Assembly (NCBI GenBank): GCA_945870325.1
Contig: CAMBRQ010000023.1
Coordinates: 1-39,898 of the forward strand
Length of the DNA: 39,898 nt
DNA from: an uncultured Dorea sp.
Lineage (GTDB): Bacteria > Bacillota > Clostridia > Lachnospirales > Lachnospiraceae
Reading direction: 5' to 3'
A model generated the notes under the pieces. That model saw nothing but the letters and a program-made list of their open reading frames with translations, did not search any database and was not told where the DNA came from. Position numbers and translations under genes: made by a program. Each line of letters starts with the position of its first letter. Position 1 is the stretch's first letter. Of the stretch, positions 1 to 39,898 are shown piece after piece.

Positions 1-24
1 CTTCTACGGATATGAACTGCCATA

Positions 25-137
25 CTGCCCCTCTCTGCCTGACATTCTTATGTGTAACTCTTCATGAACGGAGAGGATTCCTGGCGGGGATGTGGGAGGA
101 AGGGTATGGGATGGGTAACAGATTAGGAGTGGAACGG
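25..137 (+). repeat. Copy A of an inverted, diverged intergenic repeat
   Basis: This copy shares ordered identical blocks with the minus strand of 370-452: TGCCTGACATTCTT at 36-49, AACTCTT just after it, GGATTCCTGG at 75-84, and GTGGAACGG at 129-137. The order is the same in both copies and the spacing is nearly the same, except for an extra stretch of about 33 bases before the last block. This points to two copies of one element rather than chance. Confidence 0.6.
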
Positions 138-369
138 ATTTATATTCATGAAGTAAACAGGAATTTCGTGTTTAAGACACAGATTAATGAAGGTAATATG
201 CTTTGTCTGCAATTTTTTGTCATTGTATATAGCAGATGTACTTTTCTAAATTAGTTGACAGGTATGCGCATAGACCGGCTTATGATCTGCACTATATTAC
301 ATACCGTAAGGCGAGTTTTTCTACGCTAAGGTATGTAAATCCACTTTTCCATATAGATACCAGCCAACA

Positions 370-452
370 CCGTTCCACACCCATCCTCACCAGGAATCCC
401 CCACAGTTTATAAAGAGTTCCCCCCAAAGAATGTCAGGCATAGAGGGCAGAT
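370..452 (-). repeat. Copy B of the inverted intergenic repeat
   Basis: On the minus strand the same blocks as in copy A recur: TGCCTGACATTCTT at 440-427, GGATTCCTGG at 399-390 and GTGGAACGG at 378-370. Together with copy A this makes an imperfect inverted duplication spanning roughly 430 bp. Its function is unknown. Confidence 0.6.
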
Positions 453-530
453 GGGACGGTTCCATGCCTCTCTTGAACTTACGGCTTGTAGGCGACTGAT
501 CCCGGTGTGGAACCACCCCATCTGCCCTCT
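442..530. repeat. Long inverted repeat / hairpin
   Basis: A 14-bp arm (AGAGGGCAGATGGG at 442-455) plus a 7-bp arm (GGTTCCA at 458-464) are matched by TGGAACC at 508-514 and CCCATCTGCCCTCT at 517-530, with a 43-nt loop. The stem directly abuts repeat copy B. No T-run follows on either strand, which argues against an intrinsic terminator and fits a folded repeat element. Confidence 0.65.
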
Positions 531-573
531 GTGCCGTCCACTCTTCATCCAACTCTTACTAAACTAAATTCCC

Positions 574-3500
574 CTATATCGTCGCAATATCAATCAACGC
601 CAATTTCTTAATATCCGTATTCTCCAGACTGGTAATCAATGCCTCTGCCGTATCAATCGCTGTCAGCACATTCACACCCGTCTCGATCGCATTTCTGCGG
701 ATCACGAATCCATCTCTGGATCTGTCTGCTCCCTGCGGCGGCGTATCAATAACCAGATCAATCTTATGACCAAGGATCAGATCCATAAGATTCGGAGATT
801 CCTGCTCGATCTTATTAACCGCATTTGCCTTCACTCCGCCTGCCTTCAGTGCCTCTGCCGTACCCTTTGTCGCAAAAATACGATAGCCGATCTTCTCGAA
901 TCTACGCCCAATCTCTACTGCCTCTTCCTTATCCTCATCACGTACAGTCATAATCATATTCTTGTACTTTGGAAGTTTGATACCTGCACCAAGGAAAGCT
1001 TTATAAAGCGCCTCGTCGAACGTTTTAGCGATACCCAGACATTCTCCCGTAGACTTCATCTCTGGTCCAAGGCTGATATCTGCGCCACGGATCTTCTCGA
1101 AGGAGAATACCGGCATCTTTACAGCAAAATAATCTGCCTCTGGCTGCAATCCCGGCGTGTATCCCAAGTCTTTGATCTTGCTTCCAATAATTACCTTCGT
1201 TGCCAGCGGTACAATCGGGATTCCCGTCACCTTGCTGATGTATGGAACCGTACGGCTGGAACGCGGATTCACTTCGATGACGTATACATCTTCTCCACAC
1301 ACGATAAACTGAATATTGATCAGTCCGATTACATGCAGTGACTGAGCCAGTTTCTTCGTATAATCCTCAATCGTACGCTTCGTCTTCTCAGAGATACTCT
1401 GTGCCGGATATACGGAGATACTGTCACCAGAATGGATTCCGGCACGCTCAATATGCTCCATAATGCCAGGAATCAAGATATCCTCGCCGTCACATACGGC
1501 ATCTACTTCAATCTCTTTCCCCTGCAGATACTTATCTACCAGAATCGGATGATCCTGTGCAATCCGATTAATGATACCGATAAATTCATCAATATCGTGG
1601 TCATTAATTGCAATCTGCATTCCCTGGCCTCCAAGCACGTAAGAAGGCCGAACCAGTACCGGATATCCCAGTCTGTTCGCAACTTCTTTCGCCTCTTCTG
1701 CGGTAAATACGGTGCCTCCGGTCGGTCTTGGGATTCCACATTTCTCCAGAATCTCATCGAACAGCTCACGGTCCTCTGCCGCATCAACATTCTCTGCAGA
1801 AGTTCCAAGGATCGGCACCCCCATCTTCATCAGAGACTCTGTCAGTTTGATCGCCGTCTGTCCGCCGAACTGCACAACTGCTCCATCCGGCTTCTCCAGA
1901 TCCACGATGCTCTCCACATCTTCCGGTGTCAGCGGCTCAAAATACAATTTATCCGCAATATCGAAGTCAGTACTAACCGTCTCCGGGTTATTATTTACAA
2001 TAATCGTCTCGTATCCTTCTTTGGCAAATGCCCATGTACAATGTACGGAACAAAAGTCGAACTCGATTCCCTGCCCGATACGGATCGGTCCTGAACCAAG
2101 CACCAGCACCTTCTTCTTGCCAGAAGTCTCTGCCACCTCATTCTCACTTCCAAATACAGAATAATAATAAGGTGTCTCGGCTGCGAATTCTGCCGCACAA
2201 GTATCAACCATCTTATAAGAAGCCGTAATTCCATACTCATGTCTTAAGTCATGAACCTTACGCTCATCAAGACCAGTCAGTCTCGCGATTACATTGTCCG
2301 GGAACTCCAGACGCTTCGCTTCTTTCAAAAGTTCCTTATCAAGTCCAACATTACCTGCTGCAACCTTCGGCGCGCATGCCTTCAGGGACTGCTCCATCTC
2401 TACCAGAATCGCAATCTTATCAATGAACCATTTATCAATCTTCGTAATCTCGTGAATCTGATCATAGGAGATGCCGCGGCGGATTGCCTCCGCAATCTTC
2501 CAGATTCTCTGGTCATCTACTACTGCCAGTTCCTCTAACAAATCCTCTCTTGATAAATGAGAGAAATCATAAGACAATAGGCTATCCACATGCTGCTCCA
2601 GAGAACGAATGGCTTTCATAAGAGCCCCTTCAAAATTATCACAGATACTCATAACCTCTCCGGTCGCTTTCATCTGCGTGGTCAGCGTACGCTTCGCGCT
2701 GATGAACTTATCGAACGGAAGTCTTGGTATCTTTACAACGCAGTAATCCAGCATCGGCTCAAAACTTGCATACGTCTTCTTAGTAACTGCATTCTTGATC
2801 TCATCCAGCGTATATCCAAGTGCAATCTTAGCAGCAACCTTGGCAATCGGATATCCCGTCGCCTTAGAGGCCAGCGCAGAAGAACGGCTGACACGAGGGT
2901 TCACTTCGATCACACAATATTCGAATGTCTCCGGGTGCAGCGCATACTGAACATTACACCCACCAGTAATATTCAACTCACTGATGATATTCAGCGCAGA
3001 AGTACGCAGCATCTGATACTCCTTATCCCCAAGAGTCTGTGAAGGTGCAACAACGATACTGTCACCAGTGTGCACACCAACCGGGTCAATATTCTCCATA
3101 TTACATACGGTAATGCAGTTGCCATTGCTGTCACGCATCACCTCATACTCAATCTCTTTCCATCCGGCGATACAACGCTCCACCAACACCTGTCCAACAC
3201 GGGACAGACGAAGTCCATTCTCCAGAATCTCCACCAACTGAGTTCTGTCATGGGCGATACCGCCGCCGCTCCCGCCCAAAGTATATGCCGGACGAAGCAC
3301 AACCGGGAATCCAATCTCCTCTGCAAATCTGATACCATCTTCCACAGTCTCAACCACCAGAGATGCCGCACAAGGCTCACCGATCTTCTCCATAGTCGTC
3401 TTAAATTCCAGACGGTCTTCCGCCTTCTTAATTGTCTCAGAAGTCGTTCCGATCAGACGCACATTATTACGCTTCAGGAAGCCATTTTCCTCAAGTTCCA

Positions 3501-3798
3501 TAGCAAGGTTCAAAGCGGCCTGTCCGCCCAGGGTTGGGAGGACGCTGTCCGGCTTCTCTTTTAAGATCAACTGTTCTACCACTTCCACCGTCAGAGGCTC
3601 AATATATACGCGGTCTGCAATATCCTTATCCGTCATAATCGTTGCCGGATTGGAATTCAGAAGAACAACTTCAAGCCCTTCTTCTTTCAGGGAACGACAA
3701 GCCTGCGTTCCTGCGTAGTCAAACTCTGCTGCCTGTCCAATGACAATAGGACCGGAGCCAATTACCAATACTTTTTTAATATCTTTATTTCTAGGCAT
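574..3798 (-). CDS. carB: Carbamoyl-phosphate synthase large subunit
   Basis: Makes carbamoyl phosphate from bicarbonate, ATP and ammonia supplied by the small subunit, for pyrimidine and arginine synthesis in the cytosol. The 1074-residue protein has full family length. It shows the two homologous synthetase halves, each beginning with a nucleotide-binding start (VLVIGSGPIVIGQAAEFDYA near residue 10 and VLVLGSGPIRIGQGIEFDF near 560) and each containing an ATP-grasp domain (ALASKATGYPIAKVAAK in the first half). The last 130 or so residues form the methylglyoxal-synthase-like allosteric domain. The ATG follows the carA stop codon without a gap (TAAATG), so the two are translationally adjacent and co-transcribed. 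The initial MPRNKD matches the family start. No frameshift or missing segment is visible. Confidence 0.97.
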   Translation of the reverse strand: MPRNKDIKKVLVIGSGPIVIGQAAEFDYAGTQACRSLKEEGLEVVLLNSNPATIMTDKDIADRVYIEPLTVEVVEQLILKEKPDSVLPTLGGQAALNLAMELEENGFLKRNNVRLIGTTSETIKKAEDRLEFKTTMEKIGEPCAASLVVETVEDGIRFAEEIGFPVVLRPAYTLGGSGGGIAHDRTQLVEILENGLRLSRVGQVLVERCIAGWKEIEYEVMRDSNGNCITVCNMENIDPVGVHTGDSIVVAPSQTLGDKEYQMLRTSALNIISELNITGGCNVQYALHPETFEYCVIEVNPRVSRSSALASKATGYPIAKVAAKIALGYTLDEIKNAVTKKTYASFEPMLDYCVVKIPRLPFDKFISAKRTLTTQMKATGEVMSICDNFEGALMKAIRSLEQHVDSLLSYDFSHLSREDLLEELAVVDDQRIWKIAEAIRRGISYDQIHEITKIDKWFIDKIAILVEMEQSLKACAPKVAAGNVGLDKELLKEAKRLEFPDNVIARLTGLDERKVHDLRHEYGITASYKMVDTCAAEFAAETPYYYSVFGSENEVAETSGKKKVLVLGSGPIRIGQGIEFDFCSVHCTWAFAKEGYETIIVNNNPETVSTDFDIADKLYFEPLTPEDVESIVDLEKPDGAVVQFGGQTAIKLTESLMKMGVPILGTSAENVDAAEDRELFDEILEKCGIPRPTGGTVFTAEEAKEVANRLGYPVLVRPSYVLGGQGMQIAINDHDIDEFIGIINRIAQDHPILVDKYLQGKEIEVDAVCDGEDILIPGIMEHIERAGIHSGDSISVYPAQSISEKTKRTIEDYTKKLAQSLHVIGLINIQFIVCGEDVYVIEVNPRSSRTVPYISKVTGIPIVPLATKVIIGSKIKDLGYTPGLQPEADYFAVKMPVFSFEKIRGADISLGPEMKSTGECLGIAKTFDEALYKAFLGAGIKLPKYKNMIMTVRDEDKEEAVEIGRRFEKIGYRIFATKGTAEALKAGGVKANAVNKIEQESPNLMDLILGHKIDLVIDTPPQGADRSRDGFVIRRNAIETGVNVLTAIDTAEALITSLENTDIKKLALIDIATI

Positions 3799-4869
3799 TT
3801 ATCTCGCTCCTTTCATCATATCCATAAAACGATCGAACAAGTAACCGGAATCCTGCGGTCCCGGGCATGCTTCCGGATGGAACTGCACGGTGAAGATGTT
3901 CTTTCCTTTATATGCCATTCCTTCATTGGTTCCATCATTGACATTCACGAATGCTGCTTCTGCAATCTCCGGATCAATCGTAGATGCATCCACTGCATAG
4001 CCATGATTCTGTGAAGAAATATATACACGGTTATTGCTTAAGTCCTTCACCGGGTGGTTGCCTCCGCGGTGTCCGTATTTTAATTTATAAGTCTTTCCAC
4101 CATTTGCAAGAGCCATCAACTGATGTCCCAGGCAGATCGCAAAAATCGGAATATCTGTATGGTATAACTTCTTGATTTCTTCAATAATAGATACGCAGGT
4201 TGACGGATCGCCAGGTCCATTGGAGAGCATGATTCCGTCCGGATTAGATTCAATGATTTCTTCAGCAGATGTAAAAGCCGGATAGACCGTCACTTCACAT
4301 CCTCTCTGATTCAGAGACTTGGCAATATTATTCTTCGCTCCGAAGTCCATCAATGCAACCTTCGGGCCACTGCCTTCTAAGACATATTTCTTATCACAGG
4401 TAACTTTAGAGACTACATCCCCCACCACATAAGATTTCAGTTTCGGAAGAATCTCTTCAAGATCGTAATTCTCATTCGTAGTAATCATTCCGTTCATCGT
4501 ACCCTTCTCGCGAAGAATCTTGGTCAGCGCGCGGGTATCAATTCCGGCTATTCCCGGAATATCCTGTTCTTTCAGGAAATCCTGAATACTGCCTTCACAA
4601 CGGAAATTACTTGGCATTCTGGATAATTCTCTTACGATATAGCCATCCGGCCATGCCTTCTTCGATTCCATATCCGGCGTAATTCCATAATTGCCAATCA
4701 ATGGATAGGTCATCACAACGGCCTGTCCGGCGTAAGAAGGGTCAGTTAATACCTCAAGATAACCTGTCATTGAAGTATTAAACACAATCTCGCTAATCAT
4801 ATCTCGTGTCGAACCTATACTGGTTCCCGTAAAGACGGTTCCGTCTTCCAATATAAGAAATGCTTTCAT
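3799..4869 (-). CDS. carA: Carbamoyl-phosphate synthase small subunit (glutaminase)
   Basis: Hydrolyses glutamine and channels ammonia to CarB. At 356 residues it is of usual length. It has the N-terminal CPSase small-subunit domain (ILEDGTVFTG, TGYLEVLTDPSYAGQ) and a C-terminal class I glutamine amidotransferase domain with the nucleophile motif AICLGHQLMALANGG and the HPE motif QFHPEACPGP. The start ATG has a purine-rich site (GGAAGGGAATAGGTG) a few bases upstream. It is the first gene of the carAB operon. A promoter at 5003-5031 and a terminator hairpin in the leader indicate control by transcription attenuation, although no recognisable PyrR-binding loop was seen. Confidence 0.96.
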   Translation of the reverse strand: MKAFLILEDGTVFTGTSIGSTRDMISEIVFNTSMTGYLEVLTDPSYAGQAVVMTYPLIGNYGITPDMESKKAWPDGYIVRELSRMPSNFRCEGSIQDFLKEQDIPGIAGIDTRALTKILREKGTMNGMITTNENYDLEEILPKLKSYVVGDVVSKVTCDKKYVLEGSGPKVALMDFGAKNNIAKSLNQRGCEVTVYPAFTSAEEIIESNPDGIMLSNGPGDPSTCVSIIEEIKKLYHTDIPIFAICLGHQLMALANGGKTYKLKYGHRGGNHPVKDLSNNRVYISSQNHGYAVDASTIDPEIAEAAFVNVNDGTNEGMAYKGKNIFTVQFHPEACPGPQDSGYLFDRFMDMMKGAR

Positions 4870-4892
4870 ATATTCACCTATTCCCTTCCTGA

Positions 4893-4967
4893 TTATTCAA
4901 GACCAGGTATCTTCCCCGTAAAAAAGGCAGTATGTGCATGCACAACTGCCCCCTTCTTATCATACAT
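4893..4967 (-). CDS. Possible 24-codon leader peptide upstream of carA
   Basis: Inside the carAB leader an ATG at 4967 opens a frame of 24 codons ending in TAA at 4893. The terminator hairpin lies inside this frame, so ribosome position could affect terminator folding. A weak purine-rich stretch (GAGGG) lies about 13 nt upstream. A second frame starts at 4963 and ends four bases before the carA ATG. Neither has codon-bias or homology support. The call is speculative. Confidence 0.2.
   Translation of the reverse strand: MYDKKGAVVHAHTAFFTGKIPGLE
4920..4950 (-). terminator. Intrinsic terminator in the carAB leader (candidate attenuator)
   Basis: Read on the minus strand, GGCAGT (4950-4945) pairs with ACTGCC (4931-4926). 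The near-perfect palindrome TGTGCATGCACA forms the inner stem, and six T follow (4925-4920). It lies after the carAB promoter and about 50 nt before the carA start, so it can stop carAB transcription itself as well as readthrough from the gene upstream. Confidence 0.8.
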
Positions 4968-5002
4968 GTTTTAAGACACCCTCGTCTCCACAAATTGTAA
5001 AG

Positions 5003-5031
5003 ATTATACTACAAAATCTTTCTTTTTTCAA
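5003..5031 (-). promoter_or_regulatory. carAB promoter (sigma-A type)
   Basis: Minus-strand -35 TTGAAA (5031-5026), 17-nt spacer and -10 TATAAT (5008-5003). The predicted start near 4996 gives a leader of about 125 nt containing the terminator at 4920-4950. Confidence 0.8.
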
Positions 5032-5088
5032 CCATGCATTTACACAACTTTTTCTACTCTTTTCGGAAATTTTCAGACATTTTCTTTT

Positions 5089-6309
5089 TTACTCATACTG
5101 CCAATAAATTGTAATCTTATTGAGTTCCGGCTCATCCATATACTGATACTTTACTTCCGTAAGTCCATACCACTCCGCAAGATTCTGCGCCGCACTCTTC
5201 ACTACGTTCTGAAACACGTCATCATGTGCCTGCCCATAGACTCCACCGTCTGAGAACTTCAACACCACCGGATTCCCTTTTGCCGCAATCACCTCATTCA
5301 TCCTCTGAAGCACCGTATAACTGTCATAAGTATCATAATACATACCATTCATTACATAGTAGTTTCTATCTGATTTCGTACATGCCGGAAGTTCCACATC
5401 TGCATCCGGCGTATGATTCTTAAGAAGTTCCGCATCATTACAACACATATAATCATAACTGATATTCTGCAGACGGTTCACCTCTTCTCCCTCTGCTGCC
5501 TGGAAGACCGGATCTCCCCATGTTGTATCCACATAATAATAGTCTCCATCACACATAACCAGATTCCATGCATGATTCTGTCCGCCGCTGGTCGTTCCGG
5601 TTACATACGTACAGAATATGCCAAGCCGTTCCAACAGATACTGCGTTGCCTTCGAATACCCCGCACAGACGGAACGATGATTGCCAAAAACACTATAGAT
5701 ATTCTGATTATCCGAAGCATCCAGATCATAATCTACCGTATTCACAATATATTCATAGACATACAGAATCTTCTGATACTCTGTATCTTCTGCCGATATA
5801 CCAGCCAGGCATTCTGATACGGATACCTCAATCTCATCTTGCATTGCCGCCCTTGCCACCTCATCATATGCATAGACAGGCTTCAACACCGTATACGGCT
5901 CATCCCCTTCATACGAAGTGGCTGTTGCCGTGCCATCGCACCAGAAAACCTCCGGAAAATCCTTCAGCACATACTGAAGCAGTCCATTAGCCCTATCGGC
6001 ATCCGAAGCATGGATATATATCTCTGATACATACTCCTGTACTCCCTGAAGAATCTCCTGATATGCCTGCCGATCTTCTTCTCCTAACTTCTGATAATAA
6101 TATTTGCCGGCAAATACTTCCTCCGCAATTACTGTCTTCTGATAGGGAATCTCCTGCGGTTTCTTAAGCTCATCTTCAATTCCCCGAACCATCCCCGATC
6201 CCAGACCAGTGGTATGCAGCAATACAAGTGCTGACATTCCAATGCATATCACACACACCAATACTATAATCGTATGTATACAGCCTCTTCGTCTTCTCTT
6301 TCTCTTCAT
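5089..6309 (-). CDS. Membrane-anchored transglutaminase-like (cysteine peptidase fold) protein
   Basis: A 406-residue protein with a very basic N-terminus (MKRKRRRRG) and a single membrane segment at about residues 11-32, so the rest is probably outside the cell. The C-terminal half carries the transglutaminase-like catalytic triad: Cys215 in SVCAGYSKA, His246 in QNHAWNL and Asp261 in VDTTWGDP. In bacteria this fold usually acts as a protease, peptidase or amidase, and the substrate here cannot be told. The start at 6309 was chosen over an in-frame upstream codon because AAAGGAG lies 7 nt before it. The gene stands alone, divergent from the gene at 6396 and ahead of the separately promoted carAB. 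Confidence 0.85.
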   Translation of the reverse strand: MKRKRRRRGCIHTIIVLVCVICIGMSALVLLHTTGLGSGMVRGIEDELKKPQEIPYQKTVIAEEVFAGKYYYQKLGEEDRQAYQEILQGVQEYVSEIYIHASDADRANGLLQYVLKDFPEVFWCDGTATATSYEGDEPYTVLKPVYAYDEVARAAMQDEIEVSVSECLAGISAEDTEYQKILYVYEYIVNTVDYDLDASDNQNIYSVFGNHRSVCAGYSKATQYLLERLGIFCTYVTGTTSGGQNHAWNLVMCDGDYYYVDTTWGDPVFQAAEGEEVNRLQNISYDYMCCNDAELLKNHTPDADVELPACTKSDRNYYVMNGMYYDTYDSYTVLQRMNEVIAAKGNPVVLKFSDGGVYGQAHDDVFQNVVKSAAQNLAEWYGLTEVKYQYMDEPELNKITIYWQYE

Positions 6310-6395
6310 GAACGCTCCTTTATTATACAATCTTAGTAACGCTTTCTTTACATTATCATATCATAACTGTAAGAGAGTTTCTATGAGGTACTTCT

Positions 6396-7661
6396 ATGAA
6401 TGATATGAAAGCAAGTCAGTCAGATACCCCTGATAAGGGCAGACTGCAGATCAATATTACTTCCGAAGTCAATGCATACCCGGTAGCAGATGCCACGATA
6501 TCCATCTCATACACCGGCGTTCCCGACAGCCAGCTAGAACAGCTTACCACTGATTCCTCCGGTCAGACGGAGGCCATCGAACTGGATGCTCCTCCTTTGG
6601 ACTACAGCCTGAATCCTGACATCGAAGAACAGCCCTACTCAGAATATACACTCCAGATAGAAGCCCCGGGATTCGAACCTGTCAGCATTGCCGGCGCGGA
6701 GATCCTTCCTACCGTCACTGCCATCCAGAACATAGCCCTCAGACCTATGGATACCACGCGTCCCTCTGAGGAAGTATTCGTTATCCCTGCACATACATTA
6801 TATGGAACCTATCCGCCGAAAATACCGGAAGATGAGATTAAGCCAGTAAGCGAGACAGGCGAGATCGTTCTAAGCCGCGTAGTGGTCCCGGAATACATTG
6901 TCGTCCATGACGGAAGTCCACGGGATTCCACTGCTCAGAATTATTATGTCAAATATAAAGACTATATCAAGAATGTGGCATCCAGCGAGATCTATGCCAC
7001 CTGGCCCGCGAATACGATTCGGGCGAATGTGCTTGCGATTATGTCATTTACTTTGAACCGGGTATATACGGAGTGGTATCGGAATCAAGGATATGATTTT
7101 ACCATTACCTCTTCTACTGCATTCGACCACAAATGGATTCCGGAACGTAATATATTCAATACAATCTCTGTTATCGTAGACGAACTTTTTGCTGATTATC
7201 TCTCACGCCCGAACGTACGCCAGCCAATCCTGACACAGTATTGCGACGGCAGACAGGTGCAATGTCCAAACTGGATGACACAGTGGGGATCCTGTTCCCT
7301 AGGCGAGCAAGGCTACTCCGCCATCGAGATCCTGCGCTACTATTACGGCGAAGACATGTATATCAATACCGCAGAAGCCATCTCCGGCATCCCCTCTTCC
7401 TGGCCGGGATATAATCTGACCAAAGGCTCTTCCGGTGACAAAGTAAGGCAAATGCAGGAACAGCTTGCCGTTATCTCCAGTGCATATCCTGCGATACCAA
7501 GAGTTACTGCAGATGGAATCTTTGGTCCTGCAACGGAAGCAGCCGTTAAAAAATTCCAGTCCGTATTCGGTCTTCCTGCAACTGGGATCGTAGACTATTC
7601 AACCTGGTTTAAAATTTCCGAGGTATACGTGGGGGTGTCAAGAATCGCGGAACTTGTTTAG
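6396..7661 (+). CDS. SpoIID-like protein with C-terminal peptidoglycan-binding domain
   Basis: A 421-residue protein with three visible parts. Residues 15-118 look like a beta-sandwich domain of the carboxypeptidase-regulatory type (repeated beta-strand pattern, GYTL-like segment EYTLQIEAPGFE). Residues 160-335 contain a SpoIID/LytB-like segment (IRANVLAIMSFTLNRVYTEW, WMTQWGSCSLGEQGYSAIEI). Residues 340-405 form a PG_binding_1 domain (LTKGSSGDKVRQMQ and ADGIFGPATEAAVKKFQ). SpoIID enzymes are lytic transglycosylases acting on peptidoglycan. Whether this distant relative is catalytic is unknown. No signal peptide is visible, which is odd for a wall-acting protein unless it is made in a sporulating compartment. 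GAGG lies 7 nt before the ATG. The gene is divergent from the transglutaminase-like gene. Confidence 0.75.
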   Translation: MNDMKASQSDTPDKGRLQINITSEVNAYPVADATISISYTGVPDSQLEQLTTDSSGQTEAIELDAPPLDYSLNPDIEEQPYSEYTLQIEAPGFEPVSIAGAEILPTVTAIQNIALRPMDTTRPSEEVFVIPAHTLYGTYPPKIPEDEIKPVSETGEIVLSRVVVPEYIVVHDGSPRDSTAQNYYVKYKDYIKNVASSEIYATWPANTIRANVLAIMSFTLNRVYTEWYRNQGYDFTITSSTAFDHKWIPERNIFNTISVIVDELFADYLSRPNVRQPILTQYCDGRQVQCPNWMTQWGSCSLGEQGYSAIEILRYYYGEDMYINTAEAISGIPSSWPGYNLTKGSSGDKVRQMQEQLAVISSAYPAIPRVTADGIFGPATEAAVKKFQSVFGLPATGIVDYSTWFKISEVYVGVSRIAELV

Positions 7662-7784
7662 CACATTTCATCCATAACCTACAGGATCTGCCACGTGCGG
7701 TTCCCTTCGGATGCTATGGCAACTACTACGGGCGAAGGAACTTCCGTTTCTCCGCCCGCTAATACAATTATACGCTTCTGCAAA

Positions 7785-8948
7785 TCACAAATTTTCTAAC
7801 TTCCTTTTCGCATTCTTGCTTCCATGCTCTGCCGCTATCTTAAGCCAATACATACCCTTTTCAGGATCACTCTGTGGGGTCGCCTCATCCATATACAGAA
7901 CACTGCACAGATACGCAGATTCAACATGCCCTCTCTTTGCCGCCCGCAGAAACCAGCGCAACGCTTCTGATTCATCCCTTTGGGTTCCTTTCCCGATTTC
8001 ATACATACAGCCGCATTCAAACTGGGATTCCGCATGTCCCTGTGCTGCTGCTTTCAGGAACCATTTCAATGCTTCTGCATCATCCACGGCAGTCCCCTGT
8101 CCTGCCTGGTACATCGTCGCCACACCATACTGTGCCTCCATATAACCGCCCTCTGCAGCTATAAGCAAAGATTCAAATGCCTTCTTAAACTTTCTCTTTT
8201 TATACAACTCCAATCCTTCGCGGTACTCATCCTCAACAATGACCTTAATACTTTCGAGTTGTCCGATATATCTCACTGCTTGCATGCGCTCCTCTTCTGT
8301 TTCCTCACGTCTTTGTACCATGCGAATATATCCGTACTTGCTATTCACATTTCCGTTTTCAGCAGAGAATAAATAATATCGAAGCGCCATATCCAGATTT
8401 TCCTCAACTCCCTTGCCCTCCTCATACATCCAACCCAAAGCATTCTGTGCATCTGCATATTTCTTTTCTTTAGGAGAAATATGATCACATACATACTTCA
8501 GCAGTGGAAATGCCTGATCATATTCAAAAAGCATGTACAGATCCATTCCCTGCACATAACATTCATTCAGATTTAATTGCTGCTCCTTTTCTTTACTTTC
8601 CACCTTCTTACTTATTCCCGGCTCTTGCTCTGTCTGCACTTCCTTCTTCGGTTTCGGTTTTGCTTCCTTTTTTGGCTCTGGTTTTACTTCCTCTTTTGGC
8701 TCTGGTTTTACTTCCTTTTTTGGTTTCGACTTCGCCTCCTTTTTTGGCTCTGGCTTCACTTCCTCTTTTGGCTCTGGCTTTACTTCCCTCTTTGGTTCCG
8801 GCTTTACTTCTTTCTTTGGCTCAGGTTTTTGCCTTGGCTTCCGTTTCTTCTTGGAATTTACAGCCACACTTTCTTTGTTTTTTTCCTGCTCGGCTGCCTT
8901 ATTATTGATAGCAATAACGCCATCTAATACTCCCTGTATCGCTGCCAT
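7785..8948 (-). CDS. Sel1-repeat protein with Lys-Pro-Glu linker
   Basis: A 387-residue protein. Residues 41-104 are eight tandem octapeptides of the form KPEPKKEV, highly charged and proline-rich, likely an extended spacer. From about 145 to the end it is built from Sel1-like helical repeats (ALGWMYEEGKGVEENLDMAL, VATMYQAGQGTAVDDAEALK, CGCMYEIGKGTQRDESEALR, WLKIAAEHGSKNAKRKL). Sel1 repeats are protein-protein interaction scaffolds, and the partner is unknown. There is no signal peptide. It is the last gene of the run from 11881, 39 bp after the small unknown gene. The start codon has only a weak ribosome site (GGGCG), so the exact start is uncertain. Confidence 0.8.
   Translation of the reverse strand: MAAIQGVLDGVIAINNKAAEQEKNKESVAVNSKKKRKPRQKPEPKKEVKPEPKREVKPEPKEEVKPEPKKEAKSKPKKEVKPEPKEEVKPEPKKEAKPKPKKEVQTEQEPGISKKVESKEKEQQLNLNECYVQGMDLYMLFEYDQAFPLLKYVCDHISPKEKKYADAQNALGWMYEEGKGVEENLDMALRYYLFSAENGNVNSKYGYIRMVQRREETEEERMQAVRYIGQLESIKVIVEDEYREGLELYKKRKFKKAFESLLIAAEGGYMEAQYGVATMYQAGQGTAVDDAEALKWFLKAAAQGHAESQFECGCMYEIGKGTQRDESEALRWFLRAAKRGHVESAYLCSVLYMDEATPQSDPEKGMYWLKIAAEHGSKNAKRKLENL
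8637..8828 (-). repeat. 24-bp minisatellite encoding KPEPKKEV octapeptides
   Basis: Eight direct repeats of 24 bp, diverged mainly at Lys/Arg/Glu and Val/Ala positions, lie within the Sel1-repeat gene. The unit length is a multiple of three, so gain or loss of units keeps the frame. Confidence 0.85.
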
Positions 8949-8987
8949 ATATACACGCCCGACGTATATGACAAGTTCCTTCGCATC

Positions 8988-9314
8988 CTAATACGCAGCA
9001 GTGATAAACGCATCTTTCACGCCACTTTGACGAACACCACATAATCCCTTAAATGGGACTTTCTTCACTTTACTGCTGCGTAATTTATCAAAATCCGAGC
9101 CATATAATCCGTCTATTGCCAGAATATATCCCCCTTTTCCACTTCCCATAAGAGTCGTATCCCATATGCCAACAATATCGCTTCTGCTGCATACACTGCC
9201 ATAAGATGCTAATGCGTTTTTAATCACCTTTTCGCTCAACTGAACCTCTGGTTTAAACCTGGCACCATTCTCTGCCGATACTTTCTTCATTAATTCAGAT
9301 AACTGTTCCCTCAT
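8988..9314 (-). CDS. Small protein of unknown function
   Basis: A 108-residue soluble protein with no signal peptide or membrane segment. Its core (DIVGIWDTTLMGSGKGG followed by YILAIDGLYG) has a glycine-rich turn followed by a strand, a pattern I associate with small uncharacterised Firmicute proteins, but I cannot name a family. The start at 9314 is set by AAGGAGG 6 nt upstream; the longer in-frame version would begin before that site. It lies 34 bp after the EamA transporter and 39 bp before the Sel1-repeat gene, so it is probably co-transcribed with both. Confidence 0.6.
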   Translation of the reverse strand: MREQLSELMKKVSAENGARFKPEVQLSEKVIKNALASYGSVCSRSDIVGIWDTTLMGSGKGGYILAIDGLYGSDFDKLRSSKVKKVPFKGLCGVRQSGVKDAFITAAY

Positions 9315-9348
9315 TGTCTTCCTCCTTTTCATTTTACTCTTCTCTCTA

Positions 9349-10275
9349 TCACTTCTCCCCACGGTTCACCATCACAATCCCGATACATACCAAGAGAAGC
9401 GCCACTAACCCCTTAAGTGTAAATGCTTGGTTCTTTTCCCCAAGCAACAAAGCCGAGAGGATCACGCCAATAATCGGATTGGCGAATCCGAATACCGCCA
9501 CTTTCCCCACCGGATTGTACTTTAGCAAAATGCTCCATAGTGAATAGGCTACCGCCGAGATCAGTCCCATATAGATCAGCAGAAGCGTCGATACCCCTGT
9601 AAATCCAGTCACCCTTCCTCCGCAGATCCATCCAATCATAGACAGGACAATCCCGCCAAAGAAGAATTGATATCCACAAAGCGTGAACGTATCCTCCCGG
9701 CTGGAATACCCCTTTATCATCACCGAAGAAAGTGCCGATGCAAATGCCGACACAAGCATGGAACCTTCTCCTGCCAAAGACAGATTCATATCCATCTTCC
9801 CTCCGGTCAGATTAATGAGAATTACTCCCGCAAATCCAACAAGGCAGCCTAAGAATTTCCCGACAGATAATCTTTCCCGAAATACCAAAACTGACAAAAA
9901 TATAGCCAGGAATACGTTAGACGCCGTAATAATCGAAGATTTTACCCCTGTCGTATGTGCCAGTCCCATATAAAAGAAAACATATTGGAATATCGTCTGC
10001 ACTGCCCCCAGTTTGATTACCATGAACCACGAAGATGATTTCGGTCTCATAAAACTTTTCTTTAGAAAACTGCCAATCAGGATCACCATCACACCTGCCA
10101 GTGTAAACCTGTATCCCGCGAACAGCATCTGGGACATCGTATCCTCTCCCTGAATGCCAAAAAGCCTGTATCCAATCTTGATACTTGGAAACGCGCTTCC
10201 CCACAATGTGCAGCACAAAAGCGCAACCGCACAGACAACCAGCGGTTTTTTTAATATATGCGTATCTTTCTTCAT
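9349..10275 (-). CDS. EamA/DMT-family transporter
   Basis: A 308-residue membrane protein with about ten hydrophobic segments and the two-fold EamA repeat of the drug/metabolite transporter superfamily (first half with LWGSAFPSIKIG, second half with VAVFGFANPIIGVILSALLLGE). Members usually export amino acids or other metabolites. The substrate cannot be read from sequence, but its operon partner at 10640-11881 is a ThrE-type amino-acid exporter. Its ATG overlaps the stop of the upstream selenoprotein gene by four bases (ATGA), implying coupled translation. Confidence 0.9.
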   Translation of the reverse strand: MKKDTHILKKPLVVCAVALLCCTLWGSAFPSIKIGYRLFGIQGEDTMSQMLFAGYRFTLAGVMVILIGSFLKKSFMRPKSSSWFMVIKLGAVQTIFQYVFFYMGLAHTTGVKSSIITASNVFLAIFLSVLVFRERLSVGKFLGCLVGFAGVILINLTGGKMDMNLSLAGEGSMLVSAFASALSSVMIKGYSSREDTFTLCGYQFFFGGIVLSMIGWICGGRVTGFTGVSTLLLIYMGLISAVAYSLWSILLKYNPVGKVAVFGFANPIIGVILSALLLGEKNQAFTLKGLVALLLVCIGIVMVNRGEK

Positions 10276-10643
10276 CTTATAAAGCCATCCTTATTGTTAT
10301 TTTGCATAGAGTCCTCCGGCTGCTCATCCGCTTCCTTTTCAGGCGGAATCACTTGGATTCCCTCCACCTCGAATGTACTGATCCACGGATATTCCATATA
10401 ACGAACCACAATCTGCTCCTCTGTCCGTACACCTTGAGCAGGATAATACACCTTCCCCATCACACTCTCATCACAATGATATCCCCGGCTAATATAATAC
10501 TCCTTCTTCTTATCAGTAAAACCTACTGATACCTCCGTACGCGGAGGCGCACATCAACTGGTATACAATGTCGCGTCCAGAACAATATCTGCAAATCCCA
10601 GTCTTTTCATATAGGCAATCGCATTTTCATTCAACTCGATCAT
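10272..10643 (-). CDS. Selenoprotein with a Sec-Cys motif (TGA at 10556-10554 read as Sec)
   Basis: Read through one in-frame TGA, this frame gives 123 residues with Sec30-Cys31 in TSUCAPPRTEVSVGF. Four things support readthrough. The ATG overlaps the stop of the upstream exporter gene (ATGA), and its own stop overlaps the next ATG (ATGA), so the full frame fits exactly between its neighbours. The frame is open and protein-like on both sides of the TGA. The codon next to TGA is Cys, a common redox pairing. A six-base-pair hairpin lies 6 nt downstream. The N-terminus (MIELNENAIAYMKRLGF) is weakly reminiscent of IscA/HesB-type starts. From memory it resembles the small family named for a CC or Sec-Cys motif; its function is not known. 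The tail (about 100-123) is Glu/Gln/Asn-rich. An annotator ignoring Sec would report only a 63-residue fragment from 10463. Confidence 0.85.
10532..10556 (-). promoter_or_regulatory. Sec codon with candidate bacterial SECIS hairpin
   Basis: Immediately after the TGA (10556-10554) the message forms CCUCCG (10547-10542), loop CGUA, and CGGAGG (10537-10532), a perfect 6-bp stem whose base is 6 nt from UGA. A G sits in the first two loop bases, as bacterial SECIS elements usually have. The stem is shorter and nearer the UGA than the classic E. coli fdhF element, which is within the known diversity. Confidence 0.7.
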
Positions 10644-11881
10644 AAGGCTTTCATCCTTTCCCCCACATAACGGGTCGCAATTTCTACCAGCAGGAAACCA
10701 AATGCAATCGCAATACAAGTCTGTCCCAATAAGATGGTCTGCTGTTTCGCTAATGCATAATCTGCCTGCACAACTCCATGCATCATGTAAAACAATGTCG
10801 CTCCCGGAATCACCGGCATGATCGCAGTCGTCAGAAAAATCGTCGATGGTGCCTTGTGGAATCTTGACATCGCATACGCATATGCCGCTACAAAAGTCGC
10901 GCCTGCCATAACTGCGGTAAAACTGTTCCCATTAAAATGCTGTACAAGCAGATAACAGCCGCAGTTAATCAGCCCGCCAATCCCTGCATAGACGGAATGC
11001 AGAACCGACGCCTTAAACATCATTGCGAATCCCATGCTCGCCACACCGCAAGTAACCAACTGCACAATAATACTCGGTGCAATATACATCTCATACATAT
11101 CTCCCTCGAACAGAACCATAGCAAGACCCGTACCACACGCAATCGCTATTGCACCCAGACATGCATTGGCTACATTCAATATCCCTGACAGATAAGCCCG
11201 ATTCAAGATATCTCTGATTCCATTCGTTACGCCCAGCCCGCTTATCAGTACCATGTTAAGTCCCAGTACGATCCGATCCGGGTGATGTCCAAGTCCCAAC
11301 TTAGCAACTAAGAATACCGCCGCCGAGGACAAAAAGGCGATGATAATGTTATACACTACAAGGTTCTGCTCTTTCTTTTCAAGCATACTGCCAAAATATA
11401 CTTCTATCAACGCGCATATGAGAATTCCGACAATGGTATCTGCCAGATCACAGCCAAAATACACGCCGAACCCAACGCCGCCCAGGATTGCCGACAAGTA
11501 TTTCTGATACATAGGCTGCGGCTTACGGTTCATGACTTCCTCATATTTCTCACGGATCTCTTCCACTGATGGAGTATTCCTGCATATGTATCTGGACAGA
11601 TTATTCAGATAGTCCAGTCTGTCATAATGAAATCCCGTCCTGTGTACTCTCCTGACCTGCGTGATATAATGCCCGCCTGTCGGTCTGATCGTCGCCTGAA
11701 TGTTGCTCTGTATTACGAATACACTGCACTGCTCCACATCATAACTTTCAATCATCCGATAGATACTGTCCTCTGCACGATCCGTCTCCGCACCGCTTTT
11801 TACCATCTCTTTTCCGATGTTCAGAATTTCATTTAATAATAATTCATAATCCATGCCACATATAGGTTCCGATATCCTCAA
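10640..11881 (-). CDS. Threonine/serine exporter family protein (ThrE type, fused)
   Basis: A 413-residue protein in which the ThrE_N domain (residues about 10-250; ILNIGKEMVKSGAETDRAED start, then membrane segments) and the small ThrE_2 part (about 270-410) are joined in one chain, as in actinobacterial ThrE. In many Firmicutes they are separate. There are about ten membrane segments. Family members export threonine and serine. The start is a TTG at 11881 because AAGGGGGG lies 6 nt before it, while the first ATG at 11854 has no ribosome site. It is the first gene of an operon continuing into the selenoprotein and an EamA exporter with ATGA overlaps. An inverted repeat at 11946-11971 lies upstream. 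Confidence 0.85.
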   Translation of the reverse strand: MRISEPICGMDYELLLNEILNIGKEMVKSGAETDRAEDSIYRMIESYDVEQCSVFVIQSNIQATIRPTGGHYITQVRRVHRTGFHYDRLDYLNNLSRYICRNTPSVEEIREKYEEVMNRKPQPMYQKYLSAILGGVGFGVYFGCDLADTIVGILICALIEVYFGSMLEKKEQNLVVYNIIIAFLSSAAVFLVAKLGLGHHPDRIVLGLNMVLISGLGVTNGIRDILNRAYLSGILNVANACLGAIAIACGTGLAMVLFEGDMYEMYIAPSIIVQLVTCGVASMGFAMMFKASVLHSVYAGIGGLINCGCYLLVQHFNGNSFTAVMAGATFVAAYAYAMSRFHKAPSTIFLTTAIMPVIPGATLFYMMHGVVQADYALAKQQTILLGQTCIAIAFGFLLVEIATRYVGERMKAL

Positions 11882-11945
11882 AACGTTCCCCCCTTCGCAT
11901 TCCCAATATTAACAGATCGATAATCCTGTCCTTCCCAGAAAACTC

Positions 11946-11971
11946 TATATTGTCCATATCGGAACAATATA
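11946..11971. promoter_or_regulatory. Operator-like inverted repeat upstream of the ThrE/selenoprotein operon
   Basis: TATATTGT (11946-11953) and ACAATATA (11964-11971) are perfect 8-bp arms with a 10-bp centre, 65 bp before the TTG start of the exporter gene. The spacing of half-sites suits a dimeric repressor. No regulator gene is adjacent. Confidence 0.4.
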
Positions 11972-12213
11972 ATTCTCCGCTCCCCTTCGGCTTTTTTTAT
12001 TGCACTTCCATATTAGCCGAATTCTTCTGTTATCGCAACTAGTTTTAGGCTGTTTCATTATATTTTTCCAGTATCAACTCCCTAATCTTTAATCTGGGCA
12101 AGCATGAAAAACGATGGTGCAGTCACTACCATTATGGGACTCGACCGTTCCATCCGCTGGTGAAATAACACCGTGCTTCTGTTTATGATGATATAGTCAT
12201 CCTCTTCTTGTAG

Positions 12214-12250
12214 AGTGCAAAAATAGTCGAATTTTGATAGTTTTTGCACT
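12214..12250. repeat. Perfect 10-bp inverted repeat
   Basis: AGTGCAAAAA (12214-12223) and TTTTTGCACT (12241-12250) flank 17 bp, and a third AGTGCA follows at 12253-12258. It lies just before the ATPase remnant and could be an operator, a hairpin, or the end of a lost mobile element. Confidence 0.5.
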
Positions 12251-12261
12251 TCAGTGCATAA

Positions 12262-12768
12262 ACTTCAAAAAGCGCGTTAGGTGGCACCCGCAAACAGGTC
12301 TTTGATAAAACAGGGGAACATTATGAGCTTCGTGAGGTTTTCGATGCTTATATGCGATTTGGAGGAATGCCGGGTATTGCCGATGTAGGATTAGACCAAG
12401 AAAAAGCATGGGTGTTACTTGAGGGCATCTACTCTACCGTAATTATAAGAGATATTCTTGAACGGGAAAATCGCAGAGGACAAAAAAGAATCACAGACTC
12501 TGTTCTCTTGAAAAAGATTGTCATGTTTCTTGCAGATAACATCGGAAGCAGTATATCTGTCTCCTCTATTGGAAACACTCTGTTGAACGAAGGACTGCTC
12601 GAAGATGGCAATCGAAAAGGAACACCTCGTGCTCATACAGTTCAAGCCTATGTAAATGCACTGCTGGAAGCATATGAGAAGATAGTTCTTTCCATGAATA
12701 CCGGAATGGATTCTTCCTATGATGGTATAAAATCCATCAATTTAATTGACTGGCTGATTTCAGAATAA
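12262..12768 (+). pseudogene. Internally deleted ATP-binding protein (AAA/DUF4143 type)
   Basis: The frame is open from 12262, just after a stop, with no start codon at the expected place. It encodes the middle of a DUF4143-type ATPase (TGEHYELREVFDAYMRFGGM, then IYSTVIIRDILERE and ISVSSIGNTLLNEG). At VNALLEAY it jumps to what looks like the C-terminal end of the same family (EKIVLSMNTGM to SINLIDWLISE). The N-terminal P-loop half is absent, and about 130 residues are missing between the two parts. Such ATPases are typical accessory genes. A hairpin follows at 12794-12830. Confidence 0.7.
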
Positions 12769-12793
12769 ATACTATATCTTTATGTTAACATTG

Positions 12794-12830
12794 GGGCTGT
12801 CTTACAGATGATAATTCTGTAAGGCAGCCC
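12794..12830 (+). terminator. Hairpin after the ATPase remnant
   Basis: GGGCTGTCTTACAG (12794-12807) pairs with CTGTAAGGCAGCCC (12817-12830) around a 9-nt loop, a 14-pair stem with one G-U wobble. The tail is only weakly T-rich, so termination is plausible rather than certain. It separates the remnant from the convergent ABC operon. Confidence 0.5.
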
Positions 12831-12855
12831 TTCCACATGTCTGTATGATTAATCA

Positions 12856-13485
12856 CTATAACACGTTAGCCGGATTCTCTTCCACCAACTCCTCGAATCT
12901 CACCACTCTCGTACATATCCTCTCTGCCAGTTCCATACGATGTGTCACAACCAGAAGCCCCAGTTTCCTTCGCTCTGCCATCTTAAGCATTACATCCCAG
13001 ATCTGTGCCTGCGTGATCACATCCAGCATCGCAGTCATCTCATCCGCAATCACGCATCTGGTCTTAGGACTCATAGCCCTTGCGATACAGAACCGCTGCA
13101 ACTCTCCTCCCGATAATTCTGCCGGGTATCTGGACAGCCACTCCTTCTCAATTCCCATCCACTTAAGCAGTTCCTCCTGCGGCTCCCAGCCTTCCGTCAG
13201 TGTCCGACTCAGTTTCCATCTGGGATTCACCGCTTTCTCCGGATGCTGATAGATGAGTTGTACCGGACAATACCCTTTCCTTGGAAGTGGTTTTCCCTCG
13301 AATAAGATGGTTCCGCTCTCAGGCTTTAAGTAACCCGCCAGGATCTGAGCCAGTGTACTCTTGCCGCATCCGGACGGTCCTACAAGCGCAACCCGTTCTC
13401 CTGCATCCATCGTGAAGTCCACATGTTCCAGTATGCTTCGATTCTTCCTATAAGAAAAACAAATATCCTTTGCCTCAATCAGCAT
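12856..13485 (-). CDS. ABC transporter ATPase, second subunit (NikE/DppF type, short)
   Basis: A 209-residue ATPase with Walker A GPSGCGKST, Q-loop IYQHPEKAVNPRW, signature LSGGELQR, Walker B with catalytic Glu VIADEMTAMLD and switch His VVTHR. It powers import together with the subunit encoded just upstream. It lacks the C-terminal oligopeptide extension of DppF, which makes it NikE-like in size. The ATG at 13485 overlaps the end of the preceding ATPase gene by 11 bp, with GGAGGTG about 10 nt upstream. A much longer open frame upstream is antisense shadow. It is the last gene of the five-gene importer operon. Confidence 0.88.
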   Translation of the reverse strand: MLIEAKDICFSYRKNRSILEHVDFTMDAGERVALVGPSGCGKSTLAQILAGYLKPESGTILFEGKPLPRKGYCPVQLIYQHPEKAVNPRWKLSRTLTEGWEPQEELLKWMGIEKEWLSRYPAELSGGELQRFCIARAMSPKTRCVIADEMTAMLDVITQAQIWDVMLKMAERRKLGLLVVTHRMELAERICTRVVRFEELVEENPANVL

Positions 13486-14398
13486 GAATACAGCACACCT
13501 CCCCTCCGCGCAAAGTACGCATCGGAATCTCCCCCAGACATTCCTCCGTCTTATACAGACATCGGGGCGCAAACAGACAGCCACCCGGAATAGAACCTGC
13601 ATATGGCTGTGTACCTGGAATCGGCTTGAATCCGTTCTGTGGAAGTGCCTCCCACAATGCCTTCGAATAGGGATGCCGAAGTGCTTCCGGTCCTCTGCCA
13701 AAATCCTCTGCCAAAGCCGTCTCCACCGTCGTTCCTGCATAGAATATCGCAATCCGGTCTGCATACTCAAACGCAAGATCAATATCGTGTGTGATCAGAA
13801 TGATTCCCTTCCCCTCATCTGCCAGCGTCCGAAAATTGCTCATGGCTTCTTCTGCCATAGCCTTACTCATCCCGGGTGTCGGCTCATCTGCAACAATCAG
13901 TTTCGCATCCCCGATTACCGCCGTAGAGACAAGAACCCTTCGCGCCATGCCTCCGGACAGTTGGAAAGGATACAGTTCTTCCACTTCTCTTTGAAGCCCA
14001 TAACGCTTGAATGCAAGCCTCTGTTTTTCCTTCGTTCCTCTTACTCCGACCACCTGCTTTCCCGTCTTCATCAGTGGGTCAAGATACTCCACAGACTGAG
14101 GTACCAACGCAATCTCCCGTCCCCGAAGCCGCTGCTGCAATTCTATCGTCATCGGCTGTCCATAATAACGCATATCGCCCGTTACCGATGCATTCTTAGG
14201 AAGAATTCCCAAGACAGTGCTTGCCAGCAGACTTTTCCCAGAACCGGAAGAACCCACGATCGCCAGGATCTCTCCCTCATCCACATGGATATTCAGATTA
14301 CTGATTACTTTTAAGTCTTTCTGCTCCAATCCTTTCTCATACATACGAAAAGATACGGACAGATTCTTAATATCCAATATAGGTTCCTTATGTTCCAT
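13475..14398 (-). CDS. ABC transporter ATPase, first subunit (NikD/DppD/OppD type)
   Basis: A 307-residue ATPase with Walker A GSSGSGKS, Q-loop PQSVEYLDPLMKTG, signature LSGGMARRV, Walker B IVADEPTPGMS and switch LITHD. The C-terminus has the cysteine-bearing oligopeptide/dipeptide extension (CLFAPRC followed by more Cys), a hallmark of the nickel/peptide importer class. AGGAGG stands just before the ATG. It is the fourth gene of the operon. Confidence 0.9.
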   Translation of the reverse strand: MEHKEPILDIKNLSVSFRMYEKGLEQKDLKVISNLNIHVDEGEILAIVGSSGSGKSLLASTVLGILPKNASVTGDMRYYGQPMTIELQQRLRGREIALVPQSVEYLDPLMKTGKQVVGVRGTKEKQRLAFKRYGLQREVEELYPFQLSGGMARRVLVSTAVIGDAKLIVADEPTPGMSKAMAEEAMSNFRTLADEGKGIILITHDIDLAFEYADRIAIFYAGTTVETALAEDFGRGPEALRHPYSKALWEALPQNGFKPIPGTQPYAGSIPGGCLFAPRCLYKTEECLGEIPMRTLRGGEVCCIHAD

Positions 14399-14407
14399 CT
14401 CTTCCTC

Positions 14408-15232
14408 CTACTCCTGCGCGCTCATCGGATCAATCAATAACTTGATATCATCGCCCAATTTATCGAACAGCATCACCACCATAACTAACAGCATTCCCGG
14501 GAAAAATACCAGCCACCACATCCCTGTAGAGATATGCTTCAGCGCCTCTGATAAGATAATCCCAATCGCCGGCGTATCCACACCCAGACCGAATCCCAGG
14601 AAAGTGACTCCCGCCTCATGCAGGATCGCGTGAGGGAATAACAGAATCAGACCTACAATGAACTGCGGAATCACATGTGGTATGATATGCTCACATGCGA
14701 TCTGCACCTTCGTCCTCCCGAATCTCTCGGCTGCTTTTACATACTGCATATTCTTAATCTGCAGCACCTCCGCGCGAATTACTCTGGTAAGATTCGGCCA
14801 GTGAGTCAGCGCAATTCCGATAATCACACCTTTTAGCCCCTTTCCCAAAGCAAATGATATCAGCATCAGAAGTACCAGGTGCGGAATTCCCATAAACAGA
14901 TCCACCAGATAGGAGATCATCTTATCAATCACGCCTCCAACCGTAGCAGATAAAATTCCGAAGACCAGCGCTATCACCGCACTGACGCCCGCTGCCAAAG
15001 TTCCAAGCAAAATACTGGTGGACAGTCCCTTTATCGTCCGACAGAACATATCCCGTCCCAGATAATCCGTTCCGAACCAGTGTGCCGCCGACGGCGGCAG
15101 TTTTTTTGCAGCATAGTCAGGTGCATAACTCTCTGGATTCATCACCAGGCCAGAGGCTGCAATTCCCAATAATATCACACAGATCATCCCTATAAGAAGC
15201 AGTGTTTTCGTTCTTCGATTCACATTCCTCAT
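14408..15232 (-). CDS. ABC transporter permease (NikC/DppC type)
   Basis: A 274-residue inner-membrane permease with an N-terminal anchor segment followed by a five-helix BPD_transp_1 domain. The EAA-type loop for ATPase docking is around YVKAAERFGRTKVQIACEHI. The ATG overlaps the stop of the preceding permease gene by four bases (ATGA), so the two permeases are probably made in equal amounts as a heterodimer. Confidence 0.9.
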   Translation of the reverse strand: MRNVNRRTKTLLLIGMICVILLGIAASGLVMNPESYAPDYAAKKLPPSAAHWFGTDYLGRDMFCRTIKGLSTSILLGTLAAGVSAVIALVFGILSATVGGVIDKMISYLVDLFMGIPHLVLLMLISFALGKGLKGVIIGIALTHWPNLTRVIRAEVLQIKNMQYVKAAERFGRTKVQIACEHIIPHVIPQFIVGLILLFPHAILHEAGVTFLGFGLGVDTPAIGIILSEALKHISTGMWWLVFFPGMLLVMVVMLFDKLGDDIKLLIDPMSAQE

Positions 15233-16215
15233 ACTCTGCCACCCTCCCTGATCTCAGGATTCAGAAGCCCATACAGGAGATTCGCAATGAAATTTCCTAC
15301 GAATACAAAGACAACCGAGAACATCGCCACTCCAAGCAGCATCGGCACATCCCCCTTAAGCCCCGCAATCGTCGCAGCATTGCCAAGCCCCGGATAGGAA
15401 AATACCTGTTCAGCCAGCACACTGCCGCCAAATAACTCGCTGAATGACGCAAACTGCAAGGTAATCGCAGGAATCGCAATATTACGCAATCCATGACGCT
15501 TTACAATCTGCCAGCGGCTCTCTCCCCTGGCTCTGGCAAATAATACATATTCACTCTTCATAACATCCATCATCTTCTGCCTTGTATGAAGGGCAATATT
15601 CGATACACCGGTAATACTCAGCGTCAATGCAGGCAATACCAGATGATGGATTCTCTCCCAGATGGTCACTTCACTCGCCGCCTTTCCCACCGGAACCGAG
15701 AACCCTACCGGGAACCAGCCCAGGTGAACTGCGAATACAACCAGCAACAATAGCCCAATCCAGAATGCCGGCGTAGATGACATCACAAAACAGAAGGTCT
15801 TGAGCACCCGATCTGCCAGACTATCCGAGAAAGTTCCCGCCACAACTCCAAGCATGAACCCCAGCACACCGGATATCACCCATGCCGTAAGCATCAATGC
15901 CGCCGAAGTAATAAATCGCTCTTCCAGCACCTGCACTACCGGCTTCTTGAATGCAATCGATGTTCCCATATCCCCATGCAGAAGATTCCTGATCCACGTA
16001 AGATATCGCTGAACCGGGGGATCATTCAGTCCCCAGTATTCAGCGATCACATCCTTCTGCTCCTGAGATATATTCGATTCCGAGCCCACATACGCTTCCA
16101 CCGGATCAATCGGAGAAGATACGACCAGAATAAAACTGACCAGAGATACTCCCACAAGCAGCAGAAGCATCCGAAACAGTGTGCCCGCTATATATTTCAT
16201 CATATTCATCATCAC
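15229..16215 (-). CDS. ABC transporter permease (NikB/DppB type)
   Basis: A 328-residue permease with the typical DppB start (membrane helix then DPVEAYVG, LNDPPVQRYLTWIRNLLHGD) and the docking loop FARARGESRWQIVKRHGLRN. It forms the channel with the next gene's product. The frame opens with GTG at 16215 followed directly by two ATG codons. AAAGGA lies 7 nt before the GTG, so the start could be any of the three. It follows the binding-protein gene by 11 bp. Confidence 0.9.
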   Translation of the reverse strand: MMMNMMKYIAGTLFRMLLLLVGVSLVSFILVVSSPIDPVEAYVGSESNISQEQKDVIAEYWGLNDPPVQRYLTWIRNLLHGDMGTSIAFKKPVVQVLEERFITSAALMLTAWVISGVLGFMLGVVAGTFSDSLADRVLKTFCFVMSSTPAFWIGLLLLVVFAVHLGWFPVGFSVPVGKAASEVTIWERIHHLVLPALTLSITGVSNIALHTRQKMMDVMKSEYVLFARARGESRWQIVKRHGLRNIAIPAITLQFASFSELFGGSVLAEQVFSYPGLGNAATIAGLKGDVPMLLGVAMFSVVFVFVGNFIANLLYGLLNPEIREGGRV

Positions 16216-16226
16216 GATTCATTCCT

Positions 16227-17837
16227 TTACTCGGCAATATATTTCCACTCATTCATATTCTGAATGATCGGAAGTCCGTGTCCATGAGGGTGGATCATCT
16301 GTGTTCCTACATCCAGTCCATCTCTGATAAAGTATGTATGGTCAATATTCACCAGCCAGATATAGGGATAATCCACATTCGGTCCTGTCTCCCCGTCATA
16401 CTGCGCCTTCTTTAGATATTCGACAGCCTCTTCTTCTGTCGTAGCCGCAAGTGCCTGCTCAAGATATCCATCCACCGTCTCATTCATATACATTGCGGCA
16501 TTGCTCAGACTCACACTCAATGGATCTGCGAACTCCGAAGCAAATGCATTGTACACATCAATAAAATTATAATCTCCCGTACCGATACAGGTAGGATTCC
16601 TTCTTCCTTCCTCCTTACAGGTCGTCCAATCCTTCGCTTCTGCCGTAATCTTGATTCCAAGTTTCTCTGCATTCTCTGCAAACGCTACCGCAAGATTATA
16701 TCTCTGCAGATCATCGGTACGTCCGGTAATCGTCAGTTTGCACTCTCTGCCATCCTTTTCACGGACACCATCACCATCCGTATCTACCCATCCTGCTTCT
16801 TCCAGAAGTTTGCACGCCTCTTCCACCTGTCCGTCTTCCAGTCCCGGTTCTTCATTTGCCCACGGCAGGTTCTCGAACCTTACCCAGGAAGGCGTCCCGA
16901 TTCCATTGAGCGCATTTTCAATAATCTCTTCCCTGTCGATTCCGATATTCAGCGCCTTTCTCACTGCCACATCGCAGGTTGCATTATTCCCCACAATGGT
17001 TCCATCCTCTGTCTTCGTCTCAGGAATACAAGGGAGCGCGAATCCCCGGTTATCCGATGTTGCATACGTCTCCAGATGCATTCCATCTACTTCCTCATAG
17101 GCATATTCCGGATTGATCTTAACCACATCCAGAGTACCTGCCTGTGCATAAGACAACGCCGTCTCTTCATCGATATTTAGAAATGTAATCTGTGTAAACT
17201 CCGACTGCTCCCCATCATAATATTCATTCGGTTCCACGATCAACTGCTGTCCCACATCCAACTGCTTCACTTTGAACGGTCCGCTTGCAACCGGATTCGC
17301 AGCATAGTCATCCCCATATGCATGTTCGGCAACGATTCCCTGTAAAGCCACTGTCCTTATGAATGGCGAATACGCTTTATTCAGTGTAAACTGAACCGTT
17401 GTATCATCTAACGCTTCTACTTTATCCATCATAGTCAGATCCACACTCGCCCCGGTCTCCTTCGCAGTCTCATAAGTAAATACCACATCTTCTGCCGTAA
17501 CAATTTCCCCATCCGAGAACTTGACATCATCCCGAAGATGGAATGTATAGATCATCCCATCTTCGCTAATCTGATAATCCTTTGCCAGATCTCCTTCCGT
17601 CTCAATCTCTTTATTAATCTTCAGAAGTGAAGAATAGAAGATATTCGTGCCATACATGGTATATCCCTGACAGGCATCATAGTCTCCTTCTGTCATATCT
17701 CCTACTGCAACTACTAACTCATCTTTCTTATCTTCTTCGACATGATCCTCCTTTGCTGTATCAGAAGAGCCACATGCACTTAGCATACTAATTGCCATGA
17801 TTCCTGTTAACAATCGTGTAAATACATTCCTTTTCAT
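16227..17837 (-). CDS. ABC transporter substrate-binding lipoprotein (SBP family 5)
   Basis: A 536-residue extracellular lipoprotein. The basic start and hydrophobic stretch end in the lipobox LSAC, so Cys is lipidated, followed by an acidic linker. The body is a family-5 solute-binding protein (FHLRDDVKFSDGEIVTAEDV is the family signature). These bind nickel complexes, peptides or opines. The precise ligand is not readable, and Ni-specific residues were not identified. The start at 17837 has GGAGGG 8 nt upstream; an in-frame GTG at 17855 overlaps that site and is less likely. It is the first gene of the importer operon. Confidence 0.9.
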   Translation of the reverse strand: MKRNVFTRLLTGIMAISMLSACGSSDTAKEDHVEEDKKDELVVAVGDMTEGDYDACQGYTMYGTNIFYSSLLKINKEIETEGDLAKDYQISEDGMIYTFHLRDDVKFSDGEIVTAEDVVFTYETAKETGASVDLTMMDKVEALDDTTVQFTLNKAYSPFIRTVALQGIVAEHAYGDDYAANPVASGPFKVKQLDVGQQLIVEPNEYYDGEQSEFTQITFLNIDEETALSYAQAGTLDVVKINPEYAYEEVDGMHLETYATSDNRGFALPCIPETKTEDGTIVGNNATCDVAVRKALNIGIDREEIIENALNGIGTPSWVRFENLPWANEEPGLEDGQVEEACKLLEEAGWVDTDGDGVREKDGRECKLTITGRTDDLQRYNLAVAFAENAEKLGIKITAEAKDWTTCKEEGRRNPTCIGTGDYNFIDVYNAFASEFADPLSVSLSNAAMYMNETVDGYLEQALAATTEEEAVEYLKKAQYDGETGPNVDYPYIWLVNIDHTYFIRDGLDVGTQMIHPHGHGLPIIQNMNEWKYIAE

Positions 17838-17966
17838 CAGCCAATCCCTCCACACATCACTTTCACGAAAGTATTACGAATTCTATCTATATGTTAAAAA
17901 AACACGGAATCTTCCGCAAGCCCCGTAGGGGGATGTTTGACAGAAAAATCACATACGATTTTCATC

Positions 17967-17996
17967 TTGACATTTTCAATCATATTTTAGTATGAT
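17967..17996 (+). promoter_or_regulatory. Promoter of the yitT-family gene with overlapping inverted repeat
   Basis: Plus-strand -35 TTGACA (17967-17972), 18-nt spacer and -10 TATGAT (17991-17996). ATCATA (17979-17984) and TATGAT (17991-17996) form an inverted repeat that includes the -10 box, a position where a repressor could act. Confidence 0.7.
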
Positions 17997-18023
17997 ATCT
18001 ATGTATTAGGCACAGCCTTGATC

Positions 18024-18064
18024 CACGTTTGTTAGGGAAAATCTTCCTGGCAAACGTGTTTTTT
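18024..18064 (+). terminator. Terminator in the yitT leader (candidate attenuator)
   Basis: CACGTTTG (18024-18031) pairs with CAAACGTG (18051-18058), with a smaller inner AGG/CCT pairing, and six T follow (18059-18064). It lies about 20 nt after the predicted transcript start and 32 nt before the coding region. No plus-strand gene precedes it, so it must act on the yitT transcript itself or end a short RNA. Confidence 0.8.
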
Positions 18065-18096
18065 ATTATTCAGGAAATAATCGAAGGGAGAATATT

Positions 18097-18966
18097 ATGA
18101 ATACAAGAAGACCATTTTATCAGACACTGTCATCTCTGTTCGCCGTAGTATTAGGCAATGCTCTATATGCACTGACAGTCAAGTTATTCCTGCTGCCGTC
18201 AGGCCTAGTAACAGGCGGTACCACCGGTATCGCACTTACCGTGAACCATCTGTTCCATATCAAGGTCTCAGCATTCGTCCTGGTTTTTAACATCACCATG
18301 CTTATCCTGGGATATATTTCATTAGGGAAATCTTTCGCTATCACGACTCTGGCAAGCACATTCCTATACCCAATGGCACTGGAACTCTTTGAACAATTCA
18401 TAGGGGATTATGTGCTGACGCAGGATATATTATTGTGTACCCTGTTCTCCGGATTCGGTATCGGAATCGCCCTTGGAATCGTAATCCGCTCCGGAGCCTC
18501 CACCGGGGGAATGGATATCCCTCCGCTGCTGCTTCAAAAGACCTTGCGGATACCCGTTTCCATCAGCATGTATGCTTTTGACGTATGCATTCTTCTGTCT
18601 CAGGCGCTATTCAGACCTGCCGAGAACATCCTGTACGGCGTGGTACTGGTTCTAATCTATACCATGGTATTGGATAAGATGCTTCTGATGGGTACGAATA
18701 GAACTGAGGTGAAAGTAATCAGCGACAGATCCGATGAGATCCGCGAAGCAATTCTGACACGAATTGACCGAGGTGTTACGCTTCTGGAAGCCGAGAGTGG
18801 TTATCTGCATAAGAAATCATCCGTTGTCTTAAGCGTGATCTCCAACCGCGAACTTCCAAAAGTAGAGAAACTGATCCACGAGATTGATCCTGAGAGTTTT
18901 ATGATTGTAAGCCGGGTATGCGAAGTCAGGGGACGCGGCTTCTCTTTGAATAAACGCTATCAATAG
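18097..18966 (+). CDS. YitT-family membrane protein
   Basis: A 289-residue protein with five membrane segments in residues 1-165 (VKLFLLPSGLVTGGTTGIAL; GASTGGMDIPPLLL) and a cytosolic DUF2179 domain at about 200-285 (ILTRIDRGVTLLEAESGY), the standard YitT architecture. The molecular function of the family is not settled; transport is assumed. AGGGAG lies 6 nt before the ATG. It has its own promoter and a leader terminator, and it is convergent with the EamA gene, whose stop codon lies five bases away. Confidence 0.9.
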   Translation: MNTRRPFYQTLSSLFAVVLGNALYALTVKLFLLPSGLVTGGTTGIALTVNHLFHIKVSAFVLVFNITMLILGYISLGKSFAITTLASTFLYPMALELFEQFIGDYVLTQDILLCTLFSGFGIGIALGIVIRSGASTGGMDIPPLLLQKTLRIPVSISMYAFDVCILLSQALFRPAENILYGVVLVLIYTMVLDKMLLMGTNRTEVKVISDRSDEIREAILTRIDRGVTLLEAESGYLHKKSSVVLSVISNRELPKVEKLIHEIDPESFMIVSRVCEVRGRGFSLNKRYQ

Positions 18967-18971
18967 GGGAA

Positions 18972-19823
18972 CTATTTCTTCCGCAAGGAAGAATAGACTG
19001 CAACTCCCATGATTACCGCTCCCCCGATCAGTTCCCGCACAGACGGAATCTCTCCAAGCAGTACCAATGCATAGAGGATGCCATAGACTGTCTCCATCCC
19101 GGAGATCAGCCCCGCCGTCTGTGCTTTCACTCCTCTCTGCGCTGATACATATAATGTATATGCGAATGCAGTGCAGATGAATCCGACAAAGGCAACGCCA
19201 AGCACATCCGCAGTCCGCCAATGTACCTCTATAAAAAGCAGGGTGGGAAGCAACACAACCGCTGCCGTTCCCTGCTCATAGAAACATACCAGTTTTCCCT
19301 CATATTTCCCGGAAAAGTACCGGTTCGCCAGGGTCAGGACCGCATAAGTCACACTGCTTACCATTCCCCATATAATTCCTATTGTCATCTGATTTTCCAA
19401 CGAAAACTCTGGAATCGTGATAAAAACTCCTATCATAAGAAGAATCGCGCTAATTATACTCTGCCTGCTGAATTTCTCATGAAATACAAGCGGTTCAAGA
19501 AAAGTCAAAAACAGCGGAAATGTAGAGAACGTAATGGTTCCTATCGCCACGGATGATACCTGTATCGACTGAAAGAATGTAGACCAATGCACAGCCAGGA
19601 CAATTCCCGTCATCATAATCCCTACGTAATCTTTCTTATCTGCCAGTTTCAGAGATTCTTTCTTCACCAGTATCATGCATAATAGCAAGATGGAAGAACA
19701 CGTCACCCTTCCCATAGCCACTGTAATTGACGGCACTTCTACGAATTGTGCTGCCACGCCTGACAGACTAAATAGCATGACCGCAATATGCAGATACAGA
19801 ATATTCTTTTTATTCGTTTCCAT
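18972..19823 (-). CDS. EamA/DMT-family transporter
   Basis: A 283-residue, about ten-helix protein of the drug/metabolite transporter superfamily, with two EamA repeats (first VHWSTFFQSIQVSSVAIGTI, second GLISGMETVYGILYALVLLGE). It is probably an exporter of a small metabolite, unspecified. GAGG lies 9 nt before the ATG. A promoter at 19882-19910 precedes it. It converges on yitT with only five bases between stops. A hairpin with a GCAA loop at 18972-18996 lies in its 3' end and may help separate the transcripts. Confidence 0.88.
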   Translation of the reverse strand: METNKKNILYLHIAVMLFSLSGVAAQFVEVPSITVAMGRVTCSSILLLCMILVKKESLKLADKKDYVGIMMTGIVLAVHWSTFFQSIQVSSVAIGTITFSTFPLFLTFLEPLVFHEKFSRQSIISAILLMIGVFITIPEFSLENQMTIGIIWGMVSSVTYAVLTLANRYFSGKYEGKLVCFYEQGTAAVVLLPTLLFIEVHWRTADVLGVAFVGFICTAFAYTLYVSAQRGVKAQTAGLISGMETVYGILYALVLLGEIPSVRELIGGAVIMGVAVYSSLRKK

Positions 19824-19881
19824 TATTATTTCCTCTAATCATATTATGATAATTGTCATCTTTTTAATCAACAACATTTAT

Positions 19882-19910
19882 ATAGTAATACTTCACTATG
19901 ATTATTTCAA
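19882..19910 (-). promoter_or_regulatory. Promoter of the EamA gene at 18972-19823
   Basis: Minus-strand -35 TTGAAA (19910-19905), 17-nt spacer and -10 TACTAT (19887-19882), about 60 bp before the start codon. This separates the gene from the small transcription unit further upstream. Confidence 0.6.
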
Positions 19911-19940
19911 TATTGATCTGAATCTTTCATAATACAATAA

Positions 19941-19979
19941 TAGGAATTATCCGCCATGTTTCTGCACAGATAATTCCTA
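19941..19979 (-). terminator. Terminator-like hairpin
   Basis: TAGGAATTATC (19941-19951) and GATAATTCCTA (19969-19979) are perfect 11-bp arms. The minus-strand tail is U-rich but interrupted. It would back up the terminator of the small RNA unit before the EamA promoter. Confidence 0.45.
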
Positions 19980-20032
19980 TCTCTATATACTCTTCTATTT
20001 TTACAAATACTGATTCTTTATAATGCATATAA

Positions 20033-20074
20033 TAAAGACGGATGCCAATTCTACTAATTCGCATCCGCCTTTAT
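20033..20074 (-). terminator. Terminator of the small transcription unit
   Basis: On the minus strand, ATAAAG-G-CGGATGC (20074-20061) pairs with GCATCCG-T-CTTTAT (20046-20033). This gives 13 base pairs plus one mismatch around a 14-nt loop, with a U-rich tail (CUUUAUUAU). Confidence 0.65.
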
Positions 20075-20290
20075 CTTGATTCATTGTCCATTGGATAATA
20101 CCTCTTTCTTTTAACTCCGATTATTTTTAATCTACGTTCTTGGTGGTCCGTACCTTCCTTTCATAAATTCTCTTTCCCGATACTTAGCGCCTTATGTTCT
20201 CAGGAACTTTTCAACACTTATGTTGACGATAATAACAACCAATTTGTTTACAGCTCGCGTCTGTCTTACAATTTCGATTTGTTATTTTAT
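20033..20290 (-). ncRNA. Candidate small RNA or mini-ORF transcript, about 260 nt
   Basis: A near-consensus promoter (20297-20325) predicts a start near 20290, and a long hairpin at 20074-20033 would end the transcript. In between are two tiny frames. ATG at 20169 encodes MKGRYGPPRT then stop, after GGGAAAGAG. ATG at 20092 encodes MDNESR then stop, after AAAGAGG. The 5' part contains small hairpins such as TCAACA-taag-TGTTGA. I recognise no known RNA family. It could be a regulatory RNA, an orphan attenuator, or a micro-peptide gene. The EamA gene downstream has its own promoter, so this unit appears independent. Confidence 0.5.
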
Positions 20291-20296
20291 GGTTAT

Positions 20297-20325
20297 ATAA
20301 TATCAGCATAGTTTTTATTTGTCAA
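20297..20325 (-). promoter_or_regulatory. Strong promoter of the small transcription unit
   Basis: Minus-strand -35 TTGACA (20325-20320), 17-nt spacer and -10 TATTAT (20302-20297). It is one of the best matches to the housekeeping consensus in the window. Confidence 0.75.
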
Positions 20326-20471
20326 TATATTTTTGCATTTTATTCCCATTTTTTTATTATTCTATTTTCCAAACTATATTTTCAGATTTTTCTACTATTC
20401 TTTTTTGTCATCTTGCATAAAACAACTCGCTTTTATATAGTTCAATCACGTCATTTGTTTGTTAATAAACA

Positions 20472-20520
20472 TACAATTCTGTTAAATAAACTACTTTCGC
20501 CATATTTATTGTACAATTCT
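20472..20520 (+). promoter_or_regulatory. Direct repeats and palindrome upstream of the HSDH gene
   Basis: TACAATTCT occurs at 20472-20480 and again at 20512-20520, exactly 40 bp apart, about four helical turns. The second copy overlaps the palindrome ATTGTACAAT (20508-20517). They lie 50-100 bp before the HSDH start and may be operator sites. No clear consensus promoter was found. Confidence 0.35.
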
Positions 20521-20570
20521 ATTATTTGTGATAACATTCATACATCAAAAATGTATAGGAGATGCATATT

Positions 20571-21371
20571 ATGGGATTTTTAACAGGGAAAACTGCTATT
20601 ATTACAGGTGCCGGAAGGGCTGTTTTAAGTGATGGAAGATGTGGATCTATCGGATATGGTATCGCTACTGCTTATGCAAAGGAAGGTGCTAATCTAGTAA
20701 TCACAGGACGTAATGTCCAGAAACTTACCGCCGCCAAAGAAGAGTTAGAAAGCCGTCATGGGATCAAAGTCCTCACAGTTCAGGCAGATGTCAATGCCGG
20801 GGCTGACAATGAAGCTGTTGTTGCCAATGTGGTAAAACAAGCCATCGACACCTTCGGACGCATCGATGTATTGATCAACAATGCGCAGGCTTCTGCATCC
20901 GGTGTTCCATTGGCAGAACATACGACAGATCAATTCAATCTGGCACTTTACTCCGGGCTTTATGCTGCATTCTACTACATGAAGGCTTGCTATCCTTATC
21001 TTAAGGAAACGAAAGGATCTGTTATCAACTTTGCATCAGGAGCCGGGCTGTTCGGTAATTACGGACAAAGTGCTTACGCTGCTGCCAAAGAAGGAATCCG
21101 CGGTCTTACCAGAGTTGCCGCTACGGAATGGGGACCTGACGGAATTAATGTTAACATCATCTGTCCGCTGGCATGGACTGCACAATTAGAGAATTTCGAA
21201 AAAGCATATCCGGATGCATTCAAAGCTAATGTAAAGATGCCACCAGCAGGACATTACGGTGATGCAGAACTGGAGATCGGACGTGTATGTGTTCAACTGG
21301 CCCATCCGGACTTCAAGTATATGAGCGGCGAGACCATTACACTGGAAGGCGGCATGGGCTTAAGACCGTAA
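20571..21371 (+). CDS. NADP-dependent 12-alpha-hydroxysteroid dehydrogenase (bile acids)
   Basis: Reversible oxidation of the 12-alpha-hydroxyl of bile acids such as cholate and deoxycholate to the 12-oxo form. The 266-residue protein is a classical short-chain dehydrogenase. Its glycine-rich loop at 13-29 has the unusual insertion GAGRAVLSDGRCGSIGYG. Arg47 in TGRN favours NADP(H). NNAQASASG is at 103-111, catalytic Ser156 is in INFASGAG, and Tyr169/Lys173 are in SAYAAAKEG. The C-terminus (YMSGETITLEGGMGLRP) and the substrate-loop region (CPLAWTAQLENFEKAYP) match my memory of clostridial 12-alpha-HSDHs and differ from the 7-alpha and BaiA enzymes. The ATG at 20571 has AGGAG 9 nt upstream; the ATG at 20562 is too close to that site. 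It is monocistronic, with a terminator at 21394-21423. Confidence 0.85.
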   Translation: MGFLTGKTAIITGAGRAVLSDGRCGSIGYGIATAYAKEGANLVITGRNVQKLTAAKEELESRHGIKVLTVQADVNAGADNEAVVANVVKQAIDTFGRIDVLINNAQASASGVPLAEHTTDQFNLALYSGLYAAFYYMKACYPYLKETKGSVINFASGAGLFGNYGQSAYAAAKEGIRGLTRVAATEWGPDGINVNIICPLAWTAQLENFEKAYPDAFKANVKMPPAGHYGDAELEIGRVCVQLAHPDFKYMSGETITLEGGMGLRP

Positions 21372-21393
21372 GATCATATCGTAGGGATAACGC

Positions 21394-21423
21394 AAGGGCA
21401 GATACCGAAGCATCTGCCCTTTC
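21394..21423 (+). terminator. Terminator of the HSDH gene
   Basis: AAGGGCAGAT (21394-21403) pairs with ATCTGCCCTT (21412-21421) around an 8-nt loop, followed by a short T-rich tail. On the minus strand the same hairpin follows rseP and may serve both convergent genes. Confidence 0.7.
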
Positions 21424-21454
21424 TGCCAGTATATATTTCTTATAAATTTTTTTC

Positions 21455-22486
21455 TTAGAAGAATACTCTTCTGATATCATTATACATCACAAATACCATC
21501 AGAACCATCAGAAGCGCAATTCCGATCATATGCACATATCCTTCCTTCTCCGGCGGTATTCGTTTTCTTCTTATGGCTTCTACGAACAGGAATACCAGAC
21601 GCCCGCCGTCCAGTGCCGGCAGCGGCAGCAGATTCATAACTCCTAAATTTGCTGATATAAGAATTGCGATATATAACATCTGTGCCAGCACCACATATAC
21701 TCCATACGACCTGCTCTGCTCATAGGCATCATCCACTACATCTACGATTCCGACAGGTCCCGACATCTGATCCATGCCAACCTGACCGGTCACCAGCATC
21801 TTCAGACTCTCTATCGTCGTACTGATCCAATACTTTACTTCATATGCTCCATACTGAAGTGCAGTCAGCGGATTCGCTTTCGTATAACCGGAACTTGCGA
21901 TTCCAAGCCGCGCATATCCCAGTTCCTCATCCATCTTCGGAGTCAGTGTAACCGTCTTCTTCTCTCCGTCATGGATATAGGTTACTTCCACCGTCTCGCC
22001 TTGATGAAACTGATTGTATATGCTGACCTCCCGGAAGATATGAACCCTCTTATCCCCCATCTTCACAATGGTATCGCCTGCCTGCATCCCCGCTTCTGCC
22101 GCCGGATATCCCTCTTCGACTCCACTCAATACCGGCTTATCATAACCGATCATCGCAATTAAGATAACGGAGAATATAAATGCCAGTATAAAGTTGAAGA
22201 TAGGCCCTGCCGCAATTACGGATATTCTCGCCCAGACCGACTTATTATTAAAATTATTCGGCGAATCTGTCGCCTCCTCATCTTCCCCCATCGCACAGAA
22301 TCCGCCAATCGGGAAGAGCCGGACCGCATATTTCGTCCCCTTGTATTCCCGGGAATAGATTGACGGTCCCATTCCTAATGCGAATTCCTCTACATCAATC
22401 CCATTCTTTTTTGCCAGTAGAAAATGTCCCAGTTCGTGAAAGAACACGATGAAACTAAAGATAATGATCGCTAATATAATACCCAA
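21455..22486 (-). CDS. rseP: Site-2 membrane metalloprotease (RIP family)
   Basis: Cleaves membrane-embedded regulators such as anti-sigma factors within the bilayer. It is 343 residues long. The first helix carries the zinc motif HELGH (17-21), a central PDZ domain lies at about 110-190 (PAAEAGMQAGDTIVKMGDKR), and the conserved NLLPLPALDGG near 290 supplies the third zinc ligand. The gene starts at a TTG (22486), with AGGAGG overlapping the last codons of dxr. It is the last gene of the pyrH-frr-uppS-cdsA-dxr run, as in many Firmicutes, where it is also called rasP. Confidence 0.93.
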   Translation of the reverse strand: MGIILAIIIFSFIVFFHELGHFLLAKKNGIDVEEFALGMGPSIYSREYKGTKYAVRLFPIGGFCAMGEDEEATDSPNNFNNKSVWARISVIAAGPIFNFILAFIFSVILIAMIGYDKPVLSGVEEGYPAAEAGMQAGDTIVKMGDKRVHIFREVSIYNQFHQGETVEVTYIHDGEKKTVTLTPKMDEELGYARLGIASSGYTKANPLTALQYGAYEVKYWISTTIESLKMLVTGQVGMDQMSGPVGIVDVVDDAYEQSRSYGVYVVLAQMLYIAILISANLGVMNLLPLPALDGGRLVFLFVEAIRRKRIPPEKEGYVHMIGIALLMVLMVFVMYNDIRRVFF

Positions 22487-22494
22487 GTTGCAAG

Positions 22495-23637
22495 TTACCT
22501 CCTGCTGTTAATTCTGTCATAAGTTGCTGCTTCTGTCTCTAATATCTGTTCAAGCGTCGGATTCTCAATATTCTTATGCGCACGCATACAGTCATCAATA
22601 ATCTCCATGATCTCCAGATATTTGATCTGACGCTTCAGGAACTGACTAACTGCCAACTCATTGGCTGCATTGAATACTGTCGGAAGGGAGCCTCCTCTTC
22701 TTCCGGCTTCATATGCCATCTGCAGACCATAGAATGTATCCATATCCGGCTTCTCGAATTCCAGTTTTCCTAAGTTCCAGAAGTCCACTCTGTCTCCGGG
22801 AAGATATCTTCGCTCCGGATAATAAAGAGCATACTGAATCGGCAGCTTCATATCCGGAGTTCCAAGTTCCGCCATGATTGCCCCATCTACGTACTCAACC
22901 ATCGAATGAATAATACTCTGTGGCTGTACCACAACCTGTACCTGATCCACATCAACACCAAACAGCCATTTCGCTTCAATGACTTCCAGTCCCTTATTCA
23001 CCATCGTAGATGAATCTATGGTAATCTTCTGTCCCATAGACCAGTTTGGATGCTTCAGAGCATCCTTAGGTCCAATCTCCAGTAAATCCTCCTGTCTCTT
23101 CCCACGGAACGGTCCACCGGAAGCCGTCAGCAGAATCTTATGAATCGCCTTATGCTCATTTCCCTGCAAGGACTGGAAGATTGCGCTATGTTCGCTATCC
23201 ACCGGAAGAATAGATACACCATTCTCAGCCGCCAATGGCATGATGATATGCCCCGCCGTTACTAAGGTCTCCTTGTTCGCAAGCGCAATATCTTTTTCAG
23301 CCTTGATTGCTTCAATTGTAGGACGGATGCCAATCATTCCTACAATCGCTGTCACCAATATCTCAGTCTCTTCCATAACGGATACTTCAATCAGTCCATC
23401 CATGCCCGATACGACCTTGGTGTCCGTATCTGCAATGCGTCCCTTAAGTTCCTTTGCTTTCTCTTCTGACCATACAGCCGCCAGACGTGGGTGGAATTCC
23501 CGGATCTGTTCTTCCAGCAGTGCTATGTTGCTTCCGGCCGCCAGCCCCAGAACCTCGATATCCCCATTCTCTCTGACAACTTCCAAAGTCTGAGTTCCTA
23601 TGGAACCTGTAGATCCCAATATGGCTATTTTCTTCAT
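22495..23637 (-). CDS. dxr: 1-deoxy-D-xylulose 5-phosphate reductoisomerase
   Basis: Second step of the MEP isoprenoid pathway: DXP to MEP with NADPH. The 380-residue protein begins with the NADPH-binding GSTGSIGTQTLEVV. It has the metal/substrate region LPVDSEHSAIFQSLQG, the loop ASGGPFRGK, and the C-terminal ANELAVSQFL. GAGAGG is just before the ATG. Its products feed undecaprenyl phosphate synthesis by UppS encoded nearby. Confidence 0.96.
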   Translation of the reverse strand: MKKIAILGSTGSIGTQTLEVVRENGDIEVLGLAAGSNIALLEEQIREFHPRLAAVWSEEKAKELKGRIADTDTKVVSGMDGLIEVSVMEETEILVTAIVGMIGIRPTIEAIKAEKDIALANKETLVTAGHIIMPLAAENGVSILPVDSEHSAIFQSLQGNEHKAIHKILLTASGGPFRGKRQEDLLEIGPKDALKHPNWSMGQKITIDSSTMVNKGLEVIEAKWLFGVDVDQVQVVVQPQSIIHSMVEYVDGAIMAELGTPDMKLPIQYALYYPERRYLPGDRVDFWNLGKLEFEKPDMDTFYGLQMAYEAGRRGGSLPTVFNAANELAVSQFLKRQIKYLEIMEIIDDCMRAHKNIENPTLEQILETEAATYDRINSRR

Positions 23638-23733
23638 ACAATACCTCTCTTCTATAATATGTGGGAAAATCTTTCAAATATCCTTCCCACCTACGCCCTG
23701 CCACCGGCAGTTCCCTCCGGATGCCTGGCAACC

Positions 23734-24540
23734 TTAGATATTACCGGCAAGCAATGTAGCCAGATAATAGATAATCGGTGCTGTGAATATTACACTGTCA
23801 AACCGATCCAGGATTCCGCCATGTCCCGGAATTAATTTTCCATAGTCCTTAATATCATGGTTACGCTTAATTGCTGACGCTGCCAGATCACCTACCTGAG
23901 AGATCATACCGCCAACACCACAGATAATTGCATAATGCAGTGGATTCGCCTCCGCTCCTCCCCACTGGTTCATAGCAAGCGCGAAGAGAATTCCAAGCAG
24001 TGCCGCACCCACAACTCCGCCGATTCCACCTTCTACAGACTTCTTTGGGCTGAGTTTTGGAGCCATCTTATGCTTGCCGATCAGCATTCCCACACAATAA
24101 GCACAAGTATCGCATCCCCAGGAACTTAAGAAGATCAGCCATACCACTACGCCGCCGTCCGGAAGCATCCTGGTCTGATATACGTAGGACAGCATAACTG
24201 CCACATAGAACAGCCCAAAGAATACAGTCATAACCTGCTCTGCCCTGAAAGTTGGATATGCAAACACATATACCGCCATTACCAAAACCAGGAACAGAAT
24301 CGTAAGCATCGTCACATATTCCATATGACCTGTCAAGAGGATTCCATAATAAGCGACCGCTGCCACGTAGCCAACGCCTCCTAATACTTTATTATGCACA
24401 TCAACAACCTTATATAATTCAGACATTCCGATCAAACTGATAATTCCAAGGAATGCAAATAACAGATTCCCGCCGAAGCCTACTGTCACAATCAGTATGA
24501 CCACCAATACGATTCCGCTTAACAGCCTTGTCTTAAACAT
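23734..24540 (-). CDS. cdsA: Phosphatidate cytidylyltransferase
   Basis: Makes CDP-diacylglycerol from phosphatidate and CTP for phospholipid synthesis. The 268-residue membrane protein has about eight helices and the C-terminal family signature around KDYGKLIPGHGGILDRFDS. It starts 7 bp after uppS, with AGGAGG overlapping the uppS 3' end. The 96-bp gap before dxr contains no clear terminator. Confidence 0.94.
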   Translation of the reverse strand: MFKTRLLSGIVLVVILIVTVGFGGNLLFAFLGIISLIGMSELYKVVDVHNKVLGGVGYVAAVAYYGILLTGHMEYVTMLTILFLVLVMAVYVFAYPTFRAEQVMTVFFGLFYVAVMLSYVYQTRMLPDGGVVVWLIFLSSWGCDTCAYCVGMLIGKHKMAPKLSPKKSVEGGIGGVVGAALLGILFALAMNQWGGAEANPLHYAIICGVGGMISQVGDLAASAIKRNHDIKDYGKLIPGHGGILDRFDSVIFTAPIIYYLATLLAGNI

Positions 24541-24547
24541 CTTATCT

Positions 24548-25255
24548 CTATTCCTCCTTCACTCCACCATAACGCCGGTCTCTGGCATTGTACTGCTCGA
24601 TTGCCCTTGTCAACTCTTCCTTCGTAAAGTCCGGCCATGGAACATCTGTAAAATAAAATTCTGTATATGCAAGCTGCCACAACAGATAATTGGAAAGCCT
24701 CAGTTCCCCGCTGGTACGGATCAGCAGATCCGGATCAGGAATATCATGGGTATCCAAATAACGCTCCAGCACCTGCTCATCTATCTGCTCCGGTACAACT
24801 TTTCCATCCACACAATCTCTTGCAAGCATTCTTACCGCACGGATAATCTCATCCCTGCTCCCATAATTAATCGCGATCTGAAAATTCAGACCACCGTTAT
24901 TCTTCGTAGCCTCCTCAAGTTCCAGAATCCTGCTCCTGATATCTTCATCCAGTCTTGTGATATCTCCAATGACCCGGACCTTCATATCATTCTTTGCCGC
25001 CGTCTTAAGACAAGTCTTCATATAGTTCCTTAACAGCTTCATCAGAGCATCCACTTCGTCCTTTGGACGATTCCAATTCTCCGTGGAGAATGCATACACC
25101 GTTAAATACTTGATTCCCATGCGCCAGGCATCTTCGCAGATACGTTCTACGTTCTTACTGCCCTGGGCATGACCGTAATTACGAGGCATTCCCTTAGACT
25201 TCGCCCAGCGGCCATTCCCATCTAATATAATCGCAACATGCTGCGGTATATTCAT
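24548..25255 (-). CDS. uppS: Isoprenyl (undecaprenyl) diphosphate synthase
   Basis: Condenses isopentenyl diphosphate units in cis to the C55 lipid carrier for cell-wall synthesis. It is 235 residues long, with the catalytic start HVAIILDGNGRWAKSKGMPR (Asp of DGNGRW binds magnesium), YAFSTENWNRP, and the C-terminal RTSGELRLSNYLLWQ and ARDRRYGG. The start at 25255 has AAGGAG 9 nt upstream; the longer frame to 25345 would have no ribosome site and would reach back to the end of frr. Confidence 0.95.
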   Translation of the reverse strand: MNIPQHVAIILDGNGRWAKSKGMPRNYGHAQGSKNVERICEDAWRMGIKYLTVYAFSTENWNRPKDEVDALMKLLRNYMKTCLKTAAKNDMKVRVIGDITRLDEDIRSRILELEEATKNNGGLNFQIAINYGSRDEIIRAVRMLARDCVDGKVVPEQIDEQVLERYLDTHDIPDPDLLIRTSGELRLSNYLLWQLAYTEFYFTDVPWPDFTKEELTRAIEQYNARDRRYGGVKEE

Positions 25256-25344
25256 AGTTCCAATCTCCTTCCATAGAGAAAGACGTGTTGCATGAACGAA
25301 AGGACAGACCCTCCGCAAAGGCTTTTGGTCTGCCCCCTCTCTCA

Positions 25345-25896
25345 TTAAACAGTCATTACTTCTTTTGATTTTACTTCTACTGCCTTGTCAACTTCTTTGA
25401 TATACTTATCAGTCAGTTTCTGTAACTGTTCTCCCATATCCTTGATCTCATCCTCTGAGATATCAGATCCTTTCAGTTTCTTGAAAGCATCGTTACCGTC
25501 ACGGCGGATGTTACGGATAGCAACCTTCGCTGCTTCTCCTTTCTTCTTAACATCCTTCACCAGTTCTTTTCTGCGTTCCTCAGTCAGTTCCGGGAATACA
25601 AGGCGGATGGTCGAACCGTCATTGGTAGGGTTAATTCCAAGGTCTGATACCTGGATCGCTTTCTCAATCACCTTCAGCATACTCTTCTCCCATGGCTGGA
25701 TCTGAATCATACGCGGTTCAGGAACAGATACGTTCGCCACCTGCTGAATCGGAGATGGTGCTCCATAGTAATCAACCATAATCTTATTCAATACATTCGG
25801 ATTCGCACGTCCGGCTCTGATGGTTCCCAGATCCCCATCCAGGTTTGCCATCGTCTTCTTCATCTTGTCTTCGTATACCTGTAATCTTTCATTCAT
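25345..25896 (-). CDS. frr: Ribosome recycling factor
   Basis: Splits post-termination ribosomes together with EF-G. At 183 residues it has family length, with typical motifs GTIRAGRANPNVLNKIMVDYYGA, cut here to its core RAGRANPNVL, then ISVPEPR-like VSVPEPRMIQIQPWEKSM and TEERRKELVK. GGGAGG precedes the ATG. It lies 22 bp after pyrH, the usual order. Confidence 0.97.
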   Translation of the reverse strand: MNERLQVYEDKMKKTMANLDGDLGTIRAGRANPNVLNKIMVDYYGAPSPIQQVANVSVPEPRMIQIQPWEKSMLKVIEKAIQVSDLGINPTNDGSTIRLVFPELTEERRKELVKDVKKKGEAAKVAIRNIRRDGNDAFKKLKGSDISEDEIKDMGEQLQKLTDKYIKEVDKAVEVKSKEVMTV

Positions 25897-25918
25897 AGTT
25901 TCTTGTCCTCCCTTATTC

Positions 25919-26614
25919 TTATACAGTTACTTTCGTTCCTGTAAATGTTCCTGTCATCGTCTCTACAATACTATTCTCTTCATTCAGCCCGAATACCAGC
26001 ATCGGCATCTTGTTCTCCAGGCACATGATGGATGCAGTCAAATCTACTGCCATCAACTTCTGATCAATGATCTCCTGGATAGAAATCTCATCATACTTCT
26101 TCGCATCCGGATTCACCTTCGGATCACTGTCATAGATTCCATCAATCGCCTTAGCCAGAAGCATAGCATCTGCCTCAATCTCAATCGCACGAAGCACAGC
26201 ACCTGTATCCGTTGAAAAATAAGGATGTCCGGTTCCTCCTGCGAAGAAGATTACCTTGCCTTCATTCAGTGCCTCAACTGCTGCATCCTTAGAGAATAAG
26301 GTGGTAAATGCACCACATACAAAAGGTGTGAATACTTCTGTCTTCATCCCTGCATAACGGAAGATATCAGATACATAGATACAGTTCATAACCGTAGCCA
26401 GCATCCCGATCTGGTCAGCCTTTACACGGTCGATTGTCTCACTGGTTCTTCCTCTCCAGAAGTTACCGCCTCCGGTAACAATGGCAACCTGGATACCGTC
26501 ATCTACTAACTGCTTCACCTGCTTGGCTACTCCCATGCAGGTTGCTTCATCGAATCCTGTCTTTTTATCACCTGCGAGGGCTTCCCCGCTGAGTTTCAAC
26601 AATACTCTTTTCAT
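25919..26614 (-). CDS. pyrH: UMP kinase
   Basis: Phosphorylates UMP to UDP. It is 231 residues from the chosen start: MKRVLLKLSGEALAG, the phosphate loop GGGNFWRG, and DAAVEALNEGKVIFFAGGTG further on. The start at 26614 has AAGGAG 9 nt upstream; the ATG at 26635 lies before that site. A likely -10 (TATACT) lies between the MATE terminator and the gene, so pyrH probably begins its own transcript here instead of being driven from rpsB-tsf. Confidence 0.95.
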   Translation of the reverse strand: MKRVLLKLSGEALAGDKKTGFDEATCMGVAKQVKQLVDDGIQVAIVTGGGNFWRGRTSETIDRVKADQIGMLATVMNCIYVSDIFRYAGMKTEVFTPFVCGAFTTLFSKDAAVEALNEGKVIFFAGGTGHPYFSTDTGAVLRAIEIEADAMLLAKAIDGIYDSDPKVNPDAKKYDEISIQEIIDQKLMAVDLTASIMCLENKMPMLVFGLNEENSIVETMTGTFTGTKVTV

Positions 26615-26682
26615 AGTCTTGTACTCCTTGTCCATGTTCTATTATGCCTTCGCATACTTGTAATAAAGTATAGCATATGAAT

Positions 26683-26717
26683 AAAAAAAAGGGAATATGC
26701 TTCCGCAACATTCCCTT
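26683..26717 (-). terminator. Terminator of the MATE gene
   Basis: Minus-strand GGGAAT (26715-26710) pairs with ATTCCC (26696-26691), and eight T follow (26690-26683). It isolates pyrH from the accessory genes upstream. Confidence 0.85.
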
Positions 26718-26742
26718 GAAATTGTGCTATACGCAAATTATG

Positions 26743-28074
26743 TTATGAAGACTGTTTTTGCTTCATAATACGAAAATACATTATCAAAAGCAAGGTAGAT
26801 GCCAAAACCCAAGCCGTTGGACTAGCAAGGCAGATGCCAGTGTAACTGCCATAATGGGAGCCTACAACTGCGGCTGTACTTCGACCGATAAGTTCTGCAA
26901 TTCCGGCCGTCATGGGGAGCAGTCCATATCCCATCCCCTGTATTCCGTTGCGGTAGAGATTCACAATAACCAGAATGACAGCAGAAACGCCAACACATTT
27001 TAAGTAAATATCCACATAATTCATAATCTCATTTACATTCTCAGATACGAACAACACCGTCAGATATTTGCCGCCAAAGAAAACGGCAGCACCTGTAATA
27101 ACCGCATATATCTCTCCCATCCATGTAGCACTGCGAAATCCCTGCCTGATACGGTCAATCCTTCCAGCACCTATATTCTGAGCACAATAGGTAGACATAG
27201 TAGTTCCAAAAGCAACATATGCCTGAGATACAATCTGATCAATCTTCACTGCTGCTGAAAATCCTGCAACTGCAACCGATCCTAAGATATTAAGCGCTGA
27301 CTGGACTACAATTGTTCCAATCGCCGTAATGGAGTATTGGAACGCCATAGGGAATCCAACCCTCATCTGCCACTTGGCCAGATCCCAGTTCATTTTCCAC
27401 TCTTCTTTGCGAAGACGTAATACCGGAACCTTTTTCCAGATGTATACCAGGCACAACAAGCCGGAGATTCCCTGGGAGATTACCGTTGCATACGCGGCAC
27501 CCGCCGCTCCCATATGAAACATCACGATAAATACCAGATCCAGTACAATATTTAAACATGCAGACAGTATTAAAAAATACAGCGGACGCTTGCTGTCGCC
27601 GATGGCTCTTAGAATACTTGCGAGTAGATTGTAGAGTACCTGAGCCACAATTCCTCCGCAGATTACCATAATGTAACTGTATGCCTGACCATACATGTCG
27701 TCAGGGGTATTCATCCATCTTAAAATATTCTTCATCATAGCCATACTCAGTATCGTAAGCGTAATGGATACCACTGCCGATAAGATCGCCGCTGATGCAA
27801 CTGACTGGCGCATAGCCTTCAGATTCCCCGACCCATAATGCTGTGCTGTGATAACAGTGAATCCTGCTGTCATTCCAAGCAGAAATCCAAGAATCAGGAA
27901 CATAATCGTTCCGCAGGAACCAACTGCCGCTAATGCCTCATTTCCCACGAATTTGCCGACAATAATCGTATCTGCCATACTGTAAAATTGCTGAAAGACA
28001 TTTCCGATGAAGATGGGAATCGTGAAGTTCAATATTATTTTCGCCGGGCTGCCTGTTGTCATATCTCTTTCCAC
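26743..28074 (-). CDS. MATE-family multidrug/sodium efflux transporter
   Basis: A 443-residue, twelve-helix antiporter with two homologous halves. The N-terminus ERDMTTGSPAKIILNFTIP and FQQFYSMADTIIVGKFVG is typical of the MATE group common in Clostridia. It exports drugs or metabolites by sodium or proton antiport; the substrate is unknown. The GTG at 28074 was chosen because AGGAGG lies 8 nt upstream. The ATG at 28104 has no ribosome site. It lies alone between two terminators. Confidence 0.9.
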   Translation of the reverse strand: MERDMTTGSPAKIILNFTIPIFIGNVFQQFYSMADTIIVGKFVGNEALAAVGSCGTIMFLILGFLLGMTAGFTVITAQHYGSGNLKAMRQSVASAAILSAVVSITLTILSMAMMKNILRWMNTPDDMYGQAYSYIMVICGGIVAQVLYNLLASILRAIGDSKRPLYFLILSACLNIVLDLVFIVMFHMGAAGAAYATVISQGISGLLCLVYIWKKVPVLRLRKEEWKMNWDLAKWQMRVGFPMAFQYSITAIGTIVVQSALNILGSVAVAGFSAAVKIDQIVSQAYVAFGTTMSTYCAQNIGAGRIDRIRQGFRSATWMGEIYAVITGAAVFFGGKYLTVLFVSENVNEIMNYVDIYLKCVGVSAVILVIVNLYRNGIQGMGYGLLPMTAGIAELIGRSTAAVVGSHYGSYTGICLASPTAWVLASTLLLIMYFRIMKQKQSS

Positions 28075-28133
28075 ACAAACTTCCTCCTGTCTCACTTTTT
28101 CCATACCAAAGTTTTCATAATAAAACGCAATCG

Positions 28134-28163
28134 AAAAGACCCCTAACTAAAATGGGGTCTTTT
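28134..28163 (-). terminator. Terminator of the molybdenum hydroxylase operon
   Basis: AAAAGACCCC (28163-28154 on the minus strand) pairs perfectly with GGGGTCTTTT (28143-28134). The stem begins inside the last codons of the Mo-subunit gene and ends in a T-run. Confidence 0.85.
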
Positions 28164-30450
28164 CAGCATTTTTACTTCTTTCTAGAATTCCCATTGCAAT
28201 CTTCTCGCTGGTAATCGGAAGTTCTTTGAACCAAAGTCCGGTTGCATTAAAAATCGCATGGGCCAGCGCCGGAGCCGGTGTATTAATGACAATCTCTCCG
28301 ATGGACTTCGCACCGAACGGACCACTCTCTTCATAACTGCTCTCGAATTCCACGCGCATTCTTCCGGTATCCAACCGCGTAGGCACCTTATACTGCATAA
28401 AGGAGTTATTACGAAGCCTTCCTTTGTCATCGTACTGGATGTCTTCGTACAAAGTCATGCCAATGCCCTGTGCCAGGCCTCCTTCTGTCTGGACTCTTGC
28501 CAGATTCGGATTCACAACAGTTCCACAATCTACAACTGCCGCATAGTCAAGGATCTCAACGTGTCCAGTCTCTTTGTCCAGTTCGATCTCAACGGCTCCA
28601 GCCATGAAAGGCGGCGGCGACAACGGAGAACTATTACTCTCTGTCACCTGAAGCGCATGGTTATTGCCTACCATAGATTTAAAGCCTACTTCTGCAAGTG
28701 ATACAGATGCAGACTGATCCAAAGTTTCCACCCGGTCTCCCGCAAATACTAACTTTTCTGCAGATGTTTCCAGCATCTCTCCTGCCACTTCCAGAATCCT
28801 CTCTTTCAACTGAGCACAGGCACGCTCCACAGCCTTGCCTGTTACATAGGTGGTACTAGATGCATAAGATCCCGAATCATATGGCGAGGAATCCGTATCC
28901 GCTCCCAGAACTGCAATATCCTCCACAGAGCACTCCATGCACTCTGCAGCCATCTGTGCTAATATAGTATCGCATCCGGTTCCCATATCCGCTGCTGCAA
29001 TTAACAGAGTGTAACTTCCATCTTCATTCAATTTGATTGTCGCCGAGCCTACATCCACTGCTGCAATTCCCGATCCCTGCATTGCCATGGCGATTCCTAC
29101 ACTTCGTACTTTGCCATTCCCCATATCCCTGCAAGGATGTTTGTCCTTCCAGCCAATCATAGATGCCGCACGCTCAAGACACCTGTCCAAAGCACAACTA
29201 TTGGTCTGCTCTCCGTAGTATGCCGGCATAACCTGTCCTTCACGTACCATATTCTTCTCCCGCAGTTCTACCGGATCCATTCCCAGCCTGTCAGCCAGTT
29301 CATTCACGGCTGACTCTACAGCGAAGATACCCTGCGTCGCACCATAGCCTCTGTATGCGCCCGCCGACATGACATTCGTATACACTACATCATAGGCAAA
29401 GCGATGGGCTTCCAAAGAACCGTAGAGCGGAATGGATTTGTGTCCGGACAAACCAACCGTAGTAGGGCCATGCTCGCCGTATGCTCCCGTATTCGACAGA
29501 GTATAGACATCCATTGCGCGGATTCTTCCATCCTTCATCGCTCCTACTTTCACAGTTACTTCCATCTCATGTCTTGGAGAAGATGCCACCTGAGACTCTT
29601 CTCTGGTAAAGATCATCTTCGATGGTTTCCCGGTCTTCCAGGTTACAAATGCAGGGAATACTTCTGCCACTACCGTCTGCTTCGCGCCGAATCCTCCTCC
29701 GATTCTAGGCTTCATAACCCGGATCTTAGACTTCGGGATTCCAAGCGCCTTGGCCAAGATTCTACGAACATGGAATACGATCTGGGTAGAACTGAATATA
29801 TTCAATCTTCCGTATGCATCCATATAACAAGCGGTACGGAATGTCTCCATCATTGCCTGCTGATTTGCCTTGGTATGATAAGTACCTTCCACAACCACAT
29901 CACAATCTTTTAGCACTGCATCCACATCTCCATTGTGAGATTCATCGCTCGCACATAAATTTCTCTGATTATCCGCCCCTACCGGACATAAGACCACCCA
30001 GTTATCTTCCGGATGCACCAGTATCGGGTTATCCATTGCCTGATGGAAATCCAGAATCGCAGGCAGCACCTCATATTCTACTTTAATCAGACGAAGGGCC
30101 CGGTCTACGCACGCTTCATTCTCCCCGGCAACAATCGCTACCGGATCTCCCACGTAACGAACATGACGATCTAGAATCAGGCGGTCCTGCGGACTTGGCT
30201 CCGGATAAGTCTGTCCTGCCATCGTGAATCTCTCCTGTGGCACATCTTCCCAGGTATAGATTACTTCAATCCCCGGAACCTTTAAGGCAACATCCGTCTT
30301 GACAGAGAGGATATTCGCATTGGCATGAGGGCTTCTAAGCACCTTCACAATCAGGCAGTCCTTAGGTGCCAGATCATCCATGAATACCGGCTTACCCGTA
30401 ACTAATGCCATCGCATCCTTCTTCCTGACAGGCTGACTGACTACTCGCAT
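28147..30450 (-). CDS. Xanthine dehydrogenase-type molybdenum hydroxylase, Mo-binding subunit
   Basis: Catalytic subunit that hydroxylates purines or other heterocycles at the molybdopterin centre. It is 767 residues, the usual size for the separate large subunit. It begins with the hammerhead domain (VTGKPVFMDDLAPKDCLIVK). Further along are the Mo-cofactor motifs GGGFGAKQTV, AGAYRGYGATQ and, near the end, GPFGAKSIGE with the catalytic Glu. In Clostridia such enzymes may carry a labile selenium ligand, but sequence alone cannot prove this. Its start overlaps the FeS-subunit gene by 10 bp. The gene next to the operon's start is a purine permease, which supports xanthine or a related purine as substrate. 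Confidence 0.9.
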   Translation of the reverse strand: MRVVSQPVRKKDAMALVTGKPVFMDDLAPKDCLIVKVLRSPHANANILSVKTDVALKVPGIEVIYTWEDVPQERFTMAGQTYPEPSPQDRLILDRHVRYVGDPVAIVAGENEACVDRALRLIKVEYEVLPAILDFHQAMDNPILVHPEDNWVVLCPVGADNQRNLCASDESHNGDVDAVLKDCDVVVEGTYHTKANQQAMMETFRTACYMDAYGRLNIFSSTQIVFHVRRILAKALGIPKSKIRVMKPRIGGGFGAKQTVVAEVFPAFVTWKTGKPSKMIFTREESQVASSPRHEMEVTVKVGAMKDGRIRAMDVYTLSNTGAYGEHGPTTVGLSGHKSIPLYGSLEAHRFAYDVVYTNVMSAGAYRGYGATQGIFAVESAVNELADRLGMDPVELREKNMVREGQVMPAYYGEQTNSCALDRCLERAASMIGWKDKHPCRDMGNGKVRSVGIAMAMQGSGIAAVDVGSATIKLNEDGSYTLLIAAADMGTGCDTILAQMAAECMECSVEDIAVLGADTDSSPYDSGSYASSTTYVTGKAVERACAQLKERILEVAGEMLETSAEKLVFAGDRVETLDQSASVSLAEVGFKSMVGNNHALQVTESNSSPLSPPPFMAGAVEIELDKETGHVEILDYAAVVDCGTVVNPNLARVQTEGGLAQGIGMTLYEDIQYDDKGRLRNNSFMQYKVPTRLDTGRMRVEFESSYEESGPFGAKSIGEIVINTPAPALAHAIFNATGLWFKELPITSEKIAMGILERSKNAEKTPF

Positions 30451-30914
30451 GATTCTCCCCCTCTTCTCCGATACTCTAAGAATTGCTTTATCGCCCTTAA
30501 CTGACCTTCATAGCCGGAACATCTGCATAGATTTCCCGCCAGGTACTCCTTGATTTCCTCTTCGGAAGGATCTGGATTCTCCCGAAACAATGCAATCGCA
30601 TTCATAATCATCCCCGGATTGCAGAAACCACACTGCTCCGCCCCCTGGTCTGCAACAAATGCGCCAAATTCCTCTGCCTCTTTCTGAAGTCCTTCCAGCG
30701 TCTCCACACGGTGACCGTCTGCTCTTGCAGTCAAAAGCGAACAGGACAGAATCGGCTTGCCATCCAGGAATACCGTGCATAATCCGCAATTGGAGGTCTC
30801 ACAGCCACGTTTCACACTATAACAGCCATGAGATCTTACATAATCAATCAACAACTGATCGCTGTTAATCTCATCTTCTCTGGTCTTTCCGTTCAATACG
30901 ATTTTAACCTTCAT
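30441..30914 (-). CDS. Xanthine dehydrogenase-type FeS subunit
   Basis: A 157-residue electron-transfer subunit with two [2Fe-2S] clusters: a plant-ferredoxin-type set (Cys38, Cys43, Cys46, Cys58 in GCETSNCGLC and LSC) and the C-terminal set (Cys95, Cys98, Cys130, Cys132 in CGFCNPG and CRCSGY). All eight ligands are present. It lies 2 bp after the FAD-subunit gene and overlaps the Mo-subunit gene, in the usual FAD-FeS-Mo order. Confidence 0.93.
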   Translation of the reverse strand: MKVKIVLNGKTREDEINSDQLLIDYVRSHGCYSVKRGCETSNCGLCTVFLDGKPILSCSLLTARADGHRVETLEGLQKEAEEFGAFVADQGAEQCGFCNPGMIMNAIALFRENPDPSEEEIKEYLAGNLCRCSGYEGQLRAIKQFLEYRRRGGESCE

Positions 30915-30916
30915 GG

Positions 30917-31741
30917 CTATACCTCTCCTCCTCTCTCCTGCAATGTACTAAGACACCGGAATAGCAGAACCTCTGCCAGATGACTCCGATACTCGGCACT
31001 GGCACGCATATTGCTGTCCATTGGTATATCCTTCGCTAATCCAGCCGCCAGACTTCTAAGGTCTTCTTTCGTATAGGCGCCCTTTCTTAGTCGCATAACC
31101 TCTTCAGTTCCAATCTCAATACGAATCGCACGTCCCGGTCTTGCACCTGCCACAACATAGCCCCGGCAGTTATCTGTCTGCCCGGACAATGCTGCCGCAC
31201 AAGCCAGTACCGGGAAATCCGTCTTCGCATTCCGATGTGTCATATAAACACATTTTACAGGTGTCTTCTTTACAATAATGCGAACCAGAATGTCCCTGTC
31301 TCTCTTTATCCCAACAAACTGTTCCAGCGGGATTACACCGCTCTGATACAATTCAACATACGTATCTAACGCAAGAAAACAAGTCAATACATCGGAGAAA
31401 CCGAATCTTCCGAAGATACTGCCCCCTATCGTAGCCAGATTCCGAAACTGTACGCCTACAATATCCTTCACACAATCTCTGATTGCTCCATTCGTCCACT
31501 CGTTCAGCCTCGGATGCAGTTCTAACTGCCGAAGCGTTACCATGCACCCTATAGAGAAAGAGTCTTCTGTCTCTTCGATGGTATCCAGCCCCAGTCCAGA
31601 CAGATCAATTGCCTTCTGAACCGTCCGATCAGACATCTTAAGCCACAGCATACCTCCCAGTATACAGTTAGACTTCTTCTGATTCAGTTCATATGCCTGC
31701 TCAAGGCTCTCTGCTTTTACATATTCTTTGATCTTCAACAT
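30917..31741 (-). CDS. Xanthine dehydrogenase-type FAD-binding subunit
   Basis: A 274-residue FAD subunit that passes electrons to the external acceptor. It shows the FAD-contact motif ATIGGSIFGRFGFSDVLTCF, a variant of the family ATxGGN motif with Ser in place of the Asn, and the N-terminal LGGMLWLKMSDR. The start at 31741 has GGAGG 9 nt upstream; longer frames include that site. It is the first of three tightly packed subunit genes behind the permease. Confidence 0.9.
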   Translation of the reverse strand: MLKIKEYVKAESLEQAYELNQKKSNCILGGMLWLKMSDRTVQKAIDLSGLGLDTIEETEDSFSIGCMVTLRQLELHPRLNEWTNGAIRDCVKDIVGVQFRNLATIGGSIFGRFGFSDVLTCFLALDTYVELYQSGVIPLEQFVGIKRDRDILVRIIVKKTPVKCVYMTHRNAKTDFPVLACAAALSGQTDNCRGYVVAGARPGRAIRIEIGTEEVMRLRKGAYTKEDLRSLAAGLAKDIPMDSNMRASAEYRSHLAEVLLFRCLSTLQERGGEV

Positions 31742-31786
31742 AGTTTCCATCCTCCATAAGCATCCATGCAACACTCGCTATTCTAT

Positions 31787-33190
31787 CTACTCAGCCGCAT
31801 TCTCATCTTTTGGCAGTACGATATTGAGAATCATTGCAACCAATGCCGCCGGCACAATACCAGAACCTCCGAAGATTAACTGGATCGTATTCGGCAACTG
31901 AGCCAGAACTCCGCTATTTGATCCGATTCCATATCCAAGTCCCAGCGCAACTGACACGATTGTAATATTTCTTGCTGTCATCGGTTCCTTGGTAATTAAC
32001 TGGATACCGCTCACAACAATAGAAGAAAACATCATAACCGCTGCTCCGCCAAGCACGCTCTGAGGCATAATGGAGATCAACGCTGCCAGTTTCGGGAACA
32101 GACCGCACAGAATCAGGAATACGGCACCTGTTGCCAGCGCAAACCGATTCACGATCTTGGTCATCGTAACCAGTCCGACATTCTGGCTGAATGATGTATT
32201 CGGAAGCACGCCGAATAATGCAGCGAATGAAGAACCAATTCCATCACAAGTCACGCCGCCGGACAATTCTGTATCCGTAGCCTCACGTCCCATACCGCCT
32301 TCCATAACGCCAGAGATATCTCCAACAGTCTCAACCGCTGTTACAATGAACATAATCATGATTGGAAGAATTGCTCTCCAGTCGAATACCGGCTTAACCG
32401 GAAGCAGTTTTGGAAGTGAGATCCAGTCTGCCTGAGCCAGTTTATCCCAGTTCAGGACCCACGCCTTCGTATACTCTACGCCATCAGCATCCACGCCTGT
32501 AGTCGGCAAGACGATTCCCATAATCGCCGCTACGATATAGCCAACGATAATACCGATCAAGATAGAAGATGCACTGGTCATCCCCTTTGTGCAATGCTTC
32601 AGAACTACAATCACAATCAGTACGATTCCGCCAAGCAGAAGATTCTCAAGAGAACCGAAATCCGCTGCCGTATTGCCGCCTCCAAAGGAATTCACGCCCA
32701 CTGCGATCAGCGACAATCCAATGGATAATACAACCGTACCCGTAACAACCGCCGGGAAGAATCTCCTTAACGGCTTAATCAGGAAGCCCAATACCGTCTC
32801 AAAAAGTCCACCGATGATGGATGCACACATAATTGCTCCATAAGCCAGGACTCCACCGCCCATCACCTGCGCCACACTGTTGAACACGCCGATGAATCCG
32901 GAACTGGTTCCCATGATAATCGGCACTTTACCACCGATTGGTCCAATCGCATACAACTGAACTAACGTCACAATACCTGCCACTAACATCGCATTCTGCA
33001 GCAGATCTACCTGTAGATCTGCGAATTCGCTGCCTGCACCCATTCCACAGGCTCCGGTAATAATTAATAATGGGGTTAAGTTTCCTACAAACATCGCAAG
33101 TACATGCTGTAGTCCGAGAGGAATTGCTCTCTTTAATGGCAGTTTTCCATAAAATTCATATTCTGCACCTTTTTTCTCTGGTTTATTCAC
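31787..33190 (-). CDS. Purine (xanthine/uracil) permease, NCS2 family
   Basis: A 467-residue, about fourteen-helix nucleobase transporter with the NCS2 signature region VETVGDISGVMEG and the early segment LGLQHVLAMFVGNLTPLLII. By context it imports xanthine or urate-like purines for the hydroxylase encoded just downstream (45 bp). The start is a GTG at 33190 with AGGAG upstream; the TTG at 33220 precedes that site. No purine riboswitch was found in the 113-bp leader. Confidence 0.9.
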   Translation of the reverse strand: MNKPEKKGAEYEFYGKLPLKRAIPLGLQHVLAMFVGNLTPLLIITGACGMGAGSEFADLQVDLLQNAMLVAGIVTLVQLYAIGPIGGKVPIIMGTSSGFIGVFNSVAQVMGGGVLAYGAIMCASIIGGLFETVLGFLIKPLRRFFPAVVTGTVVLSIGLSLIAVGVNSFGGGNTAADFGSLENLLLGGIVLIVIVVLKHCTKGMTSASSILIGIIVGYIVAAIMGIVLPTTGVDADGVEYTKAWVLNWDKLAQADWISLPKLLPVKPVFDWRAILPIMIMFIVTAVETVGDISGVMEGGMGREATDTELSGGVTCDGIGSSFAALFGVLPNTSFSQNVGLVTMTKIVNRFALATGAVFLILCGLFPKLAALISIMPQSVLGGAAVMMFSSIVVSGIQLITKEPMTARNITIVSVALGLGYGIGSNSGVLAQLPNTIQLIFGGSGIVPAALVAMILNIVLPKDENAAE

Positions 33191-33303
33191 TGTTCTCTCT
33201 CCTTTTGTAAATTTATTCAATCGTAGGAAGTATAACTTAAAATAGGGATTTTGTATAGATTTTCTTACGAATTTAGCAGAAAAACCTTGAAGGATTCCCC
33301 ATT

Positions 33304-34401
33304 CTAATCTTCCGCAGACAATATTCCTTCCTCAATCGGGTATCTGCCGAATATTCTCGCTGCATCCATCAATGCCTGCATATTCTCCTTCGGTGTCCCC
33401 ACTGGCATCTGGCATCCCGAAGTAAGCACATACCCTTTTGGCGAATCATAACCCTTGCGGATACATTCCCTTGCAGAACGCAGGACATCATGAGGAGTAC
33501 CAAACCGCATCACTTCCACTGGTGGGACATTCCCCTGGATACTCATATAATTCCCCAGAATAGTTTTGGCTTCTTCAACATCTTCGACATTATCCAGACT
33601 GAAAGCGCCAATCCCAGTTTCTTTTATAAACTCCCATAACTTACGGCTTGTCCCACATATATGAAGTCCGCATCCTCCGCCATTTTCTCTGATATAATCT
33701 ACATTCTTCTGGAAATACGGCAAAGAAAATGTCTTATACTGCTCTACACTGATCAAAGATGTAGAACTAACCGGATCAGCGAATCCAATTCCAACGCCAA
33801 TATCCAAAAGCCGGTCGATATACCGGTTATTATTCTCTACGATCACATCCAGAAGCTGCTTAACCTTTTCCGGCTTTCTTACCGTTCCGATCAAAAGCCG
33901 CTCTGTTCCAAGGACCATAGCCGCAATCGTAAATGGTCCTGTAACCGTTGCGCTGACAGGCACTTTATCCCCCAGCCTTTCTTTTACAAGCCGAACACCC
34001 TCTAAGATAATCGGAAGCCTTCCATCCTTATCTACATCGACCAATTTTGCATTATGTGCTTCCTCTAGCGATAATGCCGGCTCTTCCAGTTGTGCTATGT
34101 TATAATCCGAATACTTGACTTTCGCACCCATGGCTTCTGCCATTCCCCGAAGAGTACAGGATACTCCTGCACCGTCAGAATGAAAATTGTGATAAATATA
34201 TTCTTCCAGTTCACACATCTTTTCCGAAGAGTGATAGTATTCCTTCAAAGTACAGTGAATCATCGGCGCCAAAGTCTCACCCGTATCCAGGCAGCACATG
34301 ATTCTGTCGACTTCCTTCCCCTCGCTCAGCAATCGACTTCGTTCGAGCGCCGTCAGTTCATCTTTCTTAATCTTCAGTCCGTTCAAATATTTTTCAATCA
34401 T
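33304..34401 (-). CDS. Uroporphyrinogen decarboxylase-family protein (MtaA/CmuA-like)
   Basis: A 365-residue TIM-barrel protein of the URO-D superfamily, close in pattern to corrinoid or CoM methyltransferases and not to haem-pathway HemE. It has the zinc-ligand pair His-x-Cys in GLHICGTS and a distal Cys in TSGCQMPVGTPKENM. Such proteins transfer methyl groups from a corrinoid protein to a thiol or other acceptor, but no corrinoid protein or activating protein is encoded nearby, so the substrate is unknown. The start is uncertain: ATG at 34401 or GTG at 34413, both next to GGGGG. It lies 113 bp before the permease gene. Confidence 0.8.
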   Translation of the reverse strand: MIEKYLNGLKIKKDELTALERSRLLSEGKEVDRIMCCLDTGETLAPMIHCTLKEYYHSSEKMCELEEYIYHNFHSDGAGVSCTLRGMAEAMGAKVKYSDYNIAQLEEPALSLEEAHNAKLVDVDKDGRLPIILEGVRLVKERLGDKVPVSATVTGPFTIAAMVLGTERLLIGTVRKPEKVKQLLDVIVENNNRYIDRLLDIGVGIGFADPVSSTSLISVEQYKTFSLPYFQKNVDYIRENGGGCGLHICGTSRKLWEFIKETGIGAFSLDNVEDVEEAKTILGNYMSIQGNVPPVEVMRFGTPHDVLRSARECIRKGYDSPKGYVLTSGCQMPVGTPKENMQALMDAARIFGRYPIEEGILSAED

Positions 34402-34444
34402 AAGCCCCCACACTTTTCTTTCTCAATTTAGATTCCGTCTTTTT

Positions 34445-34473
34445 GCCTTTCCCTTCCCCTTCAGCGGAAAGGC
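34445..34473. repeat. 8-bp inverted repeat upstream of the URO-D gene
   Basis: GCCTTTCC (34445-34452) and GGAAAGGC (34466-34473) form a hairpin between the URO-D gene and azlD. Neither strand has a following T-run, so a terminator is not claimed. Confidence 0.4.
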
Positions 34474-34575
34474 ATTCTTACCTTTTCAAGAATATGACAC
34501 CCATATCATTTTGTCAATCATGTTTAAGCTTAACTTCCCACTCTAAATGCAGTGCAAATGATTTGCCCATTTGAT

Positions 34576-34878
34576 TCAAAACAAAATCTGTTCCATACCT
34601 AATACAATCACACAACAAATCAAAGAAACAGGAAACAATCCCATTCCAATCCAGGCACATGCAATTCCTACCAAAAATGCTGCAGCACCAGATATAGGAG
34701 ATTGCGTAACTTTCGTAATAGCCGGAAATGTCATAACCGCTAAAGTTACATAAGGAACATAATAAAAGAATGATTGTATAAATCTGTTTTTGATAGGTTT
34801 GCTTATCATTGTTAAAGGAAGAACCCGGACGACATAGGTAACAATTGCCATGGTTCCTATATAAAGATAAGAATTCAT
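34576..34878 (-). CDS. azlD: AzlD-family small membrane protein
   Basis: A 100-residue, about four-helix protein with the AzlD pattern (TYVVRVLPLTMISKPIKNRF, YYVPYVTLAVMTFPAI). It normally pairs with the larger AzlC to export branched-chain amino acids. Here no complete AzlC gene exists. The gene overlaps by four bases (ATGA) the 3' end of a frame whose tail may be an AzlC remnant. Without AzlC its function is doubtful. Confidence 0.85.
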   Translation of the reverse strand: MNSYLYIGTMAIVTYVVRVLPLTMISKPIKNRFIQSFFYYVPYVTLAVMTFPAITKVTQSPISGAAAFLVGIACAWIGMGLFPVSLICCVIVLGMEQILF

Positions 34879-35756
34879 TGATTTATCTCCTCCTGTTTTC
34901 TAGGAAATATAATTGCTGCTGCGCCAGAAATTATAACTGTCAAAATAATTGTCTGTGTACCACCGGATAACGAAGACAGAATTGGCAATGCCTGAAATAT
35001 CAGACTGAATAAAAATCCTGCGATGATACATGCTAACACTACTTTATCTTTTTTTCCTGCCGGAATACCTCCCATTACTACGGATGCAATAACTGCTACA
35101 ACAACTGACATAAACAGATTTCTTGGTGTCGCGTAATTGATGCCAAACACCGAGCAAAGCAGAGCGATCTTAATAATCTGAATTATGCAAACTCCATCTT
35201 TATGAAGATTCGCACCTAATGGAATCGTAAGGTCTGCCACATCTGATGGAATGCCAAGTTCTTTGGCCTGTATCATATTAATCGGCAGTGTTGCTGCTGA
35301 AGAGCAGGTTCCCAGTGCTGTAAGAGTTGGAGCTGCTGCCGTTTTCCACCATCTTCGAACTCCCTCTGCTCCGGCACCAATATATGCCATAACCGTTTGT
35401 GAAACTATGTAATATGCCACAATTACAAATAAATATAATACGATTGCTCTTCCAAGAGGACCTACAACCTGCCTTCCATACTGACCAATCAGGATTGCAA
35501 AATAACATCCAAGTCCAAGAGGCGCAATCTTCATAACAATATTGATGACTTTGATAATAACCTCCGTCATACTATCCATAAGATCAAGTACTGGTTTTCC
35601 TTTTTCACCAGCCATAATAATTGCAATTGAAAAAAAAATTGTAAATACAATCAATGCCATCAAATTGCTTCTAGAGAACAACTCCGGAAAATCGCTTACC
35701 GTAAACATTCCAAGAATATTCATACTTCCGGAAAGATCTTCCACTTCCTGTGTCAA
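34875..35756 (-). CDS. Truncated dicarboxylate/amino-acid symporter, probably fused to an AzlC tail
   Basis: A 293-residue membrane protein. Residues 1-233 match the middle of a DAACS symporter: the helix GEKGKPVLDLMDSMTEVIIK, the HP1 tip GTCSSAATLP (149-158) and the TM7 segment NLHKDG (183-188). About 130 N-terminal residues are absent. After IPAG (231-234) the usual HP2/TM8 region with DPP and NSTGD motifs is missing. Instead a KKDKVVLAC segment and two helices follow, resembling the end of AzlC. The ATGA overlap with azlD is what azlC normally shows. I infer a deletion that joined two transporter genes near 35050. The TTG start has GAGGAGG upstream, so it may still be translated. Confidence 0.6.
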   Translation of the reverse strand: MTQEVEDLSGSMNILGMFTVSDFPELFSRSNLMALIVFTIFFSIAIIMAGEKGKPVLDLMDSMTEVIIKVINIVMKIAPLGLGCYFAILIGQYGRQVVGPLGRAIVLYLFVIVAYYIVSQTVMAYIGAGAEGVRRWWKTAAAPTLTALGTCSSAATLPINMIQAKELGIPSDVADLTIPLGANLHKDGVCIIQIIKIALLCSVFGINYATPRNLFMSVVVAVIASVVMGGIPAGKKDKVVLACIIAGFLFSLIFQALPILSSLSGGTQTIILTVIISGAAAIIFPRKQEEINQ

Positions 35757-35783
35757 ATATCCTCCTCATTTGAATTAACTGAA

Positions 35784-36977
35784 TTACATTTTCTTAGATA
35801 AATGTTTATGTATTGCATCCTTCAACTGGTTCATAGCCTGTTCCACAATAGTTCGTGGACATGCAACATTGAAGCGCTCAAACTGTGCTGTCTCCGGTCC
35901 GAAGATACTTCCTGAATCCAGCCACAGTTTTGCTTCTTCAAGTACAATATGTTCCAGTTCTTCATTCGTAAATCCATATCCTGAAAAGTCAATCCAAACA
36001 AGATAGGTTCCTTCTGGCTCAACAAATTTTGCATATTTAAGATTTTCTTTCACAAACTCACGCACATATTCTACATTGCCATAAATATACTCCACCAGTT
36101 CGTCAACCCATTCAGCCCCTTTTGTGTAGCAAACCTTTACTGCAAGTTGTCCCATAAGGCTTCCCTGGCTATATGCAGCTTGTGTATTTGCCCACTGATA
36201 CTTTTTACGCAATTCTTCATTAGGAATAATAATGTTTGCCGGCTGAAGACCTGCAACATTGAAAGTTTTTCCCGGAGAACTATAAAGTGCAACAATATTA
36301 CGATACTTCTCATCAAGATTCATGCAGCTTGTAAACTTATGTCCCGGAAAGATGAAATCACAATGCATTTCATCAACCATCAGAACTATATTGTATTTCA
36401 AGCAGATTTCTGCAACCTTCTCGAGTTCTTCGGCTGTCCAAACTCTTCCGACCGGATTATGAGGATTACAGAAAATCACGGCTTTTACATCTTCTTCTTT
36501 AATCTGTTTCTCCATTTTTTCGAAATCAATCGTATATCTTGCATCTTCATAATGAAGCTGGCAGTTAATGAAACGTCTTCCATTATTCTTAATCACTTCA
36601 CTAAATGGATAATATACCGGCTGCATTACCATGATTGCGTCACCCTCATTCGTAAATGCCTTCACACTTGTTCCAAGTGCATAAACAATTCCTGCTCCTA
36701 AGGTTACCCACTCTGGTTCTATGGTATATCCATGCCTTGTGGAAAACCAATGATTGATTGCGTCAAAATAATCATCAAGCGGATCTGTATATCCGAAAAT
36801 CCCATGATCAATTCTCTTATGAAACTCATCCAAAATAACATCCGGGAGTTTAAAATCCATATCCGCAACCCAAAGCGGAAGCAAATCATCTCTTCCTTTA
36901 CGTTTCATACCAAAATCATATTTTAAGCAATCTGTACCACGACGATCAATGATTTCGTCAAAATTATACTTTCCCAT
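35784..36977 (-). CDS. PatB/MalY-type PLP-dependent C-S lyase or aminotransferase
   Basis: A 397-residue fold-type I PLP enzyme. Family motifs: WVADMDF near the N-terminus, CNPHNPVGRVW, VDEMHCDF, and the Schiff-base Lys in SSPGKTFNVAGLQ. The last has Gly where most relatives have Ser or other residues before Lys. Members cleave cystathionine, cysteine or their analogues to thiols, pyruvate and ammonia (beta-lyase). AAAGGAG lies 6 nt before the ATG. It is the first gene of an operon with the chimeric transporter and azlD, driven by the promoter at 37042-37070 and probably repressed by the divergent MarR protein. Confidence 0.88.
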   Translation of the reverse strand: MGKYNFDEIIDRRGTDCLKYDFGMKRKGRDDLLPLWVADMDFKLPDVILDEFHKRIDHGIFGYTDPLDDYFDAINHWFSTRHGYTIEPEWVTLGAGIVYALGTSVKAFTNEGDAIMVMQPVYYPFSEVIKNNGRRFINCQLHYEDARYTIDFEKMEKQIKEEDVKAVIFCNPHNPVGRVWTAEELEKVAEICLKYNIVLMVDEMHCDFIFPGHKFTSCMNLDEKYRNIVALYSSPGKTFNVAGLQPANIIIPNEELRKKYQWANTQAAYSQGSLMGQLAVKVCYTKGAEWVDELVEYIYGNVEYVREFVKENLKYAKFVEPEGTYLVWIDFSGYGFTNEELEHIVLEEAKLWLDSGSIFGPETAQFERFNVACPRTIVEQAMNQLKDAIHKHLSKKM

Positions 36978-37011
36978 CTTTTTCTCCTTTTCTTTTTTTC
37001 TCTCTTTTATT

Positions 37012-37026
37012 GTTTAACCGTTAAAC
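37012..37026. promoter_or_regulatory. Candidate MarR operator on the C-S lyase side
   Basis: GTTTAAC-C-GTTAAAC, a perfect 15-bp inverted repeat about 10-25 bp after the predicted C-S lyase transcript start, where a bound dimer would block the polymerase. Confidence 0.55.
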
Positions 37027-37041
37027 TTTCTTTATAATATA

Positions 37042-37070
37042 TTTATATACTCTTCCATCGGTTTTGTCAA
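37042..37070 (-). promoter_or_regulatory. Promoter of the C-S lyase operon
   Basis: Minus-strand -35 TTGACA (37070-37065), 17-nt spacer and -10 TATAAA (37047-37042). Confidence 0.7.
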
Positions 37071-37239
37071 GATATTTATTGTTTATATCATAAACTATTT
37101 TAAAATACATTGCTCATTTTAAGCCATTTTTAGGTTTATTATCACAGATTTATAGTTATTATTGTATTTTAATTAAACTTTTTATATCCAAAAATATTTA
37201 TCTTTGTTATGGATGTTTTATTTTACATTTAAACAATTA

Positions 37240-37268
37240 TTGATTTTTTTCTTAACAAAAGATATAAT
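37240..37268 (+). promoter_or_regulatory. Promoter of the marR gene
   Basis: Plus-strand -35 TTGATT (37240-37245), 17-nt spacer and -10 TATAAT (37263-37268). Confidence 0.7.
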
Positions 37269-37280
37269 GAATAAGAACGC

Positions 37281-37292
37281 AAGTTATAACTT
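37281..37292. promoter_or_regulatory. Candidate MarR operator on its own promoter side
   Basis: The perfect 12-bp palindrome AAGTTATAACTT lies about 6-17 bp after the predicted marR transcript start. It is similar in position, and partly in half-site, to the palindrome at 37012-37026. Confidence 0.45.
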
Positions 37293-37316
37293 AAACAGAG
37301 GGAGTATGAATCCGAT

Positions 37317-37847
37317 ATGGAAAACGATAATAAACAAAACGGTATGATCGATGAGAGTTTTCGCGCATTAAATGAACGGCACAATCGTATTTATCAGTTT
37401 GTTCTGATGTACAACAACTATATTTTTTCAACCCACGATTACGGCATGGGCATCCCCCTAACCATGATCGAAGCCCATACACTAACTTACATCGAAGATA
37501 ATCCTGGATGCACTGCAACAGACCTTATATACTATTGGAACAGAACCAAAGGTTCCATTTCTCAGATTGTCAGTCATCTTGAAAAATCAGGTTTAGTTGA
37601 GAAGCGAAAAAAAGAAGGTAATAAGAAAACACTTTATTTATACGTAACAAAATTGGGCGCTCAATTAAGCAAAGCCCACAAATTATATGACACCATAGAC
37701 ATCGCCAAGACCATGGAGCATCTAAAAAAAGAATGCACTGCTGAAGAAATCGAATCATTCTACAAAGTACTTGATATTTACAATCAAGTCATCCGAAAAG
37801 ATTTTGAAATCAACGCAGGTCATCGTTCCGAAAAGGATGCCAAATAA
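37317..37847 (+). CDS. MarR-family transcriptional regulator
   Basis: A 176-residue winged-helix regulator. The DNA-binding part is at about 60-125: NPGCTATDLIYYWNRTKGSI as the helix-turn-helix, then VSHLEKSGLVEKRKKEGNKK as recognition helix and wing. MarR dimers usually repress an adjacent divergent operon and themselves and release DNA on binding a ligand. The divergent C-S lyase/transporter operon is the likely target. The ribosome site (GGAG) is 12 nt from the ATG, longer than usual. Confidence 0.88.
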   Translation: MENDNKQNGMIDESFRALNERHNRIYQFVLMYNNYIFSTHDYGMGIPLTMIEAHTLTYIEDNPGCTATDLIYYWNRTKGSISQIVSHLEKSGLVEKRKKEGNKKTLYLYVTKLGAQLSKAHKLYDTIDIAKTMEHLKKECTAEEIESFYKVLDIYNQVIRKDFEINAGHRSEKDAK

Positions 37848-37877
37848 ACACCTTAAGAATAATGCAGAAAGAAAAAG

Positions 37878-37906
37878 CAAAAACCCGTAGACTTACGTCC
37901 ACGGGT
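37878..37906 (-). terminator. Terminator of rpsB-tsf
   Basis: Minus-strand ACCCGTGGAC (37906-37897) pairs with GTCTACGGGT (37892-37883), with one G-U pair, followed by T5. The G-U is an A-C mismatch on the plus strand, so the element is built for the minus-strand transcript. Confidence 0.85.
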
Positions 37907-37949
37907 TCATTTACATTCATTGTAAAACTGACTGTCAAACTCGCGCTTT

Positions 37950-38873
37950 CTAGTTTCCAGCCATCTGTGCTGCAACCTCAGCTGCAAAGTCCTCATTCTT
38001 CTTCTCAAGACCTTCTCCTGTCTCAAAACGAACAAACTTCTTAACTGTTACGTTAGCACCGTTCTCTTTAGCAACCTTATCTACGTACTTAGCAACTGTA
38101 AGATCACCATCCTGTACATATACCTGGTCTAACAGGCAGATCTCTTTCATCTCTTTGTTGAGACGTCCGATAATCATCTTCTCAATGATATTATCTGGCT
38201 TATTCGGGTTCTCAAGTTTAGCCTGAGCAAGAAGGATCTCTTTCTCATGGTCTAAGTAATCCTGAGATACTTCATCACGAGATACATACTTTGGAGACAT
38301 AGCTGCTACCTGCATTGCTACGTTCTTCAAGCATGTCTTAATCTCATCATTTACAACATCTGTATCAGCCTCTACGAGAACACCGATACGTCCGCCGCCA
38401 TGAATGTAAGATACTACGCATCCGTCAGCAACGATCTTCTCGAATCTTCTGATGTTCAAGTTCTCTCCGATTACAGAAATCTTCTCTGTCAGAGCATCTT
38501 TTACAGTCTTGGATGTGTCAGCATTCCAAGCCTCTGCCATGAATGCATCCATATCTGCTGTTTCTGTCTGGATTGCCTGATCTACAACAGCCTTAACGAA
38601 TCCCTGGAATTCAGCATTCTTAGCAACGAAGTCTGTCTCAGAGTTAACTTCTACGATTGCTGCTGTCTTATCATCTTTTACATCAGCCATAACAATACCT
38701 TCTGCTGCGATACGTCCAGCCTTCTTCTCTGCTTTAGCCTGTCCGTTCTTTCTTAAGTATTCTACGGCTGCATCCATATCACCGTCTGTCTCGTTAAGAG
38801 CCTTCTTACAGTCCATCATTCCAGCGCCTGTCATCTCTCTTAACTCTTTTACCATCTTAGCTGTAACTGCCAT
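37950..38873 (-). CDS. tsf: Elongation factor Ts
   Basis: Guanine-nucleotide exchange factor for EF-Tu. It is 307 residues: the N-terminal UBA-like domain with MVKELREMTGAGMMDCKKAL, then the core with the EF-Tu-contact TDFVAKN segment (EVNSETDFVAKNAEF). GGAGG lies 8 nt before the ATG at 38873; the longer frame to 38888 contains that site. It follows rpsB by 45 bp without a terminator. Confidence 0.96.
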   Translation of the reverse strand: MAVTAKMVKELREMTGAGMMDCKKALNETDGDMDAAVEYLRKNGQAKAEKKAGRIAAEGIVMADVKDDKTAAIVEVNSETDFVAKNAEFQGFVKAVVDQAIQTETADMDAFMAEAWNADTSKTVKDALTEKISVIGENLNIRRFEKIVADGCVVSYIHGGGRIGVLVEADTDVVNDEIKTCLKNVAMQVAAMSPKYVSRDEVSQDYLDHEKEILLAQAKLENPNKPDNIIEKMIIGRLNKEMKEICLLDQVYVQDGDLTVAKYVDKVAKENGANVTVKKFVRFETGEGLEKKNEDFAAEVAAQMAGN

Positions 38874-38918
38874 CTTCTTATCCTCCACAAACTTATATAA
38901 AATGTATCACCGAGTATC

Positions 38919-39665
38919 CTACTCCTCTACTGCTTCCTCTACTGCTTCTTCAACATCCTCGTATACTTCGTCTTCGCCAGTCATTCCCTGGTTTGCTTCG
39001 ATAACAGCGTCTGCCATCTTAGATACGATCAATTTTACAGCACGGATTGCGTCATCATTTCCTGGGATTACATAATCCAGTTCTTCTGGGTCACAGTTAG
39101 TATCTGCGATTCCGATAAGCGGGATACCAAGTGTGTGCGCTTCCTGTACACAGATCTTCTCTTTCTTAGGATCTACTACGAAGATTGCATCCGGAATCTG
39201 CTTCATCTCTTTGATTCCGCCTAAGTTCTTCTCAAGTTTCTCCCACTCTTTCTTGATCTGGATAACTTCTTTCTTAGGTAATACATCGAATGTTCCGTCT
39301 TCTGACATTCTTTCAATCTCTTTCAGACGTGCGATTCTACTCTTGATTGTCTTGAAGTTGGTAAGCATACCTCCAAGCCATCTCTCATTTACATAAAACA
39401 TTCCGCAACGTTCAGCTTCTGTCTTGATAGCGTCCTGAGCCTGTTTCTTAGTTCCAACGAACAGGATTGTACCACCATCTGCTGCAATATCAGCTACTGC
39501 CTGATATGCCTCATCTACTTTACCTACAGACTTCTGTAAGTCGATGATATAGATACCATTTCTCTCTGTGTAGATGTATGGAGCCATCTTAGGGTTCCAT
39601 CTTCTTGTCTGATGTCCAAAATGAACACCTGCTTCTAAAAGTTGCTTCATTGAAATAACGCTCAT
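38919..39665 (-). CDS. rpsB: Ribosomal protein S2
   Basis: Small-subunit protein bound late in 30S assembly. It is 248 residues: [35 protein letters not shown] and the family signature [12 protein letters not shown]. The C-terminal tail is very acidic (repeats of EEAVEE), as in related Clostridia. GGAGG lies 8 nt before the ATG at 39665. It is the first gene of rpsB-tsf, with a promoter at 39787-39815 and a leader of about 115 nt containing a hairpin. Confidence 0.97.
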
Positions 39666-39718
39666 GTTTCTTTCCTCCATTTGGTTTTCTTTTCTTCCGC
39701 ATATGTGTAAGTCCTTGA

Positions 39719-39742
39719 AACCGGCTTGCCTGCAAGCTTTGG
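39719..39742 (-). promoter_or_regulatory. Hairpin in the rpsB leader
   Basis: Minus-strand GCTTG (39737-39733) and CAAGC (39728-39724) form a stem around CAGG, extended by CC/GG after an internal bulge. It sits between promoter and gene. Ribosomal-protein leaders often bind the protein product for feedback control, and this could be such a site. Confidence 0.35.
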
Positions 39743-39786
39743 CACCATCTTAGACAAACAAATGCGTGATTTTTTGCGACTTTTTT

Positions 39787-39815
39787 ATGATAGCATAAAA
39801 GCCCTGCAAATGCAA
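39787..39815 (-). promoter_or_regulatory. rpsB promoter
   Basis: Minus-strand -35 TTGCAT (39815-39810), 17-nt spacer and -10 TATCAT (39792-39787). The -35 box lies in the loop of the hairpin at 39797-39822. Confidence 0.6.
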
Positions 39816-39822
39816 GGCTTTT
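39797..39822. terminator. Bidirectional terminator-like hairpin upstream of rpsB
   Basis: AAAAGCC-c-TGCA-aa-TGCA-a-GGCTTTTT has T-runs on both strands. On the minus strand it would end transcription from whatever gene lies beyond the window edge, ahead of the rpsB start. Confidence 0.6.
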
Positions 39823-39898
39823 TCTTTTTCTTATTACCAATATCGTAACAGTTCAGCCTTTTATAGTCAAAAGGGAGAATTTAAAAAAGTTTTTTACG

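Follow-up and report, generated by a model that had tools for sequence, protein, structure and literature searches.

The A-type Fe-S carriers, IscA and SufA among them, use three cysteines. Table 1 of a 2026 inventory of prokaryotic selenoproteins lists 119 families, including the CC/Se motif proteins, with selenocysteine (Sec) in a CxxU motif, and the HesB-like proteins, with UxGP; by the rule given in that inventory, a different Sec motif defines a distinct subfamily (PMC13188914). Bacterial SECIS elements have been described (PMC1088965) as stem-loops just downstream of the UGA whose small apical loop contains a G. Here we compare with these systems a locus in a 39,898-nucleotide stretch of DNA (the window) from an uncultured Dorea sp. 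Our reading, to which we attach a rough probability of 0.85, is that the locus encodes a Sec-decoded, 123-residue protein of HesB/IscA fold with a Sec30-Cys31 pair and a putative redox or soft-metal function.

The gene lies on the minus strand at 10272..10643 and comprises 123 codons plus a stop (372 nt), from a start ATG at 10643-10641 to a terminal TGA at 10274-10272. Its sole internal stop is the TGA of codon 30 (10554..10556, minus strand), predicted to specify Sec and adjoined by a TGT codon for Cys31 (10551..10553, minus strand) that is invariant in our protein alignment (A1). The predicted product begins MIELNENAIAYMKRLGFADIVLDATLYTSUCAPPRTEVSVGFTD. Inspection of the frame confirmed what the earlier note described, an in-frame TGA next to Cys and an ATGA overlap with each neighbour, the upstream ORF ending within 10643-10640 and the downstream ORF starting within 10275-10272. 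This pattern is more than chance: the same TGA with a [TS]SUCA(P/A)P motif recurs in 17/17 close copies.

Structure prediction for the window protein gave one continuous high-confidence fold over residues 1-100, of HesB/IscA type, and in this model the Sec-Cys pair sits in a loop between two strands (residues 28-34). Searches of Pfam and NCBIfam with the protein (E 0.001) returned no match, and searches of phages, plasmids and viral contigs returned no relative. With the limit relaxed to E 10, the window protein gave a single DM9 match in Pfam (E 0.0019), which was sub-threshold, and an EIF_2_alpha match for the copy L004 (E 0.0011) was under its cut-off; both were rejected. Nothing convincing came from searching sequences of solved structures with a profile, the top matches being DUF4465 and Sel1-repeat fragments at E 0.0087 and worse.

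When 397 genomes from the same taxonomic family were searched in six frames, 17 places in 15 genomes matched, with an in-frame TGA in every one. The [TS]SUCA(P/A)P motif is present at 14 of these places, in 13 genomes; the other three (L014, L015 and L017) have CNTUGGS(F/Y) and make up a distant subfamily. Named records, Mogibacterium kristiansenii among them, added three further copies. TGA occupies the site in 17/17 close copies, the window's included, and in 20/20 with the CNTUGG subfamily. A previous sample of 61 genomes included 24 that belong to other families of the order, and 0/24 of these gave a match. Flanking the TGA on both sides, S29, C31, A32 and P34 are invariant in 20/20 aligned sequences (A1), where Sec30 and Cys31 are the only conserved Sec or Cys positions. 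On either side of the TGA, dS was higher than dN in 7/7 pairs, with several dS values saturated, and the two copies of a single genome (L004 and L016) differ by too few changes to weigh in this comparison. Judged by these substitutions, the sequence on both sides of the TGA is evolving as coding.

Our set of protein-database homologues consists of 124 listed matches, including 120 of the 201 in one search, the other 81 of which lie outside the set. Among the matches listed, 36/124 span the site, with Trp in 35 and Phe in one (P0043). The earlier note had proposed looking for U or C at position 30; TGA was found in 17/17 close DNA copies and Cys in 0/36 of the listed site-spanning proteins. One explanation for the Trp residues is that the TGA is read as Trp, through a reassigned code or a suppressor. 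However, these residues, which are read from protein records, fit gene calling under table 4: P0020 also has Trp at the position of the terminal TGA of L002. TGG was present in 0/20 DNA copies, the window gene and the gene upstream of it both terminate in TGA, and the family co-occurs with selA, as described below; we consider a Trp reading extremely improbable.

The remaining 88 of the 124 listed homologues begin shortly downstream of the TGA, which supports the earlier note's reading of a Sec-Cys selenoprotein gene, in this case one that gene callers truncate. In the cultured organisms [Clostridium] hylemonae, Extibacter muris and Claveliimonas, the database form is a 'hypothetical protein' of 67-79 residues without the N-terminal part. 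Taken at face value, these predictions would suggest two genes or a programmed stop, with an upstream peptide that finishes at the TGA and a fresh start of translation at an ATG or GTG a short way past it. The predicted starts fall at differing columns, however, with either Met or Val, and the four invariant residues, the continuous predicted fold and the co-occurrence with selA all argue against a restart, making it very improbable. Sec decoding of the TGA is, at the level of the family, almost certain in our estimation.

Two candidate SECIS hairpins lie downstream of the TGA on the minus strand. The hairpin pointed out in the earlier note (10532..10547) pairs CCTCCG with CGGAGG around CGTA; it is indeed present, as a perfect 6-bp stem beginning 6 nt past the TGA, but its candidacy as the full SECIS was rejected. 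In an alignment of the 17 close copies (A4, from which the three CNTUGG copies were left out as their spacing differs), only a 4-bp CUCC/GGAG core is kept in 17/17, with the outer pair failing in 13/17 and the inner pair in 10/17, and no covariation was seen across the 17 copies (score reached in 340/500 shuffles). Because its pairing lies above that of synonymous simulations (79/102 pairs vs 46.5, sd 3.6), this hairpin may still belong to the element.

The second hairpin (10512..10530) pairs ATCAGTA with TACTGAT around a GGTTT loop and is the predicted apical stem-loop of the SECIS. Over the 17 copies 95.8% of its 119 cells are paired. Changes on both sides affect 13 cells (4.0 in shuffles), and covariation scores 0.358 (0.203 in shuffles), with 0/500 shuffles reaching either value. 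Neither the count of pairs altered on both sides (3; 55/500 shuffles got as high) nor that of further pair types (7; 156/500) was outstanding. Against 2000 simulations that keep the amino acids, 114/119 pairs were observed vs 77.7 (sd 4.5), a value reached by 0/2000, and the three wobble-wobble pairs held in 49/51 cases vs 23.6 (sd 3.0), never reached; the shuffle and simulation controls both leave sequence relatedness in. When the partner strand was slid, pairing dropped to 14-57%. The stem-loop agrees with the published description of bacterial SECIS elements in lying just past the UGA with a small, G-containing apical loop (PMC1088965). Against Rfam, nothing in the window reached the gathering score, and around the gene there were chance-level matches only.

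Of the Sec machinery, selA was over cut-off in 61/397 genomes: 12/13 carriers of the UCAPP family and 49/384 others (Fisher 7e-10, uncorrected for kinship and taking the TGA-search and selA-search samples of 397 genomes as identical). Among the 18 carriers of either subfamily, 15 have tRNA-Sec over cut-off (the exceptions are G000, the genome of the window, G148 and G375) and 16 have selD (the exceptions are G000 and G128), and each of the 16 selD genes has an in-frame TGA of its own. G128, although 96% complete and with tRNA-Sec over cut-off, has neither selA nor selD over cut-off.

Across 14 carrier loci, the ORF clusters that surround selA are each shared by 10 to 14, and selD, selA and tRNA-Sec of the carriers sit in one locus of ~10 kb. 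At L070, Pfam identifies TusA-like, selD, selA, selB, LysR, aminotransferase V, TetR, proline racemase and RnfC-like genes, with tRNA-Sec between the proline racemase and the RnfC-like gene; selA and selD were placed by their own searches, and selB by position and, in G035, by search. Throughout L070-L083, the selDAB and tRNA-Sec locus lies beside proline racemase, RnfC-like and Gly_reductase-type genes, an arrangement like that of proline reductase loci.

The sole UCAPP carrier without selA is the genome from which the window comes. Sel genes in the source genome, looked for at the earlier note's suggestion, did not turn up, an outcome that goes against the selenoprotein reading as far as this assembly is concerned: selA, selB, selD, tRNA-Sec and the proline racemase of the sel locus were all not found in its assembly (82.5% complete, 63 contigs). 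The window copy might on this basis be a relic in which Sec decoding has been lost and the TGA terminates, so that the product is no more than a peptide of 29 residues or a C-terminal part made by restart, and a recent loss is possible. An assembly gap is the likelier reason, however, and one gap could remove all the sel genes because selD, selA and tRNA-Sec share the ~10 kb locus. The same assembly carries sarcosine reductase GrdG and GrdF genes on contig C51 (L093:9444-12056), and its GrdF has one in-frame TGA that is read through (U350, motif STUGTCTRC), scoring 832 bits against a curated cut-off of 800. As it encodes this textbook selenoprotein with the Sec TGA intact, the simplest view of the genome is that it uses Sec and that its sel locus falls in a gap. 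In the window copy itself the hairpin, the Sec-Cys motif and the frame are intact, and the homologue P0003, 81% identical to the window protein, resembles it on both sides of the site. We therefore consider a relic unlikely and Sec decoding of the window copy highly likely.

Upstream of the gene lies a ThrE-type exporter gene (10640..11881, minus strand; PF06738 3.1e-56, PF12821 1.9e-23) and downstream an EamA-type transporter gene (9349..10275, minus strand; PF00892 1.1e-36). The earlier note had linked the protein with amino-acid export on the basis of these two genes, neither of which is conserved. No ThrE or EamA ORF cluster occurs in three or more of 20 loci, and the neighbours, part of which were scanned with Pfam, include P5CR, IMPDH, MTHFR, P-type ATPase, GntR, SseB, DUF554 and others. 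One other locus, L053, has an EamA gene, two genes downstream, and the neighbours in L047 include MFS and MatE. Within the stretches around the gene, raw counts put ABC-transporter-type ORFs in 11/20 loci and MatE-type ORFs in 6/20. An exporter operon was rejected as a feature of the family, and the exporter association is a feature of the window locus. Elsewhere in the window, a xanthine dehydrogenase-type molybdopterin-binding hydroxylase and a xanthine/uracil permease gene are found at 28147-33220, and a Sel1-repeat ORF (7785-8948) lies 39 nt from a same-strand ORF (8988-9362), with which it may form one split gene.

In the route to the protein that we propose, ribosomes arriving from thrE would re-initiate at the overlapping ATG, and SelB with Sec-tRNA would decode the UGA, aided by the hairpin at 10512-10530. 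The selenoprotein would remain cytosolic, where its Sec-Cys pair could act as a thiol-selenol redox pair or as a soft-metal ligand. We put forward this redox or metal role of the predicted pair tentatively, as a deduction about biochemistry drawn from sequence and model. In the model, the Sec-Cys loop occupies what we take to be a place near the position of the first cysteine of the A-type carriers.

The UCAPP family is absent from Table 1 of the inventory (PMC13188914) and was not found in a search of published open-access papers. Since it is missing from this list of 119 families and the copies scanned reach no NCBIfam cut-off, we call the predicted UCAPP proteins a new family among the selenoproteins of HesB fold. 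It could be an obligate selenoprotein family without a Cys form, with a HesB-fold Sec-Cys chemistry that Cys-Cys cannot replace, a suggestion that we rate at a little short of even odds. As described in the inventory, its filter needs a known Sec-containing homologue or Cys homologues (PMC13188914), and that of PMC1088965 needs at least two Cys homologues. A family without a Cys form, as seen in the 36 listed site-spanning homologues and 17 DNA copies, would escape such filters. The UCAPP family makes it possible to ask by experiment why Sec is indispensable at some sites.

Comparison with the A-type carriers shows a common HesB/IscA fold (predicted for the window protein) at an identity of 12-16%. 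Whereas the carriers have three conserved cysteines, the window family has Sec30 and Cys31 only, and as no other cysteine is conserved, an ordinary Fe-S carrier appears unlikely. The HesB-like (seleno)proteins (TIGR01911) also place Sec in a HesB-type protein, and their UxGP, as given in Table 1 of PMC13188914, recalls UCAPP. The window protein has no match to TIGR01911 (cut-off 66.35) and its genome none at E 0.001; the cut-off was passed by 0/299 genomes searched. From 30 fetched loci, 25 HesB-like sequences, all under the TIGR01911 cut-off, were aligned (A6; five short matches were left out). This alignment matches the CC/Se profile Sec-on-Sec (8.7e-9), and comparison of A1 with the same 25 sequences was not significant (probability 1.8%).

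The CC/Se motif (seleno)proteins (NF041239) are likewise small selenoproteins with the same predicted HesB/IscA fold. At the site the two differ: CC/Se proteins have CxxU and the window family [YIF]TSUCAPP (Y27-T-S-U30 here), with no Cys at that column in A1. In single-sequence scans the window protein matches no model of NCBIfam release 20, including NF041239 (curated cut-off 40), even at E up to 10. The scan also covered five other close copies and three from the CNTUGG subfamily, none of which reaches a model cut-off of that release; the CNTUGG relatives score 14.9 to 24.7 bits against NF041239 and the close copy L009 14.4, with no score for the four other close copies.

The CC/Se alignment (A5) comprises 30 fetched loci. 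Some members have Sec followed by Cys (L117, L108, L111 and L114, e.g. SSUCG, GGUCG, GGUCP). Two in-frame TGAs occur in sub-cut-off NF041239 matches from G693, G502, G571, G646, G669 and G538 and in one over the cut-off (G468), which are possibly double-Sec relatives. Some matches in the wider CC/Se family have no stop at all, and non-Sec forms are therefore probable in that family; no Cys form was met with in this analysis. Profile comparison relates the window family to CC/Se with a probability of 88.7% (E 2.5e-6), and more strongly by way of the CNTUGG subfamily (7.7e-15, then 5.1e-10). The small family with a CC or Sec-Cys motif that the earlier note mentions is thus remote kin, and on these profile comparisons the window family is a distant relative of the CC/Se selenoproteins.
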